NCBI RefSeq assembly: GCF_003325355.1
Contig: NZ_CP030850.1
Coordinates: forward strand, 2,542,001-2,606,000
Direction: 5' to 3'
DNA from: Runella rosea
Lineage (GTDB): Bacteria; Bacteroidota; Bacteroidia; Cytophagales; Spirosomataceae
DNA: 64,000 bases
Of the stretch, positions 1 to 64,000 are shown in pieces. How positions within the stretch are numbered: position 1 is the first letter of the stretch; each line of letters opens with the position of its first letter. The notes beneath the pieces were generated by a model, which saw nothing but the letters and a program-made list of their open reading frames with translations, was not told where the DNA came from and searched no databases. The position numbers and the translations under genes were made by a program.

Positions 1-621
1 GGTTACGATGGAATCTTTGGCTGTTACATAGTCAATTTGCGTAATTGTCTGCGGAAAATCGACCGTTCCCAACTTCGTATAATCATAGTAAAACACCTTC
101 TTAATCGTTCGTTCTGAAGGATCAACGTATTTCATAAAAATGGGATTTTGGCCTTTATGCACCAATTCCACCCGTTTAATATTTTTAGCTAAAGGAGTAG
201 GCGATTTCCAAGTCGTTATCATTACTCCATTCTCAAACTTTGTACTTCCTAAGCTGAACCCCATGCTTGACAAGCCCAAATCCGCTTTACGATTGTGAAG
301 AAAAAAGAAGAATTGCGTTGTCTCGGTGCTGTAAGTCGCATTTTGTTGTTGCAATACGGTATTTTTTGTCGGGTCATACACCCTTAATTCACCATTGGCA
401 TTGTTAAATAAATACAACTCAGCAGGTTTTGGAAATAACGTCACCATTCTACCAGAAGTAGCATAACAGAGTTCTGCCCGCGTATTGGTGGTTTTTCCTT
501 TGTGTGACGTGCGCATAATCATAGAAGCACTTACCTTACGGACATCCTGCGCATACCCAACACTAATAAACACAACCGCTAAAAACAATGATCTAAAAAA
601 AGCAATTCCAGTAACATTCAT
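1..621 (-). CDS. LolA-like exported protein, partial (C-terminus off window)
   Basis: The reading frame is open from the ATG at 621 to the window edge (207 codons, no stop seen). Residues 1-24 form a signal peptide ending in a Y-A-Q site. The rest is beta-rich, with a stretch of the KPAELYLFNN / GELRVYDPTKNTV type seen in Bacteroidota LolA-fold outer membrane lipoprotein-sorting proteins. The likely location is the periplasm, but whether it carries lipoproteins is unknown. It lies downstream of prmC on the same strand, separated from it by the strong terminator at 763-806, so it is probably a separate transcription unit. Fold assignment is moderate and function is inferred. Confidence 0.6.
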   Translation of the reverse strand, partial: MNVTGIAFFRSLFLAVVFISVGYAQDVRKVSASMIMRTSHKGKTTNTRAELCYATSGRMVTLFPKPAELYLFNNANGELRVYDPTKNTVLQQQNATYSTETTQFFFFLHNRKADLGLSSMGFSLGSTKFENGVMITTWKSPTPLAKNIKRVELVHKGQNPIFMKYVDPSERTIKKVFYYDYTKLGTVDFPQTITQIDYVTAKDSIVT

Positions 622-762
622 TTTAATTCGAATCAAAAAATATCGGCAAATTACAGCGTTTCATGCATATACAAAAACCTTAACGCTAGACTTACTGATT
701 AATATACTTAAGATTGGATAAATCATCCTAATTTAACTACGATGTCAAAATCGTTATGGCAT

Positions 763-806
763 AAAAAAGAAAATGGGGAGATTTACATCACCCCATTTTC
801 TTTTTT
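763..806 (-). terminator. Rho-independent terminator after prmC
   Basis: A perfect 16-bp inverted repeat (763-778 and 791-806) has a 12-nt loop, a GGGG/CCCC core and a T run on the minus-strand RNA. It ends the prmC transcript and probably the whole respiratory operon. Confidence 0.85.
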
Positions 807-817
807 AAATGCTTTTT

Positions 818-1672
818 TTATGCTGATAATTGCGCTTTTACAATACGGTCTTTGCCGTACATATCCTGAATTACTTCTACCTTTTTAAAGCCTTTTTCAA
901 GAAACAATTGCTTTACTACCTCGCCAAAAAGCTCGTTTATTTCGAGATAACATGTTCCATCCGTCTTTAAATGTTTAGTACAGAAATCAGCAATGGCCCG
1001 ATAAAACAAAAGTGGGTCTTCATCTTCAACAAACAATGCCAAATGCGGCTCAAAACGCAGCACATTCGGCTGCATACTTGTTTGTTCAGCATACGTGATG
1101 TAGGGCGGATTACTCACCACTACGTCGAACTGACCGTCAAACGAAGTATCTTTCAGAATATCATATTTCTCAAAGGTAACTTCCGATAAAAGTCGATGAG
1201 CATTTTCACGCGCAACAGTCAACGCTACGTCAGACACATCCCACCCCCACACTTTAGCAAATGACATAAAGCGGTCTAAGGCAATAGCAATGCAACCACT
1301 GCCAGTGCCAATATCAACGATTTTAACGGGATTTTCTTCCCAAAAACAGTCTTTTACAATCAACCGAACCAACTCTTCCGTCTCTGGGCGAGGAATCAAT
1401 ACCGAAGGAGAAACCTTAAATTCAAGACCACAGAAAAAAGTAGCCCCAATAATGTGCTGTATCGGTTCACTTTGGTTTAGTCGTTCAATGATTTTATCCC
1501 AGTTTGGTTGTGACTCATCAGCCGAAATGGGCTTGTCTACCATCACATCGACGCTTCGCAGGCGCAAATAATGCTCCAAAAGCATAAACGCCATTGCTTT
1601 TGTCTCTTTTGAAGAATAAGCAGTGACATTTTGGACGATGTAATCAAAAAGTGATTTGGCTGAAGTAAACAT
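818..1672 (-). CDS. prmC: Peptide chain release factor N5-glutamine methyltransferase PrmC
   Basis: Family enzymes methylate the Gln of the GGQ motif in release factors RF1/RF2 using S-adenosylmethionine, in the cytoplasm. The 284 residues show the alpha-helical N-terminal domain, the LIPRPETEELV segment (about 92-102), the SAM-binding VDIGTGSGCIAIAL loop (about 119-132) and the catalytic NPPY tetrad (188-191). Length is normal for the family. It is the last gene of the long minus-strand run that begins with actA, 83 bp after the small CxxC membrane protein, and is followed by a strong terminator. Its job has no obvious link to respiration, so co-transcription would be a matter of position. 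Confidence 0.93.
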   Translation of the reverse strand: MFTSAKSLFDYIVQNVTAYSSKETKAMAFMLLEHYLRLRSVDVMVDKPISADESQPNWDKIIERLNQSEPIQHIIGATFFCGLEFKVSPSVLIPRPETEELVRLIVKDCFWEENPVKIVDIGTGSGCIAIALDRFMSFAKVWGWDVSDVALTVARENAHRLLSEVTFEKYDILKDTSFDGQFDVVVSNPPYITYAEQTSMQPNVLRFEPHLALFVEDEDPLLFYRAIADFCTKHLKTDGTCYLEINELFGEVVKQLFLEKGFKKVEVIQDMYGKDRIVKAQLSA

Positions 1673-1755
1673 TGAACAAAAATTAGATTGGGAGCATTGG
1701 ATTTGGGAAAAAAAGCCCTAAATCCGTAAAAACTATGCATAAACAAGAACGCTTT

Positions 1756-2037
1756 TTAGCCGTTTATTACACTGCGCAACCGCTGTTGAAGCGCCACACG
1801 CTCTGCCAAGGCTTTCTTGCTACTGCGATACCACAAATAGGCAATGACGCCAACGGTAAGGTATGGAAACACAAATAAATACGCAATACCAGCGTTGATA
1901 CCATTTCCGATTACATTTCTTCCAGTGCTCATATTGGTTTCAACGGCTCCTTTGCACATCGCACACTGTGCCATTGCACTTTCAGAGAAAACAAGTGCCA
2001 ACAAAAAAATCACTAACAAACTTATTAACTTTTTCAT
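1756..2037 (-). CDS. Small exported membrane protein with N-terminal CxxC
   Basis: The 93-residue protein starts at the ATG at 2037; the longer frame would need a TTG at 2049. It has a signal-like helix (1-22), then an AQCAMCKGAVET segment carrying a CxxC pair just after the predicted cleavage site, and one hydrophobic helix near residues 48-70 followed by a basic tail. I do not recognise a named family, though similar proteins sit beside oxidase and DUF420 genes in Bacteroidota. Its place directly after DUF420 and the SCO-like gene suggests a role in oxidase assembly or metal/thiol handling; that is inference. It starts 9 bp after the DUF420 stop. Confidence 0.7.
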   Translation of the reverse strand: MKKLISLLVIFLLALVFSESAMAQCAMCKGAVETNMSTGRNVIGNGINAGIAYLFVFPYLTVGVIAYLWYRSSKKALAERVALQQRLRSVING

Positions 2038-2045
2038 ACTTATCT

Positions 2046-2588
2046 TCAATTATAGTAAGGACTAATCATTAAATAGACAATTACTCCAGTAACACTTACG
2101 TACAGCCAAATTGGGAACGCCCATTTCACTGCTTTTTTGTGAAGGTCAATCTGATTGCTCAACGCAAAATAAATGGCTCGCAACACAAACCAAACAACAC
2201 CAATTGACAACGTTATGTGCGTTATTAACAGAAAATAATAAATAGGTCTTATCAGCCCCTCTCCCCCAAACGGAGTAGATTCGTTGGAAAGATGATACAA
2301 GACATAACTGACCAAAAACAAAGCGCCTAAGCTGAAAGAAACTGTCATCATTAAGCGGTGAGCTGCAATGTTCTTTTTTTTAATAAAGTAATATCCCGCC
2401 AATAATGTAAGCGAGGTTAAGGTATTAATGAGACCATTGACGTGAGGCAATACTTTACTCCACTCTCCAAGCTCAACTTTAGGAATGCGGGGATTGAGCA
2501 AAATAGCCACAACCAACGGAATAGCCACCGCTATAATGTTTATTACTTTATTAAATTTTTTGTCTTTGGGTAATGCAAGTGTTGCCAT
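2046..2588 (-). CDS. DUF420 family membrane protein
   Basis: The 180-residue integral membrane protein has about five hydrophobic helices and conserved His residues in or next to helices (LPHVNGLINT, AAHRLMM, YHLSN, LITHITLS). DUF420 proteins occur with haem-copper oxidase genes; the Bacillus relative CtaM is needed for maturation of a haem A oxidase. I chose the ATG at 2588 (MATLALPKD) over the longer frame at 2624, which would overlap the upstream SCO-like gene by 29 bp. Position between the SCO-like gene and the CxxC protein fits an assembly role. Confidence 0.83.
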   Translation of the reverse strand: MATLALPKDKKFNKVINIIAVAIPLVVAILLNPRIPKVELGEWSKVLPHVNGLINTLTSLTLLAGYYFIKKKNIAAHRLMMTVSFSLGALFLVSYVLYHLSNESTPFGGEGLIRPIYYFLLITHITLSIGVVWFVLRAIYFALSNQIDLHKKAVKWAFPIWLYVSVTGVIVYLMISPYYN

Positions 2589-2595
2589 TATCGGG

Positions 2596-3120
2596 TTAAT
2601 CTTTGCCTTTATTGTAAATATCAATGAGGATTTTGAGTTCTGCCAACAAACGATCTACGTCTTCGGGATCAGTACCGTCATAAACACCCCTGATATATCC
2701 TTCTTTGTCTATCAATATAAACTGTTCGTTATAGAGAATGTTTTCAGCAGACTTTGCTTTTGTTAATGGCTTGACTTTATAAATATCCGTTGCGTCTTTT
2801 TCAACATTTTCACCTTTTAGGGCCTCTACTTTTACGTCGTCGGAAGCTAATTTTTCAACCCTTGAAAACTGTTGAATTAGCTGATTGGACGGGTTTTCAC
2901 CAAAAAACGCCACAACTTTAATATTCTTTTCTACGGCTGTTGGAACTTGGTAAAAAACAGTATCCTGCCCATTCATTACGACCTTTCCAGTTGAGTCAAC
3001 CAGAGGTTGAAGGTAGGGCAATGTAAAGTGGTTTTCGGCAAAACCGTGTAAAAATAAAACAATTAAAGCCGGCAACACCAACACTAGGGTTAGCAAGCCG
3101 GCTTTCAGGTATCTTTTCAT
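2596..3120 (-). CDS. SCO1/SenC-like protein lacking the copper-binding ligands
   Basis: The 174-residue protein has an N-terminal membrane anchor (about 8-27) and a thioredoxin-like domain. The C-terminal part (QFILIDKEGYIRGVYDGTDPEDVDRLLAELKIL, about 133-165) is typical of SCO proteins, which deliver copper to the CuA site of cytochrome oxidase. The place where SCO proteins carry CxxxC reads AFFGENPSNQ (about 71-80) and has no cysteine; the protein has none at all. The His normally preceding the IDKEG strand is also absent. It therefore cannot bind copper in the usual way. It lies in the oxidase operon between cox IV and DUF420, so a structural or regulatory assembly role is possible. Confidence 0.72.
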   Translation of the reverse strand: MKRYLKAGLLTLVLVLPALIVLFLHGFAENHFTLPYLQPLVDSTGKVVMNGQDTVFYQVPTAVEKNIKVVAFFGENPSNQLIQQFSRVEKLASDDVKVEALKGENVEKDATDIYKVKPLTKAKSAENILYNEQFILIDKEGYIRGVYDGTDPEDVDRLLAELKILIDIYNKGKD

Positions 3121-3183
3121 AGTATAAAATACTCTTTTACTCAGAATTGAGTGGGTAAGATACCATTCAACTCACTTAAAAAA

Positions 3184-3504
3184 TTAACGTAAGTCGAAAA
3201 TGGAGCCTCCCTCACGCATCAAGGCAATCAACAACCAAACAACAAAAATACAAGGGATTAGGATTGCCCAAATGAGTGATTTTACTTCATGCTTTAGGTG
3301 CATAAATTCACCCACGATATAAAAAGCTTTCACAATGGTCATTCCAACGAATATTGCCGTTTTGAGTGACCCTGCTTCAAGCGTAAAAGCGATTAAAAAC
3401 TCAACTGCAGTAAGGATTAAAAGAATCCAAAAAGTACGCCAAATTGCTTTTCTTTGCTCTGCACCGGCGTTTTCATCAACTTCGTGTTCGTGTACGTGTG
3501 CCAT
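3184..3504 (-). CDS. Cytochrome c oxidase subunit IV (prokaryotic type)
   Basis: The 106-residue protein starts with a His/Glu-rich cytoplasmic segment (AHVHEHEVDE) and has three membrane helices (about 24-43, 50-68, 77-95), matching the small prokaryotic subunit IV (COX4_pro). The EFMHLKHEVK loop between helices two and three is typical of the family. It probably stabilises the oxidase core and has no redox centre. It follows the two subunit III genes in the operon. Confidence 0.85.
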   Translation of the reverse strand: MAHVHEHEVDENAGAEQRKAIWRTFWILLILTAVEFLIAFTLEAGSLKTAIFVGMTIVKAFYIVGEFMHLKHEVKSLIWAILIPCIFVVWLLIALMREGGSIFDLR

Positions 3505-3589
3505 ATTTTTTTAATTTTAAGTTAAACGTTAGGAAGGTTTGCATTAAAACAACTCATACGTTTAATGCTTTGTATTTAACAGTGCTGAA

Positions 3590-4351
3590 TTATACGAGGT
3601 AAAAGAATGTAAATACAAATACCCAAACCAAATCCACAAAGTGCCAGTACAAACCTACTTTCTCAACCATTTCATAATGGCCTCTGCGCTCATACGTACC
3701 CGTAGCAGTGCGGTAGAAAACCAAGAAGTTTAGTACAACACCTGAAAATACGTGGGTTCCGTGGAAACCTGTGATGAAGAAAAAGAAGTCAGCAAACGCT
3801 GGAGGCCCGTATTGATTTACGGTAAGATTTGCGCCAAAAACAGTTTTGGAAACCCATGAACCGTCAACAAGTTCTTTAATAACCGTTCCACCTTCTGTTC
3901 CGTGGATAAAGTGGGTCCACTCCCATGCTTGACAACCTAAAAAAGTAGCACCACCTAACAGTGTCCAAAGCATATATTTTTCTACGGTAGCTCTGTCATT
4001 ACGATGGCCTGCTTCTACCGCCAATACCATTGTTACCGAACTAAAAATCAAGATAAAGGTCATTATACCCACAAACACAAGCGGTGCATGTAAGCCATGC
4101 AAAAAGGGTAGTGCATCAAAAACCTTTTCTGGAATCGGCCAGTAGGTGGGCGATGAAACAAAATCAACAACTTTACCTGCGTAGGCAGGGTAACTATAGC
4201 GAACCAAACCATAAGAAACCAGCAAAGCCGAAAAAGTAAATGTGTCCGAAACTAAAAAGAACCACATCATCAACTTCCCGTAGCTGGCTTTCATGGGTTC
4301 AACTCCCCCCAGCCATACATTTTTAACATTCGGTTGTGCAGTAGCAGCCAT
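3590..4351 (-). CDS. Cytochrome c oxidase subunit III, longer paralogue
   Basis: The 253-residue, multi-spanning protein belongs to the haem-copper oxidase subunit III family. The C-terminal pair of helices has the family signatures FHGTHVFSGVVLN (about 194-206) and YWHFVDLVWVFVF (about 236-248). Subunit III has no cofactor and supports proton uptake and stability of subunit I. A second, shorter family member lies 44 bp upstream, so this operon encodes two. It carries an extra loop between helices relative to the shorter copy, which accounts for most of the length difference. Confidence 0.9.
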   Translation of the reverse strand: MAATAQPNVKNVWLGGVEPMKASYGKLMMWFFLVSDTFTFSALLVSYGLVRYSYPAYAGKVVDFVSSPTYWPIPEKVFDALPFLHGLHAPLVFVGIMTFILIFSSVTMVLAVEAGHRNDRATVEKYMLWTLLGGATFLGCQAWEWTHFIHGTEGGTVIKELVDGSWVSKTVFGANLTVNQYGPPAFADFFFFITGFHGTHVFSGVVLNFLVFYRTATGTYERRGHYEMVEKVGLYWHFVDLVWVFVFTFFYLV

Positions 4352-4395
4352 CGTTATTCTATTAAATATTGCAAGTTTTAATTAAGACTCTTTTT

Positions 4396-4980
4396 CTAAC
4401 GAAAATACAAAAGGAAAACAAATAAATAAATCCACAGAATGTCAAGAAAATGCCAATATGTGGTGCAAATTTCTATTCGACGGAGGTTTTTGGCGTGTAC
4501 TTTTAATCTCATTGCTGAAATGAACGTAACACAAAGAACCAAAAGACCAGTGATTAAGTGAATACCGTGTAACAAAGTAAACACGTAAAAGAACGAGCCT
4601 GATGGATTACCTACAAAGTATACGTTTTGCGCGACCAAATCTTTCCAGCCCAGAAACTGCATCACCAAAAATGCCATTCCGAGCACAAAAGTAATAGAAA
4701 TTGCTATTTTGAGTGTATTGAAATTATCTTTTTTTGCAGCTATGTACGCCCAGTGCATTGCCACACTACTGACAACAAGCACAACAGTACTGTACCAGAA
4801 GATTTGCGGAATTTGAAACTCTACCCAGTTTCCTTCGGCTCGTCGAACCAAGTACGCGCTGGTTTGGGAAGCAAACAACATGATAATGGTAACGATAAAG
4901 CCCCAAAGTATAAATTTCTTGGGGTCCATCGCCAACGTTTCAGGTGCTTCCTCGATTCTTATTTTTTCTACCTCAGCCAT
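4396..4980 (-). CDS. Cytochrome c oxidase subunit III, shorter paralogue
   Basis: The 194-residue protein has five predicted helices and the subunit III signatures LLHGIHLITGLLVL (about 137-150) and TTYWHFLDILWIYLF (about 173-187). It is the five-helix form common in bacteria. The gene begins 8 bp after the ctaB stop and is followed by a second subunit III gene. Whether both copies sit in one complex or one serves as a supercomplex contact is not visible from sequence. Confidence 0.9.
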   Translation of the reverse strand: MAEVEKIRIEEAPETLAMDPKKFILWGFIVTIIMLFASQTSAYLVRRAEGNWVEFQIPQIFWYSTVVLVVSSVAMHWAYIAAKKDNFNTLKIAISITFVLGMAFLVMQFLGWKDLVAQNVYFVGNPSGSFFYVFTLLHGIHLITGLLVLCVTFISAMRLKVHAKNLRRIEICTTYWHFLDILWIYLFVFLLYFR

Positions 4981-4988
4981 GTTCTGAA

Positions 4989-5864
4989 TTAAATTTTATC
5001 CAATAGATAAGCTATTTGTACTATTGGCAAATAAATAAATGAGCCAAACATTAATTGTAAAGCCGTCTTATCTGAACACTTTCGCATCAAGTGGAATGTT
5101 TGAGCCAGAAATAATACGCCAAACAACATTGCCACCAAAGCAGAATTGATTCCTGTCATTCCCAATTCGTAGGGCAACCATCCTACTGGCAATAAGAACA
5201 ATGTATAAATCATTATTTGAATCGCCGTACTTAGATCTTTGCCCCCTTTAGACGGCAACAAACGAAAACCCGCTTTTTTGTAATCTTCATCTAAAACCCA
5301 CGCAATTGCCCAAAAATGAGGAAACTGCCAAATAAATTGAATGGCAAAAAGGATACCTGGCTCCAAGCCAAATTGATTGGTTGCCGCCACCCAGCCAATC
5401 ATGGGTGGAAATGCGCCTGGTATTGCACCAACAAATACAGCAATCGGACCAACTTTCTTTAAGGGTGTGTAAACAAAACCATAGAGAATCGTGGACAGTA
5501 CCGCCAATGCGCAAGCACGTAGATTGAACTCAACAAAAAAGAGAATTGTCGATACCACAAATAGTATGATTGCCAACCAAACGGCTTCCTGTACACTCAC
5601 ACGCCCACTCGGAAGCGGACGGTTCTGCGTACGTTTCATCAATTTATCTAAATCTATCTCAATAATCTGATTGATGATATTGGCCGCCCCTGTGATACAA
5701 AACGCAGCAAACAAAAAAATGGACAGCGGTAACCATTCCACTTTGTCGATACCTAAACTGTATCCAAAAGCGCCCGAAAAAGCAACCAACCACGCCAACC
5801 GCAACTTCATAAGTTCCAAGTAAGCACGTAGTTTAAAAAGGAGTATATCTAAGGTTATTGACAT
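4989..5864 (-). CDS. ctaB: Protohaem IX farnesyltransferase (haem O synthase)
   Basis: The enzyme transfers a farnesyl group from farnesyl diphosphate to protohaem IX, giving haem O, the first step to haem A. The 291-residue UbiA-family protein has nine or so helices, with the first Asp-rich motif at N62-x2-N-x5-D71-x-D73 followed by MKRTQNRPLPSGR (76-88), and the second motif near FWAIAWVLDEDYKKAGF (about 196-212). It follows ctaA with a gap of one base, so the two haem A genes are probably translationally coupled and feed haem A to the oxidase encoded around them. Confidence 0.95.
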   Translation of the reverse strand: MSITLDILLFKLRAYLELMKLRLAWLVAFSGAFGYSLGIDKVEWLPLSIFLFAAFCITGAANIINQIIEIDLDKLMKRTQNRPLPSGRVSVQEAVWLAIILFVVSTILFFVEFNLRACALAVLSTILYGFVYTPLKKVGPIAVFVGAIPGAFPPMIGWVAATNQFGLEPGILFAIQFIWQFPHFWAIAWVLDEDYKKAGFRLLPSKGGKDLSTAIQIMIYTLFLLPVGWLPYELGMTGINSALVAMLFGVLFLAQTFHLMRKCSDKTALQLMFGSFIYLPIVQIAYLLDKI

Positions 5865-5865
5865 T

Positions 5866-6888
5866 TCAAACGTTCATGTTTTCGGCTTTTAAAGCCGTTT
5901 TGTGAGTAAACACACTTTCAGCATTGAGCAATAGCCACACCACAAACTGCATTCCAACGGCAACGGTTGCCAATGTTAGGTGAATTGGCTGTGCAACAGC
6001 GGGCACACTCAAATAAGCCAAAATAATCCCTGTTACAATCTCAACAATAATTATTGCCAGAAGGGCATTAGACAACTTAGAAACAACCCCTTTGGTTTGT
6101 ATGTACTTAGATAATAGATAAACCAAACCAATGTGGAGGAATAGTATAACAATCGAATAAGACCTATGGATGTAAAACGAAACCCCTAGGTTCTCTACCC
6201 ACTTATTACGTCCTTCATTACCAAGATTCACCATTACATCATCCATCGCTTCCCTCACTTGAGTTCCAATCAACACCTGAAGCAATGACAGTCCAATCGT
6301 CCACTTCAACCACTTATTAATTAGTGGCTTATTAACCACCTTTTCGACTTCTACTTTCCCTACATAAGACCTTGCCATAACATACAACAATACAAATACT
6401 ATGACAATTGCCAAAAGCATGTGCAACGTAACGATGAATGGCGATAGTTCGGCTGAAACTACTTTAGAACCTAACCACCCTTGAAAGCCTGTCAGCAAGA
6501 ATGCTGCTAAACTCATATAAAAAATTGGGCGGTCTTTTTTAAAGAAGGGAATAGAAGCGAGAAGTGTTCCAAAAATCAGGACTCCCGTAAAAGCCCCAAA
6601 CAAACGATTAAGATACTCTATCCAAGTCTTCGTAGGGTTGAATTCTACTTCGCCTTTGAGTTTAGCACCGTAAATCTCCTGATAATTTGGAGGAAGTTGG
6701 GATACCTCTGTAGGAGGAACCCAACTTCCAAAACATTTTGGCCAATCGGGACACCCCATCCCAGAGCCAGTACTTCTAACAATTCCGCCGATAAGTATTA
6801 ATAAATATACAACGACAACGGTTATAAGTGCCAGCCTCCGAAATAGGCGATTGTTGTTATTTTGATCAATGAGCCTGGAATTGGTCAT
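5866..6888 (-). CDS. ctaA: Haem A synthase CtaA
   Basis: The protein oxidises the C8 methyl of haem O to the formyl group of haem A. It has eight predicted helices in two four-helix halves. The first loop has the family segment GGIVRSTGSGMGCPDWPKCFG with its cysteine pair, and haem-ligand His residues are in LHMLLAIV, FYIHRSYS, LHIGLVYL and QPIHLTL. I placed the start at the ATG at 6888 (340 residues), because the longer frame adds a basic stretch deep inside coxA. Even so the start overlaps the end of cox I by 23 bp. ctaB follows one base later. Confidence 0.92.
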   Translation of the reverse strand: MTNSRLIDQNNNNRLFRRLALITVVVVYLLILIGGIVRSTGSGMGCPDWPKCFGSWVPPTEVSQLPPNYQEIYGAKLKGEVEFNPTKTWIEYLNRLFGAFTGVLIFGTLLASIPFFKKDRPIFYMSLAAFLLTGFQGWLGSKVVSAELSPFIVTLHMLLAIVIVFVLLYVMARSYVGKVEVEKVVNKPLINKWLKWTIGLSLLQVLIGTQVREAMDDVMVNLGNEGRNKWVENLGVSFYIHRSYSIVILFLHIGLVYLLSKYIQTKGVVSKLSNALLAIIIVEIVTGIILAYLSVPAVAQPIHLTLATVAVGMQFVVWLLLNAESVFTHKTALKAENMNV

Positions 6889-8746
6889 TGTAATTTTGAG
6901 CCTCAATTTCTTTTTCCTGGGCAATGTAAGCATTCTCGTGGGGGAAGTTAGATTCCGGTGTTTGAGAATGAGGTACGTTTTGCGGAATAAAATCTACGTC
7001 TGAACCTGGTTTGCTATAATCATAAGGCCAACGATACACCGCAGGAATCTCACCTACCCAGTTACCGTGTCCTACATTCACTGGTGTAGTCCATTCAAGA
7101 GTTGTTGACTTCCATGGGTTCATCGGAGCCACTTTACCCTTAAACATGCTGTAGAAGAAGTTCCAAAGGAATATAAACTGCGCAAAGAACGTGAAGATGG
7201 CAGCGATACTCACAAACATGTTAAGGTCGGTAAATGACTTACCAAAATCAAAGCTGGTAAATTGATAATAGCGACGTGGGAAACCAGCAATACCAATGTA
7301 GTGCATTGGGAAGAATACCAGATATACTCCCGCAAATGTCAACCAGAAGTGGAGTTGTCCGAGTGTATTGTTCATCATTCGGCCAAACATCTTTGGATAC
7401 CAGTGATAAATACCAGCAAAGAATCCAAAGGCCGAAGCAGCTCCCATTACAATGTGGAAGTGAGCCACTACAAAATAAGTATCATGCAACTGAATATCCA
7501 ACGCAGAGTTACCCAAGATAATCCCAGTCAATCCACCTGATACAAACAATGACACCAAACCAATAGAGAAAAGCATCCCTGGCGTAAACACAATATTACC
7601 GCGCCACAGCGTCGTGATATAGTTAAACGCTTTTACCGCCGAAGGAACGGCAATGATAAGTGTCAGGAACATAAAGATAGAACCTAAGAATGGGTTCATT
7701 CCAGTCACAAACATATGGTGAGCCCACACGATAAAGGCAAGGAACGCAATAGCCATTAAGGAGGCAATCATGGCACGATAACCGAAAATTGGCTTACGTG
7801 AATTGGTTGCAATAATTTCTGAAGTAATCCCCAATGCAGGAAGCAATACGATATATACTTCTGGGTGACCTAAGAACCAAAACAAGTGTTGGAACAAAAT
7901 AGGGCTACCACCAACGTTTGGTAAGGCTTCGCCGTTGATATAGATTTCTGAGAGATAAAAACTTGTGCCAAAATGGCGGTCAAAAATCAAAAGCAATGCA
8001 GCCGACAACAATACTGGGAATGAGATAATCCCCAAAATAGCCGTAATCATAAACGCCCAAATCGTCAACGGAAGACGCGTGAACGTCATACCACGGGTAC
8101 GGAGGTTAATGATAGTTGTTACATAGTTTAGGCTACCCAAAAGAGATGACATAATGAAGATTGCCATACTGAGCAACCACAGCGTCATACCCATTTCTGA
8201 ACCCATGTGTGCTTGGGGCAAGGCGCTCAAAGGAGGATATACTACCCATCCACCTGCAGCAGGTCCTGTTTCCAAAAAGATGGATACAAACATTAATACG
8301 CTTGATGCAAAAAAGAACCAAAACGATAACATGTTTAAGAAACCAGACGCCATGTCGCGTGCACCTACCTGCAAGGGAATCAAGAAGTTACTGAATGTAC
8401 CGCTCAAACCAGCTGTCAGTACAAAAAATACCATGATGGTACCGTGCATTGTCACCAAAGCAAGGTAAAAGTTAGGATCTAATGCACCAGTCTCGGTTAT
8501 CCATTTCCCCAGGAAAGGTTTCATCCAGCTGATATCCGCCCCAGGAAAACCTAATTGAATACGAAAAACAACCGACATTGCCGCTCCGATAATTGCCCAA
8601 AAAATACCGGTAATCATGTATTGTTTGGCAATTACTTTGTGGTCTTCTGAGAAGATATACTTGCGCCAGAAGTTTAATTCTTCATGATGTTCATGCTCAT
8701 CATGGGCGTGAACATCGTGTTCCAAATTGGCCTCTACTACTGACAT
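6866..8746 (-). CDS. ctaD: Cytochrome c oxidase subunit I (aa3 type)
   Basis: This is the catalytic subunit, reducing O2 to water at the haem a3-CuB site and pumping protons. The 626-residue protein has all expected ligands: H101 (low-spin haem a), the H294-P-E-V-Y298 motif holding the His-Tyr crosslink and the E296 gate, H343-H344 (CuB) and H421/H429/H431 (HDTYFVVAHFHIV). The N-terminus is a His/Glu-rich tail (residues 8-24) and the C-terminus a long hydrophilic extension. It lies between cox II and ctaA. The adjacent act genes and the absence of a bc1 complex in the window mark it as the partner of alternative complex III. Confidence 0.97.
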   Translation of the reverse strand: MSVVEANLEHDVHAHDEHEHHEELNFWRKYIFSEDHKVIAKQYMITGIFWAIIGAAMSVVFRIQLGFPGADISWMKPFLGKWITETGALDPNFYLALVTMHGTIMVFFVLTAGLSGTFSNFLIPLQVGARDMASGFLNMLSFWFFFASSVLMFVSIFLETGPAAGGWVVYPPLSALPQAHMGSEMGMTLWLLSMAIFIMSSLLGSLNYVTTIINLRTRGMTFTRLPLTIWAFMITAILGIISFPVLLSAALLLIFDRHFGTSFYLSEIYINGEALPNVGGSPILFQHLFWFLGHPEVYIVLLPALGITSEIIATNSRKPIFGYRAMIASLMAIAFLAFIVWAHHMFVTGMNPFLGSIFMFLTLIIAVPSAVKAFNYITTLWRGNIVFTPGMLFSIGLVSLFVSGGLTGIILGNSALDIQLHDTYFVVAHFHIVMGAASAFGFFAGIYHWYPKMFGRMMNNTLGQLHFWLTFAGVYLVFFPMHYIGIAGFPRRYYQFTSFDFGKSFTDLNMFVSIAAIFTFFAQFIFLWNFFYSMFKGKVAPMNPWKSTTLEWTTPVNVGHGNWVGEIPAVYRWPYDYSKPGSDVDFIPQNVPHSQTPESNFPHENAYIAQEKEIEAQNYNDQFQAH

Positions 8747-8778
8747 TTTTATGAGAGTTTAAAGTTGTAAATTTTCAA

Positions 8779-9900
8779 TTAACGCAAAGAAGAAGTTGCC
8801 GCAGCGGCCGAACCTGTAGCAGCAGTTGTGCTGTCGGTCTCTTCCACATAAGGAGCGTAATCCATTGCTTTCGCACGTAATTTCTCAGGTATTTTAGAGA
8901 TGAACTTTGGGTCGTTTTCTAAAATAGTCGACAAAACAGGTTTCTGTTGTTGTTTCCACGCATCTACCGATGCTTTGTCTTCAACAATCAGACGTAAACG
9001 CATGGCAAAGTGACCACGTCCGCACACTTCTGTACAAGCAATCTCATAATCAAAATTAGGATTACCTAGTTCTGCACGCATTTGCTCGGTAGACTTATCA
9101 GGTGTAAACCAGAATTTAGTTGGCATCCCAGGAACCGCATCCATTTTTACCCGCATGTGAGGGATAAATACGCTGTGCAAAACATCACGGGCGCGAATTT
9201 TAAGAGACACTGGTTTGCCTACTTCGACATGCATCTCACTTACGTTGATAAAGTCATCAAACGAAGCTTCGTCTGAATAATCTATTCCACTTGGATTATT
9301 ATTATTATCATCAATAAGCTTGAAATTATAATTTCCAAGTTTGTTATCTTGAATACCTGGATATCGTACAATCCAACCGAACTGTTTACCCATGATTTCA
9401 ATGACTTGCGCATCTGCAGGTGCATCAGACATGATTTGGGTCCATGAGCGGAATCCTAAGAAAACCAATACAGCCATGATTACGGCCGGAATAGCGGTCC
9501 AAATCAACTCGAGCTTGTGGTTTTCAGGATAGAAAGTAGCTTTATATCCTTTCTTGTATTGGTATTTCCACGCAAAGAAGAAAAGCAGGAAATTGACAAT
9601 AAAGAACGCAATGGTCAATAAAGACATATCCAACCAAAACTGGCTGTCAGTCTCACGACCGTGTGGTGATGAAGCTTCGGGCAAAAAGTAGTTTCTGGCC
9701 GACAAGTATGACCATACCGCACCTACAGTCCCTGCAATTAGGAAAAAAATCCACATTGCTCCGTTTATTTTATTGTTCGGAACGGGAGCATCCGCCTCAG
9801 TGTTTGATTGAACACTACCCATTACTTTCTGCAATTTGGCTGCGATAGCGATTGCTATCCCAAGCAGCACAAGCAATAATAAACCAACTAAATATACCAT
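8779..9900 (-). CDS. ctaC: Cytochrome c oxidase subunit II (CuA)
   Basis: This subunit takes electrons through the binuclear CuA centre. The 373-residue protein has an extra N-terminal hydrophobic segment (about 4-22), then three more hydrophobic stretches (about 46-65, 90-112, 132-150) before the periplasmic cupredoxin domain. CuA ligands are complete: H242, C289, E291, C293, H297 and M300. There is an Asp/Asn-rich insertion near residues 197-202 and an Ala/Thr/Ser-rich tail. No haem c motif is fused at the C-terminus, so the oxidase is aa3, not caa3; electrons must come from a separate haem c, probably ActE or ActA of the neighbouring complex. Confidence 0.95.
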   Translation of the reverse strand: MVYLVGLLLLVLLGIAIAIAAKLQKVMGSVQSNTEADAPVPNNKINGAMWIFFLIAGTVGAVWSYLSARNYFLPEASSPHGRETDSQFWLDMSLLTIAFFIVNFLLFFFAWKYQYKKGYKATFYPENHKLELIWTAIPAVIMAVLVFLGFRSWTQIMSDAPADAQVIEIMGKQFGWIVRYPGIQDNKLGNYNFKLIDDNNNNPSGIDYSDEASFDDFINVSEMHVEVGKPVSLKIRARDVLHSVFIPHMRVKMDAVPGMPTKFWFTPDKSTEQMRAELGNPNFDYEIACTEVCGRGHFAMRLRLIVEDKASVDAWKQQQKPVLSTILENDPKFISKIPEKLRAKAMDYAPYVEETDSTTAATGSAAAATSSLR

Positions 9901-9930
9901 TGTATTAAGATAGGTTGTAATTTAAATTCG

Positions 9931-11235
9931 TTACGCAATATCGTGGTGCAAAGACTCTTCTAACATTGGGTGATTGCGTGGAATCAAATTTGCTTTTGTC
10001 AGTTGGCTCGATACCGACCAAATAAAGGCACAGGCAAACAACAAAACAAAACCAAACTCAACCGCGCCAAAACCACCGTTTGCACCTACTGTACCCGGCA
10101 TGATGTTGGTGTAGAAGTCAAAGTAGTGACCTACCAAAATCGACCAGCAAGCCAGTTTTAAAATAACAGAGGTACGCTTCGAATCTCTTGTCATTAAAAC
10201 TAGGAAAGGGGCCACAAAGTTTAACAAAATGTTGATAAAAAATGGTGCTTTATAGATACCACCATAGCCGCTAAAGCGCTCACGATAATAAATTGCTTCT
10301 TCAGGTAAGTTTGCGTAGTAAATCAATAAGAATTGGGCAAACCAAACATACGTCCAAAAGATACTGAATGCAAAACAGAATTTACCCAAATCATGCAAGT
10401 GACTCTCGTTTACGGCCTTCAGATAGCCTCTTTCTTTCAATGTAACAATCGTCAAGGTCATAGTAGCTAAACCTGCTACGTGCCAACTTGCCAAGGTATA
10501 CCATCCAAACATGGTAGAAAACCAGTGAGTATCAATCGACATCACAAAGTCCCACGCAGAAGTTGAAGAAGTTACAGCAAAAACGACCAAGAATGCGGTA
10601 CCGTATTTGATTGATTTTTCGTAACCGTCAAGTCCACCGATTTCATCTTCACGAAGAGATAGATTACGTACGATACGCCACAGTACGTACCATAGTCCAA
10701 AATAAAGCAGCAAGCGAATAATGTAAAAAGGCTTATTCAAAAAACCTTGCTTACCTGCAATGATGGCATCATAATTTGCACTGGCGGGATCCATGATTCC
10801 TTCGTGCATCCAGTGATAAATTTTATCGCCAAAAAACACAGCCAAGACAATCATAATAATAGCTGGTATTGGCAAAAAAGCTGGCATAGCCTCAGGGATT
10901 CTTTTGAAAACGGCCGACCAGCCTGCTTGAGCTAAGTAATTATAGGAAATGAAAAACATTCCGATAATTGAAATACCTGCAAAATAAACACTATTAAGCC
11001 ATAGGTTAGCAATGATGCGTTGCGTCCAGTGGTAGCCGTGAGCTCCGTGGTCATGCTCTGCTCCATGTCCAGCGGCAGCGTGAGCATCATGTCCTCCTCC
11101 CTGTGACAACAGGTATGAGCCAAGTAGAACAAGTGCAATACCTACACCCATTCCAATAAGGAGATTGCGTTTCGACTCGGCGGTAAACTCAAATTGCTCT
11201 TCTACCGAAACAACTTCGTGATGATGTGCGCCCAT
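9931..11235 (-). CDS. actF: Alternative complex III subunit ActF (quinol:cytochrome c oxidoreductase)
   Basis: ActF is an integral membrane subunit of alternative complex III, related in fold to ActC, and helps form the quinol-side membrane module. The 434-residue protein has about ten helices and an N-terminal Gly/His-rich loop (about 47-70, GGGHDAHAAAGHG and onward). It lies between actE and cox II, as in other ACIII-aa3 operons. The 106-bp gap to actE contains an inverted repeat (see 11275-11321). Confidence 0.92.
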   Translation of the reverse strand: MGAHHHEVVSVEEQFEFTAESKRNLLIGMGVGIALVLLGSYLLSQGGGHDAHAAAGHGAEHDHGAHGYHWTQRIIANLWLNSVYFAGISIIGMFFISYNYLAQAGWSAVFKRIPEAMPAFLPIPAIIMIVLAVFFGDKIYHWMHEGIMDPASANYDAIIAGKQGFLNKPFYIIRLLLYFGLWYVLWRIVRNLSLREDEIGGLDGYEKSIKYGTAFLVVFAVTSSTSAWDFVMSIDTHWFSTMFGWYTLASWHVAGLATMTLTIVTLKERGYLKAVNESHLHDLGKFCFAFSIFWTYVWFAQFLLIYYANLPEEAIYYRERFSGYGGIYKAPFFINILLNFVAPFLVLMTRDSKRTSVILKLACWSILVGHYFDFYTNIMPGTVGANGGFGAVEFGFVLLFACAFIWSVSSQLTKANLIPRNHPMLEESLHHDIA

Positions 11236-11274
11236 TATAAAATTGTTATTCGTTATCGGTTTTATTTGTTATTA

Positions 11275-11321
11275 TTAATTGTTAACTGCTAACGTTTATC
11301 TTAATTCAGAATAACAATTAA
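11275..11321 (-). repeat. Intercistronic inverted repeat between actE and actF
   Basis: TTAATTGTTA (11275-11284) and TAACAATTAA (11312-11321) can pair in the mRNA across a 27-nt loop. The same decamer core recurs in the actB-actC gap. No T run follows, so it looks like an mRNA-processing or stability hairpin and not a terminator. Confidence 0.5.
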
Positions 11322-11341
11322 CAACTAACGTATTAGGAGGA

Positions 11342-11932
11342 CTACCCCTTTTGTAATTTATGAACATAGTGAACTATTTTCCAACGCTCTTCAGGAGTAA
11401 CTTGAGAGCCGTGTGGCCACATCCGGCCTTTGCCGTGTGTAATCACGTGAAAAATATGCCCATCGTTCATATTGAGGTAAGCATCTGCTTTGTAATTTGG
11501 AACGCCTTTGTACATATCAGCTACAGGGCCAGCGCCGTCGCCTGCTTCACCATGGCAATGCTGGCAATAACGTAAGTACAAAACTTTACCTTCGGCCAAC
11601 GTTTTTTCGTTGTTGGGGACCGGATTTTTCAAAACGGCTTCGGCAGTAGCTAAATCATCTTTCCCAATGTTGTAAACCATTAAATCAACGCTTGCGCTGT
11701 CAAATTTTGTTTGGTAATTACGACGGGAAACGGTGCCAGCAACGGGCTCGCGCATGTTTTTACCATCCGCATTGATTGGATTCTTTTCGATTTGAGTATA
11801 AGGCTCATACCCAACCGAATTGTACATGTTAGGTGCAAATTCCCAGCCCGTATCATCATGACTACGCTGACAGGAAGTCATGGTTGCTGCTGCAAAAAAA
11901 GCCCCTACTATTAGTGTATGAATTCTTTTCAT
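11342..11932 (-). CDS. actE: Alternative complex III monohaem cytochrome c subunit ActE
   Basis: The 196-residue lipoprotein has a signal peptide with a lipobox cysteine at C21 (ATMTSC). The single haem c motif is CQHCH (123-127) and the likely axial Met is in GRMWPHG near the C-terminus. ActE passes electrons from the pentahaem subunit towards the oxidase or a soluble carrier. It lies between actD and actF, in standard ACIII order. Confidence 0.93.
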   Translation of the reverse strand: MKRIHTLIVGAFFAAATMTSCQRSHDDTGWEFAPNMYNSVGYEPYTQIEKNPINADGKNMREPVAGTVSRRNYQTKFDSASVDLMVYNIGKDDLATAEAVLKNPVPNNEKTLAEGKVLYLRYCQHCHGEAGDGAGPVADMYKGVPNYKADAYLNMNDGHIFHVITHGKGRMWPHGSQVTPEERWKIVHYVHKLQKG

Positions 11933-11947
11933 TTGTGTATCAATACA

Positions 11948-12475
11948 TTACAACTGTTTAACACTCACTTCTTCTGCTCCCGAAGCTTTGATCAGGCTTT
12001 CGATCTCGGTTTCCGAAAGTTTATTTTTGCTCAGGTCGATTGCCATTATAAACTTGTTGTCAGTACAACGTGGGTCAAACAAAAGCGGTTTTACGGTTGG
12101 TCCTAGACCATTGGAGATGAAAAAGGTAAATGTCATCCCAAAAGCAGTAAATAATACAGTCAACTCAAACATTGCCGGTACATAGTTGGGATAAGAAAGT
12201 GGATCTTTTCCCCCAATTACCATTGGCCAGTCAATCCCCATTGTCCAGGTAGTGAGTGTCAGGGCACAAAGAAAACCTACTACCCCAAAACAAAAAGCGG
12301 CAATACCAATGCGAGAACGTGGATGGCCAATTGCCGTATCCATTCCGTGTATTGCAAAAGGGGAGTAAACCTCATAGATTTTTACGCCTGCGCTTTTAAT
12401 CTTGTTCACTGCAGCAAGGGCAATATCCTCATCGTCGTATACCCCTACTAAAAATTTCTTATTTATTTCAGCCAT
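11948..12475 (-). CDS. actD: Alternative complex III subunit ActD (DUF3341)
   Basis: The 175-residue DUF3341 protein has a soluble N-terminal part (VGVYDDEDIALAAVNKIKSAGVKI), two membrane helices (about 56-78 and 106-126) and a C-terminal soluble stretch containing the conserved F-D-P-R segment. It carries no cofactor. It is a structural ACIII subunit and lies in the usual act order. Confidence 0.92.
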   Translation of the reverse strand: MAEINKKFLVGVYDDEDIALAAVNKIKSAGVKIYEVYSPFAIHGMDTAIGHPRSRIGIAAFCFGVVGFLCALTLTTWTMGIDWPMVIGGKDPLSYPNYVPAMFELTVLFTAFGMTFTFFISNGLGPTVKPLLFDPRCTDNKFIMAIDLSKNKLSETEIESLIKASGAEEVSVKQL

Positions 12476-12509
12476 TATTTTATCAGTTAGATTCCGGATA
12501 CTGGTTTTT

Positions 12510-12537
12510 GGCTATTTCTTATGAAAGCAGAATAGCC
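12510..12537 (-). repeat. Intercistronic inverted repeat between actC and actD
   Basis: GGCTATT (12510-12516) pairs with AATAGCC (12531-12537) over a 14-nt loop. No T run follows. Together with the two TTAATTGTTA hairpins, every gap over 70 bp inside the act genes contains a hairpin. Confidence 0.4.
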
Positions 12538-12547
12538 TGTATCATTA

Positions 12548-13975
12548 CTATTCTGCGTCCTTTTTATAAGCAGGTGAAGCCAAACGTTCCGCTTTTGATA
12601 CACCCGAAACTTTCAATGGCAATTTTTCAGAAGTCGACTTAATAACTCCTTTTACTTCAGCCATGTTAATAACTGGTAAGTATTTAGAGAATAAGAAGAA
12701 ACAAGTGAAGAAAAAACCGAAAGAGAAGATGTAGTCACCAATATCAAACATCGTTGGCGAGAACATTGCCCAGCTTGAAGGAACATAATCACGGTGCAGT
12801 GAGGTTACGATAATTACGAAACGCTCAAACCACATACCAATGTTTACGATAACTGATATGAAAAACGTCCATTTAACACTGCGACGAATTTTACGGCTCC
12901 AAAAAAGCTGAGGAGAAATTACGTTACAGGTCATCATTGCCCAGTAGGCCCACCAGTAAGGTCCCGCCATACGGTTGTAGAAGGCATAGCTTTCATATTC
13001 AACTCCTGAATACCAAGCAATAAAAAACTCAGTCAAGTACGCTACACCTACGATAGAACCTGTCAATGTAATGATTTTATTCATTGACTCAATGTGTTCA
13101 AACGTAATGTAATCTTCCAATTTATACACAACCCGGGTTACAAGCATCAAATTTTGTACCATTGCAAAACCCGAGAAGATTGCCCCCGCCACAAAGTAAG
13201 GAGGGAAGATCGTTGTGTGCCAGCCAGGGATAACCGATGTTGCAAAGTCCATAGATACGATGGTGTGAACCGAAAGTACCAAAGGAGTTGACAAACCAGC
13301 CAAAATCAAGCTGATGTATTCATAACGTGACCACGTACGCGCGGACCCGTTCCAACCCAAAGAAAGAACTCCGTAGATATATTTTGAAACCTTGTTTTGA
13401 GCACGGTCACGAATGGTAGCCAAGTCAGGAACCAAACCTACGTACCAGAATAAACAGGAAACAGAGAAGTATGTCGAGATGGCAAATACGTCCCAAACAA
13501 GCGGTGAGTTAAAGTTAACCCACAGAGAACCAAAGGTATTAGGAAGTGGTAACGCCCAATAAGCCAACCAAGGACGCCCCATGTGCATAAGGATAAATGA
13601 GGCGGCACAAAGAACGGCAAAGATAGTCATCGCTTCTGCAGCACGGTTGATTGAGGTTCTCCATTTCTGACGGAATAGTAACAAAATGGCGGAAATCAAC
13701 GTACCCGCGTGACCAATCCCAACCCACCATACGAAGTTGGTAATGTCCCACGCCCAGCCGACCGTTTTGTTTAGGCCCCAAACGCCCAAACCTTCCCACC
13801 AGGTCCAGAATAAGCAAACTGTACCGTATGCTAAAACCGCCAATGAAATTACAAAAGCGACTTTCCACTCTTTGGTTGGCTTGCCTTCCACCTGCTTGCA
13901 GATATCCTCTGTCACATCGGCGTAGGTCTTACCGCCGGTTACGAGAGGGGTTCTTACGGGTGAAGTAACGTGCAT
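12548..13975 (-). CDS. actC: Alternative complex III membrane subunit ActC (NrfD family)
   Basis: ActC is the NrfD/PsrC-type membrane subunit thought to hold the quinol site of alternative complex III. The 475-residue protein has about ten helices, with family-typical segments [15 protein letters not shown] (about 84-98) and [33 protein letters not shown] (about 236-268). It sits between actB and actD. The gap to actB contains a 13-bp-class inverted repeat (14022-14063). Confidence 0.94.
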
Positions 13976-14021
13976 ATTTTTGAAAGTTAATTGTTAATTG
14001 TTATCTAATAATCTTTATGTA

Positions 14022-14063
14022 GAGGTTAATTGTTTTGGATTTCTACCCTAACAATTAACCCTC
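14022..14063 (-). repeat. Intercistronic inverted repeat between actB and actC
   Basis: GAGGTTAATTGTT (14022-14034) pairs with AACAATTAACCCTC (14050-14063) with one extra C in the right arm. Further copies of TTAATTG follow towards actC (13987-14002). It shares its core with the hairpin between actE and actF. Confidence 0.55.
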
Positions 14064-14068
14064 TTATC

Positions 14069-17000
14069 CTAGTGGCCTCCGTGTTCGGCATGTGCTTCCG
14101 TAGCAGCTGCTTTTGCTGCATCTACGTCCTTGTTACGGATTTTTGTTAAGTAAGAAATCTGTGGTTTTACGTTGATTTCTTCCAACATTTGGAAAGCACG
14201 TCCTTCTTTCTCTTCAGCCAACAATTTCGAAAGTTTGCTCGCAGGATCATTCATATCCCCAAAAACAATGGCTTCTGTTGGACAAGACTGCGCACAGGCA
14301 GTAACAATCTCACCATCAACAGGACGACGACGCTCTTTCTTGGCATTTAACTTACCTTCTTGAATCCGCTGTACGCACATTGAGCATTTTTCAATTACTC
14401 CACGTGAACGAACGGTTACGTCAGGGTTAATGACCATTTTGCCGAGGTCGTTGTTGTAATGGAAATCGAAGTTATCGTTGTCAAAATACTTAAACCAGTT
14501 GAAACGACGAACTTTATATGGGCAGTTGTTTGCACAATAACGAGTTCCTACGCAACGGTTATAAGCCATTTGGTTAAGACCTTCTGTGCTGTGGGTTGTT
14601 GCCAATACTGGACAAACCGTCTCACAAGGTGCATTACCGCAATGCTGACACATCAAAGGTTGGAACACAACTTCAGGATTATCGGAAGCAATTTCCAATG
14701 CTTTCGAGCCGCTCAAGCTCTTGTCCATTACATCCGCATCTGATGAATAATAACGGTCAATGCGAATCCAGTGCATTTCGCGACGATTAATTACCTCTTG
14801 ACGTCCTACAACAGAAACGTTGTTTTCAGCCTGGCAACTAATTACGCAAGCACCGCAACCTGTACAAGAGTTGAGGTCAATAGCCATACCCCATGAGTGG
14901 TTAGGCTTTTGATATCCATCCCAAAGCGTTATTTCGGTTGGCGACTTTATACCTTCTGAAGTAGATACGTGTGGGAAATAACGGCCTGCTTTCGAATCTT
15001 TTTGGTACTCGGCCAAACGTGCTTCCTGCATTACTGCCCTACGGCCCATTACAGTTTCGTGCGTTTGGGTTTGAGCAATTTTGTGCGAATCGCCAGTTTT
15101 GGTCAGCGTTGCTTCACCTACACTAAAATTAGAAAAACCTGCTTTGTTTTGGATAAAAGGATACATATTTACCCCTACTCCATTACCTGATTTACCTGCC
15201 TTTTCACGACCGTAACCAATAGCAATGGATACAGTTCCATTGGCTTGACCAGGTTGAATTAATACTGGCAATTCAACAGATTTACCTTTTACTTCTATTT
15301 TGACAACATCGTCTTGTGAAAGACCAAGTTCTTTTGCCGTTTTCTGAGAAACACTAGCGTAGTTGTCCCAACATGCTTTTGTTACTGGTTCAGGGAATTC
15401 TTGCAACCATGGGTTGTTAGCTAAGGCCCCTGTTCCCATCCCTACTTTTTCGTACAGAACCACTTCAAGTCCCGTTGCAGAAGCTTTGTATGAACCAGTA
15501 ACAGCTGCGATAGCAGCATCCAATCCAGCAACTGCTCCTACACTAGCGGCGGCAGCGGAGGCACCTTTTTCTACAACACCGTCATGCAAGGCCTTCGTCC
15601 AAGTGCCTTCAAAATTCTCTCCACCAAGGATATTGGCTTTCCAGTAATTGCGAAGATAGGTGTAAAAATCAGGATTTGCCCCTGACCATTTCAACAGACT
15701 TGACTGCGCTTGGCGTGTCTTATAAATGAGTGAAATAGCAGGTTGTTGTAAGCTATAAAAGCCTGCTTTGGGCTCGGCATCACCCCACGACTCTAAATAG
15801 TGAGGTGCTGGCGTAATGTATTTGCAAAGAGATGAAGATTCGTCAGCACGGTCAGCAAAAGAAACGGATAGCTCTACTTTTGAAAGTGCATCTTTCAATT
15901 CAGCTCCGCGAGGATGGTCATATACTGGATTGCAACCATAAAGAATAACCGCCCCGATTGATCCCGCCTTTGCGTTATCAATAAAGCCGTTCATAGCTAC
16001 ATCATTTCCTTGACGATAATAAACGGGCGTTCCTAAGTCAATGCTTGTGCCGTAAGCACCTAAAGCACTGTTGATAGCATTTACAACTACCTGTACGTTA
16101 GGATCATTTGAGCCCGAAACAACCAAAGCAGCTCCTTGGGCAGCTTTCAAATCGGCTACGGCTTTATCAAGAACTTTATCTACATCAGCTCCTAGAGAGG
16201 TTCCGCCTTTACCGCTTAATTTATTGTAAAGCGCCAATGCAACCAAGCCTTCCTGTGAGGGTTTCACGGCAGCGCGGTAATCAGCATTGGCACCAGTCAA
16301 AGACATAGTGGTTTCGAACTGATAGTGACGGGACATATCTTTTTTGCCACCTTTTCCACTATTCAACTTGCGTCCTGCTACGTATTGAACAGAATATTCA
16401 TGTGGAGCAATCCAACTTCCTAAGAAGTCACAGCTAAGACCTACGATTACTTTTGCTTTGCTGAAATCGTACGAAGGAACGATTGCTTTACCAAACGAAT
16501 CACCATTGGCTTTTACCAAACCAGCTACCGAGTTAGCATCATAAGTAATGTGCTGGGTAGTAGGGTATTTTGCGGTAAAGTCTGCAATGACAGCTTTGGT
16601 AGAAGGGCTTAAAATAGTAGAAGAAACGATTCGAATTTGACCGCCTTTTGCTGCTATTGAAGCCAACTGAGTCGATATTTCTTTATCTACCGTGTCCCAG
16701 TCTGCGTCGGCCTCTCCTTTTTTAGGGCCTTTTAATTTTTCAGCATCGTATAAAGCCAACAAAGAAGCGTGTGCACGAGCACTTACGCCTCCCTTACTTA
16801 CGCTTGATTGCTTATTACCTTCAATTTTGATGGGACGACCTTCACGCGTCTTTACTAAAACACTTGCATAATCTCCCCCTTCAGCATACGTTGAAGCATA
16901 CCAATCAGCGATTGACGGGAACGTATCGGTTGGTTTGTTAAGGTAAGGGATTGATTTTTTGACGGGAGCGTCACAAGCCGCTAATGATACTGCAGCAAGG

Positions 17001-17182
17001 CCAAACCCTAATACTTTCAGAAAATCACGACGATCTGAACCGATTCCGTCAACGATGCTTTTGTACTGGGTAGAATCATTAGCCTCAAAGCTACCAAATT
17101 CGTTATGGGCATTTTTTACAAAAGTCTCGTCATTCCGAAGTTCTTCCAGACCTTTCCAATACCTCTTCGTTTGGTTTTCCAT
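14069..17182 (-). CDS. actB: Alternative complex III iron-sulphur subunit ActB
   Basis: ActB is a fusion of a molybdopterin-oxidoreductase-like domain and a ferredoxin-like domain. The start is taken at the ATG at 17182 (MENQTKRYWKG, 1037 residues), as the longer frame overlaps actA. A Tat-type signal (RRDFLKVLGFGLAAVSLAAC) ends in a lipobox. The C-terminal third holds the four cluster motifs: CTGCGACVISC, CQHCGNAPCETVC, CVGTRYCANNC and CSMCVQR with a later CAQSC. In studied ACIII enzymes the N-terminal domain carries no molybdenum cofactor, and its fold here should be read as structural. The chain probably connects the quinol site on ActC with the haems of ActA. Confidence 0.95.
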   Translation of the reverse strand: MENQTKRYWKGLEELRNDETFVKNAHNEFGSFEANDSTQYKSIVDGIGSDRRDFLKVLGFGLAAVSLAACDAPVKKSIPYLNKPTDTFPSIADWYASTYAEGGDYASVLVKTREGRPIKIEGNKQSSVSKGGVSARAHASLLALYDAEKLKGPKKGEADADWDTVDKEISTQLASIAAKGGQIRIVSSTILSPSTKAVIADFTAKYPTTQHITYDANSVAGLVKANGDSFGKAIVPSYDFSKAKVIVGLSCDFLGSWIAPHEYSVQYVAGRKLNSGKGGKKDMSRHYQFETTMSLTGANADYRAAVKPSQEGLVALALYNKLSGKGGTSLGADVDKVLDKAVADLKAAQGAALVVSGSNDPNVQVVVNAINSALGAYGTSIDLGTPVYYRQGNDVAMNGFIDNAKAGSIGAVILYGCNPVYDHPRGAELKDALSKVELSVSFADRADESSSLCKYITPAPHYLESWGDAEPKAGFYSLQQPAISLIYKTRQAQSSLLKWSGANPDFYTYLRNYWKANILGGENFEGTWTKALHDGVVEKGASAAAASVGAVAGLDAAIAAVTGSYKASATGLEVVLYEKVGMGTGALANNPWLQEFPEPVTKACWDNYASVSQKTAKELGLSQDDVVKIEVKGKSVELPVLIQPGQANGTVSIAIGYGREKAGKSGNGVGVNMYPFIQNKAGFSNFSVGEATLTKTGDSHKIAQTQTHETVMGRRAVMQEARLAEYQKDSKAGRYFPHVSTSEGIKSPTEITLWDGYQKPNHSWGMAIDLNSCTGCGACVISCQAENNVSVVGRQEVINRREMHWIRIDRYYSSDADVMDKSLSGSKALEIASDNPEVVFQPLMCQHCGNAPCETVCPVLATTHSTEGLNQMAYNRCVGTRYCANNCPYKVRRFNWFKYFDNDNFDFHYNNDLGKMVINPDVTVRSRGVIEKCSMCVQRIQEGKLNAKKERRRPVDGEIVTACAQSCPTEAIVFGDMNDPASKLSKLLAEEKEGRAFQMLEEINVKPQISYLTKIRNKDVDAAKAAATEAHAEHGGH

Positions 17183-17207
17183 ATATATTAATGAATAAGA
17201 AACGTGA

Positions 17208-18434
17208 TTAATAGTGACACTTTGAACATTCCAAACCACCGATATCGGCTACTTTCAACGGCTCCTTGCTATTGGTTTTGTGTAATTCCACCAATTTGTC
17301 GTAGTAAGCGTTGTCTTTGGTATTTACTTCCGTTTTACGGTGGCAGTCAATACACCATCCCATTGTAAGTGAAGAACGTTGTTCAACTACTTCCATGGTT
17401 TGAATTTCGCCGTGACACTGTTGGCACTGCACCCCACCTACATTTACGTGTTGTGCGTGGTTAAAGTAAGCCAAATCAGGCAGGTTGTGAATACGAACCC
17501 ACTCAATTGGCTGATTTTTTTCAATTGCCGTGTAGATTTTCTGAATTTCGGGTGATTCTTTTTTAATCACGCCGTGGCAGTTCATACAAATGTTGGCCGA
17601 AGGAATTGTAGCCGACTTACCACGGTTAACACCCGTATGGCAATAGTTACAATCGATTTTGTACTGGCCTGCGTGAAGTTTATGCGAGAATGCAATTGGT
17701 TGTTTGGGAGCATATCCCTGTTGAATACCTACTCCATACATTCCATCGACGGTTGCTTTGGTCACCATAAGGATAAAAAACCATACGGTAGCGCTGCGAA
17801 TAGCTGAGTTTTTGCTCAAACCCACCAACCCATCACGAAGTCTATCAGAGAAAGACGTTCCTGCTGAGGCAGTAGCTTCGCCAGACACGGCTTTAGATAG
17901 AATTGATACGATTGCCATCAATACACCAAGCACCAACAGCATCACAATCAACAAAGCCACTAAAATGTAAGTAAACAAATCAGAAGGGGCAGACTCACCT
18001 GCGGGAGCGCCCGCAGCGGCAGTACCGGCAGCTGCAACTGGAGCCGCTGCTGTATTTGCTTTTTCTACATACGCCAAAATGTCTTTCACTTCTTTCTCAC
18101 CGAAAGCTGGGAAAGCAGTCATTTGAGCTTTGTTAAATTTGTTGTACAAAGCTACTGCGTATTCATCACCACTCTGGATTACTCCGTTTGGATTCTTGAT
18201 CCACTTAACGAGCCAAGCCAAATCGCGGCGTTGTTGAATACCTTTTAAACCTGGGCCTACCACTACTTCATCTTGTGCGGAGTGACAAGCCTTACAGTTA
18301 TTATTGAAAAGCGTTTCACCGCTTGCGGCATCGCCATCCTGTGCCGTTGCTTGTTGGCTGAGCGTAGCCATTAAAGCAATCAGTAACGCTTGGGTGACAC
18401 TGCGCATTCTTTTTAAGAATAAACTAATTTCCAT
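17208..18434 (-). CDS. actA: Alternative complex III multihaem cytochrome ActA with fused N-terminal cytochrome c domain
   Basis: The 408-residue protein has a signal peptide (to about 32), a monohaem cytochrome c domain (CKACH), an Ala/Pro-rich linker, one or two membrane helices, and a pentahaem domain with CNYCH, CMNCH, CQQCH, CIDCH and CSKCH, the last two residues from the end. That is six haem c sites in total, against five usually described for ActA of Rhodothermus marinus. It collects electrons from ActB. The ATG at 18434 is chosen because the perfect promoter at 18476-18507 lies inside the longer frame. It is the first gene of the operon. Confidence 0.93.
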   Translation of the reverse strand: MEISLFLKRMRSVTQALLIALMATLSQQATAQDGDAASGETLFNNNCKACHSAQDEVVVGPGLKGIQQRRDLAWLVKWIKNPNGVIQSGDEYAVALYNKFNKAQMTAFPAFGEKEVKDILAYVEKANTAAAPVAAAGTAAAGAPAGESAPSDLFTYILVALLIVMLLVLGVLMAIVSILSKAVSGEATASAGTSFSDRLRDGLVGLSKNSAIRSATVWFFILMVTKATVDGMYGVGIQQGYAPKQPIAFSHKLHAGQYKIDCNYCHTGVNRGKSATIPSANICMNCHGVIKKESPEIQKIYTAIEKNQPIEWVRIHNLPDLAYFNHAQHVNVGGVQCQQCHGEIQTMEVVEQRSSLTMGWCIDCHRKTEVNTKDNAYYDKLVELHKTNSKEPLKVADIGGLECSKCHY

Positions 18435-18475
18435 TTGTGTATGAATTAACAAAAACATGATACTTCTTAACCGTA

Positions 18476-18507
18476 CAAAAGTAATGCACGAATTTATACG
18501 TGCCAAA
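18476..18507 (-). promoter_or_regulatory. Consensus Bacteroidota promoter of the act-cox operon with inverted repeat in the spacer
   Basis: On the minus strand the sequence reads TTTG (18507-18504), 20 nt, then TACTTTTG (18483-18476), matching the Bacteroidota -33/-7 consensus at both boxes. The spacer contains GCACG (18499-18503 on the complement) and CGTGC (18486-18490) as a 5-bp inverted repeat 8 nt apart, a possible operator. The expected start point is near 18469, about 35 nt before actA. Confidence 0.75.
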
Positions 18508-18628
18508 GCATTTCTATTCTTAATTTGCAATAATTCTATTATTTAGATTCTTTCTAATTAAATTTAGAAATTACCCATAAGTATAGCCACAAGGGTTATT
18601 TTTATTCAAAATCGAGCAAATTAAAAAC

Positions 18629-18680
18629 AAAAAGTACCATTCAGCCTAGTTTAGTTGTTCATGGCTAAATGGTACTTTTT
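18629..18680 (-). terminator. Terminator after tRNA-Cys
   Basis: An 18-bp inverted repeat (18629-18646 with 18663-18680, one G-U) has T-rich ends on both strands. It ends the rpsA/tRNA transcript before the act promoter. Confidence 0.85.
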
Positions 18681-18703
18681 TGAGAAAAGGCACTTTACTT
18701 TCG

Positions 18704-18774
18704 AGGTCCCGAGCGGATTCGAACCGCTGTACGAGCTTTTGCAGAGCTCTGCCTAGCCACTCGGCCACAGGACC
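18704..18774 (-). tRNA. tRNA-Cys (GCA)
   Basis: The 71-nt gene folds as a cloverleaf: acceptor GGTCCTG/CGGGACC (one G-U), D arm GGCCGAGTGGCTAGGC, anticodon stem GAGCT/AGCTC with loop CTGCAAA giving anticodon GCA, and T arm GCGGTTCGAATCCGC. The discriminator is T and CCA is not encoded. It lies 95 bp downstream of rpsA on the same strand and may be processed from the same RNA. Confidence 0.95.
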
Positions 18775-18787
18775 TTTTATTGTTTTT

Positions 18788-18848
18788 TAAATTGTTAGTC
18801 TGCTATGACTTTTTACAGCCGTAAATATCATAACAAACTAACAATTTA
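18788..18848 (-). repeat. Inverted repeat between rpsA and tRNA-Cys
   Basis: TAAATTGTTAGT (18788-18799) and ACTAACAATTTA (18837-18848) are perfect complements, and a smaller TTTAC/GTAAA stem lies in the loop. On the minus-strand RNA it is followed by an A run, not a U run, so it is not a normal terminator. It may be a processing structure upstream of the tRNA. Confidence 0.45.
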
Positions 18849-18868
18849 GCAAGTCAGGGATTGAAAAA

Positions 18869-20686
18869 TTACTCAGCAGACGCTTCTTTTGCTACTTTTT
18901 TAGTAGCCGCCGCTTTTTTCTTTTTCTCACCTTCTTCCATTTGTTCTTTCAAAGCAGAAAGTGCTTCCAAATCACCTAGAGTAGCTTTTTCAGCGTCTTT
19001 TGGTTTTTCAACTTTAGGAGCTTTTGGTTTTTCTTCAACCTTAGGCTCCTCTTTTTCCTGCCAAGTTTTTGTATGTGAAAGCACAATACGTTTTTCGTCT
19101 TTCAAGAATTCAGCTACTTTGAAATCAAGAGATTCTCCGATTTCTCCGACGGTTCCGTCTTCTTTCGCCAAGTTTTTAAGGATACATACTCCTTCGATAC
19201 CATAAGGTAATTCGAGCGTTGCTACTTTATCTCCTTTAGCAACGATTGTACATTTATGTACCGAACCTACCGCAAATACCGACTCAAAAGTATCCCAAGG
19301 ATTTTCTTCGAGGTGTTTGTGGCTCAAAGATAAACGGCGGTTGTCAGCATCCAATTCAAGAACCATTACTTCAAGTTCTTCACCTACTTTGATAAAGTCA
19401 CTTGGGTGTTTGATTTTCTTGGTCCAAGAAAGGTCAGATACGTGAACCAGACCATCGATACCTTCTTCGAGTTCAAGGAAGAGACCGAAGTTAGTCAAGT
19501 TACGAACAACGCCTTTATGAACGGTGCCTACTGCATATTTCTCAATAATTTCTTGACGAGTCCAAGGATCAGCGGTAAGTTGCTTTAAGCCAAGTGACAT
19601 TTTGCGCTCATTGCGGTCAAGGGTCAATACCACCGCTTCTACTTCATCACCAATCTTCAGGAAGTCTTGCGGGTTACGCAAGTGCTGAGACCATGACATT
19701 TCTGAAACGTGAATCAAACCTTCAACACCTGGCATGATTTCAAGGAATGCGCCGTAATCTGCTACGTTTACAACTTTACCTTTCACACGTGAACCGATTT
19801 CGATTTCTTGAGAAAGAGCTTCCCAAGGATGAGCCTGCAATTGCTTCATGCCCAATGAAATACGCTTCTTATCTTCGTCGAAGTCAAGAACTACAACGTT
19901 GATTTTTTGGTCAAGGTGCAACAAATCTGAAGGATCATTGATACGTCCCCATGAAATGTCGGTAATGTGCAACAAACCATCTACGCCACCAAGGTCGATA
20001 AATACCCCAAACTTGGTCATGTTTTTGATTACTCCTTCGAGTACCTGGCCACGCTCCAAGTTGGTAAGAATCTGCTGACGTTGTGCTTCGAGGTCTTTCT
20101 CGATCAATACTTTGTGTGAAACAACCACGTTGTTGTTGGCGTGATTGATTTTCACCACTTTCACTTCCATTTTCTTGCCAACGAAGATGTCGAAGTCACG
20201 AATTGGCTTAACGTCAATTTGTGAACCTGGCAAGAACGCTTCGATGCTGTAAATATCAACAATAAGACCACCTTTGGTACGACGTTTTACGAAACCGTCA
20301 ATCACCAAGTCATGATCAAATGATTTTTGAATATTATCCCAAGCAGTAATAACTCTCGCTTTTTTGCGAGAAAGCACTAACTGTCCGTTAGGGTCTTCCT
20401 GATTTTCAATGTATACTTCAATTTCGTCGCCGATTTTCAGGTCCGTCAAATCACGGAATTCTGAACGCGGTACGATACCGTCTGATTTTGAACCAATGTT
20501 CAAAATCACTTCGCGGTCATTCATACCGACCACGATTCCTTTTACTACCTCTTTTTCGGCAACGGGAGAGATTGTACCGTTGATAAGTTGCTCCAACTGG
20601 GCTTTTTCAGAAGCGGAATAACCACTACCAAAGCCTCTGTTGTCGGCTCTGTCCCAGTCAAAATCAGTTAATTGAGCTTTACTCAT
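18869..20686 (-). CDS. rpsA: 30S ribosomal protein S1
   Basis: S1 binds mRNA on the 30S subunit and helps initiation, which matters in Bacteroidota where Shine-Dalgarno sequences are rare. The 605-residue protein has six OB-fold S1 repeats (starting at about residues 46, 130, 213, 298, 384 and 470), with typical segments such as GVFIDLGGVDGLLHITDISW and GAFLEIMPGVEGLIHVSEMSW. It ends in a Lys/Glu/Ala-rich tail (about 545-605). The upstream region has a consensus promoter (20780-20810) and a leader hairpin (20717-20740). Confidence 0.95.
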   Translation of the reverse strand: MSKAQLTDFDWDRADNRGFGSGYSASEKAQLEQLINGTISPVAEKEVVKGIVVGMNDREVILNIGSKSDGIVPRSEFRDLTDLKIGDEIEVYIENQEDPNGQLVLSRKKARVITAWDNIQKSFDHDLVIDGFVKRRTKGGLIVDIYSIEAFLPGSQIDVKPIRDFDIFVGKKMEVKVVKINHANNNVVVSHKVLIEKDLEAQRQQILTNLERGQVLEGVIKNMTKFGVFIDLGGVDGLLHITDISWGRINDPSDLLHLDQKINVVVLDFDEDKKRISLGMKQLQAHPWEALSQEIEIGSRVKGKVVNVADYGAFLEIMPGVEGLIHVSEMSWSQHLRNPQDFLKIGDEVEAVVLTLDRNERKMSLGLKQLTADPWTRQEIIEKYAVGTVHKGVVRNLTNFGLFLELEEGIDGLVHVSDLSWTKKIKHPSDFIKVGEELEVMVLELDADNRRLSLSHKHLEENPWDTFESVFAVGSVHKCTIVAKGDKVATLELPYGIEGVCILKNLAKEDGTVGEIGESLDFKVAEFLKDEKRIVLSHTKTWQEKEEPKVEEKPKAPKVEKPKDAEKATLGDLEALSALKEQMEEGEKKKKAAATKKVAKEASAE

Positions 20687-20716
20687 AATGTAGTTTTGAA
20701 ATTGCCCTCTCGTACA

Positions 20717-20740
20717 TCAGCCAATGGGCAAAATGGCTGA
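20717..20740 (-). promoter_or_regulatory. Leader hairpin in the rpsA 5' UTR
   Basis: TCAGCCA (20717-20723) and TGGCTGA (20734-20740) form a 7-bp stem with a 10-nt loop, about 30 nt before the rpsA start. Escherichia coli rpsA is autoregulated through leader hairpins bound by S1; a similar role here is only a guess. Confidence 0.4.
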
Positions 20741-20779
20741 AATTTGGTGAAACAAACGATTGCCTTTGCAAACGGAGTG

Positions 20780-20810
20780 CAAAAGTAGAAAATCCCACCG
20801 GAAAAAGCAA
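20780..20810 (-). promoter_or_regulatory. Promoter of rpsA
   Basis: The minus strand shows TTGC (20810-20807), 19 nt, then TACTTTTG (20787-20780), a perfect -7 box. The start point would be near 20773, giving a leader of about 87 nt. Confidence 0.65.
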
Positions 20811-20816
20811 TTTTTT

Positions 20817-21329
20817 TTACGAGACCTTTTCTCTTTTTGAAAGAAAAGGCATCCACGAATCATCGGTAGCGCCAGAATAATCCCGTAAAAACATGATGAA
20901 AGAAGGTTTGAAGGGACGATGACGCATAGGCATTGACGCTTCTTCTGGGGTGTAATCGCCTTTGCGTGCATTGCAACGCTTGCAGGCCGTAACCAGATTG
21001 TCCCAACTGGTACGCCCACCGCGCGATTTTGGCAGAACATGGTCCAATGTCAATTCCCCATGCAAACCGCAGTAAACACACTGATGACCATCACGTTTGA
21101 AGATATTTTGTCGCGTCATCATTACGCCTTTGTATGGCAAGTGGATATAGCGATGGAGGCGAATGACCGTCGGCATAGGAAATTCCGTACTGACGGTGTG
21201 CAAAAAATAGTTTGAAGATTCCGCAACTAGTTCAGCCTTGTTGAGATAGACAAGCAAGAAGGCTTTCGGAACGGAGCAAATGCTCAACGCGGAGTAATCT
21301 TGGTTAAGGATTAAGACTTTCCTACCCAT
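20817..21329 (-). CDS. HNH endonuclease family protein
   Basis: The 170-residue protein has a C-terminal HNH domain: CVYC (about 84-87), LDHVLPKSRGG (about 95-105), the Asn in WDNLV and CKRCNARKG (about 115-123), so two CxxC zinc knuckles frame the catalytic HNH core. The N-terminal half (VLILNQDYSALSICSVPKAFLLVYLNKAELV) is typical of stand-alone housekeeping HNH proteins common in Bacteroidota and cyanobacteria, whose substrate is not known. It is a single gene, 130 bp upstream of rpsA and pointing the same way, with no phage or restriction genes nearby. Confidence 0.85.
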   Translation of the reverse strand: MGRKVLILNQDYSALSICSVPKAFLLVYLNKAELVAESSNYFLHTVSTEFPMPTVIRLHRYIHLPYKGVMMTRQNIFKRDGHQCVYCGLHGELTLDHVLPKSRGGRTSWDNLVTACKRCNARKGDYTPEEASMPMRHRPFKPSFIMFLRDYSGATDDSWMPFLSKREKVS

Positions 21330-21543
21330 ACCGTTACAAAGGGTTTTTTAGGTTTTCGAAAGTTACAATATTTATCGTAATAAACTGTCTGGTTTAAGTT
21401 TTGTTGTATTAAAAAATCTTTATTTACCCTTTCTCTTACATATAATTCACTCTTTGTCAAAATATTATCTCCATTTTGACTCCTACCGTCTCGATTCTTT
21501 TTATCCTTTTTTTTAGCCGTTTAACATTTTTTTTAATTAGACT

Positions 21544-21574
21544 CTTGCGCGCTGAACAGTGTTCATTATATTTG
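21544..21574 (+). promoter_or_regulatory. Promoter of the tetR operon with TetR operator in the spacer
   Basis: A CTTG (21544-21547) and a perfect -7 box TATATTTG (21567-21574) are 19 nt apart. The palindrome TGAACAGTGTTCA (21553-21565) fills the spacer, so a bound repressor would block the polymerase. A near-identical site precedes the tolC-type gene (23074-23086). Confidence 0.75.
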
Positions 21575-21611
21575 CATCGTTTATATTAAGTTAAGTATTT
21601 TGTATTGAACC

Positions 21612-22229
21612 ATGGGCATTCAGGAAAGAAAAGAACGGGAAAAGGAAGACATGCGGCGTCTGATTTTGGAGGCAGCCCGAAAATTATTTTTGGAACAAGG
21701 CTACGAAAAAACGAGCATTCGTAACATTGCCGATGCTATCGAATACAGCCCAGGCACGATTTATCTCTACTACAAAGACAAAAATGAATTGCTGTTTGCA
21801 TTGCACGAAGAAGCATTCTTAAAAATGATGCAGCAATTAATTACCGTGACGCATATAAGCGACCCTTTTGAAAGGTTGATTGAGATGGGGCACCAATACA
21901 TCAAATATGCTATCGAGAATCCCGAACTCTACGATTTGATGTTCATCATGCAAGCGCCTATGGAGACGCTCGCTTGTAGAGACGAAATTTGGGAAGATGG
22001 CTTAAAATCGTTTGGCCTCCTAAAATTGGTCATCGAAGATTGCGTAAAGGCGGGTTATTTTAAAGAAACCAATATTGAAATAATGGCCATGACTATCTGG
22101 GCTTATATGCACGGGCTGGTCACGATTTATCTCAAAAATCGAATGAGTATGTTTAAAGATGACCAGCAATTAGAACGTATTCAAGAGTCTTTTCAATTGT
22201 TTATCAAAATGATTAAAACGTCTTTGTAA
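21612..22229 (+). CDS. TetR/AcrR family transcriptional regulator
   Basis: The 205-residue protein has the TetR N-terminal DNA-binding domain (about 10-57: RRLILEAARKLFLEQGYEKTSIRNIADAIEYSPGTIYLYYKDKNELLFA, cut here by family convention) and an all-helical ligand domain behind it. It is the first gene of a plus-strand cluster leading to a full RND efflux system. The palindrome in its own promoter, repeated before the tolC-type gene, suggests it represses both itself and the pump. The inducer is unknown. Confidence 0.93.
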   Translation: MGIQERKEREKEDMRRLILEAARKLFLEQGYEKTSIRNIADAIEYSPGTIYLYYKDKNELLFALHEEAFLKMMQQLITVTHISDPFERLIEMGHQYIKYAIENPELYDLMFIMQAPMETLACRDEIWEDGLKSFGLLKLVIEDCVKAGYFKETNIEIMAMTIWAYMHGLVTIYLKNRMSMFKDDQQLERIQESFQLFIKMIKTSL

Positions 22230-22252
22230 CCGATTGCTAAATGTTTAATTCA

Positions 22253-22684
22253 ATGAAACCCATTCTTGCACTCATTGATATTTTGATTTTTGCATTCATC
22301 GCCTCCATTCACTTTTATTGGGCGTTTGGCGGGCGTCGCTGGAGTAAATTAGCCATTCCGACCTCAAGCGGTAGCCAACAAAAACCTTTGTTCACGCCAG
22401 GACCTTTGTCAACAATGGCCGTCGGAATAGGTCTTCTCTGCTTTGCGTGGATTCTTGCAGTGAAAGCGGGGTTTATAAATAGCTCGTTGCTGTCTGATAG
22501 CGCCATTACATATATTTCAATCGGCATTGCAATTATTTTTTTCCTCCGCGCCATTGGAGAATTCAACTACGTTGGTTTTTTCAAAAAAATAAAACAGACC
22601 GAATTTGGGCAAATGGATACTCGTTACTATTCTCCTTTATGCCTACTCATCAGCTTTATCATTCTCGTTATCAATTATTATTAA
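22253..22684 (+). CDS. DUF3995 small membrane protein
   Basis: The 143-residue integral membrane protein has four hydrophobic helices and the family segment ASIHFYWAFGGRRW near the N-terminus. The start is put at MKPILALID (22253); an ATG 12 bases upstream is the alternative. The function of DUF3995 is not known. It lies between tetR and DUF4260 with short gaps, so it is probably under the same repressor. Confidence 0.78.
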   Translation: MKPILALIDILIFAFIASIHFYWAFGGRRWSKLAIPTSSGSQQKPLFTPGPLSTMAVGIGLLCFAWILAVKAGFINSSLLSDSAITYISIGIAIIFFLRAIGEFNYVGFFKKIKQTEFGQMDTRYYSPLCLLISFIILVINYY

Positions 22685-22703
22685 AATCACTCTGTAAACA
22701 GCC

Positions 22704-23054
22704 ATGAAAACACTCCTCACTTTTGAAGACATCGGCGAATTTGTGCTCGCGGTGTTTTTGTTCAGCCGCCTAGAATATGCCTGGTGGTGGTTTCCCGCCC
22801 TTTTGTTACTCCCTGACCTAAGCATGATTGGCTACTTAATCAACACCCGAATCGGGGCTTATCTCTATAACTTCGTGCACCACAAAGCCCTGGGTATCGG
22901 CGTCGCTTTGGTTGGATTCGCTTTAACTTCTTCAATATTGATGTTAGCTGGAATTATCTTATTCGCGCATTCTGCCATGGATCGTATTTTTGGTTATGGT
23001 CTCAAATACACTGACTCCTTCAAGCATACGCATTTAGGATGGATTGGAAAATAA
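22704..23054 (+). CDS. DUF4260 small membrane protein
   Basis: The 116-residue protein has three to four hydrophobic helices. The N-terminal FEDIGEFVLAVFLFSRLEYAWWWF and the segment LLPDLSMIGYLINTRIGAYLYNFVHHKALG are typical of DUF4260, a family of unknown function. It is the last gene of the tetR-DUF3995-DUF4260 run and is followed after 19 bp by the second TetR operator. Confidence 0.82.
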   Translation: MKTLLTFEDIGEFVLAVFLFSRLEYAWWWFPALLLLPDLSMIGYLINTRIGAYLYNFVHHKALGIGVALVGFALTSSILMLAGIILFAHSAMDRIFGYGLKYTDSFKHTHLGWIGK

Positions 23055-23073
23055 CCTTTTTTTACCCTTTTAC

Positions 23074-23086
23074 TAAACACTGTTCA
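23074..23086 (+). promoter_or_regulatory. Second TetR operator, upstream of the tolC-type gene
   Basis: TAAACACTGTTCA matches the tetR palindrome TGAACAGTGTTCA at 11 of 13 bases, and the flanks agree as well (CT before, TT and a TAT downstream). It ends 11 bp before the start codon at 23098. Confidence 0.65.
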
Positions 23087-23097
23087 TTTTATAAGAT

Positions 23098-24447
23098 ATG
23101 ATAAGGATATACTTCACTATGTTTTTGCTCCTGATGAGCATCGGCATACAAGCCCAGCATTCGGCTATTTTGGAGGAATATGTTCAGGAAGGATTAAAAA
23201 ATAACCTCGCCCTGAAACAGGAGAATCTGGAAATTCAAAAAGTGCTCGAAAATATTCAACAGGCAAAAGCTTTGTTCTACCCTCGCGTCACTTTTGCGCC
23301 TACCTATTCGTTGGCTGCTGGTGGACGCCGGTTGCAGTTTCCCGTCGGCGATTTACTCAATCCAGTATACAGTACGCTCAATAAGCTAACACAAACAAGT
23401 GTATTTCCACAAATTGATAACGTTGACGAATTGTTGGCTCCCAACAACTTTCACGACACAAAAATCACCGTTCAGTATTCAATTTACAATCCTGAAGTTC
23501 AGTACAACTACCTGATACAGAAAACGCTACTGACCGCGCAGGAAGCCAAAAAGAAAGTGTACGAAAATGAACTTAGGTACACGATTGAGGGTGCATATTA
23601 TCAATATTTACAGGCATCAGAAGCCATTAAGATTTTTGGGAATGCACAAAAAACGCTCAATGAACTGGTACGCCTGAATCAGAAATTGGTCAACAATAAC
23701 GTACTAACCAAAGACGCCGTCATTGGGGCTGAATACGAAATCAGTAAACTAAATCAACAGCTGGCGGTAGCAACCAAAAACCGTGAAACGGCGAAGGCTT
23801 ACTTTAACTTTCTATTAAACAGAGAATTGAGCGCAGGGGTTTTGATTGACTCAACAAACCTGATTCCCGCAGCGGCCTATGAATCGTTAGATAAACTGAG
23901 TGAAACAGCCCTGCAAAACCGTCAGGAACTCAATCAACTCGACCAATCCATTTTAGCGTCTAAAACCGCCATTACCCTTCACGAAAAAGCCGCCAAACGT
24001 CCATCGGTGTTTATTGGTGGCAATACGGGTTTTCAGGGATTTGGCTATACATTCAATCAACAGGCATACGGAGTGGCGCAACTCGGATTGACTTGGGACT
24101 TGTTTAAAGGATATGAACGCAAATCGAAAATTCAAGGAGCCAAAATCCAGACCGAATTGCTAAAAACCAAAAAGCTAGAAGTAGAAAAACAGATTGAACT
24201 GCAAGTTACTCAGGCATTTTTGGAACTTCAGGCCACCCGAGAAAATCTAAAATTGGTTCAGGACGGCGTCAACAAAGCAACGCAATATTTCAGCGTCATT
24301 GACAGTCGATACCGAAACAACAATGTGCTTTACATTGAATGGATTAAAGCCCAAAACGAAGTCGTAACGGCTCAGTTGCAACAGTCGCTCGCGCGTTTTG
24401 ATGTGTTAATCAAACAATCTTTATTGAATAAAGTGACCGCCCACTAA
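23098..24447 (+). CDS. TolC family outer-membrane efflux protein
   Basis: The 449-residue protein has a signal peptide (cleavage near IQAQ, residues 18-20) and the long alpha-helical, coiled-coil pattern of TolC-type channels in two halves; residues about 150-240 and 355-445 are rich in heptads. It forms the outer-membrane duct of the tripartite pump. The gene overlaps the longest frame of the adaptor gene by one base, and its upstream region carries a TetR operator. Confidence 0.9.
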   Translation: MIRIYFTMFLLLMSIGIQAQHSAILEEYVQEGLKNNLALKQENLEIQKVLENIQQAKALFYPRVTFAPTYSLAAGGRRLQFPVGDLLNPVYSTLNKLTQTSVFPQIDNVDELLAPNNFHDTKITVQYSIYNPEVQYNYLIQKTLLTAQEAKKKVYENELRYTIEGAYYQYLQASEAIKIFGNAQKTLNELVRLNQKLVNNNVLTKDAVIGAEYEISKLNQQLAVATKNRETAKAYFNFLLNRELSAGVLIDSTNLIPAAAYESLDKLSETALQNRQELNQLDQSILASKTAITLHEKAAKRPSVFIGGNTGFQGFGYTFNQQAYGVAQLGLTWDLFKGYERKSKIQGAKIQTELLKTKKLEVEKQIELQVTQAFLELQATRENLKLVQDGVNKATQYFSVIDSRYRNNNVLYIEWIKAQNEVVTAQLQQSLARFDVLIKQSLLNKVTAH

Positions 24448-24494
24448 TGGAACCCATCTTCTCAAATAAAAATGATTTTATAACGCATACAATC

Positions 24495-25538
24495 ATGAAA
24501 CAATACTCATTCATCATCACCCTTTTTCTGCTTGCAGCCTGCGGAAAACAGGAAGAAAAAAAAGCCGACAACGCCATGGGCGACGAAACGGTCGTTCCTG
24601 TTAAACTTGAAAAAGTAGCGCAAACCGTTCGCTCCGAATCCATTACCGCCTCGGGCTTGGTCGCTTCGTCGGAAGAAGCCAAACTATCGTTTAAAATCGG
24701 GGGCATCATTCAAAAAATCTTTGTGGAAGAAGGACAAAAAGTCCGCAAGGGGCAAGTACTGGCTTCGCTAAACATGACCGAAATCGACGCGCAGGTGAGT
24801 CAGGCGAAATTCGGCGTTGAAAAAGCCGAGCGCGATTTTAAGCGTGTAGAGAATATGCTCAAAGATACTGCCGCTACGCTGGAACAAATGCAAAATGCTA
24901 CCACGGGCTTTGATGTTGCAAAACAAAGCCTGCAAATCGCGCAGTTTAACCGCTCTTATGCGCAAATCACTTCCCCGATTGACGGAGCCGTTATCAAAAA
25001 AATGGCCAATGAAGGCGAATTAACTGGACCAGGAACCCCTATTTTTTACATTACCTCCAATCGTCAAAGCGACTGGGTGGTGCGCGTGGGAGTTTCTGAC
25101 AAAGACTGGGCACGCTTGAAAGTAGGCGACAAAGCAAATGTTTCGTTGGATGCCTATCCATCCGAAACGTTTACGGGTACCGTTACAAAATTAGCTCCTG
25201 CCGCCGACCCCATGAACAAACTTTACGAAATTGAGGTCCGTATTAACCCCAATGGCCAACGATTTGCGTCCGGGCTTTTTGCCAAAGTAGAGCTTAAGCC
25301 CGTTCAGAATCGGAATTATATTATGGTACCCATTGAGGCCATTATTGAGGGCAACGGACAGGACGCTTTTGTGTACGTATTGGATGAATCGCGCAAGAAA
25401 GTGAAACGTCTGCCCATCCGAATCGGGTTTGTAGATGGCGATAAAGTACTGGTGACCAATGGCTTGGAAGGCATCACCGAGGTAGTCACCTCAGGAAGTG
25501 CTTTTCTGACCGAATCTTCCAACGTAATTATCAAATAG
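24495..25538 (+). CDS. RND efflux periplasmic adaptor lipoprotein (MFP)
   Basis: The adaptor joins the inner-membrane RND pump to the TolC channel. From the ATG at 24495 it has a lipoprotein signal with lipobox LLAAC, unlike the longer frame from 24447. The barrel-sandwich (lipoyl-like) halves are seen at GGIIQKIFVEEGQKVRKGQVLASL and ITSPIDGAVIKKMANEGEL, separated by a short helical hairpin, and a beta-barrel follows (about 200-275). It lies 48 bp after the tolC-type gene and 15 bp before the pump gene. Confidence 0.92.
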   Translation: MKQYSFIITLFLLAACGKQEEKKADNAMGDETVVPVKLEKVAQTVRSESITASGLVASSEEAKLSFKIGGIIQKIFVEEGQKVRKGQVLASLNMTEIDAQVSQAKFGVEKAERDFKRVENMLKDTAATLEQMQNATTGFDVAKQSLQIAQFNRSYAQITSPIDGAVIKKMANEGELTGPGTPIFYITSNRQSDWVVRVGVSDKDWARLKVGDKANVSLDAYPSETFTGTVTKLAPAADPMNKLYEIEVRINPNGQRFASGLFAKVELKPVQNRNYIMVPIEAIIEGNGQDAFVYVLDESRKKVKRLPIRIGFVDGDKVLVTNGLEGITEVVTSGSAFLTESSNVIIK

Positions 25539-25553
25539 ACCACACCTACACCG

Positions 25554-28500
25554 ATGAATCTTTCAGAATTTTCCGTCAAAAACTGGCAGTTTATGCTGGT
25601 GATGTTTGTGGGAGTGGTGGCGCTTGGCCTCAATTCACTCTTCAATATGCCCCGCGCCGAAGACCCTACGTTTGAGGCTCCTACGTTTGTGATTACGGTG
25701 ATTTATCCCGGTACCGACCCCAAAGACATGGAGGAATTGGTCGTTGACCCCGTTGAAAAACGCCTTAATGAGCTCAAAGACGTTAAAAATATCCGTACCA
25801 CCATCGACGACGGGCTCGCCGTATTTATGTTGGAATACGAATATGCAGTCGATAATGATGAAAAAAAGCAGGAAATCGCCCGCGAAGTAAATTCCATGCG
25901 TAGCATTTTACCTACTGATATTTTTGATATTCGTTACTTCCAATTCGACCCTGGCTTGGTCAATATCGTTCAGGTAGCCTTGGTTTCTGAGGTAGCTTCG
26001 TACAAAGAAATGGCCGATTATTCCGAAAAACTACGGAAGACATTGGAGAAAATCAAAGACCTGCGCAGCGTAAAAGACTATGGTTTTCCCAAAGAAAACG
26101 TGCGTGTCTCACTCAATGTTGAGAAAATGGCGCAGGAAGGTATCGCCATCAATCGGGTATTGGGGGCATTGCAGGCCGAAAACCTCAACATTCCTGCGGG
26201 CAGCGTGCAGGAAGGTGCCCGACGATTCAACGTCAAGACCAGCGGCGATTATGAGTCGTTGGAACAAATGCGCAACACCATTGTGTCCACAAACGGTCAG
26301 AAAATCATCTACTTAAGAGACATTGCCGATGTTGATTTCAATTACGAAGAAGAAACCAATTTTACCCGCCTCAACGGCCGACGTGCGGTCTTGGTAGCTG
26401 CAGCCCAAAAAACAGGCAAAAATATTACGGAAACGGGAAAAGTACTTAATGCAAGTTTGACCGAATTTGAGAAAACGATGCCCAAGCACATCAAAATGGT
26501 CAAATATTTCGACCAATCCGTAAGTGTAGACCGTCGTTTGGGGCGCTTTGCCAAAGACTTCGGTATTGCCATTCTGCTCGTGGCGCTTACGCTTCTACCC
26601 CTTGGACTACGGGCGGCAGTGGTCGTCATGATTTCGATTCCGCTTTCCTTGGCCATCGGTCTCACCGCCGTCGATTATCTAGGCTACAGCATCAATCAAT
26701 TGAGCGTGGTGGGGTTGATTGTGGCGTTGGGGATATTGGTAGACGACTCCATTGTGGTCGTCGAAAACATTGAGCGCTGGATGCGCGATGGTTTTTCAAA
26801 ACGCGAAGCCGCCGTCAAAGCTACTAAACAAATCACATTGGCCGTAATTGGCTGTACTGTTACGCTGATTTTGGCCTTTTTGCCGCTGTTGTTTTTGCCC
26901 GAAGCGTCGGGAGATTTTATCCGAAGTCTGCCCATGGCCGTTGCCATGACCATTTTGGCTTCGATGGTAGTTTCGCTCACGATTGTTCCCTTTTTGAGCA
27001 GTCGTTTGTTGGAAAACAGCCATAACCCCGAAGGGAATATCTTTCTGAGAGCGCTGAAAAAAGTGATTTCAGGTTCGTACAGCAAGTTGCTCAATTGGGC
27101 ATTACGTCATCCGCTTCCTACGCTTTTATTTGCGGGATTATTGTTCGGAATGTCGTTATACATTCCCAAAATTATCGGATTCGGGTTGTTTCCAAAATCG
27201 GAGAAACCCATGTTCAGAATTACGTTGGAAACGCCCGAAGGCAGTAGTCTAACCGAAACCAATCGCGTGGCGCGTACCGTAGAAAATGAATTGAAGCGCA
27301 TTAACGAAGTGAAATTTTTCTCAACCAGCGTCGGGCGTGGCAATCCAAGAATGTACTACAACGTCATTGAACGCTCAGAATCAAGCAACTACGCTGAGGT
27401 ATTTGTACAGTTACAAGATGAAATTCATCCACCTGAAAAAGAAAAAATCATTGACCAACTGCGCGACCGCCTACGCTACGTGCCCAATGCCAACGTTGAA
27501 GTAGTGGATTTTGAGCAAGGCCCCAACACCGAAGCACCCGTAGCGATTCGGGTCATGGGTGAAGATTTGGAAAAGCTTCGCAGTGTGGCGGCCGATGTAG
27601 AGAAAGTCCTAAAAGAGACACCGGGCACGATCTACGTAAAAAATCCCCTGACCACCCGTCGCACAGATTTGAGAGTGAAGATCAATAAAGAAAAAGCGGG
27701 ACTGTTGGGAATCTCGGTCGCTGATATCAATCGTACCGTTCGTTTGGCGATTGCCGGGTTAAACATCGGAACTTTCAAAGATGAAAGCGGCGATGATTAC
27801 GGTATTAACGTTACCCTTCCAAAAGGAAAAACAACCACCCCTGCCATCTTGAACAATCTGTATGTGAACACCTTAACTGGTGCGGCAGTTCCACTGCGTC
27901 AAGTGGCCGATATTCAGTTTGAAACTTCAACCAATCAAATCCGACACTACGACCGCGACCGTTTTGTCACGATTTCGGCATTTGTAAAAAGCGGTTATTT
28001 GGTAGATAATGTGTATAAAGACATCATTACCAAACTGGATAAATATAAATTCCCCAACGATTTTAGCTACGTAGCCGCTGGCGAACTAGAAGCTCGTCAA
28101 AAATCGTTCGGCGGCTTAGGAACCATCATTCTCATCACCGCTTTCGGATTTCTTGGGGTTCTAATCTTGGAATTTGGCAATTTTAAGAGCTCTTTGATTG
28201 TGCTTTCGGTCATTCCGTTGGGTATCATTGGGGCTTTTACGATGCTGTGGATTGTGGGCTATCCGCTCTCGTTTGTGGCCGTGATTGGGCTTATTGCCTT
28301 GATAGGAATTGAGGTCAAAAACTCCATTCTGCTCGTTGATTTCACCAATCAACTCCGCGAAGAAGGTGTTCCATTGATTGAAGCCATTCAAGAAGCGGGC
28401 GAGATTCGATTTGTCCCTATCGTACTCACCTCACTAACAGCCATTGGGGGACTGATTCCTTTGGCCATTGAAGGAAACCCGCTTTATTCGCCGTTGGCAT

Positions 28501-28616
28501 GGGTTCTGATTGGCGGGCTAATCAGTTCAACCTTACTTTCGCGTATCGTTACGCCTGTATTGTACCGTCTGATTCCACCTAAAGTGGAAGTAAAAAAGCA
28601 GGAAGTTGAAAGTTAA
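25554..28616 (+). CDS. RND efflux transporter permease
   Basis: The 1020-residue inner-membrane pump has the AcrB-type layout: a first helix, a large periplasmic domain, six helices, then a repeat of the same. The proton-relay Asp pair is in GILVDDSIVVVENIERW in the fourth helix, and the second half has the matching GLIALIGIEVKNSILLVDF. Length is typical. The substrates cannot be told from sequence; the absence of heavy-metal methionine clusters and the TetR control suggest organic compounds. A strong terminator follows at 28631-28668. Confidence 0.94.
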   Translation: MNLSEFSVKNWQFMLVMFVGVVALGLNSLFNMPRAEDPTFEAPTFVITVIYPGTDPKDMEELVVDPVEKRLNELKDVKNIRTTIDDGLAVFMLEYEYAVDNDEKKQEIAREVNSMRSILPTDIFDIRYFQFDPGLVNIVQVALVSEVASYKEMADYSEKLRKTLEKIKDLRSVKDYGFPKENVRVSLNVEKMAQEGIAINRVLGALQAENLNIPAGSVQEGARRFNVKTSGDYESLEQMRNTIVSTNGQKIIYLRDIADVDFNYEEETNFTRLNGRRAVLVAAAQKTGKNITETGKVLNASLTEFEKTMPKHIKMVKYFDQSVSVDRRLGRFAKDFGIAILLVALTLLPLGLRAAVVVMISIPLSLAIGLTAVDYLGYSINQLSVVGLIVALGILVDDSIVVVENIERWMRDGFSKREAAVKATKQITLAVIGCTVTLILAFLPLLFLPEASGDFIRSLPMAVAMTILASMVVSLTIVPFLSSRLLENSHNPEGNIFLRALKKVISGSYSKLLNWALRHPLPTLLFAGLLFGMSLYIPKIIGFGLFPKSEKPMFRITLETPEGSSLTETNRVARTVENELKRINEVKFFSTSVGRGNPRMYYNVIERSESSNYAEVFVQLQDEIHPPEKEKIIDQLRDRLRYVPNANVEVVDFEQGPNTEAPVAIRVMGEDLEKLRSVAADVEKVLKETPGTIYVKNPLTTRRTDLRVKINKEKAGLLGISVADINRTVRLAIAGLNIGTFKDESGDDYGINVTLPKGKTTTPAILNNLYVNTLTGAAVPLRQVADIQFETSTNQIRHYDRDRFVTISAFVKSGYLVDNVYKDIITKLDKYKFPNDFSYVAAGELEARQKSFGGLGTIILITAFGFLGVLILEFGNFKSSLIVLSVIPLGIIGAFTMLWIVGYPLSFVAVIGLIALIGIEVKNSILLVDFTNQLREEGVPLIEAIQEAGEIRFVPIVLTSLTAIGGLIPLAIEGNPLYSPLAWVLIGGLISSTLLSRIVTPVLYRLIPPKVEVKKQEVES

Positions 28617-28630
28617 AACTATCTCAAACA

Positions 28631-28668
28631 AAAAGCCCCGCTCCAATTCATCAGGCGGGGCTTTTTTT
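28631..28668. terminator. Bidirectional terminator between the RND pump and the OPT gene
   Basis: AAAAGCCCCGC (28631-28641) pairs with GCGGGGCTTTT (28655-28665), flanked by A and T runs. It serves the plus-strand pump operon and the convergent OPT gene. Confidence 0.9.
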
Positions 28669-28683
28669 ATTCTACATTAATTT

Positions 28684-30723
28684 CTATCGCTTCATCGCCA
28701 CCCGATACAGTACCGTTCCCATCGCCGCAAACATGACCGCACCCAAGAGTTGATAACCGCCTTCTCCGATGACGGATGCCAGAACGGGTTCAAGATTTAT
28801 TTTAGCTAGGGCATTGAAAATAGAATCATTGACCGAAAGTAAAGCTACAACCACGCCCGCCAAAGCGCCACCAGCCACTAAGCCAGTTGAAAAGAGATTC
28901 CCTTTTCCCAAATCGGGGTCTTCTTCTTCGATACCTTTACGTTTGGCATTCCAATTTACAAAGGCTTTTACGCAACCGCCTGCAAAAATGGGCAAGGTCG
29001 TCGAAAGAGGTAAGTACAACCCTACCGCAAACGAAAGGGCATTGACACCCATTATTTCGATGGTAATAGCCGTAAAAACACCCACCAGTACAAACTGCCA
29101 ATCCAAATTAAACGACAATAATCCTTTGATAAGCGTTGCCATGAGCGTACCCTGCGGAGCGGGAAATTTATCGGTTCCGATGGCGTGCGGAATGCCCTGC
29201 GCCACCAAATCGGGCGTGGGTGTATCGAGCAACTTGACTGTTGCCCCAATCACCAAAGACGAAACAATGACCCCGATAAACAGCGCTATCTGCTGATATT
29301 TGGGCGTAGCACCGACCAAATACCCTGTTTTCAAGTCCTGCGACGTATTTCCTGCGTTGGCAGCGGCAATACAAATCATCCCGCCAATCACCAACACCGC
29401 TGGCTCGTACAATTTACCCGTTAACCCAAACCCAATGAATACCAACGACGTGGCCATGATTGTCGCAATGGTCATGCCCGAAACTGGCGATGAACTTGAA
29501 CCGATAATACCAACAATTCGACTCGCTACCGTCACGAAGAAAAAACCAAATACCACCACCAGTACGGCAATCAACAGCTTTGTTAATAAACCATCGCCGG
29601 GGATTTGAGGTAAAATGACCATCAATATTACCAACGCCAAGCATCCGAAAATCACTACTTTAAACGACAAATCTTGCTCCGTACGCACACGAGCGCCTTC
29701 GTTACCAGCTTTCATCGAAGCCAAGCTTTGCTGAAACGAAGAAATAATCGTGGGAATACTTTTCAGCAGCGCCATAAAACCGCCCGCGGCCACGGCTCCC
29801 GCGCCAATTTGGCGAATATATGCGCGATAAATGGCCGCAGCCGTATCATTAAAGCTATGCGTTGCGGGATTCCACCCACCAGGCCCACCCGACGTAGCGA
29901 GGTCTTTGAGATAACCAAGTTTGATTAATTGCTCGGCAATGGTATCACCTGGAACGAGCGTTGCCAAAAGCGGAATCAATCCCAGCCAAGCCAACAAACC
30001 TCCGCCGACCAACACCGCCGAAATCCGAAAACCGATGATATACCCAACACCCAAATATTCAGGGGTAATTTCACCACTGACCACAGCTGATGGAAAGATT
30101 TTACTGGCTTGCTCCGAGGCAATTCGGGGCACTTCGGCAATTACGTGCAGGATTTTCTGAAAAAACGCATACAGCATGGCAAGACCCAAGCCCTGATAGG
30201 CCGTTTTGGCCAAATCGCCGCCTTTTTCGCCCGCAATCAGCACCGACCCGCAGGCGGTTCCTTCGGGGTATGGAAGGGTGCCATGTTCTTGTACAATCAA
30301 CGACCGCCGCAACGGAATCATCATCAATGTTCCCAAAATCCCACCCAAAATGGCCAACGTTAAAATTGTCCAATAATTGAAAAAATCAGCTCCGATGCTT
30401 TTTCCTTCTTCTGTCGTGGATAAAAAAAGAAAACCAGGTAAGGTAAATACCACGCCCGATGCAATGGATTCGCCCGCCGAACCCGTGGTTTGAATAATGT
30501 TATTTTCCAGAATGGTGGTACCCAAATACTTGCGCCCAAGCGAAATCGCCAAGACCGCAATGGGGATGGAAGCCGATACCGAAAGCCCAGCTTTCAGCGA
30601 CAAATAAACGGTTGCGGCACCAAATAAAACACCGAAAAGAATACCCACTACGACCGACTTTACGGTAAACTCGGCCATATTTTGCTCGTTAGACACGTAG
30701 GGTTTGAAGTCTTTGATTTCCAT
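28684..30723 (-). CDS. OPT family oligopeptide transporter
   Basis: The 679-residue protein has about fifteen hydrophobic helices and typical OPT segments: LPYPEGTACGSVL (about 151-163), the LKAGLSVSASIPIAVLA start and NAGNTSQDLKTGYLVGATPKYQQ (about 467-489). Family members import oligopeptides or metal chelates with protons. It is a single gene, convergent with the pump operon and preceded by the terminator of the GH9 gene. Confidence 0.92.
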   Translation of the reverse strand: MEIKDFKPYVSNEQNMAEFTVKSVVVGILFGVLFGAATVYLSLKAGLSVSASIPIAVLAISLGRKYLGTTILENNIIQTTGSAGESIASGVVFTLPGFLFLSTTEEGKSIGADFFNYWTILTLAILGGILGTLMMIPLRRSLIVQEHGTLPYPEGTACGSVLIAGEKGGDLAKTAYQGLGLAMLYAFFQKILHVIAEVPRIASEQASKIFPSAVVSGEITPEYLGVGYIIGFRISAVLVGGGLLAWLGLIPLLATLVPGDTIAEQLIKLGYLKDLATSGGPGGWNPATHSFNDTAAAIYRAYIRQIGAGAVAAGGFMALLKSIPTIISSFQQSLASMKAGNEGARVRTEQDLSFKVVIFGCLALVILMVILPQIPGDGLLTKLLIAVLVVVFGFFFVTVASRIVGIIGSSSSPVSGMTIATIMATSLVFIGFGLTGKLYEPAVLVIGGMICIAAANAGNTSQDLKTGYLVGATPKYQQIALFIGVIVSSLVIGATVKLLDTPTPDLVAQGIPHAIGTDKFPAPQGTLMATLIKGLLSFNLDWQFVLVGVFTAITIEIMGVNALSFAVGLYLPLSTTLPIFAGGCVKAFVNWNAKRKGIEEEDPDLGKGNLFSTGLVAGGALAGVVVALLSVNDSIFNALAKINLEPVLASVIGEGGYQLLGAVMFAAMGTVLYRVAMKR

Positions 30724-30797
30724 GAAGTGAAGGTTTAGGGAAGTATGTTTGGCACTAAATATAACCTATAAAGCTATTATTACTTCTATCTAACATA

Positions 30798-30826
30798 GAA
30801 AAGGCGAGCAATTAGCCCGCCTTTTC
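30798..30826 (-). terminator. Terminator after the GH9 gene
   Basis: GAAAAGGCG (30798-30806) pairs with CGCCTTTTC (30818-30826) around an 11-nt loop, with a short T run on the minus-strand RNA. Confidence 0.7.
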
Positions 30827-30842
30827 CAATGAGTCAGAATAT

Positions 30843-33800
30843 TTACCGCCGAATCAGCACCTTTTGGGTTTGGATTCTTTCGGGTCCTTTCAATTGAATC
30901 AAATACATACCCACTGGCTGTTGAGACACATCCATGTTGAAAAAGTTGGTTCCTGATTCTGCACTTTCTTCATTGTTTTGCAACATCCTGCCCTGCATAT
31001 CCCATAATTGCAGCTGAACCTTTTCGGGCTTTGGCGCAAAATACTTGAGCGTAATCGGTCCTTCAGAAGGATTAGGATACACCAACAGTTCGTTTGGTTT
31101 TTCAGTCAATTCCTCTTCAGCTAAACGGGCATTGTTAACGGTTGTCAAGCGAATATTATCCAAATAGGCTGTCACGGTACTGGCCGAATTGTTCTGAATC
31201 GTAATCCGTTTAATAACGGAGGGGTTACCCAATTGGCTCATATTCAATACGATTTCCGACCATGTATTGGATTTTGTGGTAAATGTGTAATTTCCGACAG
31301 CCGCGCCTGTGTCATCTGTTTGTACATAAACCAATAGATTGTTTGCGGCCGTACCCCGTACCCAAAAACGCAAAACGGTCGAAGCGGTAGTACTGATGCC
31401 ATTAACGTGACGCAAAGATATCCCACCCGTGGAGGCAATATCAGCGCGGAGCGATTTGCTACCCACTCGCACTGGATTGGTGTTGGCAAAGTTAAGCGTA
31501 CTGTTCCATGACCAGTCACTCCAATTTGCATCGAGGTTTTCGTCATAGACCACTGGACTCAAACAGGCATTCGTTTTTACACTAAACGCGCTGCTTGCCG
31601 CCGATACATTGCCCGCTGCATCTTTTGCCTTCACGGTAAAGCTGTAGGTTGTATTACAGGTTAAACCCGTAATTGCCAATGAGGTGGTTGTAACGTTACC
31701 ATTCACTAATACGCCTCCTCTATATACTTCGTAAGCCACCACGCCCACATTGTCGGTCGAAGCCGTCCAACCGAGCGTAAACCCTGTTTGGGTTTTATTG
31801 GTAGCCGTAAACCCAGAGGGGACGCTCGGAGCCTGTGTATCAGCGCAGGAAGAGGTACTAACATTCAGCGCATTGCTGCTCGACGATACATTTCCAGCGG
31901 CATCTTTGGCTTTTACCGTAAAGGAGTAGGCAGTATTACAGGTCAAACCAGTAATATTTAAAGAAGTCGCGGTGAGATTGCCATTTACCAACGTTGCTCC
32001 CCGATACACTTCATAGGCCGTTACGCCCACATTGTCGGTCGAAGCCGTCCACGAAAGCGTCAGACTATTTTGGGTAATGGCCGAGGCCGAAAGATTAGCA
32101 GGTGTTGTGGGTGCCTGTGTATCGGCAGTCGCCCCAGTTTCTATCCTAATTTGGTCGAAATAAGTCGTGATGTTATTGGCCGAATTGTTCTGAATATTGA
32201 TACGTTTAATCGTGGCTGGATTTCCCATTTGCGCCATGTTGACCGTTATCTCTTTCCACTGATTAGCATCGGTCGTGAAAGCATAAGAGGCAGGCTGCGG
32301 CGACGAATCATCCGTTTGGACGAAGAAAAGCATGTTATTCACGGCAGTGCTGTACACCCAAAACTTCATAACCGTGTTGGAATTGGTCGTCAGGGCCGTG
32401 GCCTGTCGCAACGATAAACCACCCCAACCCCCAAAATCGACCCGCATGGAATTGACGCCAGTTTGTACGGGAGAGGTGTTGGCATAGTTGCGGGTTGAAC
32501 TCCACGACCAGTCTTCCCAGCCGGCGGCAAGGGCGTCGTCGTAAATGACAGTCCCCGTAGGGCAGGCCGCCGTTGTAACGTTTAGCGCACTACTGCTTGA
32601 TGATATATTTCCCGCCGCATCCTTGGCTTTTACCGTAAATGAATAAGCGTTATTACAGGTTAAACCAGTAACATTCAAAGAAGTTGCGGTGACATTGCCA
32701 TTTACCAACGTTGCTCCCCGATATACCTCATACGCGGTTACGGCCACGTTGTCGGTCGAAGCCGTCCACGAAAGCGTCAAACTTGATGCCGAAACATTGG
32801 AAGCTACAACGTTTGTAGGCACGTTTGGCGCTTGGGTGTCGCAAGCCGTAGTGGTTGCGTTCGCGGCATTGCTTGCCGCCGAAACGTTACCGGCGGCATC
32901 TTTGGCTTTTACCGTAAACGAATAGGCCGTATTGCAGGTTAAACCCGTTACGTTGAAGCTTGTACCTATCACATTCCCGTTGAGCAGATTACCTCCCTGA
33001 TACACTTCGTAGGCGGTTACCCCTACATTATCCGTGGAAGCAGTCCACGATAAAGTCATACCAGTGGCGGCTACATTAGAAACTGTAAGGTTGGTTGGGG
33101 TCGTCGGCGCTTGGGTGTCAGTAGATGCCGTTGTACTCATCACCCGCCCCAGCAACATAATATAGGCGGCCTGACTGTAAATGGCTGGCTCCGTGATTTC
33201 CCAAGAATTTTCGGGCGAACCATTGTTCCACTCTTTATACGCTTTTTGGGGCGGTTGGTTGGTAATATTAGCCACGCTTCCGCTGTAGCTTTTGTTAGGC
33301 CCACCCGTAACGTACCCTGGAGCGGGGCCATAAGCCGATGTTTGTACATTATCCCAAACAGTTCCGTTGGTAAACCATGTGTGGTAAATCTCATTCACGC
33401 TGTTTTCCGCACCCGCCACCGACATGTTGGAAAGCATCACCAAATTCATCGGATTGACGCCATTCATCCAGTGCAAGTACTGTTCCGCTACCTCGCGGTA
33501 TTGGGCATGGCTCGACGGATTGAGGTTAAACGTGACAAAATCAAGATTTAAAATCCCAGAATTGGCACGCACCTGATTGCTCCCCCAATGGTGCTGCGCA
33601 TCAGCCATATAAGCCCGATAAAGGTCCGTACCGTTGTTATAATCATTGAGGGAAAACAAGTAATTCATCCCAGCTTTTTGATTACGAATATTGGTCACCA
33701 CGGCACTTGAGGCCCCCGAAAGAGTCGTATAACGCAAAAACGCCAATTGCTGAGGCATCCAGTAAGGTCCCCACCAGTTGCCATTGTAAGGTTTTACGGC

Positions 33801-35018
33801 TGTATATTGTGACTCAACAAACGTTTTGTATTCGGCTTTGCCCGTGGCCTCGTAAAGATATACCGCCGTCACAAACGCACTTCCCAATTGGTCCTCACCA
33901 GGGCGGTCCGAATCGCCCGATTTTATATCTCCGTCGTCACAACTTGTTTCAAACGTTGTAAAGTTGTTGGTTGTTATTTTAGCACGGTTCCAAGCGGCCT
34001 CAGAGCGTGCAATGAGGTCATTCCCGTACGTAAGCAATGATGGGTGCGTTTTGAACGTTTGCCCAGCCACGGCAAACATCGCGGCCCCCGCCAAGGTGGC
34101 AGAAGTACATTCGGGCAAATAATAGCGCGGGCGGGTATCGGTGCTGGGGGGAGAGACTTCATTGTAATTATCAACACCCACTTTCAAGAAAAAACCATTG
34201 GTGCCCGTAGCATCCTGCATTCTTTTCAGAAAGTCTAGTTCGTACTTAAGTTCATCCAATAGGTCTGGAATTCCGTTGCCTGACTCAGGAATGGCGTAAT
34301 TATCTTTAAAAGCATTGGGGTTTATTCGGTAAGCTTCTGCCAGTTGAATCACCGCACTTTCGGCAAACGTCGTATATTTATTGACATCACCTGCATCCAT
34401 CCAACCTCCGTGGAGGTCTTTGGCGGTAGCAGCATTGCCTTTGTTGAATCGGCTCGTGGCAAAACGATCCTGATTAGCCCCTTCATAACTGGCACCGTCG
34501 GCCCATTTGGCATCGGTGTAAGGAGTTTGTTTGGCAAAATTAAGCCGTTGATAATAAAACATCCGTACAGCATGTTTCATTGCTTCGTCGTACACATTGT
34601 CGCCAATGTCAAAACGGTAAGAACCTACATTGTTGGCAACGTCAAAAATATAATAAGAACCTGGCGTGGTAATACTCGAAAAGTCAAACGACCACCCTCG
34701 GTCGCCCGACTGAGCGTGCGTTGCACCACCGCCCCATACCTGAAGCGTTCCGCTGAGCATCACGGCGTCGTCACTCCAGCGGCGTACCTGATATTGATTG
34801 GCACCCGTACCAGGCGTAAACGATTCAGCTGCATTGTATCCCGTCTGAGGATCAGCAACTACCGCCACTTTTCGGGAAGCGGGCAAGTAGCCAAATTGGT
34901 CAATTTTAATGTAAGGAGTGGTTTGGGTCGGTGCAGCCCACAACGTACCGCAGGCTGTCAGCCACAACAATGTCCAATAAAGCAAATGCCTTCGAGATAG
35001 ATGATTTTTCATTTTCAT
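30843..35018 (-). CDS. Secreted GH9 glycoside hydrolase with duplicated FnIII-FnIII-CBM-like cassette and T9SS tail
   Basis: The 1391-residue protein has a signal peptide (to about 28), an N-terminal Ig-like CelD_N domain (33-140) and a GH9 catalytic domain (about 145-627). Catalytic residues are visible: the DAGD motif at 208-211 and the general acid Glu in ITEPAIYSQ (610). Then follow FnIII 634-725, FnIII 727-817, a beta-sandwich carbohydrate-binding-like domain 823-960, FnIII 966-1057, FnIII 1060-1150, a second binding-like domain 1155-1293, and a C-terminal type IX sorting domain 1310-1391 (LLVYPNPSEGPITL, ending in QKVLIRR). GH9 enzymes are endo-acting beta-glucanases/cellulases, but specificity is not certain. 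It is probably exported to the cell surface or medium. Confidence 0.93.
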   Translation of the reverse strand: MKMKNHLSRRHLLYWTLLWLTACGTLWAAPTQTTPYIKIDQFGYLPASRKVAVVADPQTGYNAAESFTPGTGANQYQVRRWSDDAVMLSGTLQVWGGGATHAQSGDRGWSFDFSSITTPGSYYIFDVANNVGSYRFDIGDNVYDEAMKHAVRMFYYQRLNFAKQTPYTDAKWADGASYEGANQDRFATSRFNKGNAATAKDLHGGWMDAGDVNKYTTFAESAVIQLAEAYRINPNAFKDNYAIPESGNGIPDLLDELKYELDFLKRMQDATGTNGFFLKVGVDNYNEVSPPSTDTRPRYYLPECTSATLAGAAMFAVAGQTFKTHPSLLTYGNDLIARSEAAWNRAKITTNNFTTFETSCDDGDIKSGDSDRPGEDQLGSAFVTAVYLYEATGKAEYKTFVESQYTAVKPYNGNWWGPYWMPQQLAFLRYTTLSGASSAVVTNIRNQKAGMNYLFSLNDYNNGTDLYRAYMADAQHHWGSNQVRANSGILNLDFVTFNLNPSSHAQYREVAEQYLHWMNGVNPMNLVMLSNMSVAGAENSVNEIYHTWFTNGTVWDNVQTSAYGPAPGYVTGGPNKSYSGSVANITNQPPQKAYKEWNNGSPENSWEITEPAIYSQAAYIMLLGRVMSTTASTDTQAPTTPTNLTVSNVAATGMTLSWTASTDNVGVTAYEVYQGGNLLNGNVIGTSFNVTGLTCNTAYSFTVKAKDAAGNVSAASNAANATTTACDTQAPNVPTNVVASNVSASSLTLSWTASTDNVAVTAYEVYRGATLVNGNVTATSLNVTGLTCNNAYSFTVKAKDAAGNISSSSSALNVTTAACPTGTVIYDDALAAGWEDWSWSSTRNYANTSPVQTGVNSMRVDFGGWGGLSLRQATALTTNSNTVMKFWVYSTAVNNMLFFVQTDDSSPQPASYAFTTDANQWKEITVNMAQMGNPATIKRINIQNNSANNITTYFDQIRIETGATADTQAPTTPANLSASAITQNSLTLSWTASTDNVGVTAYEVYRGATLVNGNLTATSLNITGLTCNTAYSFTVKAKDAAGNVSSSSNALNVSTSSCADTQAPSVPSGFTATNKTQTGFTLGWTASTDNVGVVAYEVYRGGVLVNGNVTTTSLAITGLTCNTTYSFTVKAKDAAGNVSAASSAFSVKTNACLSPVVYDENLDANWSDWSWNSTLNFANTNPVRVGSKSLRADIASTGGISLRHVNGISTTASTVLRFWVRGTAANNLLVYVQTDDTGAAVGNYTFTTKSNTWSEIVLNMSQLGNPSVIKRITIQNNSASTVTAYLDNIRLTTVNNARLAEEELTEKPNELLVYPNPSEGPITLKYFAPKPEKVQLQLWDMQGRMLQNNEESAESGTNFFNMDVSQQPVGMYLIQLKGPERIQTQKVLIRR
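31136..33119 (-). repeat. Tandem FnIII-FnIII-CBM-like coding cassettes inside the GH9 gene
   Basis: Four FnIII units repeat W-T-A-S-T-D-N-V and TVKAKDAAGN at about 280-bp spacing, in two pairs. Each pair is followed by a domain beginning DWSW and containing RI-IQNNSA. DNA identity between units is high in places (for instance the stretch encoding TASTDNVGVTAYEVYRGATLVN), so the region can be expected to recombine or to assemble poorly. Confidence 0.8.
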
Positions 35019-35120
35019 TGAGTTAAATAACGTTCAAACAAAAAAACTGTGATTTTCGACTGAAAGATAGGAACTTTCAAAGTTGAAATATAACAAATGG
35101 CATCTGCTTTATTAAACGGG

Positions 35121-35140
35121 AAGGAGTCATTCTACTCCTT
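35121..35140 (-). terminator. Weak hairpin after the GH127 gene
   Basis: AAGGAGT (35121-35127) pairs with ACTCCTT (35134-35140) around a 6-nt loop just downstream of the minus-strand stop at 35147. The following bases on the RNA are CCCGTTT, so the U run is poor. Confidence 0.4.
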
Positions 35141-35146
35141 TAAGGC

Positions 35147-37003
35147 TTATTTCTCTTTCCAATCAACCCATACTTTCATGCGGCCGGCTTGGCGGTTATC
35201 CCATGAATAATACGGAATGAGCGTAAAATTATCATTGCCGTTTTGGGCCTTAATCGTAGTTACGCCGCCCAATAAGGCTGGCTCGAAAGTGGTACTGAAT
35301 TGCGTTTTTTTCGACAACAGAATTTGGTCATAATCCAAATGACGGTTGTCTTGCTCTTCCACACAATAGACCAACGGCCCCCGCTGAATGGCGCGTTTGC
35401 CTTGGTTTGCTTTCACGCGGGGGTCGGCGGCAATGACCTTGACGGGCATCTCCATACGAAGTTTGAGCACATCATTTTTTGCCCAAGTACGCGCAACCGT
35501 CACGTAACCTTTATCAGCCGTTAAACCCGATACAGCTTTTCCGTTGATTTCAATGATGTATTTGTCGCACCAAGCCGGGATACGCAGCTTAAGGGCAAAA
35601 TTAGCTTTGCTACTATCGGGAATAGCTTTAATTTCCACTTCTCCCGACCAAGGATAATTGGTTTTTTGGGCGAACTTAACTTTATGTTGCCCCAAAACAA
35701 CTTCGGTCTCGCTGCCGACATACAGGTTGACCCACAAAGTATTTTCGGAAGTATTGTAAATATAACCACCCACCGAAGGCATCAAACGCGACACATTGCT
35801 GGGACAACAGGCCGTACCGTACCAAGGACGACGGTGATGCAACCCAAACGAAGCCAATGGGTTGACGTAAAAAAACAGATTTCCAGTCAGTTGTACCCCT
35901 GCCAATGCACCGTTGTAAAGCGAGCGTTCTAGCACATCCACGTATTTGGATTCTCCCGAATAGAGATTCATACGTTGATTCCAAAAAACCATTCCGACCG
36001 AGGCGCAGGTTTCGCAGTAAGCTGATTCGTTGGGCAAATCATAATCGACCGTAAAACCTTCATTTTTGGTTGAAGAACCAATGCCACCCGTGATGTACAT
36101 ATTTCGCTCTACCACATCGGCCCACACGCGTTCGAGGGCTTGGGTGTAGCCACGGTCGCCCGTTTCGGCCGCTACATCGGCCATGCCCGTATACAGATAC
36201 ATAGCGCGAACGGCGTGCCCTTTGATGTCGGTCATTTCACGCACTGGTACATCGTCTTGACAATAGCGTGCGCCGTCAAAATGCTTATCTGTCCAGATTT
36301 GACCACGTCCGTGTCCTTTGCCGCGTTGCTCGATAAGCCAGTCGGCGAGTTTGAGGTAGCGGTCGTTGTTGGTCGTATGATAAAGTTTTACCAAGGCCAA
36401 CTCCAATTCCTGATGCCCCGTTACCCACGGCTTATTTTGGAGACGAAACGTAGAATCAAAATGATTGGCAAAGCGAATAGACACATCCAACAGTTTACGT
36501 TTTCCAGTGGCATCAAAGTAGGCTACTGCCCCCTCAATCAAGTGGCCCAAGCAATAATCTTCGTGCTTTTCCATGTCGGTCCAGCGTTTTTCAAGGCCTA
36601 CCAATGTATAATATGTATTCAGGTAACCATCAGGAAGTTGAGCCGCCGCAATTTTATCAATCCACGCGTCAGTTTTGGACTCTAAGGCTTTATCCGGCGT
36701 AGTTTTGAGCGTGTAGGCAATCCCTTCAATGACTTTATACACATCAGAGTCATCAAAATAAATGCCTTTGTGCTTCCCGCTCCGGAGGGCGGCATTCTCA
36801 AAATTCCGGATTCGAGCCGTTGAATCTTCGGTATAGGTCATACAAACAGGCAACGTAGCCGAATGGACTTTTTCAATGCGGGGTTTCCAAAAGAAGTCTT
36901 TGACCGTGACTTTGGAAAAGTTTACGGGCGAAATCTGGCGTTGGGCCGAGACACCGTAAACCCCAAAAATGATAATCAGTGCTGAAGAAAAAAGTGATTT
37001 CAT
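35147..37003 (-). CDS. GH127-type beta-L-arabinofuranosidase family protein (DUF1680)
   Basis: The 618-residue protein starts at the ATG at 37003 with a signal peptide (MKSLFSSALIIIFGVYGVSAQ). The long alpha/alpha-barrel domain includes the zinc/catalytic Cys-Glu set of GH127: ESAYCETC in the middle and GTACCPSNVSR about 75 residues later, as in the enzyme HypBA1. C-terminal beta-sandwich domains follow. Family members remove beta-L-arabinofuranose from plant glycans and hydroxyproline-rich proteins. It is next to the GH9 gene and to genes for pentose-acid metabolism, consistent with plant cell-wall use. Confidence 0.88.
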   Translation of the reverse strand: MKSLFSSALIIIFGVYGVSAQRQISPVNFSKVTVKDFFWKPRIEKVHSATLPVCMTYTEDSTARIRNFENAALRSGKHKGIYFDDSDVYKVIEGIAYTLKTTPDKALESKTDAWIDKIAAAQLPDGYLNTYYTLVGLEKRWTDMEKHEDYCLGHLIEGAVAYFDATGKRKLLDVSIRFANHFDSTFRLQNKPWVTGHQELELALVKLYHTTNNDRYLKLADWLIEQRGKGHGRGQIWTDKHFDGARYCQDDVPVREMTDIKGHAVRAMYLYTGMADVAAETGDRGYTQALERVWADVVERNMYITGGIGSSTKNEGFTVDYDLPNESAYCETCASVGMVFWNQRMNLYSGESKYVDVLERSLYNGALAGVQLTGNLFFYVNPLASFGLHHRRPWYGTACCPSNVSRLMPSVGGYIYNTSENTLWVNLYVGSETEVVLGQHKVKFAQKTNYPWSGEVEIKAIPDSSKANFALKLRIPAWCDKYIIEINGKAVSGLTADKGYVTVARTWAKNDVLKLRMEMPVKVIAADPRVKANQGKRAIQRGPLVYCVEEQDNRHLDYDQILLSKKTQFSTTFEPALLGGVTTIKAQNGNDNFTLIPYYSWDNRQAGRMKVWVDWKEK

Positions 37004-37055
37004 AGGTAAATGGTTAGCTATTCCTACCAAAGCAATTTATCAGTTTTTTTTAACT

Positions 37056-37094
37056 AAAAAGACCTTCTACGTCAATAACATAGAAGGTCTTTTT
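37056..37094 (-). terminator. Terminator after the DHDPS-family gene
   Basis: AAAAAGACCTTCTA (37056-37069) and TAGAAGGTCTTTTT (37081-37094) are perfect complements with an 11-nt loop and a U tail on the minus strand. Confidence 0.88.
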
Positions 37095-37117
37095 AATCTT
37101 GAAAACAAAGAAGTTGA

Positions 37118-38059
37118 TTAGGCAAACGTCAACGAAGCCACTTCAATCTCTTGGCTTAATGCATTCACCATTTCCAATAATTCATCGGCATTGGCTTTTT
37201 CTACTTCAGTCAGTACTTCCACTTTACGACGGGTGTACAATGAAATCGGGAAGCCGCGTTTTTGGAGGTAATACTTAGCAACGGTTGGATACGCATAATG
37301 AATTACGGGCATGGTATCAATCAACAGCTGTTGTACGCGTTCAACTTTGTCCTGCTGCGTTGGTTCATTGAAATTATTGCATAACCACACAATCAATTCA
37401 GGAAAGAAATTTCCCTGAATACACGACAATCCAGCCGAGCCTGCTTTCAACGAAGCCACTGCGTGCTCCATGTAAGCATCATAAACGCCGAATACCTGTC
37501 CTTCGGTGGCGGCTATTTTGGCTTTTACGTTTTCAATATCAAGTGACGTATCTTTGTGGTAAATCACCCGTCCAGTGGCCGCCAATTCTCCCAAATTCTC
37601 GGCACTAACGAGCCTTTTATAAGGCACTGGACATTCATATAAACCATACGAAACACCCGGCGTTAATTGAAGCAACTCATGCATCCGCTCCATAAAAATC
37701 GCATCTGACTCGTCGGCAGTGGCAATTAAACTTGTAATCACAATCACCGCCTGAATACCCGTACCATAAATCTTTTTGGCAAATTCGGCCTGCTCCGCAA
37801 TTGGGCCACCAAATGTACCCGTTGCCACGACAGGAACGCGCCCGTTTGCCACATCCACCACGTGCTTGGTGATGGCAATACGCTCATCTTCGCTCAGCTC
37901 ATACATCTCAGACGAAAGGCAATTGGCAAATAAGCCAGCCGCGCCCGCTTCTAAATAAAATTCAGTAAGTTTGGTTAATCCCTCAAAATCAATCTCGCCG
38001 TTTTCTTTAAACGGAGTCAACATAACAGGAATAAAACCTTGTGGAAGGGAATTTTGCAT
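37118..38059 (-). CDS. Dihydrodipicolinate synthase/N-acetylneuraminate lyase family protein
   Basis: The 313-residue (beta/alpha)8-barrel aldolase has the Schiff-base lysine K169 in RVIYHKDTS and the active-site tyrosine Y141 in YECPVP. The usual GTTGE signature of true DapA is replaced by NCLSSEMYEL, so it is not a standard lysine-pathway enzyme. Relatives act on 2-keto-3-deoxy sugar acids or on N-acetylneuraminate. The gene starts 59 bp after an FAH-family gene of the 2-keto-3-deoxy-sugar-acid type on the same strand, so a shared role in pentonate breakdown is likely but not proved. Confidence 0.82.
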   Translation of the reverse strand: MQNSLPQGFIPVMLTPFKENGEIDFEGLTKLTEFYLEAGAAGLFANCLSSEMYELSEDERIAITKHVVDVANGRVPVVATGTFGGPIAEQAEFAKKIYGTGIQAVIVITSLIATADESDAIFMERMHELLQLTPGVSYGLYECPVPYKRLVSAENLGELAATGRVIYHKDTSLDIENVKAKIAATEGQVFGVYDAYMEHAVASLKAGSAGLSCIQGNFFPELIVWLCNNFNEPTQQDKVERVQQLLIDTMPVIHYAYPTVAKYYLQKRGFPISLYTRRKVEVLTEVEKANADELLEMVNALSQEIEVASLTFA

Positions 38060-38118
38060 GGATGAATAATCAAATATTATATATGTAAATAATAAAGAGC
38101 CGTATCGTTTTGAACTAC

Positions 38119-38958
38119 TTAGACTTTTGCCAGCCCGACTACATTGGTCAATTGTCCGATTTTATCAATTGAGATCGCAACCGTATCGCCCACCTCAACC
38201 GTAAAATCACTTGAAGGCACTAAGCCCGTGCCTGTCATCAGGAATGCCCCAGTTCTAAACGTACTCGACCGATACAACCAACCAATGAGTTCGTCAGGCG
38301 TTCGTTTGAGTTGATCGAGCGTTGTTATTCCCTGAAAAACAATCCTTTCGCTACGCTTTACTTCAATGCTGATGACCGCATTTGGCACCATAGGTTCGGC
38401 TGGTACATACAGGCAAGGCCCCAAAGCGGCAGAGCCATCGTATATTTTGGCCTGCGATATATAGAGCGGATTTTCGCATTCAATACACTTAGAACTCATG
38501 TCATTGCCGACGGTATAACCCACGATTTTGCCAGAAGTAGTGGCGTACAACGTCCATTCTGGTTCGGGAACATTCCGTATAGAATCGGGCCGAATGTTAA
38601 CGGTTCCTCCCGAACCAACTACTTTGTACCCCAATGCTTTAAAAAAAAGCTCGGGGCGCTCGGCTTCGTATACCTTATCGTAAAACATACCTCCACACGC
38701 ACCTTTTGACTCCTCCATGCGGGCTACTTTGCTACGGTAATAGGTTACGCCAGAGGCCCATACTTCCTGGCTTACAGCAGGAGGTAAAAGGTCTTTTGAT
38801 TCAAAGTCCAACACTGGGGTTAAACCTGCTATTTGAGTCAAAACATACGAGTGCAGATCATCCCTGTTAATCAGCGTATCCCAATCGGGGCAGGAAAGTT
38901 GGTAATACTCTTCCTGAAATTCAGCATAAAAGCCTTGCTTGGTTCGATAAAGTTTCAT
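38119..38958 (-). CDS. Fumarylacetoacetate hydrolase family protein, possible 2-keto-3-deoxy-pentonate dehydratase
   Basis: The 279-residue protein begins at the ATG at 38958 (a TTG three bases upstream gives the longer frame). The C-terminal FAH fold shows the metal-site acids in PEPEWTLY and [23 protein letters not shown]. The overall pattern resembles AraD1/KdaD proteins that dehydrate 2-keto-3-deoxy-arabinonate or -xylonate. It lies divergent from xylose isomerase and upstream of the DHDPS-family gene, which supports an oxidative pentose route. The true tyrosine-pathway fumarylacetoacetase is a different gene (60526-61767). Confidence 0.8.
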
Positions 38959-39096
38959 CAATTGATTAATCCATTTTCATCATACGGGCGTTTTCAATTT
39001 AAGTTTAGGTGTAGTATTAGTATTACTCCGGTTTTGGTCGAAAAGACTATTTTAAACTTACAATGTTTGCGCACAAATCGTTTGAAAACAACCCCT

Positions 39097-39160
39097 ACAA
39101 TTGTCATAAAAGCTAAACACAAATAAAATTGTCATTTTGACAATTATTCTTTTTCTTTGC
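39097..39160 (+). promoter_or_regulatory. xylA promoter region with AATTGTCA operator repeats
   Basis: AATTGTCA occurs at 39099-39106 and 39127-39134, and its complement TGACAATT at 39138-39145, giving an 8-bp palindrome with a 3-nt centre plus an upstream half-site 28 bp away. A -7-like TTCTTTG lies at about 39153-39159, so the palindrome covers the -33 region. The binding protein is not encoded in the window. The same gap also holds the start of the divergent FAH-family operon. Confidence 0.6.
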
Positions 39161-39233
39161 ACAAGTAAGAATTTATATTTCCCTCTTTTAGTAATAATCG
39201 TTCTTTAAGACTAACCTCAAAACAATCTATTTT

Positions 39234-40562
39234 ATGTCCCTAACACTCGGAAATACCGAATATTTCAAAGGCATCTCCAAAATTCAGTTTGAAGGCCGTG
39301 AATCCGACAACCCGCTGGCATTCAAGTGGTACGACGAAAATCGTCTGGTGGGTGGAAAAACAATGAAAGAGCATTTGCGTTTTGCCGTTGCCTACTGGCA
39401 TACATTCTGCGGCACTGGTGCCGATCCATTCGGGCCTGGAACGAAGGATTTTGCGTGGGATGCAAACAATGACGCGGTTCAACGCGCCAAAGATAAGATG
39501 GATGCTGCTTTTGAATTTATTACTAAACTGGGCGTACCTTACTATTGCTTTCACGATGTAGATTTGGTCGATGAAGGCCCCAGCATCACCGAATACGAGC
39601 GTCGTATGCAGGCCATTGTTGATTATGCAAAAGCCAAACAGGCCGAAAGCGGCGTAAAATTATTGTGGGGTACGGCCAATGTATTCTCCAATCCGCGCTA
39701 CATGAACGGTGCTTCGACCAATCCTGATTTCAACGTAGTAGCTCACGCTGGGGTGCAGGTTAAAAACGCTTTGGATGCCACAATTGCCCTCAATGGCGAA
39801 AATTACGTATTCTGGGGTGGCCGCGAAGGCTACATGACTTTGTTGAATACCAACATGAAGCGCGAGCTAGATCACCTTGGTCAATTCTTGACCATAGCGC
39901 GTGATTATGCCCGCAAAAACGGCTTCAAAGGTACATTCTTTATTGAACCTAAGCCCTGCGAGCCTACCAAGCATCAATATGATTACGATTCAGCAACCGT
40001 AATCGGGTTTCTGCGCCAGTATGGTTTGGATAAGGATTTTCAATTAAATATTGAAGTAAACCACGCCACCTTGGCGGGGCATACCTTCCAGCACGAATTG
40101 CAAGTAGCGGCCGATGCAGGTATGTTGGGCAGTATCGACGCCAACCGTGGCGACTACCAAAACGGCTGGGATACCGACCAATTTCCGATTAATTTGAGTG
40201 AGTTGACCGAGGCTATGTTGGTAATTCTCGAAGCAGGCGGCATCACCGCTGGTGGTATCAACTTTGACGCAAAAACCCGTCGCAACTCAACTGACCTCGA
40301 CGATATTTTCATTGCGCACATTGGCGGGATGGATGCTTTTGCGCGTGCACTCGTGATTTCAAATGATATTCTGGAGAAATCCGCTTACAAAAAACTGCGT
40401 ACCGAGCGTTACGCTTCATTTGACAGCGGTGCGGGCAAGGACTTTGAAAATGGTAAATTGACATTGGAAGACTTACATAGCTTTGCGGTGGCGGCTGGTG
40501 CGCCAAAACAAATCAGCGGCAAACAAGAGCTATTTGAGAATATTCTGAATCAGTATATTTAA
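39234..40562 (+). CDS. xylA: Xylose isomerase
   Basis: The enzyme converts D-xylose to D-xylulose in the cytoplasm. The 442-residue length is that of class II xylose isomerases. The catalytic His is in [13 protein letters not shown], and metal-binding acids are in [29 protein letters not shown] (Cys where Met is usual), [12 protein letters not shown] and the C-terminal [12 protein letters not shown]. No xylulokinase gene follows in this window. The upstream palindrome suggests control by a sugar-responsive regulator, and a bidirectional terminator follows. Confidence 0.97.
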
Positions 40563-40582
40563 TTGAGATACGTCACATCAAG

Positions 40583-40624
40583 AAAAAAGCGTCTGACAGT
40601 TCAAAAACCGTCAGGCGCTTTTTT
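40583..40624. terminator. Bidirectional terminator between xylA and the NCS2 permease gene
   Basis: AAAAAAGCGTCTGAC (40583-40597) pairs with GTCAGGCGCTTTTTT (40610-40624), one G-U. The A and T runs let it work in both directions. Confidence 0.88.
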
Positions 40625-40687
40625 CTTGGCAAAACCTATCAATCGTGCTTTTACATGGACGATTATCGCTAGTAGAAAACTATTTCT

Positions 40688-42019
40688 TCAGTGCCCCCAC
40701 ACCAACGACATCACGGCAAAAATATCAATCATCCAGAGTGTGAATGAAATTTCTTTCGCTTTTCCAGCAGCAGTTTTGAGGATTGTCCAACTCAAAAAAC
40801 CAAAAATAATTCCTTGGGTAATGGAATAGCTGAAGGGAATCAACACCAGCGCTAACAAACACGGAATGGCTTCGTCCATACGCGTCCAATCAATCTTGGT
40901 GATGGGTTTCATCATAAACGCACCCACCAAAATCAACGCAGGAGCAGTGGCAATGCTCGGAATGACCGAGAGCAAAGGGGATAAAAACATAAAAGGCAAA
41001 AACAAAAACGCCGCCACTACCGCCGTAAGCCCCGTGCGACCGCCTTGCTCGATTCCCACTGCTGATTCTATGTAGGCCGTTCCGGGGCTGGTGCCCAACA
41101 AACCAGCCATTGTGGTGGCTACGGCGTCGGTTAGCAGTGATTGTCGAATATTGCGCGGGTCTCCGTTTTCGTCGTAAAGATTAGCCGCTTCGGCAACGCC
41201 AACGAAGGTCGAAAGACTGTCAAATAAATCGGTAAACGCAAAGGCAAAAATGACGGGCCAAAGCGCCAATGTCAACGAACCAGTCAAGTCCAATTGAAAC
41301 AAAAGACTAAAATCGGGAGCCGCCCAAAGTCCACTCCAATTGACCAATGTAGCCTGTCCGAAATTAACCGCCGAAGCATCGCCCCACCAACGGCCTACTG
41401 GAATCGCCGACAACGTGGTCAGCACAATGCCAATGACAATGCCGCCTTGTACTTTTTTCACCACCAATATTGCCGTAATGACCAACCCCAACAAAAACGT
41501 CAGCAGAATCGGGTCTTTCAAATTCCCGATGCCGACCAAAGTGGCGGGATTATTTACGATAAACTTGGCGTTGGTCAAGCCAATCAAAGTGATAAAAAGC
41601 CCAATTCCCGACGAAATCGCGTAGCGCAACGGCTTCGGAATGGCCTGTACTATGTAGGTCCGAACATTGAAGATTGATAAAATAAAAAAAATGATTCCTG
41701 CCCAAAATACCGCACCCAAGGCAGTTTGCCATGCCACGCCCATTCCTTTCACAACGGCGAAGGTAAAAAAGGCATTTAGCCCCATCCCCGGCGCCACAAG
41801 AAGCGGATTACGAGCATACAGTCCCATCATCAAACTGCAAAAAAAGGAGAGCAATACCGTAGCCGTCAGCACACCGCCGAACGGCATCCCCGATTGGCTC
41901 AAAATAGTGGGGTTCACTACAATAATGTACATCGTAGCCAAAAAAGAAGAAAGCCCCGCGATGACTTCGGTACGCACCGTAGTGCCATTTTGAACAAGGG
42001 AAAAGTAGCGTTGGAGCAT
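40688..42019 (-). CDS. NCS2 family (AzgA-like) purine permease
   Basis: The 443-residue protein starts at the ATG at 42019 (MLQRYFSLVQ). It has about 13 helices and AzgA-type signatures: EVIAGLSSFLATMYIIVVNPTILSQSGMP near the N-terminus, GMGLNAFFTF, DLFDSLSTFVGVAEAANLYDENGDP and GTSPGTAYIESAVGIEQGGRTGLTAVVAAF. Characterised relatives import adenine, guanine or hypoxanthine with protons. It is a single gene between two terminators. Confidence 0.9.
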   Translation of the reverse strand: MLQRYFSLVQNGTTVRTEVIAGLSSFLATMYIIVVNPTILSQSGMPFGGVLTATVLLSFFCSLMMGLYARNPLLVAPGMGLNAFFTFAVVKGMGVAWQTALGAVFWAGIIFFILSIFNVRTYIVQAIPKPLRYAISSGIGLFITLIGLTNAKFIVNNPATLVGIGNLKDPILLTFLLGLVITAILVVKKVQGGIVIGIVLTTLSAIPVGRWWGDASAVNFGQATLVNWSGLWAAPDFSLLFQLDLTGSLTLALWPVIFAFAFTDLFDSLSTFVGVAEAANLYDENGDPRNIRQSLLTDAVATTMAGLLGTSPGTAYIESAVGIEQGGRTGLTAVVAAFLFLPFMFLSPLLSVIPSIATAPALILVGAFMMKPITKIDWTRMDEAIPCLLALVLIPFSYSITQGIIFGFLSWTILKTAAGKAKEISFTLWMIDIFAVMSLVWGH

Positions 42020-42049
42020 AGGAATTGGCAGTTTTGGTAAAAATAAAAA

Positions 42050-42101
42050 TGTCAACGCTGAATGCAAAGACCCTTACGGGAATTTACGTTCAGCGTTGAC
42101 A
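42050..42101 (-). terminator. Terminator after the 2Fe-2S ferredoxin gene
   Basis: TGTCAACGCTGAA (42050-42062) and TTCAGCGTTGACA (42089-42101) are perfect complements. On the minus strand the stem is followed by TTTTTATTTTT. The 26-nt loop has a small inner CCC/GGG hairpin. Confidence 0.75.
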
Positions 42102-42126
42102 AATAAGGGTTAAAATAAAGACGTTT

Positions 42127-42432
42127 CTAGAATTTTAACGCCAGACGTTCCACGGGAACATCGTTTATCAAATGACTTTCGATGATTTCTTCAACGTCAG
42201 CGAGCTCTACTTTGCCGTAGAAAACACCTTCTGGGTATACGACCAACGCGGGGCCAAAGGCACATACGTCTAAACAGCCTGACTTTTGGGCGCGGATATC
42301 AATGTGTAAATTTTTCTCTTTGAGAGATGTTTTGAATGCATCAACCAATGCTGCGCCGTGCTCGGCTCCGCAACATTTTTTGCCACCGTCTTTTTGATTG
42401 GTGCAAATAAAAACGTGTTTTTTGTATTTCAT
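42127..42432 (-). CDS. Thioredoxin-like [2Fe-2S] ferredoxin
   Basis: The 101-residue protein has the cysteine pattern of small thioredoxin-fold ferredoxins: C10 and the C-C pair in VFICTNQKDGGKKCCG, and SGCLDVCAFGP in the middle. The C-terminal part (PALVVYPEGVFYGKVELADVEEIIESHL) is characteristic of this group. It is a soluble electron carrier of unknown partner, not tied to any neighbour. It is transcribed as a single gene between two terminators. Confidence 0.88.
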   Translation of the reverse strand: MKYKKHVFICTNQKDGGKKCCGAEHGAALVDAFKTSLKEKNLHIDIRAQKSGCLDVCAFGPALVVYPEGVFYGKVELADVEEIIESHLINDVPVERLALKF

Positions 42433-42459
42433 AAATCAGTTAGAATGGATTAAAAATAG

Positions 42460-42515
42460 ACGTTGGACGTCGGATTAGGGACTAAAGATAGCGCCCATGA
42501 CCCAACGTCCAACGT
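42460..42515 (-). terminator. Terminator after prc
   Basis: ACGTTGGACGTCGG (42460-42473) pairs with CCCAACGTCCAACGT (42501-42515) with one mismatch/wobble, followed on the minus-strand RNA by CTATTTTTA. Confidence 0.75.
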
Positions 42516-42531
42516 TTAAAGGTAACAAATT

Positions 42532-44631
42532 TTATCGCTTAGCTACCGAAGGAGCTTTAGAAAGCGTAATGTAATCTGCCAAAATGCGACTGGTTTCATT
42601 CATGTAAATGTCCTTTTTCTTCTTGTCGGTTGCTTTGGCGGTTGCAGGAGTTTCCTCTTCATCAACGTCGTCATCCGTTTCTAGCTTTTTCAGGGCAGCA
42701 CGCTTTTTCTCGGCTTCTTCACGCTCTTTCTTACGCTTGGTTTCTTGCAATGAAACTACAGTATTTTCACGCGCTTTGCGGAAAAGCTCCAACTCGTCTA
42801 CGAACGTTTTCATCTCTGCTTCCGACTTAAGGCGTTGCTGATACTTCTCGCGAAGTTTTGCTACTTGTTTTTCGTTCAACGATTTGGTCACGTCAAAACG
42901 CGCCGTTGCAATCTGATCCCAAGGCAAAGCCGTAGGCTGTGAGCTTTCACCGTATTCTTCTGCACTGAATGCCGATGGGAATTCAATATCAGGTGATACC
43001 CCTTTGCGTTGGGTACTGCTACCATTGATGCGGTAAAACTTCGCAACTGTGATGTTGATTTGACCCAATTTATCAGAATCTTTAATCCACTGGTTCAGAT
43101 CAACCATGGTTTGAACCGTGCCTTTGCCGTAAGTTTGCTCACCCAACACAATTCCACGTTTGTAATCCTGTATAGCGGCCGCAAAAATTTCAGAAGCCGA
43201 AGCACTAAAACGGTTGATTAAAACTGCAATCGGGCCATCGTATGTCACATTTGGGTCAGGATCCGTTTGCACTTCCGTATCACCCGTTGATTCACGTACT
43301 TGTACCACTGGACCTTTTGAAATAAATAAACCCGTCAATGAAATCGCTTCTGTTAATGACCCACCACCGTTGTTGCGCAAGTCGATTACAATTCCTTCGA
43401 CATTTTCAGCCTTGAGTGAATCAATGATTTTCTGCACGTCGCGGGTGGTACTAGCGAAGTCTTTATCACGTTTGCCAGCCCCTTCAAAGTCCCGATAAAA
43501 CGACGGAATATTGATAATACCGATTTTGTAGTCGTGCTTATTTTGATTGATGGTCACGATTTCTTTCTTGGCACGTGATGTCTGCAAATTTACTTTCTCA
43601 CGTACAAGGCGGATTTCTTTAGGAGGGTCGTTGGGCAGTGCGTCAGAAGCCAATACTTGCAAGCGCACGATTGTTCCTTTCGTTCCTTTGATTTTCTTCA
43701 CGGCATCGTCTACGTACCAACCCACAATATCTTCCACTTTCCCTTCATCCCCCTGCGCTACACCAATAATCCGGTCGTCTTTTTTGAGACGCTTGTCCTT
43801 AAAAGCCGGTCCGCCAGGCACCACTTCCACAACTTTGATGTAGTTGCCATCTTCACGCAATACCGCACCGATTCCTTCGAGGGCTTGGTACATATCCTGC
43901 TTGAAACGGTCAGAGTCAGCGGGTGAGAAATAACGAGTGTGTGGATCAAGCACTTCGCAGAACGCATTCATGTACATCTGAAATACCTGCTCGCTACGGA
44001 AACGGCCTAAGTTACGTTCACGGTTTTTGTAACGATCTCTCAAAAGCGTTACCACCGAAGTGTCGGCTTTGCCAGAGAGTTTCAACTCAAGTGCTTCGTT
44101 TTTAAGCAATTTGCGCCAGATTTCATCCAATTCTTCCGTATTTTTAGCCCAAGAAGCTTTTTCACGGTCGGTATTGAATGACTCATCTACCGAAAAATCA
44201 AATTTAGGATTAGCCAACGCTTTGGTGATGTAATTGCTCCGCTCACGGTAGCGTTTGCGGAAGGTATTATAAATATCATACGCCGCCGTCAAATCGCCGT
44301 TGTTGAGGGCTTCATCGAGTTGGGTACGGTATTTATCAAAATACTGAATGTCCGAAGCAAGAAAATACAGTTTGCCGCGGTCAATGTCGCTGAGGTAATT
44401 ATCGTACATTTTTGTCGACAACGAGTCGTTGACGTTAAATTTGCGGTAATGATACCCCGAAAAGATTTTAGTCACGTACGCCTCTACTTTCTCTTGCGTA
44501 AGGGTAGGTTTGAGGTCATCATCCGCAACAGCGAAGGGACGAGAAGGTACTACCCGCGAACGCGAGTCGTCGGGTTGCAGACTCAGCAGCAACACCGGAG
44601 CTAAGGCGATTAAAAAGCTTTTCATTTTCAT
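42532..44631 (-). CDS. prc: Tail-specific (C-terminal processing) protease Prc
   Basis: The 699-residue periplasmic serine protease has a signal peptide (to about 20), the N-terminal helical domain of Prc (from about 45), a PDZ domain (about 240-330), an S41 protease domain with catalytic Ser in NRFSASASEIFAAA and Lys in GEQTYGKGTVQ, and the C-terminal DUF3340-type domain. A Glu/Lys-rich stretch (about 620-680) precedes the end. Family members trim or degrade periplasmic proteins with nonpolar C-termini and process lipoproteins or hydrolases of the cell wall. The gene lies downstream of the FKBP gene with a 76-bp gap and may be co-transcribed with it. Confidence 0.94.
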   Translation of the reverse strand: MKMKSFLIALAPVLLLSLQPDDSRSRVVPSRPFAVADDDLKPTLTQEKVEAYVTKIFSGYHYRKFNVNDSLSTKMYDNYLSDIDRGKLYFLASDIQYFDKYRTQLDEALNNGDLTAAYDIYNTFRKRYRERSNYITKALANPKFDFSVDESFNTDREKASWAKNTEELDEIWRKLLKNEALELKLSGKADTSVVTLLRDRYKNRERNLGRFRSEQVFQMYMNAFCEVLDPHTRYFSPADSDRFKQDMYQALEGIGAVLREDGNYIKVVEVVPGGPAFKDKRLKKDDRIIGVAQGDEGKVEDIVGWYVDDAVKKIKGTKGTIVRLQVLASDALPNDPPKEIRLVREKVNLQTSRAKKEIVTINQNKHDYKIGIINIPSFYRDFEGAGKRDKDFASTTRDVQKIIDSLKAENVEGIVIDLRNNGGGSLTEAISLTGLFISKGPVVQVRESTGDTEVQTDPDPNVTYDGPIAVLINRFSASASEIFAAAIQDYKRGIVLGEQTYGKGTVQTMVDLNQWIKDSDKLGQINITVAKFYRINGSSTQRKGVSPDIEFPSAFSAEEYGESSQPTALPWDQIATARFDVTKSLNEKQVAKLREKYQQRLKSEAEMKTFVDELELFRKARENTVVSLQETKRKKEREEAEKKRAALKKLETDDDVDEEETPATAKATDKKKKDIYMNETSRILADYITLSKAPSVAKR

Positions 44632-44707
44632 ACACTGATTTAATTGATTTCGGCCCCGGGATATTGGAGATTGAAATGGTTGGAAAAACCTCCAACATCC
44701 GCCAAAA

Positions 44708-45490
44708 TCATTTTACGATTTCCAATAACTCTACTTCAAATACTAATGCGGAATATGGCTTAATTTGTGGGCCCGCGGCGCGCTCTCCGTAAGCCAGATT
44801 GTAGGGCACGTATAGTTTCCATTTAGAACCTACGGGCATCAGCTGCAACGCTTCTACCCAACCCTGAATCACTCCGCCTACCGGAAACTCCGCCGGCTGG
44901 CCTCTGTCAACTGAACTGTCAAAAACCGTTCCATCAACCAATGTTCCGTGGTAATGGGTCTTTACCGTGTTGTTGATGGTAGGTTTCGGACCTTCACCCG
45001 CTTTCATGACCTCGTACTGCAAGCCGCTGGGTAAAGTAACGATACCAGCCTTCTTCTTATTCTGTTCGAGGAATTTTTCTCCATCCAATTTGTTTCCTTC
45101 AAACTTCTTGGCATCTTCTGATTGGCGCTGGGTTTGGAGCTTATTAAAATAATTTCCTAAAATCATTTGCGCCTGGTTGTCGTCCAAATCTGATTTGCCA
45201 CCTTTCAATACATCCTGAATTCCTTTGGCCAGTAAGTTAACATTGATTTTGTCGAGGCCTTGTCCTTTTAGGTTTTGGGCTATGTTCATCCCGATGCTAT
45301 ACGCTACCGAGTCTATTTCAGTGGTCATTTTGGAGGCAACAGCTGGTTTGGCAGGCGTTGCTTTGTTAGGGGCAGGTTTGGCGGCAGTCGCGGGTTTAGC
45401 GGCGGGTTTGGCGGGTACTTTTTTAGTTTGTGAAAATGTAACAACCGTTGAAATCAACAATACAGATACAGTGCAAGCTAGATACTTCAT
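44708..45490 (-). CDS. FKBP-type peptidyl-prolyl cis-trans isomerase, exported
   Basis: The 260-residue protein has a signal peptide (1-20), a Lys/Ala/Pro-rich linker (about 22-53), an FKBP N-terminal dimerisation domain (about 55-150) and the C-terminal FKBP catalytic domain (about 165-260) with VKTHYHGTLVDGTVFDSSVDRG, GGVIQGWVEAL and YVPYNLAYGERAAG. It catalyses proline isomerisation during folding of exported proteins, like FkpA/Mip. Its neighbour on the same strand is the Prc protease, which fits an envelope quality-control pair. Confidence 0.94.
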   Translation of the reverse strand: MKYLACTVSVLLISTVVTFSQTKKVPAKPAAKPATAAKPAPNKATPAKPAVASKMTTEIDSVAYSIGMNIAQNLKGQGLDKINVNLLAKGIQDVLKGGKSDLDDNQAQMILGNYFNKLQTQRQSEDAKKFEGNKLDGEKFLEQNKKKAGIVTLPSGLQYEVMKAGEGPKPTINNTVKTHYHGTLVDGTVFDSSVDRGQPAEFPVGGVIQGWVEALQLMPVGSKWKLYVPYNLAYGERAAGPQIKPYSALVFEVELLEIVK

Positions 45491-45637
45491 TAGATAAACA
45501 AATTTGGATTGGTTTTAGTAGATTCTTTGAAAATCGGGATCGCTTTCACAATTAAAACTAAGCAGAATTCAAAAAATCAAAAGTTTCTTTAAACTTTCGT
45601 AAATAAACGTAAAATTGATAGAAAAAAGTTTGGAAGA

Positions 45638-46537
45638 ATGAATTATTTGAAATTTATACCCCAATATGGGTTATTTGTATTTTTGTTTCCTACTAACACT
45701 TTTACCTTATTGAAACACATTGACTCCCTCCCCGAAATGACCGTTTTGCATGACACCAAGTTCCACTCAACCCATCTGCATCGGCAAGTATCCTTTGACA
45801 TTCTCCTTCCCGAAGGCTACACCCATTCAAATCGTGCGTATAAAGTACTCTACATGAACGATGGGCAGGACTTGGAGCGCTTACAAATGCAACAAGTCAT
45901 CCAAAAAATGGCGCCTTCCATTGAGCCATTTATTCTCATAGCCATTCACTGTGGCGAACGAATTCAGGAATACGGCACTGCTTCTCAACCTGATTATAAA
46001 CAACGCGGCGCAAAGGCTGGTTCTTATACCTCGTTTGTGTTGGAAGAACTAATGCCTTACATCCAACAACACTATCGCGTCCTCACTGGTCCCCAAAACA
46101 CGGTCATTTGCGGTTTTTCACTGAGTGGGCTTTCGGCGTTTGATATTACTTGGCATCATCCCTACCGCTTCGGTAAAGCAGGCGTATTTTCGGGTTCGTT
46201 TTGGTGGCGACAACGCGCCTACGAAAACCATTACGACGACCACAACGACCGAATCATGCACCGTTTGGTCCGCGAAACCTCCTTAACTGCCTCCATACAT
46301 CATCCTCAGTTTTGGCTACAAACGGGCTCAGAAGACGAACGAGACGACCGCAACAACAACGGCGTCATTGATTCCATTGAAGACACCCTTGATTTAATTG
46401 CCGAACTCGAACGCAAAGGTTACCGTTGGGGCAAAGACGTCCGCTACGCAGAAGTCAAAGGTGGACATCACGATCAGGCAACTTGGTCGGCGGCCATGCC
46501 CGATTTTCTAAAATGGGCTTTCGGTAAACCTCAGTAA
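45638..46537 (+). CDS. Alpha/beta-hydrolase esterase (esterase D-like family)
   Basis: The 299-residue frame contains an alpha/beta hydrolase of the putative-esterase family: VLYMNDGQD near the oxyanion side, nucleophile elbow CGFSLSGLSAF and the late His in VKGGHHDQATW. An Asp-rich DERDDRNNNGVIDSIED loop resembles a calcium site. The first 33 residues do not look like a signal peptide, and a TATTTTTG box (about 45679-45686) lies within them, so translation may really start at the ATG at 45737 (266 residues). The substrate is unknown; it stands alone. Confidence 0.78.
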   Translation: MNYLKFIPQYGLFVFLFPTNTFTLLKHIDSLPEMTVLHDTKFHSTHLHRQVSFDILLPEGYTHSNRAYKVLYMNDGQDLERLQMQQVIQKMAPSIEPFILIAIHCGERIQEYGTASQPDYKQRGAKAGSYTSFVLEELMPYIQQHYRVLTGPQNTVICGFSLSGLSAFDITWHHPYRFGKAGVFSGSFWWRQRAYENHYDDHNDRIMHRLVRETSLTASIHHPQFWLQTGSEDERDDRNNNGVIDSIEDTLDLIAELERKGYRWGKDVRYAEVKGGHHDQATWSAAMPDFLKWAFGKPQ

Positions 46538-46598
46538 ACAAGCGACTTGGGATTGAGCCGCATTTTATCATTTAACAAATAACTATTTTCAAGGTTTT

Positions 46599-46642
46599 GT
46601 CATTTGGCCGACATTCGGTTAAGGCTTGATGTGTCATTTTTG
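46599..46642 (+). promoter_or_regulatory. Activator-type promoter of the YHS gene (shared motif copy 1)
   Basis: GTCA (46599-46602), 4 nt, GCCGACATTC (46607-46616), then 18 nt, then a degenerate -7 box CATTTTTG (46635-46642). There is no good -33 TTTG. The same arrangement precedes the DM13 gene at 49478-49521. The start codon follows 31 nt after the box. Confidence 0.68.
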
Positions 46643-46673
46643 TATCATCAAACTATCAATTCCGAACAAAGTC

Positions 46674-47135
46674 ATGAAAACAATCTTTTTGGCCACGCTT
46701 CTGCTCCTGACAGAAATTATTTTTGCGCAGTCCCCTGCGCTCCGTCAAAAACAATATAATTTAGAAAAAGGTATCGCGCTCTCTGGCTACGACCCCGTCA
46801 GTTATTTCAAAAAAAATCCCACCAAAGGCTCCAAGTCGTACGTAGTAGTACACGAGGGAGTTACGTATCAATTCTACTCAGCGGCCAATGCCGAAACGTT
46901 TAAAAAAAATCCCGCCGCTTACGAGCCTCAATATGGCGGTTGGTGTGCATACGCGATGGGTGCGGCCAACGGTGAAAAAGTCGAGATAAATCCTGAAACC
47001 TACAAAATCATCAACGGCAAGTTGTATCTTTTTTACAACAAAGTGTTCAACAATACTTTATCGGATTGGAACAAAGATGAGGGCAATCTGAAAGTAAAGG
47101 CCGACAAAAACTGGCAGCGTGTTGCTGCTCAATAG
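46674..47135 (+). CDS. Exported YHS domain protein
   Basis: The 153-residue protein starts at 46674 (MKTIFLATLLLL) with a signal peptide ending near FAQS. The rest is a YHS-type domain: GIALSGYDPVSYF, YQFYSAANAETFKKNPAAYEPQYGGWCAYAMG and DKNWQRVAAQ at the end. Related proteins are found in oxidant- and metal-stress genes, but their biochemical role is unclear. It is followed 39 bp later by a DoxX gene, and its promoter carries the motif shared with the DM13 operon. Confidence 0.88.
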   Translation: MKTIFLATLLLLTEIIFAQSPALRQKQYNLEKGIALSGYDPVSYFKKNPTKGSKSYVVVHEGVTYQFYSAANAETFKKNPAAYEPQYGGWCAYAMGAANGEKVEINPETYKIINGKLYLFYNKVFNNTLSDWNKDEGNLKVKADKNWQRVAAQ

Positions 47136-47174
47136 TATACCCTTCTTCCTTCCTCACAGAAAAACCCTCAATCC

Positions 47175-47576
47175 ATGAAAACCAAAACCATCCTCTCTTG
47201 GCTCGTTCAAATCGTAGCCGCTGTCATTCTGTTACAAACACTTTTTTTTAAATTTACGGGGGCCGAAGAAAGTGTCTACATTTTCTCTAAACTTGGCGTA
47301 GAGCCTTACGGACGGATTGGCTCAGGCGTTATTGAATTAATCGCGGGTATACTTTTGCTCACACCTCGTTATTGCTGGATTGGCGCTATCTTGGGTCTGG
47401 GCACCATGGCAGGCGCTATTTTATCGCACCTTACTGTACTGGGAATTGATGTTTTAGGCGATGGAGGGCAGTTGTTTGCGTTGGCACTGATAACCTTCAA
47501 ATGCTGTGCACTCGTCGTGATATTACATTGGTCAAAAGTCATTTCAACCATTCGTGGCTTACTTCCTGCCCATTGA
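47175..47576 (+). CDS. DoxX-like membrane protein
   Basis: The 133-residue protein has four hydrophobic helices with the DoxX-family pattern (LQTLFFKFTGAEESVYIFSKLG, GVIELIAGILLLTPRYCWIGA). DoxX-type proteins are linked to quinone or thiol redox functions in some bacteria, but most are uncharacterised. It probably forms an operon with the YHS gene. Confidence 0.85.
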   Translation: MKTKTILSWLVQIVAAVILLQTLFFKFTGAEESVYIFSKLGVEPYGRIGSGVIELIAGILLLTPRYCWIGAILGLGTMAGAILSHLTVLGIDVLGDGGQLFALALITFKCCALVVILHWSKVISTIRGLLPAH

Positions 47577-47646
47577 GTCGCGCCTTTTTTTTGGAACATT
47601 TTACCCTTTAACTTGCTTTTAGTATTAATATTCTCTTATTTTTCGT

Positions 47647-48690
47647 ATGTTCTCAACCCTTCGTTCTCCACTTTGGCTCGTTAAATTAGTGAATTATGAA
47701 TATTGGACTTGGTGGGTATTTTTCCTGCCACTTACACCCTATTGGCTCTATTTAGCCCTCCGAAACCGTTCACTTACCTATTTTACTGCCGTCAATACGT
47801 GTATTCCCGACGGCGGAGTTTTCGGTGAATCTAAAAATGATATTCTCGCTCAAATTAGTCCTCAATTTTTGCCTGCGGGGGCTTTTATCCCACAAGGCGA
47901 AGCGTGGAAGACTGTGGAAGAAAAGCTAAAAAAAGCAGGCATTTTGTATCCGCTCATCGTCAAGCCCGACGTAGGAGGTCGGGGATTTCGGGTACACAAA
48001 ATAGACGACGCCGACCAACTCCAACGCTACCTAAAAGAAACGCCGCAACCTGTTATTATTCAAGAATACGTTGACTATGAATTGGAATTTGGGGTGATGT
48101 ATGCACGCTTGCCCGAAGAGTCTAAAGGCAAAATCACCTCCATCACGCAAAAGGAATTTTTGAGTGTAGTAGGCGACGGACATTCAACGGTGGGCCAACT
48201 TCTAACCCAAAACACTCGTGCCCGTTTTGCAATGCAGGAATTGCAGCAACGCGTAAAAGACGAGTGGAATAACGTAGTTTCGAAAGGGCAGCGCCGCTAC
48301 ATTCAGCCCATTGGCAATCATTGTTTGGGCACTAAGTTTTTGAATGCCAATCATTTAATTAATCAACGCCTCGAAAGCATTTTTGACCAAATAGCTTTAC
48401 CGATTGAAGGGTTCTATTACGGACGTTTTGACCTAAAGGTAAGCAACTTAGAAGATTTTTACGCAGGCCGTAATATCAAAATCATGGAACTAAACGGAGC
48501 CACATCGGAGCCTGGGCATGTCTATGACCCCACCTATACACTGTGGAAAGCCTATCGCGATATTATGCATAACATGCGAATCGTGGCCGACATCAGCGCC
48601 GCCAATATTCGCTTGGGGGTAAAGCCTACGCCGTTGGGCAAACTCTTACAAACTTCCCGTGATTTTTTTGCAATGAGCGGTCAACTTTAA
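47647..48690 (+). CDS. Membrane-anchored ATP-grasp enzyme of unknown substrate
   Basis: The 347-residue protein begins with an aromatic, hydrophobic segment (about 15-38: YEYWTWWVFFLPLTPYWLYLALRN), predicted to be a membrane anchor. The ATP-grasp fold follows: YPLIVKPDVGGRGFRVHKI (ATP-binding Lys and Gly loop), PVIIQEYVDYELEFGVMY, and FYYGRFDLKVSNLE with IKIMELNGATSEPGHVYDP (metal-binding Asp, Glu and Asn). Members join a carboxylate to an amine via an acyl phosphate, for instance D-Ala-D-Ala ligase or muramyl/peptide ligases. The acceptor here is not predictable. It lies between DoxX and the Crp/Fnr gene. Confidence 0.8.
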   Translation: MFSTLRSPLWLVKLVNYEYWTWWVFFLPLTPYWLYLALRNRSLTYFTAVNTCIPDGGVFGESKNDILAQISPQFLPAGAFIPQGEAWKTVEEKLKKAGILYPLIVKPDVGGRGFRVHKIDDADQLQRYLKETPQPVIIQEYVDYELEFGVMYARLPEESKGKITSITQKEFLSVVGDGHSTVGQLLTQNTRARFAMQELQQRVKDEWNNVVSKGQRRYIQPIGNHCLGTKFLNANHLINQRLESIFDQIALPIEGFYYGRFDLKVSNLEDFYAGRNIKIMELNGATSEPGHVYDPTYTLWKAYRDIMHNMRIVADISAANIRLGVKPTPLGKLLQTSRDFFAMSGQL

Positions 48691-48762
48691 ACGACATCTA
48701 TTTGAGTAAATAGTTCGTATATTTACCAGTATTAATGCCTGTTTACTCTAAAACATCGTAGG

Positions 48763-49464
48763 ATGACTCCGCAATTTCCCCTAGAAACCCGCTACTGGTA
48801 CCTGCGCGACCATCAGCTATTCAGGCACCTCAACTCAGCAGAACTCAGGCAAATCTGTCTGATTACTAATTTCAAATCAGCCAAGAAAAGCGAGATTATC
48901 TATTTTGCGCACGACGAAACCAACCGAGTTTATCTTCTCAAAAAAGGTGTCATTAAGATTGTAGAGCTCGATGCCGAAGGCAACGAAACGGTCAAAGAAG
49001 TAATTCAGAAAGGAGACCTTTTTGGCCAGATAACCCTGGATGATACCGACCTGAATGAGTTTGCCGTGGCCTTATCAGACTCCGTGACAGTATGCAGTTT
49101 CAAGATTGAAGATTTTGAAAAAGTCATCCAACAAAACCCTACCCTTGCTGTCAAATTTACCAAACTAATTGGACTGCGTTTTCGTCGGTTGGAGAATCGA
49201 TACTCCAACCTGATGTTTAAAGATGTCCGTACCCGACTCCTGCTTTTTTTGGAAGAATGGGCCGAAAAAGAGGGCACTCCTACCCCCGAGGGAATTACCC
49301 TCAAAAACTACCTGACCCACCAAGACCTAGCCAGTCTGATTTGCAGTACGCGCCAAACCGTAACGCAGCTTTTCAGTGAATTGAAGCACAACGGACTCAT
49401 TGACTATAACCGCAGCAGTATTGTGATTCCTGATGTGAAGCAACTCCGAAAATTAACCGCATAA
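48763..49464 (+). CDS. Crp/Fnr family transcriptional regulator
   Basis: The 233-residue protein has a cyclic-nucleotide-type sensor domain (about 15-130, with EIIYFAHDETNRVYLLKKGVIKIVELDAEGNE and KGDLFGQITLDD) and a C-terminal Crp-type helix-turn-helix (about 185-222: YLTHQDLASLICSTRQTVTQLFSELKHNGLI). No cysteine cluster for an FNR iron-sulphur centre is present, and the usual cAMP phosphate-cassette Arg is not seen. The shared motif lies 14 bp after its stop codon and also before the YHS gene, so it is the prime candidate to bind there. Confidence 0.92.
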   Translation: MTPQFPLETRYWYLRDHQLFRHLNSAELRQICLITNFKSAKKSEIIYFAHDETNRVYLLKKGVIKIVELDAEGNETVKEVIQKGDLFGQITLDDTDLNEFAVALSDSVTVCSFKIEDFEKVIQQNPTLAVKFTKLIGLRFRRLENRYSNLMFKDVRTRLLLFLEEWAEKEGTPTPEGITLKNYLTHQDLASLICSTRQTVTQLFSELKHNGLIDYNRSSIVIPDVKQLRKLTA

Positions 49465-49477
49465 ATGTCGCGGAAAC

Positions 49478-49521
49478 GTCAGCAAGCCGACATTCCGTCG
49501 GGACAAAATCAAACACCTTTG
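49478..49521 (+). promoter_or_regulatory. Activator-type promoter of the DM13 operon (shared motif copy 2)
   Basis: GTCA (49478-49481), 4 nt, GCCGACATTC (49486-49495), 18 nt, then CACCTTTG (49514-49521): the same order and spacing as upstream of the YHS gene. CCGAC and GTCGG (49487-49501) also form a small palindrome here. The start codon follows 24 nt later. Confidence 0.68.
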
Positions 49522-49545
49522 TCATAGAAACAAACTTTAAAATCT

Positions 49546-50007
49546 ATGAAAAAGGCCCTGTTAATGATTTGTTTAATGCTGGGAGGAATCGCCTGTCAAA
49601 AAAATGAAGAGCTTCAACCCGTGGCCCCTGTTTCAAATACAGGCAATGTAGGTACTGGAACCAACAAGCCCATTACGTCATTTGATTCTACGGGACAAAA
49701 ATTAGTGGCGCAGGGGATGTTTATGTCCAACGTCCATCAGACTTCCGGTGGGGTAAAATTGTACCAAAAAGGGGATAAATATTCCCTTGTTTTCAACGAC
49801 TTCAAAACCGACAGTGGGCCAGATTTACGGATTTATCTCTCCGAAGATCGCGTTGCTTCTCGGTTTGTAGAAATCAGCAAAGGGGTAAATCTCGGCAATT
49901 TTTTTATTGAATTGCCTTCGGCTCCTGATCTCAAAACCCAAAAGTATATCCTGATTTGGTGCAAACCATTCTCCGTTCTGTTTGGCAATGCCGAACTTAA
50001 ACAATAA
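49546..50007 (+). CDS. DM13 domain lipoprotein
   Basis: The 153-residue lipoprotein has lipobox GIAC (C17). From about residue 48 it shows a DM13 domain (GQKLVAQGMFMSNVHQTSGGVKLYQKGDKYSLVFNDFKTDSGPDLRIYLSED, shortened here to the part that is typical) with one late Cys in LIWCKPFSVLFG. DM13 domains are proposed to bind redox cofactors or take part in extracellular electron transfer; this is not settled. It is the first gene of the DM13-OMP-YceI-DinB group and has the shared Crp/Fnr-type promoter motif. Confidence 0.87.
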   Translation: MKKALLMICLMLGGIACQKNEELQPVAPVSNTGNVGTGTNKPITSFDSTGQKLVAQGMFMSNVHQTSGGVKLYQKGDKYSLVFNDFKTDSGPDLRIYLSEDRVASRFVEISKGVNLGNFFIELPSAPDLKTQKYILIWCKPFSVLFGNAELKQ

Positions 50008-50080
50008 TTTTTTCCAAAAATCAGCCTTGAACCTGACAATTCAAAAATTCTTTTCTTAACAATTACACCCTATTGATTCC

Positions 50081-50797
50081 ATGAAAAAAGCATTCTTGTT
50101 AGTGTTCGCTTTAGCGGTTTTTACCGGCAGTCATGCCCAATTTAGTTACCCAAAAAAAATAACTACGGCCGACGTGGCGCTGTCGGCCATCGGAGGGTTT
50201 TCGGGGGCGCTGTCGTACCAACAGCTCTACGGCATCGGCAAAGCCAAGCGTTTCAAAGTGGGTTGGGGCGTTCGGTTAACATCATTTGTGGGTAAAGACC
50301 TAGATTACATCACCGCACCCGCCCGACTTACTTCGGGAGAAACGGGACCGCAGGTGTTGTTTGTCGAGAATGTACTGTCCAATCTCGACACGCTCAAATT
50401 GTCGCGCTCACAAACCAACGCCCTCAATTTGGCCATTCATTTAGAATACAGTTTTCGCAAACTAGACGTAGGCTTCAACATCGACGCCATCGGCGCTACT
50501 TTTGGAGCCGAGCAAACAGGAACGTTTTTGGCCAAATCTACCGACTCACGTTTGAGCGGTACGCAACAATCCGCCAAGCCAACGGTTTTCAATTTATTGT
50601 TGGTCAGCGACAACGACTTGGGCAGTTTGAACTCTGAATTGTATGCGCGCTATTGGTTCAGTCCCAAAACAGGGATACGACTCGGGGCAAGTTTTCAGTT
50701 TACGGAATATACCACTTCTCAAAATCTAACTTTTGAAAATGACCGCTTCCGCAACAAGATTTTAATGCCTTTTGTGGCGATTTCTTTCAAATTATAA
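50081..50797 (+). CDS. Outer-membrane beta-barrel protein, unknown function
   Basis: The 238-residue protein has a signal peptide (MKKAFLLVFALAVFTGSHAQ) and alternating amphipathic strands ending in a hydrophobic C-terminal strand with terminal aromatic/leucine (MPFVAISFKL), as in small outer-membrane barrels. No family is recognised with confidence. It follows the DM13 gene by 73 bp and precedes yceI by 24 bp, so it is probably in the same operon. Confidence 0.75.
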   Translation: MKKAFLLVFALAVFTGSHAQFSYPKKITTADVALSAIGGFSGALSYQQLYGIGKAKRFKVGWGVRLTSFVGKDLDYITAPARLTSGETGPQVLFVENVLSNLDTLKLSRSQTNALNLAIHLEYSFRKLDVGFNIDAIGATFGAEQTGTFLAKSTDSRLSGTQQSAKPTVFNLLLVSDNDLGSLNSELYARYWFSPKTGIRLGASFQFTEYTTSQNLTFENDRFRNKILMPFVAISFKL

Positions 50798-50821
50798 CTG
50801 CGAAATGCTATTTCGGCTTCT

Positions 50822-51355
50822 ATGAAAAAAATCCTAATTTTAGTACTTTGCGTAGGTATGTCGGGAACTGCTGTGAGTCAAGTCTGGCAACCCGTTTCAT
50901 CAGCCATCGGTTTTTCAGTCAAAATGTTGGGGGTAACTGTCAATGGGTCATTTAAAGGATTGGCCGCCACCTTGAAATTCAACCCCGAAGCCCCCACCAC
51001 TGGCAGCATTGCTGCCAGCGTTGATGCGGCAACGATTGAAACCGAAAATACGCTTCGAAATCGCCATTTACGCGAAAAAGAAGACTTTTTTGAGGTTGCT
51101 AAGTACCCAAAAATCAGCCTAAAATCCACCAAAATCGAAAAAGGAGCCAACGGCTACATCGGATACTTTGACATGACCATCAAAGCCATCACTAAAAATG
51201 TCAAAGTACCGTTTACATTTTCAGAAGCCAACAATAAAGCTACTTTCAGCGGAACCTTTAAAATCAACCGTAAGGATTGGGCCATCGGAGGCAACACCTT
51301 CGGCATGTCTGATGATGTCACTATCCGTCTAACTGTTAACGCCGTTTCAAAATGA
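50822..51355 (+). CDS. YceI family periplasmic lipid-binding protein
   Basis: The 177-residue protein has a signal peptide (to about 20) and the YceI lipocalin-like barrel: SSAIGFSVKMLGVTVNGSFKG, SIAASVDAATIETENTLRNRHLREKEDFFEVAKYPKI (family core) and the late KINRKDWAIGGNTFGMSDDVTI. YceI proteins bind polyisoprenoids or amides and are often linked to quinone metabolism or stress. Its stop overlaps the start of the DinB-like gene (ATGA). Confidence 0.92.
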   Translation: MKKILILVLCVGMSGTAVSQVWQPVSSAIGFSVKMLGVTVNGSFKGLAATLKFNPEAPTTGSIAASVDAATIETENTLRNRHLREKEDFFEVAKYPKISLKSTKIEKGANGYIGYFDMTIKAITKNVKVPFTFSEANNKATFSGTFKINRKDWAIGGNTFGMSDDVTIRLTVNAVSK

Positions 51356-51858
51356 CCTTGCTTCAACGAACCAATCTGGACGTTTTATTGCAACTGAAAG
51401 ATTTGCTCAAAATTATTTCTCCAGCAGCGTATTCCGACCCGTTGACCCTCCTGCACGGAAGCAGCGTAGGCCAACACGTGAGGCATACCCTGGAATTTTA
51501 CCAATGTCTTTTTGAACAGGCACCGCAAGGTTTTGTGGACTATGATGCCCGCCAGCGAGACCTACAGTTGGAAAATGACCCAGCCTTCAGCATCACTAGG
51601 GTGGAGCAATTGGTCGAAGCCTTAAAAAAACCGATTCCTACCACTCAGATTATCCTGAAAGCTTCGTTTTTAGAAAACGACACCGAAGAAATTCAAACGA
51701 CTTGGGCCCGTGAACTGGTCTACATGGCCGAGCACGCCATCCATCATTTTGCCATTATAAAAATTGCGCTTAGAGAGCAATTCCCCGAAATAGCCGTACC
51801 GATACATTTTGGCGTGGCGTACTCAACGATTAAGTATCGGGAAGTTGCGACGGTCTGA
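51352..51858 (+). CDS. DinB-like four-helix protein
   Basis: The 168-residue protein has the DinB/YfiT-like four-helix pattern with the likely metal-binding His residues in GQHVRHTLEFYQCL (first helix pair) and YMAEHAIHHFAIIKI (fourth). Relatives include metal-dependent thiol-S-transferases and bacillithiol-type enzymes. It overlaps yceI by 4 bp (ATGA), a sign of translational coupling, and ends the operon. Confidence 0.82.
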   Translation: MTLLQRTNLDVLLQLKDLLKIISPAAYSDPLTLLHGSSVGQHVRHTLEFYQCLFEQAPQGFVDYDARQRDLQLENDPAFSITRVEQLVEALKKPIPTTQIILKASFLENDTEEIQTTWARELVYMAEHAIHHFAIIKIALREQFPEIAVPIHFGVAYSTIKYREVATV

Positions 51859-51945
51859 TAAGCGCCTCGCAAAGGCGTTGGGTGAAAACTATAAAATAAT
51901 CTTTCAATTCGTCTTCTGTTTCGGCAGAACATAAACTGGCAAACC

Positions 51946-52680
51946 ATGTGCTTTGTAACCTATATTCCACACCAACAAGGCTTTATCCTGACTTCTAACC
52001 GCGATGAGAGCGTAGGTCGCCCCAAAGCTTTGCCGCCCAAAAAGTACCTCATTGATTCCACGCCCGTCTTTTATCCGCAAGACGGGCTGGCAGGAGGCAC
52101 TTGGATTGCGGCTTCACCCAAGGCGACCGTTTGCCTGCTCAACGGAGCGTTCGTAAAGCATCATCATAAACCTCCCTATCGGATGAGTCGGGGAAAAGTA
52201 GTACTTGATTTTTTTACGTATGAGCACCTAGCCGATTTTGCTAACCAATACGACTTTGCGGGCATCGAGCCGTTTACGCTGGTAGTAGTAGAGGAAGGTA
52301 GTGAGCCTATACTTTCGGAGCTTCGCTGGGATGGGGCACAAGTCCACCTTAAAGCACTGAATGCGGGGCAGTCTTACGCATGGTCGTCGGTGACGCTTTA
52401 TGCTGACGCTGTGGTTCGGGAACGGGAACGTTGGTGGCAAGATTGGCAACGACAACACCCTGTTTTTGAAGCCAAAGATGTGCTTGATTTTCACAATTTG
52501 GGCGGAAATGGCGACAAAGCAAACGATTTGGTGATGAACCGCAACGGTCAATTGCGAACCGTCAGTACTACCCAAATTCAGAAAACGCCCACTCAGTTTT
52601 TGATGAATTACCGCGACCGGCTCAGCGGCCATCATTTTAAGTACCGAATTTTTGAAGCCGAAAAAATCAGTTGTCTGTAA
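51946..52680 (+). CDS. NRDE family protein (TANGO2-like)
   Basis: The 244-residue protein starts MCFVTYI with the conserved Cys at position 2, then LTSNRDESVGRP with the NRDE motif (about 20-23) and QDGLAGGTWIAASPKATVCLLNGA. This is the NRDE/TANGO2 family, proposed to be an Ntn-type hydrolase or to act in haem or lipid handling. It is convergent with the histidine kinase gene and overlaps it by 14 bp at the stops. Confidence 0.88.
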   Translation: MCFVTYIPHQQGFILTSNRDESVGRPKALPPKKYLIDSTPVFYPQDGLAGGTWIAASPKATVCLLNGAFVKHHHKPPYRMSRGKVVLDFFTYEHLADFANQYDFAGIEPFTLVVVEEGSEPILSELRWDGAQVHLKALNAGQSYAWSSVTLYADAVVRERERWWQDWQRQHPVFEAKDVLDFHNLGGNGDKANDLVMNRNGQLRTVSTTQIQKTPTQFLMNYRDRLSGHHFKYRIFEAEKISCL

Positions 52681-54580
52681 CCACCTCCGAAGCAAGGAAT
52701 TGCCTTGTTTCTTCATACGGAATATTAATAATGATAACGGTACCACCGTTGGGTTGACTTTCGATGGAGAGCGTGCCGCGAATATCCAACGTCCGCTGAC
52801 GGATATTCTGTAAGCCCATTCCTTCCTCCACTCGTTGCGTTGGAATGCCCTTTCCGTTGTCGGCTACGGTCAAAACCACTCGATTCCCGAGTCGTTGCAG
52901 TGTGACAAAGGTTTTGGTGGCTTTGGCGTGTTTGAGCACGTTATTACATAATTCAAAACCAATCAAATAGAGATTAAACTCGATTTCAGGCGTCAGTCGT
53001 GCTGGCAAATCGCCGCTGGTTTGCAGGCTAAACTGTGTTGTTCCGGCAGAGTTTAGTTTGTAAATCAAGCGGTCAAATACGGGCAAAAGTCCTTCACGTT
53101 CCAAATCTTCGGGGAGCATATTGTGCGAGAGCGTGCGCACCTGACGGCACGCGTCAATCATCATTTCTACCACATTATCATAAATTTCGCGCTCATGGCG
53201 GTCAAGTTGCGAAGGGTCAAGAATTTGTAAACTGAGCTTGGCCGCCGACAGAAGCCCGCCCAAATTATCGTGCAACTCCGAAGCTACGCGTTTTCTTTCC
53301 GTTGTTTGTCCTTTCAGAAAAGCTTGTTCTATTTCCCGTTTTTTACGGGCCAATTCATAGTTTTTCTGGCGTAATGTCCGGCTATGAAAAATCAGTCCTA
53401 TTCCGATTGCACTCAGAAGAAGTACCACAATGAGCAGGAAATTACGCGTCCGCGTTTGCAACGCAATCTGCTGTTCTAGCCGGGCACCATCTACCTCATA
53501 CGCCCGCCGCATATCCGCTAGGGCAACTAACCGACGAGCAATACCCAAGCTGTCGCGTAGGGTGGCCTCTTGCCGGTAGGCGCGTAGAGAAGCCATTTCG
53601 TTGCCAAGTTTACCGTAGGCTTCGGTGAGGGTATGATACGCAAAAGGCTTGAGAGAGGCATAATTGTACTGATTGGCCATGGCCAGCGCTTTTTCGGCGT
53701 AGCTTTGGGCTTTGGTATAATCCTTCAGGGCTAAAAAAGATTCTCCGAGACTATTGGTGACCGACGCCACACCGCGGGTATGGTTTACTTCTTCAAAGAG
53801 GGCAAACGCTTTACTCAACAACGGCAATGCCTTCCCAGCCCGCCCGATTTTGTTGTAATAATCGCCCATCTCTTCGTAGGTGCCCGCCAACGAAATCTTA
53901 TTGTTAAGCTCTTGCGCCACGGCAAGTTGGCGGTCAAACATTTCAAGTACCAACTTATCCTTCCCCCACTGTTGATAAAGGGTACTGAGCATACTGTAGA
54001 GCCCCAAGATGTGTTTCAGTTTGAGCGGCCTATCGTCATCGGGCGTGCTTTCCAACTGGGTCAACGCCGTTTTAAAATATTTTTCAGCTTTTGGATTATC
54101 GGAAGAACGAAGAAAACTTAACCCCAAATTTTGCTGAATCATCCACGCCTTGCGACAGTTTCCACCCAAAGCATCGCACAGTTTGAGCGCTTCAAGACTA
54201 ATTTCAAGCGACCTCACATAATCGTGACCGCGCCGATACTTCACCTCCCGGCGCAGCAGCGCATCAATCATCATTTCTTTATCGTCCTGTTGTTTGGCCA
54301 ACTCAAAAAGACGGTCGTTGTAGGCCATACTCGTATCCAGCTCTTTATAATCCCCTTCCAGATACAAAGTTCCCAGCAGGTTAAGTACCTGCATTTTTTT
54401 CATAATCTGTTTAGGCTCCTCTGAATGCTTCTCAACTTCTGCCAATAGCCTTTTTGCAACGGTTTTTAGGCTGTCTTTGTAGACTCGGTTATAATTTCGA
54501 GTATGGTCAATACGTGGCACCTGTCCTACTGTTTTGAACAGCGGTAAAAAGAAAATCCATAAAATGAGCGAGTTTTTCAT
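52667..54580 (-). CDS. TPR-containing sensor histidine kinase (HisKA_3/NarX type), orphan
   Basis: The 637-residue protein starts at the ATG at 54580 (the longer frame needs a TTG). It has a signal peptide, a periplasmic array of TPR helices (about 60-340), one membrane helix (about 372-392), a coiled linker and a HisKA_3 kinase core: phospho-acceptor His in RKRVASELHDNLGGLL (about 440), ELCNNVLKHA (N box) and VADNGKGIP...GMGLQNIRQR (G boxes). No response regulator gene is nearby; partners of this type are usually LuxR-family regulators. Confidence 0.9.
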   Translation of the reverse strand: MKNSLILWIFFLPLFKTVGQVPRIDHTRNYNRVYKDSLKTVAKRLLAEVEKHSEEPKQIMKKMQVLNLLGTLYLEGDYKELDTSMAYNDRLFELAKQQDDKEMMIDALLRREVKYRRGHDYVRSLEISLEALKLCDALGGNCRKAWMIQQNLGLSFLRSSDNPKAEKYFKTALTQLESTPDDDRPLKLKHILGLYSMLSTLYQQWGKDKLVLEMFDRQLAVAQELNNKISLAGTYEEMGDYYNKIGRAGKALPLLSKAFALFEEVNHTRGVASVTNSLGESFLALKDYTKAQSYAEKALAMANQYNYASLKPFAYHTLTEAYGKLGNEMASLRAYRQEATLRDSLGIARRLVALADMRRAYEVDGARLEQQIALQTRTRNFLLIVVLLLSAIGIGLIFHSRTLRQKNYELARKKREIEQAFLKGQTTERKRVASELHDNLGGLLSAAKLSLQILDPSQLDRHEREIYDNVVEMMIDACRQVRTLSHNMLPEDLEREGLLPVFDRLIYKLNSAGTTQFSLQTSGDLPARLTPEIEFNLYLIGFELCNNVLKHAKATKTFVTLQRLGNRVVLTVADNGKGIPTQRVEEGMGLQNIRQRTLDIRGTLSIESQPNGGTVIIINIPYEETRQFLASEVVTDN

Positions 54581-54759
54581 GCCCAAAAGCTAAAAGTAGG
54601 GGGTAAACCGTTGATTTTGTGGGTTTTTGAAAACACTAATTTAGGATAAACTTAGGGAAGCGAAAAATAAAAGAATGCTTTAACTGCTTTTTAATTTATT
54701 TTTTAGACGGTATTAATCTTTTAAATGGTGCTTTGTGTCGAAAAAAATAAGTTCGCACC

Positions 54760-56136
54760 ATGAAGCACCTCAGTTGGATTTTTTTAGTATGCGCCCTCAC
54801 TTCTCACGCGCAAGATTCTCTCAAAACAATTCCCGAAAAAAACGAATTAAAGTACAATCTTAATACTTCGGGATCCCATTTTTTTAAAGCTACATTTTTG
54901 AATCAAACGTGGTTTCGTTTCAACAACAGCAATCCGGGTACCACTGTTCTCGGAGAAGCCGCCCCTCAAACGCTGGATTTGGGCCTCCGCCGTACGCGCA
55001 TGCAATTGTTTGGACAAATCACCGACCGTACCTTTGTTTATTTTCAGTTGGGAATGAACAATTTTAATTTTTTAAATGGTTTCCCCGCTTTGGGCAATGC
55101 CCAGGGAGTTCCCTCTAATCGTAAAATTGCCTTCTTCGTCCACGATGCAGTGGTCGAATATTCGGCATTTGCCCATAAAGACTGGCTCAAAATAGGCGGT
55201 GGCCTGACCATTCTCAACGGTCTTTCTCGCTTTAGTCAACCCAGCGTATCCAGCATTATGACCATGGATGTGCCCGTTTTTGCCCAAGCGACCGTTGATC
55301 AAACCGATGAATTTTCGCGTAAACTCACGCTCTATGCTCGGGGCCAAGTGGGCAAATGGGACTACCGTTTGGGATTGACCGATCCGTTCCCGATCGGCAC
55401 GAGCGGAAATCCAGTTCCCGCCATTTCTACCAATTCTACCTTTGCCGCCAAAGGCCATCATAAGCAATACCAAGGTTTTTTGATTTATAATTTCTTTGAC
55501 AAAGACGCCCACCAGACCCCCTATATGACGGGGACTTATTTAGGCAAAAAGAAAGTACTAAATATTGAAGGAGGCTTCATCAGTCAAAAAGCGGCCACGT
55601 GGCGTACCCAAAACTCAGGCCGCGATACTGTGTACAATGCCCTGAATTTGTGGTCGTTGGCGGTGTTTGCTGATATGCCCGTCAATAAAGCCAAAGGAAC
55701 CGCTATCTCGGCTTATCTTGGCTACTTCCGTACTGATTATGGCACTAACTACCTACGTTTCAACGGTATCATGAACCCCGCCAACGGAACCACCCAGTCG
55801 CTTTCGGGAGTATCAGGAATACAGGGAAATGCCTTTCCAATGTTTGGTACTGGAAGTGTAATTTATAGCCAATTAGGGTATCTGTGTGCCGCTGATTTAT
55901 TAGGCAAAAATGGTACACTCATGCCTTATGCCTCCGCCCAATTGGCCGACTATCAACGCATCACCAAAGTTGCGGGGATTTATAACGTAGGAATTAACTG
56001 GTTACTTAAAGGCCATAACTCCAAAATATCGTTGGATTTCCAAAATCGTCCAGTTTATCAGAATGCCTCCGACGGCCTTTTAAAACCCAACGGACGACGC
56101 GGCGCCGTAACCATCCAATATCAAGTTTTTATTTAG
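54760..56136 (+). CDS. Porin-like outer-membrane protein
   Basis: The 458-residue protein has a signal peptide (MKHLSWIFLVCALTSHAQ) and a 16-strand-like beta pattern with FLNQTWFRFNNSNPG, LRRTRMQLFGQITDRTFVYFQLGMNNF and a closing strand AVTIQYQVFI. It resembles the phosphate-selective porin O/P group. Substrate unknown. It is divergent from the histidine kinase gene and ends in a terminator hairpin. Confidence 0.82.
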   Translation: MKHLSWIFLVCALTSHAQDSLKTIPEKNELKYNLNTSGSHFFKATFLNQTWFRFNNSNPGTTVLGEAAPQTLDLGLRRTRMQLFGQITDRTFVYFQLGMNNFNFLNGFPALGNAQGVPSNRKIAFFVHDAVVEYSAFAHKDWLKIGGGLTILNGLSRFSQPSVSSIMTMDVPVFAQATVDQTDEFSRKLTLYARGQVGKWDYRLGLTDPFPIGTSGNPVPAISTNSTFAAKGHHKQYQGFLIYNFFDKDAHQTPYMTGTYLGKKKVLNIEGGFISQKAATWRTQNSGRDTVYNALNLWSLAVFADMPVNKAKGTAISAYLGYFRTDYGTNYLRFNGIMNPANGTTQSLSGVSGIQGNAFPMFGTGSVIYSQLGYLCAADLLGKNGTLMPYASAQLADYQRITKVAGIYNVGINWLLKGHNSKISLDFQNRPVYQNASDGLLKPNGRRGAVTIQYQVFI

Positions 56137-56178
56137 TTTGCTCTTACAGTAGTAGAGAAAAGGTTTAGGTATAGCAAG

Positions 56179-56210
56179 AATCCAGCTTCTCATTGGGAGG
56201 CTGGATTTTA
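56179..56210 (+). terminator. Terminator after the porin gene
   Basis: AATCCAGCTTCTC (56179-56191) pairs with GGGAGGCTGGATT (56195-56207) with two G-U pairs and a 3-nt loop, then TTT-A. Confidence 0.7.
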
Positions 56211-56234
56211 ACTATTAGATATATTATACTTTAA

Positions 56235-56404
56235 AAAATACTAGAGCGTAAATGGTTTAAAACCCTAGATAACACCATCAAATTCACCTTTGTTAGCAAT
56301 AAAGAAAAACGATTATCAAAGTAAGCGTAGAGTATCAGGGAATGGTATTTGAAGAAAAAAAAGAAATTGACGCAACCTTCAAGGAAAAATTCACGTGTGT
56401 ATAA
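56235..56404 (+). pseudogene. Frameshifted coding remnant
   Basis: Two frames join into one protein-like stretch: LERKWFKTLDNTIKFTF then VSNKEK in one frame (56241-56309), and TIIKVSVEYQGMVFEEKKE then IDATFKEKFTCV, stop TAA at 56402-56404, in the next. The switch falls at a run of five A (56305-56309); one extra A would restore a single frame. No start codon or upstream part is present, so it looks like the decayed 3' end of a gene. Family not recognised. Confidence 0.45.
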
Positions 56405-56448
56405 GTGAACTCTCTAACAGCTTTATTTCACTTAAACTCCTGATTCCC

Positions 56449-56802
56449 ATGAATGTAAAACGTCTCCTCCTCCAAATGGGGGTAGCAAGCATTGCTATGT
56501 CCTTTCTAATCAGTTGTAACAAAACGGATGACACTCCTGAACCCGTAAAAGTTACGTACAACAAAGACATTAAGGCTATTTTTGTCGCCAATTGTACCCC
56601 TTGCCACTTAGCAGGTGGGGCAAATCCAAACAAGTGGGATGATTACGCTACCGCCAAATCTAAAATCACGAACATCCTTGACCGTACACAACGGATGCCT
56701 GGGACAACAGGATTTATGCCGCGTAATGGTACCGCTCAACTTCCAGCTGCGACCATTGCCCTACTCAAGCAATGGCAAGCCGATGGATTATTAGAAAACT
56801 AG
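56449..56802 (+). CDS. Haem c-binding lipoprotein
   Basis: The 117-residue protein starts at 56449 (MNVKRLLLQMGV) with a lipobox ISC at about residue 22. It contains one CxxCH haem site (NCTPCHLAGGANPNKW, about 51-66) and a possible Met ligand in GFMPRNG. Such small cytochrome-like lipoproteins in Bacteroidota usually accompany redox enzymes or imelysin/di-haem peroxidases, none of which is adjacent here. It follows the porin and the gene remnant. Confidence 0.85.
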   Translation: MNVKRLLLQMGVASIAMSFLISCNKTDDTPEPVKVTYNKDIKAIFVANCTPCHLAGGANPNKWDDYATAKSKITNILDRTQRMPGTTGFMPRNGTAQLPAATIALLKQWQADGLLEN

Positions 56803-56818
56803 CCAATTCTCTTTCAAT

Positions 56819-56851
56819 AAAAAAGGTTGCCTCATAAGGGCAACCTTTTTT
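56819..56851 (+). terminator. Terminator after the haem c lipoprotein gene
   Basis: AAAAAAGGTTGCC (56819-56831) pairs with GGCAACCTTTTTT (56839-56851). Confidence 0.88.
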
Positions 56852-56910
56852 ATTGGCCTATAAAGCCGTAAATTTTGTTTGTATTTTACTTTAAATGGAA
56901 ACAACTTCTT

Positions 56911-57642
56911 ATGATGAAAAACTCTACCCCTACAACTATATTGATTCTGGTGATAGCATTGCTTGGAGCTTCTTTTTCCTGTAAACGCAGCAGTGTCAAC
57001 TATCAGCCCATCGCGGAAGCCTTCGAGCCTGATTATCAACTCAACCGCTTTGAAAACGAGATTAAGAATTTTGAAAAAGAAGACACCGAAAAAGGCAAAA
57101 AAAAAGGCGAGATATTGTTTTATGGTAGTTCTAGTTGGCGGATTTGGAAAGATATGAAATCCGATTTGGCTCCTTTGCCCGTATTGAATCGAGGCTTTGG
57201 TGGCTCAACCATTCCAGAGCTCATTCATTACACAGAACGTGTGGTGTTTCCCCTCGAACCCAAAATACTGGTCATTTACGGTGGAGAAAATGATTTGACG
57301 GGCAAAAAATACAAATCTGCCGAGCAAATGTTTGACTCTTATCGACAGTTTGTTTCAATCATTCAAAATCGTTTACCCAAAACCAAGATTTGTTTCGTTT
57401 CGATGAAACTCTCCCCTTCGCGTCGTAAACATTGGGAAACGGTCAAAAAAGGAAATGCCATGGTAAAATCTTTCAGTACAGGTAAATACTTATCGTATGT
57501 AGACATCAACCCTGTACTTTTCAACCCCAACGGCACTGTCAAAGGTGAGCTGTATACTCAAGACAGCCTGCACCTCAACGCACAAGGCTACCGCGAATAT
57601 ACCAAAGTCCTTCTCCCATTTCTAATGAAAAAATACAAATAA
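56911..57642 (+). CDS. SGNH/GDSL hydrolase lipoprotein
   Basis: The 243-residue protein starts at 56911 and has a lipoprotein signal (lipobox ASFSC). It shows the SGNH blocks: block I FYGSSSWRIWKDM with the nucleophile Ser, Gly in NRGFGGSTIPEL, block III YGGENDLTG with Asn, and block V DSLHLNAQGY with Asp and His. Family members de-acylate carbohydrates or lipids. It lies 3 bp before the beta-lactamase-like gene, so the two are co-transcribed. Confidence 0.9.
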   Translation: MMKNSTPTTILILVIALLGASFSCKRSSVNYQPIAEAFEPDYQLNRFENEIKNFEKEDTEKGKKKGEILFYGSSSWRIWKDMKSDLAPLPVLNRGFGGSTIPELIHYTERVVFPLEPKILVIYGGENDLTGKKYKSAEQMFDSYRQFVSIIQNRLPKTKICFVSMKLSPSRRKHWETVKKGNAMVKSFSTGKYLSYVDINPVLFNPNGTVKGELYTQDSLHLNAQGYREYTKVLLPFLMKKYK

Positions 57643-57645
57643 TCC

Positions 57646-59229
57646 ATGCAAACCACTCGTCGCCAGTTTATTCAACAATTAGGTTTTGCCAGTACAGGAA
57701 TCGCCCTTTTGGTCGGTGGACCTTTTGACTCGTTTGCAAAATCGAAACTAAGCTTGCCGCGAAGCACACCCGAAACACAGGGTGTAGACTCGGCTGGGAT
57801 TACTAATTTTATGAATGCCGTAGCCCAAAGCAAACATGAGTTTCACAGCCTGATGATTCTCCGACACGGACAGGTCGTGGCCGAAGGTTGGTGGGCGCCT
57901 TACCGACATGATTTGAAGCATACGCTGTATTCGATGAGTAAAAGTTTTACTTCCACGGCGGTGGGGTTTGCCGTCGCTGAGGGGAAACTCAAAATCAGTG
58001 ATTTGGTGGTGTCATTTTTCCCCAACGACTTGCCCGCTACAATCAGCGAAAACTTGGCAAAGCTGACGATAAAAGACCTGCTCAGCATGTCGGTGGGTCA
58101 GGAGACCGAGCCGATGGTCAGAAACGAAGACAATTGGGCAAAGGCGTTTTTGGCCACTCCGATCAAATATAAACCTGGCAGCGTGTTTTTGTACAATAGC
58201 ATCGCTACTTATATGTGCTCGGCCATTGTGCAGAAAGTAACGGGACAAAGAATCATTGACTACCTCAAACCGCGTCTTTTTGACCCGCTGGGAATTGAAG
58301 GAGCGGATTGGGAAGAAGATTCGCAAGGCATTAACACAGGCGGCTGGGGCCTTCGTGTAAGGACCGAAGACTTAGCTAAATTTGGTCAATTATACTTGCA
58401 AAAAGGGGTTTGGAACGGCAAACAACTGATTCCGAAAGCGTGGGTAGAAGAGGCTACAACCTTTAAAGTCCAACAACCCGCTCCCGCCAACCCAACCCGC
58501 CCGAATGACCAAAACGACTGGTTGCAGGGCTATTGTTACCAGTTTTGGCGCTGTCGACACAATGCCTACCGGGGCGACGGGGCTTACGGCCAATACACCA
58601 TTGTAATGCCTGACCAAGATGCCGTTATTGCCATCACAAGCGAAACAGCCAACATGCAGGGCATCTTAGATTTGGTTTGGGAGCATTTGTTGCCCGCCAT
58701 GAAATCACAGGCACTACCCGTCAATACCGCAGCCAATAAAGCATTAAAGCAACAAATGGCTGCCTTGGCGCTATTGCCGCCGAAAGGAGGAGAATTGCGT
58801 ACCAATGCCGCCAAAATATCAGGAAAATTGTTTCAGATGGAGCCCAATTCACTTAATGTCGAAACTATTTCGCTGGCGTACCGTGAGGGTGATAGCTACC
58901 AATTTGTGCTGAAAGACCAAGAGGGTGTTCATAGGGTTATATGCGGACTCGAAAAATGGGCTTTTGGTGAAACCGACCTTGCCCGACCCAATTTGGTTAA
59001 TTCCTCCAAATTAAAATTTGAACGCATCGCCAAGATTGCCGCCGCTGGTACGTGGAAAGACCCCAAGACCTTCGAAATAACGCTTCGCTATTACGAATCT
59101 CCGCACCGCAATTACATTATTTGTCATTTTGAGGGAGACGCTGTTAAAATAAATTTTGACAACAGCATCAACCGCATGACGGGAGCCAAAGATAAACGCC
59201 CAGTATTGCAAGGAAAAACGGGCGTTTGA
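57646..59229 (+). CDS. Class C beta-lactamase-like serine hydrolase with Tat signal
   Basis: The 527-residue protein has a Tat-type signal (MQTTRRQFIQQLGFAS) and the serine-hydrolase core: catalytic SxxK in YSMSKSFTS (about 105), YxN as Y-N-S in FLYNSIATYM, and a C-terminal extra domain (about 360-527). Family members are penicillin-binding proteins, esterases or lactamases; this one is more likely an esterase or D-amidase than a resistance enzyme. It forms an operon with the SGNH hydrolase, and a perfect 22-bp terminator follows. Confidence 0.88.
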   Translation: MQTTRRQFIQQLGFASTGIALLVGGPFDSFAKSKLSLPRSTPETQGVDSAGITNFMNAVAQSKHEFHSLMILRHGQVVAEGWWAPYRHDLKHTLYSMSKSFTSTAVGFAVAEGKLKISDLVVSFFPNDLPATISENLAKLTIKDLLSMSVGQETEPMVRNEDNWAKAFLATPIKYKPGSVFLYNSIATYMCSAIVQKVTGQRIIDYLKPRLFDPLGIEGADWEEDSQGINTGGWGLRVRTEDLAKFGQLYLQKGVWNGKQLIPKAWVEEATTFKVQQPAPANPTRPNDQNDWLQGYCYQFWRCRHNAYRGDGAYGQYTIVMPDQDAVIAITSETANMQGILDLVWEHLLPAMKSQALPVNTAANKALKQQMAALALLPPKGGELRTNAAKISGKLFQMEPNSLNVETISLAYREGDSYQFVLKDQEGVHRVICGLEKWAFGETDLARPNLVNSSKLKFERIAKIAAAGTWKDPKTFEITLRYYESPHRNYIICHFEGDAVKINFDNSINRMTGAKDKRPVLQGKTGV

Positions 59230-59270
59230 CCCTAGGATTTCCAATTTTGAAAATAAACCTGAAAAGCATT

Positions 59271-59319
59271 ACCTAAAAAAACGCCCTCCAAAAGAAATTT
59301 GGAGGGCGTTTTTTTAGGT
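59271..59319 (+). terminator. Terminator after the serine hydrolase gene
   Basis: A perfect 22-bp inverted repeat (59271-59292 with 59298-59319) has the GC core CGCCCTCC and T7. Confidence 0.92.
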
Positions 59320-59426
59320 AATAATCAAGCAATTAGAGCGGATTTTGCACCATTGCTTTGTTGATATTTATTAAAACCTGACAGCTAAGTTTAGTTTATA
59401 TTTAACCGAGTTTGGACTAAAAAAAG

Positions 59427-59627
59427 CTTTAACTGCCTTTAAGATAAGTACTGAATCGTAAATAGTTTTTATTATTTTACACTTCCACTAGACCCACCCC
59501 GCCCCGTTGCCCCCCCTCCCAAGAGGGGATTTACGCTCTAATCTCCTCTTGGGGGGATCGCTTAGCGACGGGGTGGGTTTGGAATAGAATAAGTTATTTT
59601 TGACCACATACTTAGAAGCAGTTAAAG
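59427..59627. mobile_element. MITE/REP-like palindromic element
   Basis: The 201-bp stretch starts with CTTTAACTGC and ends with its complement GCAGTTAAAG; the next bases also match partly (TAAG on both sides). The centre (59491-59580) is a long imperfect GC-rich hairpin: GACCCACCCCG and AAGAGGGGAT pairing with ATCTCCTCTT and CGGGGTGGGTTT. It codes for nothing and differs in composition from its flanks. Target-site duplication is not clear. The rest of the 59230-59662 gap contains only the terminator. Confidence 0.55.
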
Positions 59628-59662
59628 GAAAATTTTCAAATGATAAATTAAAAGCCCCATCC

Positions 59663-60514
59663 CTATGCTTCCATGGCCAACAACGCCAGCCAAGCATCTT
59701 TTACTTTACCCTCAAAGAGCATTTTTTTTGCCAATTGGATGAAGTCTTTCTCCAAATTTTCATTTTTAAAACGCTCTATTTCTTCCACCTGCGGCAATCT
59801 CTCTATATTCCCCAAACGTCCCAGTTCATTTCCCGTGAACAATGGATTCGTTTTTACAAAATCAGGAATTGAATCAACACCAATGCCTTTTTGAGTGCTA
59901 GGTTTCGGAATCTCAAACAAGGCATCGCCCGAAGCACGGGCGTACCAATCGCCGCCCATGCGGGCTACCCAGTCGGTTTTTCGTTGGTCAATTCTGCCGT
60001 TTTCGTCGAGAATATCTTCCGAAAAATGCGCTAAAATTACCTCGCAAATGATCAAATTGGCGGCACCACCTTCTTCGCCCAACGAAATAATCTGCTTGAC
60101 TTTACACTCAAAAACGGCTTTCGATTCCCCCACCCGAGGAGGTTTTACTAATTGAGAAGGCATCTCCGTAAAACCCGCTTTCACAAACTCATTGGTGCCT
60201 TTTGGATACTCACAACTCGCCAGCGACATCTGCTCAACCATGGCATAATCAACCATGTTAATCACCACTTCATCCACTTCTTGTACGTTTTCGAAGGTAT
60301 GTTTATTGGTGGCGTCGCGTACGCGGCGATTGGGCGAAAAAATAAGCGTAGGGGGTTTGGTACCGAATAAATTGAAAAAACTAAAGGGGCTTAAATTAAC
60401 GTTGCCGTCTTTATCGACCGTACTGGCAAAAGCAATCGGACGGGGTGCCACCGCACCCTGCAAATAATGATGAATGACAGGAACCGAGACGTCTTTCGGA
60501 TTGATGGTAAGCAT
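59663..60514 (-). CDS. Flavin reductase family protein
   Basis: The 283-residue protein has the flavin-reductase-like FMN-binding domain: HYLQGAVAPRPIAFASTVDKDGNVNLSPFSFFNLFGTKPPTLIFSPNRR (about 15-63, the phosphate- and flavin-binding region). A C-terminal extension (about 200-283) is helical. It probably transfers electrons from NAD(P)H to flavin, but the partner is unknown. It is in the same orientation and 11 bp after fumarylacetoacetase, so it belongs to the tyrosine-catabolic operon; its role there is not known. Confidence 0.87.
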   Translation of the reverse strand: MLTINPKDVSVPVIHHYLQGAVAPRPIAFASTVDKDGNVNLSPFSFFNLFGTKPPTLIFSPNRRVRDATNKHTFENVQEVDEVVINMVDYAMVEQMSLASCEYPKGTNEFVKAGFTEMPSQLVKPPRVGESKAVFECKVKQIISLGEEGGAANLIICEVILAHFSEDILDENGRIDQRKTDWVARMGGDWYARASGDALFEIPKPSTQKGIGVDSIPDFVKTNPLFTGNELGRLGNIERLPQVEEIERFKNENLEKDFIQLAKKMLFEGKVKDAWLALLAMEA

Positions 60515-60525
60515 GGTGATGAAGG

Positions 60526-61767
60526 TTATTTTGCTGGCAAGATAGTCGTTTTTACTTCTCCAAACCCTACCCTAATTTCACCTTTTTGTGCAAAACCCCG
60601 AATGATAATCGTGTCGTAATCTTCCACAAACTTGCGTATCAAACCATTGGGAAGCGTAATCGGATTTTTACCTCCCCATGTCAACTCCAACAACGACCCG
60701 AAACTGTCGGGTTCTTTGCCCGAAATCGTACCCGAAGCAAGCATATCTCCCACGTTCAGGTTACAGCCATTAATGGTATGATGCGCAATCTGCTGGGCTA
60801 CCGTCCAGTACATATTTTTGAAATTGGAACGGCAAAGCAAAAACTCAGCTTGCCCTTTATCCTCTGCTGGTTGAATGTAGACCTCAAGAGTTACATCAAA
60901 ATTTTGAAGATGTTGTCCTTTTAAATACGGCAAAACAGCGGGAATTTGTGCAGTTATAGGCACCCGAAATGGGGCTAGAGCTTCCATCGTGACTACCCAA
61001 GGAGAGACCGAAGAAAAAAAGTTTTTTGCCAAAAACGGCCCCAACGGCACATACTCCCACTTCTGAATATCTCGCGCCGACCAGTCGTTGAATAACAAAA
61101 AGCCAAAAACATGCTCTTCTGCTTCATCGACTGAAATGCAGTCACCGATTTCATTACCCGCGCCAATGATGGTCGCCATTTCCAATTCAATATCAAGACG
61201 TTTAGTCGGACCGAAAATCGGCGGTTGGGTCTCATCGGGGCAAGTTTGTCCCTTAGGGCGGTGAAAGTGGGTCCCCGACACAAAAATCGACGAGGCCCGA
61301 CCGTGGTACGCCACTGGCAAATGTTTCCAATTGGGAAATAATGCATTTTGTGGGTCGCGAAACATAGCCCCAACGTTGAAGGCATGTTGCTCACTAGAAT
61401 AGAAATCGGTGTAATCGCCCACTTTAACGGGTATATGTAAAATGGCGTCTTTTTGCGGAACCAAAAAATCGGAGGCAAAGCCTTTGAAAGGGCTACACGG
61501 GTCTTCAAAAATTTGCTGTAACACCTGCCGTACTCCCACCCGAACCGTTTTACCCGCTGCCATAAAGTCGTTGAGGAACTCCTTTTGAAAGGCATTTTTA
61601 TCAAAATCAATACCACCAAAAGCGCCTAAATCGGCTAGTTTGGTCATGTCAATAATCCAAGGGCCAAGCGCCACCCCGACCCTTTTGGACGTTTTAGGCG
61701 TTGAGAAAATACCAAAAGGCAAATTATGAATCGAAAAATCGGAGTTTTTATCAATGGAAAGCCACAT
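60526..61767 (-). CDS. fahA: Fumarylacetoacetase
   Basis: The enzyme splits fumarylacetoacetate to fumarate and acetoacetate, the last step of phenylalanine/tyrosine catabolism. The 413-residue protein has the N-terminal SH3-like FAA domain (about 1-115) and the catalytic domain with DYTDFYSSEQHAFNVG (catalytic His region), PVAYHGRASS, DIELEMATIIG, NDWSARDIQKWEYVPLGPF and SGTISG near the end. It starts 46 bp downstream of hmgA on the same strand. Confidence 0.95.
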   Translation of the reverse strand: MWLSIDKNSDFSIHNLPFGIFSTPKTSKRVGVALGPWIIDMTKLADLGAFGGIDFDKNAFQKEFLNDFMAAGKTVRVGVRQVLQQIFEDPCSPFKGFASDFLVPQKDAILHIPVKVGDYTDFYSSEQHAFNVGAMFRDPQNALFPNWKHLPVAYHGRASSIFVSGTHFHRPKGQTCPDETQPPIFGPTKRLDIELEMATIIGAGNEIGDCISVDEAEEHVFGFLLFNDWSARDIQKWEYVPLGPFLAKNFFSSVSPWVVTMEALAPFRVPITAQIPAVLPYLKGQHLQNFDVTLEVYIQPAEDKGQAEFLLCRSNFKNMYWTVAQQIAHHTINGCNLNVGDMLASGTISGKEPDSFGSLLELTWGGKNPITLPNGLIRKFVEDYDTIIIRGFAQKGEIRVGFGEVKTTILPAK

Positions 61768-61813
61768 AAAGTGATGGTCTTGAAAGGGTGAGTAAGGATA
61801 AAAATGGCAAAAA

Positions 61814-62971
61814 TTAGGCTAACCAACTCTGGTAATACTTTCCATCATCAATTTTGAGGGCTTCTTCGGTCACCATCAACGGTCGAAACGTATCAATCAT
61901 GACGGCGAGCTCGATGGTTTCTTTTTTACCAATGCTCCGCTCATACGCGCCCGGCGCGGGGCCGTGCGGAATACCGCCCGGATGGAGCGTGATGTGCCCC
62001 TGCTCAATGTTGTTTCGACTCATAAAATCACCATCTACGTAATAAATCACCTCATCAGAGTCGATATTAGAATGATTGTAGGGTGCTGGGATGGCCTTAG
62101 GATGATAGTCATACAGTCGCGGACAAAACGAACACACCACAAATGCGCTCGTCTCAAAGGTCTGGTGTACAGGCGGTGGTTGATGAATACGCCCCGTAAT
62201 AGGCTCAAAATTATGAATCGAAAAGCCATAGGGAAAATTGTATCCATCCCACCCAACCACGTCAAACGGATGCGTAGGGTAGAGCATTTCGTAGATTTTC
62301 CCCTGTTTTTTGATTTTCATTACAAAATCTCCTTCTACATCGTGGGTTTCGAGTTCTTCGGGAAGTTTGTAATCACGCTCACAATAAGGCGACTGTTCGA
62401 GCAACTGTCCAAACCAATTTCGGTACCGCTTGGGCGTATAAATCGGATGAAAAGACTCCGTAATCAGCAGCCGATTATCTTCAGAATCAAACTCGATTTG
62501 ATAAATAATACCCCTTGGAATGACCAGATAATCACCGTATTCAAACGGAATATTTCCGAGTTGAGTACGCAGTTTTCCCGAACCTCGGTGGATAAACAAC
62601 AACTCGTCGGCATCAGCATTTTTGTAAAAATATGAGGTCAACGATTGGCGCGGTGCCGCCAGACTGATATGCACATCGCTATTGACCAAAAGCCTTGTTC
62701 GGCTTTCTAAAAAATCTTCTTTCGGCGGTACGTCAAAGCCTTTGAGGAGCCGCGCTTTTATTCCCTTTTCGACGGCGATTTTAGGAGAAACATCCGTTTC
62801 TGACAAAATCTCTTTGACCATCGTGGGCCGATGCACATGGTACATCAATGACGACATTCCATCGAAGCCGACGGTGCCAAAAAGTTGTTCGTAGTATAGT
62901 CCTCCGTCGGGCTTCTCAAATTGAGTGTGCCGTTTGGGAGGAATTTTGCCGAGTTTATGATAAATAGGCAT
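61814..62971 (-). CDS. hmgA: Homogentisate 1,2-dioxygenase
   Basis: The enzyme opens the homogentisate ring to maleylacetoacetate using Fe(II) and O2. The 385-residue protein is of the shorter bacterial type, with the double cupin fold, HRGSGKLRTQLGNIPFEYGDYLVIPRG and the metal-ligand region YNHSNIDSDEVIYYVDGDF and HPGGIPHGPAPGAYERS (His-Glu-His). It is the first gene of the hmgA-fahA-flavin reductase operon. Neither 4-hydroxyphenylpyruvate dioxygenase nor maleylacetoacetate isomerase is in the window. Confidence 0.94.
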   Translation of the reverse strand: MPIYHKLGKIPPKRHTQFEKPDGGLYYEQLFGTVGFDGMSSLMYHVHRPTMVKEILSETDVSPKIAVEKGIKARLLKGFDVPPKEDFLESRTRLLVNSDVHISLAAPRQSLTSYFYKNADADELLFIHRGSGKLRTQLGNIPFEYGDYLVIPRGIIYQIEFDSEDNRLLITESFHPIYTPKRYRNWFGQLLEQSPYCERDYKLPEELETHDVEGDFVMKIKKQGKIYEMLYPTHPFDVVGWDGYNFPYGFSIHNFEPITGRIHQPPPVHQTFETSAFVVCSFCPRLYDYHPKAIPAPYNHSNIDSDEVIYYVDGDFMSRNNIEQGHITLHPGGIPHGPAPGAYERSIGKKETIELAVMIDTFRPLMVTEEALKIDDGKYYQSWLA

Positions 62972-63101
62972 AATTTTTCACAATAAGATACAAAAAAGTA
63001 TGCGCTAAATTACAAAATAAAAATGCCAAGGCAATAGTTGCTTTAACAAATAAATAGCAATCTATGTATCTAACTCATGACAAATACACATTTCTTTGGA
63101 G

Positions 63102-63148
63102 CACAACCATGAAAATTGGAAATCAAGTTTTGAATTTTCATGGTTGTG
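63102..63148. repeat. Perfect 16-bp inverted repeat in the hmgA/glutaminase divergent region
   Basis: CACAACCATGAAAATT (63102-63117) and its exact complement (63133-63148) flank a 15-nt AT-rich loop, in the 318-bp gap between the divergent hmgA and glutaminase genes. No T run follows on either strand, so it is not a terminator. I see nothing else firm in this gap. Confidence 0.6.
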
Positions 63149-63289
63149 TATCATCATTTACCCCAAAATATTGGCAAAATCTTAGCACTACTATAAAAGC
63201 CGTTCATTTTTAATTGAGTATAACCATAAAACAAATGTTTTTATAATCTAACGCCATATCTTAGAATCCAAAAAGTAACCCCGAAACCC

Positions 63290-64000
63290 ATGCAACAACG
63301 AATTTATGTAAATGCCGCATTTGGCTATTCGCTTTGCCTCATTGCGCTTTTGTCCCTCACCCTACAAGCCCAAACCCTCCGCCCACCGGCCTATCCGCTC
63401 ATTACCCACGATCCTTATTTTAGCATTTGGTCGGAGGGTGACCGCCTGACGGATGTAGCAACTACCCACTGGACCAGCAAGCCACAATCAATGGAAGGGA
63501 TTGTGCGCGTAGATGGCAAAGCCTATCAATTTATGGGTGCAACGCCCATCCAATATAAATCCGTTTTATCCACGGGAGCCGATGCCAACGTCGCGGTCAA
63601 ATACACTTTTGAAAAGCCTAGTGAAAGTTGGAAAGAAGGCAATTTTGACGATGCTAAATGGCAAACGGGGCGACTTCCGTTTGGTTCGCACACCGACCGC
63701 AGTCACCTTTCTTGGACCAAAGGTGGGGTCTGGATTCGGCGCACGTTTGATTGGGACGGCCAAACCGACCCAAGCGCCCTTCGACTAATGCTGGCCTACA
63801 ACGACGAAGTAGAAGTGTTTCTCAACGGTATTCCCCTCTATGAACATCACAGCGTAGCAGAAGATTACCGTCCGTACACTATTCCCGCCAAAGCACTGCA
63901 AACATTAAAAAAAGGCAAAAACCTGTTGACGATTTATGCACTGCACACCAGCGGAAATGCCTTTATTGACGCGGGCCTTGCCCAAGAAATTAAAGCCGAG
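63290..64000 (+). CDS. Glutaminase-family protein (DUF4964/DUF5127 type), partial
   Basis: The frame is open from the ATG at 63290 to the window end (237 codons). It has a signal peptide (to about residue 28, LQAQ), then RPPAYPLITHDPYFSIWS, typical of DUF4964 at the N-terminus of large secreted glutaminase-like proteins. A galactose-binding-like segment follows (SWKEGNFDDAKWQTGRLPFG, VWIRRTFDW, LMLAYNDEVEVFLNGI). The catalytic-type domains would lie beyond the window. Function is by family only. Confidence 0.8.
   Translation, partial: MQQRIYVNAAFGYSLCLIALLSLTLQAQTLRPPAYPLITHDPYFSIWSEGDRLTDVATTHWTSKPQSMEGIVRVDGKAYQFMGATPIQYKSVLSTGADANVAVKYTFEKPSESWKEGNFDDAKWQTGRLPFGSHTDRSHLSWTKGGVWIRRTFDWDGQTDPSALRLMLAYNDEVEVFLNGIPLYEHHSVAEDYRPYTIPAKALQTLKKGKNLLTIYALHTSGNAFIDAGLAQEIKAE

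Follow-up and report, generated by a model that had tools for sequence, protein, structure and literature searches.

Two promoters within a single gene cluster of Runella rosea share a sequence motif at identical spacing, raising the question of which protein reads this motif and what the genes behind it do. The window, 64,000 nucleotides of contig NZ_CP030850.1 (positions 2,542,001 to 2,606,000), carries all genes of this cluster on the plus strand. The first promoter precedes a gene of the YHS domain-containing (seleno)protein family (46674..47135; NCBIfam NF041384, 125 bits with a cut-off of 70), which is followed by a gene for a DoxX-family membrane protein (47175..47576; Pfam DoxX_2 and DoxX above cut-off), probably in the same operon, and by an ATP-grasp-like gene (47647..48690; Pfam ATP-grasp below cut-off), whose membership of the regulon is uncertain; a relative of the latter in locus L098 has its own site. 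The YHS gene scores below cut-off with Pfam YHS, and its start looks by eye like an export signal. A Crp/Fnr-family regulator, the proposed activator, is encoded at 48763..49464 (Pfam HTH_Crp_2 and cNMP_binding; recognition helix STRQTVTQ). The second operon begins with a DM13-domain lipoprotein-like gene (49546..50007; Pfam DM13, 50.8 bits) and continues with genes for an outer-membrane beta-barrel-like protein (50081..50797; labeled by eye, no Pfam match), a YceI-family protein (50822..51355; Pfam YceI), and a protein that we take to be DinB-like (51352..51858; no Pfam match), overlapping the yceI stop. In many relatives the beta-barrel-like gene adjoins the DM13 gene and the DinB-like gene adjoins yceI, and in three loci (L114, L243, and L244) the yceI relative has its own site.

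The preliminary description had placed the same motif before the YHS gene and the DM13 operon, and a pattern search of the window re-found it at both places, as GTCATTTGGCCGACATTC at 46599-46616 and GTCAGCAAGCCGACATTC at 49478-49495. At both promoters 22 nt separate the last motif base from a TTTG, which lies within the -7 boxes CATTTTTG (46635-46642) and CACCTTTG (49514-49521); this spacing, the CAnnTTTG form of the box, and the lack of a TTG at -33, judged by inspection, were all as described. The motif is shared as stated, but as first written it was too strict and only part of a larger element, since the 14 common bases belong to an imperfect 16-bp dyad, TGTCR-N6-CGACA, with the 5-N6-5 spacing of Crp and unequal halves, the right one (CCGACA) tight and the left one loose. 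The two putative operators, TGTCATTTGGCCGACA (46598..46613, TGTCA-N6-CGACA) and CGTCAGCAAGCCGACA (49477..49492), each lie 25 nt upstream of the TTTG in a sigma-A -7 box. The regulator gene was correctly located between the sites, but 13 nt, not the 14 bp given, lie between the end of its ORF (49464) and the second motif. Class II activator sites are centered near -41.5. Because the -7 box is placed at -12..-5 according to Flavobacterium psychrophilum data in the accessible part of PMC9723704, the dyads are predicted to span -49..-34 of the YHS and DM13 promoters (predicted starts about 46647 and 49526), with their centers at -41.5, the class II position, and no upstream core element.

A third exact match was not found in the 7.16 Mb genome, where the window pair stands alone. 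The sole match with one mismatch in the window (27898) is inside a 1020-aa ORF that by eye resembles an RND efflux pump, in agreement with the earlier remark that the motif was not seen before other genes there. A whole-genome scan had been proposed as a check for stray matches, and few occurred outside the window. With a relaxed pattern, two further sites were found outside it, one preceding msrA and the other a second YHS gene, while two additional matches, both inside ORFs, were rejected as targets; with two or three mismatches, matches were no more numerous than those of the reversed-pattern control.

The arrangement is conserved in relatives. In the window and the best 80 of 105 relatives' loci, the pattern GTM-N6-YCGACA, with TTTG not required, matched 76 non-redundant sites, 50 of which have TTTG exactly 25 nt past CGACA; any other offset occurred at most four times. 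The A of YAnnTTTG, although not part of the pattern, is present in all 50 of these fixed-offset sites. TTTG lies at one offset in 42 of the 43 relatives' sites before cluster genes, and in loci of Runella, Emticicia, and Flectobacillus a similar site precedes relatives of the YHS gene. Loss of the motif from relatives that keep the cluster, which had been named as a point against the regulon, is not the rule: of the 30 best Crp loci, 28 have the dyad (GTC-N8-GAC). A chance likeness of the two promoters is ruled out mainly by this conservation and the fixed spacing. Pseudarcicella (L058 and L112) keeps the Crp gene with no site nearby. Sites with the spacing were also not found near Crp or DM13 in G126 and G157, whose Crp proteins are 53% identical and keep H17, C32, E99, and C111 with helix TSRQTVTQ, or in G018, G044, G151, and G056, whose Crp proteins (50-54% identity) have helix SNRQ and Gln for E99 and have lost C32 in two of the four. 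In L295 and L297-L299 the box-like matches fall within ORFs; those in L302, L304, L306, and L309, likewise within ORFs, were taken as chance.

The site before the two operons is, judging from these comparisons, very probably where the neighboring Crp/Fnr-type activator binds. We consider the whole proposal, a Crp/Fnr class II activator working at a CooA-type dyad on an envelope-oxidation regulon with oxidant- or abundance-set activity, to be likely. It draws on the sites, their geometry and conservation, their link to the Crp gene, and the target list, from which we infer binding, activation, function, and signal. The protein would bind the dyad centered at -41.5 and would recruit RNA polymerase, in class II fashion, to sigma-A promoters retaining only a -7 box. 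The regulon would comprise the YHS-DoxX and DM13-OMP-YceI-DinB operons, together with an exported MsrA and the second YHS protein, both encoded outside the window, and would serve repair of, or defense against, envelope protein oxidation. The protein would sense neither cAMP nor, through the mechanism of CooA, CO; its activity may be set by oxidant acting on conserved H17/C32/C111, or merely by its abundance.

The regulator belongs to the Crp/Fnr superfamily by its N-terminal cNMP-type beta-roll and C-terminal winged helix (both Pfam domains above cut-off), and the 50 best rows of a fold search were all Crp-family structures. In an alignment of 59 proteins (the window protein and 58 from the best 80 of 105 relatives' loci), H17, C32, and C111 are invariant in 59/59, while the position that we take to be that of the E. 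coli cAMP arginine is Glu99 in 59/59, unlike the phosphate-binding cassette of CRP proper. The structure model (pTM 0.50, low inter-domain confidence) is too uncertain to place C32 relative to C111. Among the other 22 cNMP-domain places in the R. rosea genome, the helix was readable in six and contained TRQ in none.

It is possible, if somewhat doubtful, that the protein is always competent to bind and exerts control through its own amount, with no sensing. The glutamate in place of arginine agrees with this, and SdrP, HB099, and DdrI are active without ligand, SdrP of Thermus thermophilus being described as an effector-independent class II activator in oxidative stress (accessible parts of PMC8465061 and PMC12937710). 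In the same sources SdrP has a different box (AWTGTRA-N6-TYACAWT) and helix (VRETVTK). Its similarity to the window protein is far lower (2zcw, E 1.7e-7). Plain DNA binding gives no obvious reason for H17, C32, and C111 to be invariant among the 59, which suggests a sensing site, though not decisively.

The reading of the regulator as a gas or haem sensor in the manner of CooA (CO, NO), and not as an oxidant sensor, is improbable. The closest relatives of solved structure include CooA, and the two systems have in common the Crp fold, the helix TRQTVS/T, and a DNA box, published for CooA as TGTCGGCnnGCCGACA in the accessible part of PMC545781 (TGTC-N8-GACA), with 11/14 of these consensus letters matched by site 1 and 12/14 by site 2, which starts with C instead of T. 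In addition, the conserved H17, C32, and C111 could serve as metal or haem ligands. But the haem histidine of CooA is missing, because CooA fcTH (2hkx) aligns with fGEL in this protein family and with fGQI in the window protein; the proximal haem ligand of R. rubrum CooA is His77 (accessible part of PMC12937710). CooA of Rhodospirillum, Carboxydothermus, and Desulfovibrio is a CO sensor that controls CO dehydrogenase genes, whereas the gene set here would be one of envelope oxidant repair in Bacteroidota, and the downstream genes read encode Msr, thioredoxin-like, AhpC/TSA, YHS, DM13, and other proteins with no CO dehydrogenase among them. A literature search of papers available without subscription returned nothing on CooA with CGACA.

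The helix STRQTVTQ resembles both TTRQTVS of C. hydrogenoformans CooA and STRVTVT of cyanobacterial NtcA, the top-scoring solved relative. NtcA likewise reads half-sites at N8 spacing (GTA-N8-TAC). It differs from the system here in being a 2-oxoglutarate sensor for nitrogen gene control (accessible part of PMC12937710). Crp-Pg, HcpR, and PgRsp of Porphyromonas gingivalis are also Crp/Fnr proteins of Bacteroidota, but their targets differ; Crp-Pg, cAMP-independent according to the accessible part of PMC12040651, is only distantly similar (2GAU, E 2.5e-9).

It is quite improbable that the site is an element of another factor (e.g., an ECF sigma or a different DNA-binding protein) with which the Crp gene merely travels. 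A -35 element would also keep a fixed distance to the -7 box, and an ECF sigma gene does stand behind such a site in one relative (L241). However, the -7 box is of the sigma-A type (with its A in every fixed-offset site), the element, with its end at -34, sits too far upstream to be a -35 box, the dyad has Crp spacing like the CooA box, the Crp helix is CooA/NtcA-like, and the site tracks the Crp gene, not the target genes. When 200 family genomes were compared, the 47 with a Crp relative had 110 matches, at least one in 44/47 (reversed control, 41 matches in 26/47), and the 153 without had 70 matches in 53/153 (reversed control, 107 in 71/153); this co-occurrence has a Fisher p of 1e-13, ignoring kinship among genomes. 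GT-N9-CGACA was found upstream of 0/15 DM13 genes without a Crp neighbor. In six Crp-bearing genomes DM13 is on another contig than Crp, and all six DM13 genes have a site, four with the exact pattern and two one base off in CGACA at the same spacing, one of these with TTTA instead of TTTG; these sites suggest action in trans. The regulon of activator-dependent promoters first put forward as a candidate is thus supported by comparative evidence: the site is a dyad of Crp geometry, keeps the class II position, occurs together with the Crp gene and before unlinked targets, and is absent before DM13 genes lacking a Crp neighbor.

Flavobacterium clusters carry a TGTAA version of the site. GTAA-N7-GACA-N25-TTTG directly follows crp in 18/33 Flavobacterium-type loci, and the GTAA version was absent after crp in 12/33. 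In 21 genomes selected for a Crp relative, 21 sites were found in 15 genomes (reversed control, five in four), and 19 of the 21 precede YHS, DM13-like, MsrB, thioredoxin-like, or AhpC/TSA genes. Among 120 sampled Flavobacteriaceae, a Crp relative at E 1e-55 occurs only in the center genome, the GTAA pattern in 2/119 of the others, and an off-by-one control (26 nt instead of a 25 nt spacer) in 2/120.

Crp/Fnr proteins act as activators or repressors, but repression of the YHS and DM13 promoters is very improbable, as the -41.5 center, the missing -33 element, and one strict spacing fit class II activation and the position of repressor sites usually varies.

The genes behind sites, among the matches listed, encode YHS paralogs, DM13, YceI, exported methionine-sulfoxide reductases (MsrA or MsrB), and thioredoxin-like and AhpC/TSA proteins. 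New beyond the first reading are the dyad with its resemblance to the box of CooA and the extra targets (MsrA, MsrB, thioredoxin-like, and AhpC/TSA), and these targets point to the likely function; the oxidant reading is drawn from gene names. We tentatively suggest, as an idea with an appreciable chance of being right, that the regulator joins a CooA-type DNA-reading head to a sensor domain with conserved His17/Cys32/Cys111 that would directly read oxidants (e.g., hypochlorous acid or peroxide) and drive an envelope methionine-sulfoxide repair regulon in which the YHS and DM13 proteins would be new repair parts. The literature search, again of papers available without subscription, found no paper on this Crp/Fnr group of Cytophagales and Flavobacterium, for which the present analysis offers a testable operator, a promoter rule, and a target list. 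It further suggests that finding a CooA box in a genome does not necessarily imply CO sensing. In many Bacteroidota this activator appears to switch on a small gene set that would repair cell-envelope damage caused by oxidation. The YHS, DM13, DoxX, and YceI proteins, whose role is uncertain, are thereby tied to thioredoxin-like proteins and methionine-sulfoxide reductases.

The Crp/Fnr-family regulator gene of the Runella rosea window (48763..49464, + strand) belongs to a cluster that also encodes YHS (seleno)protein family, DoxX, ATP-grasp-like, DM13, barrel-like, YceI, and DinB-like proteins; the barrel-like protein was labeled by eye and has no Pfam match, nor does the protein that we take to be DinB-like. 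The preliminary description had proposed a Crp/Fnr regulon from two copies of GTCA-N4-GCCGACATTC, each separated by 22 nt from the TTTG of a CAnnTTTG box. Both copies and both boxes were found as described when the sequence was re-read, and a scan of the whole genome (7.16 Mb) gave two exact matches to the pattern, both within the window; the reading as a regulon is well supported at the sequence level. Comparison of site 1 (46598..46613, before the YHS gene) with the loci of relatives showed that the motif is a dyad of the common form TGTCR-N6-CGACA: site 1 is TGTCATTTGGCCGACA, and the equivalent place in relatives is, for example, TGTCGGCCATCCGACA (L039), CGTCGGGCAGCCGACG (L040), or GGTCGTCCAGCCGACA (L044). 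Of the two halves, the promoter-distal one is loose; the proximal one, CCGACA, is tight, owing partly to how the sites were selected; the inner letters lean C-T-A-G across 50 non-redundant fixed-spacing sites, giving TGTCAnCTAGCCGACA.

The spacing is nearly constant. Among the 43 sites (GTC-N7-CGAC or GTCG-N7-GAC) lying no more than 300 nt ahead of a cluster gene in the best 80 of 105 Crp loci, whose closest named members to the window are Runella species, 42 have TTTG exactly 26 nt past the last C of GAC, L162 being the lone exception. The same patterns elsewhere in those 80 loci have TTTG at that distance in 10/52, and translation onward from eight of the ten places them before LysE-like (five), polyketide-synthase-like (one), and barrel-like (two, by eye) genes. 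TTTG follows CGACA by 25 nt in 50 of 76 non-redundant sites gathered without requiring TTTG, and any other offset occurs at most four times. Class II Crp promoters have the site centered at -41.5. Because promoters of Flavobacterium psychrophilum have TAnnTTTG from -12 to -5 (PMC9723704), the 16-bp dyad is predicted at -49 to -34, centered at -41.5.

In a profile comparison the nearest solved structures were NtcA (E 1.5e-26) and CooA (3.3e-24), and the recognition helix of the window regulator (STRQTVTQLF) compares with TTRQTVSVLL in Carboxydothermus hydrogenoformans CooA and STRVTVTRLL in NtcA. The CooA box, published as TGTCGGCnnGCCGACA (PMC545781) and TGTC-N8-GACA (PMC7306483), shares 12 of its 14 fixed letters with site 2 (49477..49492, before the DM13 gene) and 11 with site 1. 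The haem histidine of CooA is missing from the window regulator in the alignment. R197, T199, H17, C32, E99, and C111 are invariant in the 59 aligned sequences (the window regulator and 58 from the best 80 of 105 loci), and Q198 (57/59) and C194 (56/59) nearly so; in four more distant relatives E99 is replaced by Gln, and two of the four have lost C32. Counting the window's own, there are 23 cNMP-domain places in the genome, and the TRQ helix was found in none of the six readable among the other 22. In function the nearest parallel is Thermus SdrP, a class II activator that works in oxidative stress and needs no effector (PMC8465061, PMC12937710). Two MAG contigs whose titles name Bifidobacterium breve and Limnohabitans (L143, L161) bear this Bacteroidota regulator; these titles are probably misassigned.

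Site and regulator occur together. In a 200-genome family sample, a Crp relative (E 1e-40 or better) is present in 47 genomes. There GTMD-N5-YCGACA-N25-TTTG occurs 110 times (at least once in 44/47), and in the others 70 times (at least once in 53/153); the reversed pattern, used as control, occurs 41 (26/47) and 107 (71/153) times, respectively, so an excess over control is seen only where the Crp gene is present. The association has p = 1e-13, which overstates the number of independent events because the sampled genomes are related. Of the 30 best Crp loci, 28 have GTC-N8-GAC, the exceptions being L058 and L060. Fifteen DM13 genes lack a Crp neighbor, and none of them has GT-N9-CGACA upstream; three of their genomes carry a 53-55% Crp relative elsewhere. 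The five strong-form matches read in Crp-less genomes (L173, L192-L195) have no regulon-family gene downstream, as judged by eye.

The regulator is also predicted to act in trans on DM13 away from crp. The two genes are on separate contigs in six sampled genomes, five of one Arcicella-type genus (G036, G052, G065, G077, G088) and G066, and the exact pattern precedes the unlinked DM13 in four (L175, L176, L177, L179); in G077 the site reads GTCATTTAGCTGACA and TTTG keeps its distance, and in G066 it reads GTCATTTAGCCGACG, followed by TTTA where TTTG is expected. A relaxed pattern gave two additional sites in the window's own genome, one (C1:4532196) before an exported MsrA (TIGR00401, 210 bits), found again in two Runella loci read (L247, L249), and one (C1:5636944) before a second YHS protein (NF041384), recurring with its gene in five others (L231, L232, L246, L248, L250).

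Twenty-three strong-looking matches outside the main YHS/DM13 promoters were hand-picked in Crp-bearing genomes (YHS and barrel labels by eye; Pfam on L203, L237, L241, L243, and L303). Behind them are YHS (12), MsrA (three, and a fourth, L303, whose site lies inside an opposite-strand ORF), YceI (two, both where the Lacihabitans cluster begins on its upstream side), barrel protein, FAD oxidoreductase, and ECF sigma genes (one each); the L302 and L304 sites fall within ORFs. The ECF sigma factor gene of G028, behind a correctly spaced box (L241:1567-1610), is a possible second layer of control. LysE-like transporter genes have their own site ~3 kb before crp in Emticicia, Runella defluvii, and one MAG (L100, L104, L106, L107, L110; Pfam on L106 only). 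A CooA-type box also precedes a type III polyketide synthase-like gene, a possible target that is surprising, in R. defluvii (L104:2819-2832; TTTG after 25 nt; chalcone synthase by Pfam) and in Lacihabitans (L167:4938, L170:4940; no TTTG there, label by likeness).

Flavobacterium has its own version. Among 21 genomes picked for a Crp relative (16 titled Flavobacterium), GTAAD-N5-CGACA-N25-TTTG has 21 sites in 15, and the reversed control five in four. The genes that follow are YHS (seven), thioredoxin-like (five), DM13-like (three), MsrB (three), and AhpC/TSA (one), with no clear ORF after two; Pfam covered one MsrB, one thioredoxin-like, and the AhpC/TSA protein. GTAA-N7-GACA-N25-TTTG lies directly 3' of crp in 18/33 Flavobacterium-type loci, 3/33 having the box with other spacing and 12/33 no such box. 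Among 120 sampled Flavobacteriaceae, a Crp relative was found (at E 1e-55) only in the center genome, and the GTAA pattern is in three genomes including it.

No recognizable correctly spaced site was found near Crp or DM13 in G126 and G157 (L295, L296), whose 53% Crp relatives keep all key residues, nor near the more distant Crp proteins of G018, G044, G151, and G056. The operator has therefore changed or the regulon been lost in these genomes; in the genus of G126 and G157, a changed operator may be the case.

We found no published account of this regulon in the open-licence literature. MsrA, MsrB, AhpC/TSA, and thioredoxin-like proteins act on oxidized or reduced sulfur, and it is these target names that suggest an oxidant-related function; what YHS, DM13, DoxX, and YceI do is less certain. 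On sequence comparison, the description that fits best is a predicted CooA-box Crp/Fnr regulon without CooA in Cytophagales and Flavobacterium, which, from the names of its targets, would serve envelope oxidant repair.
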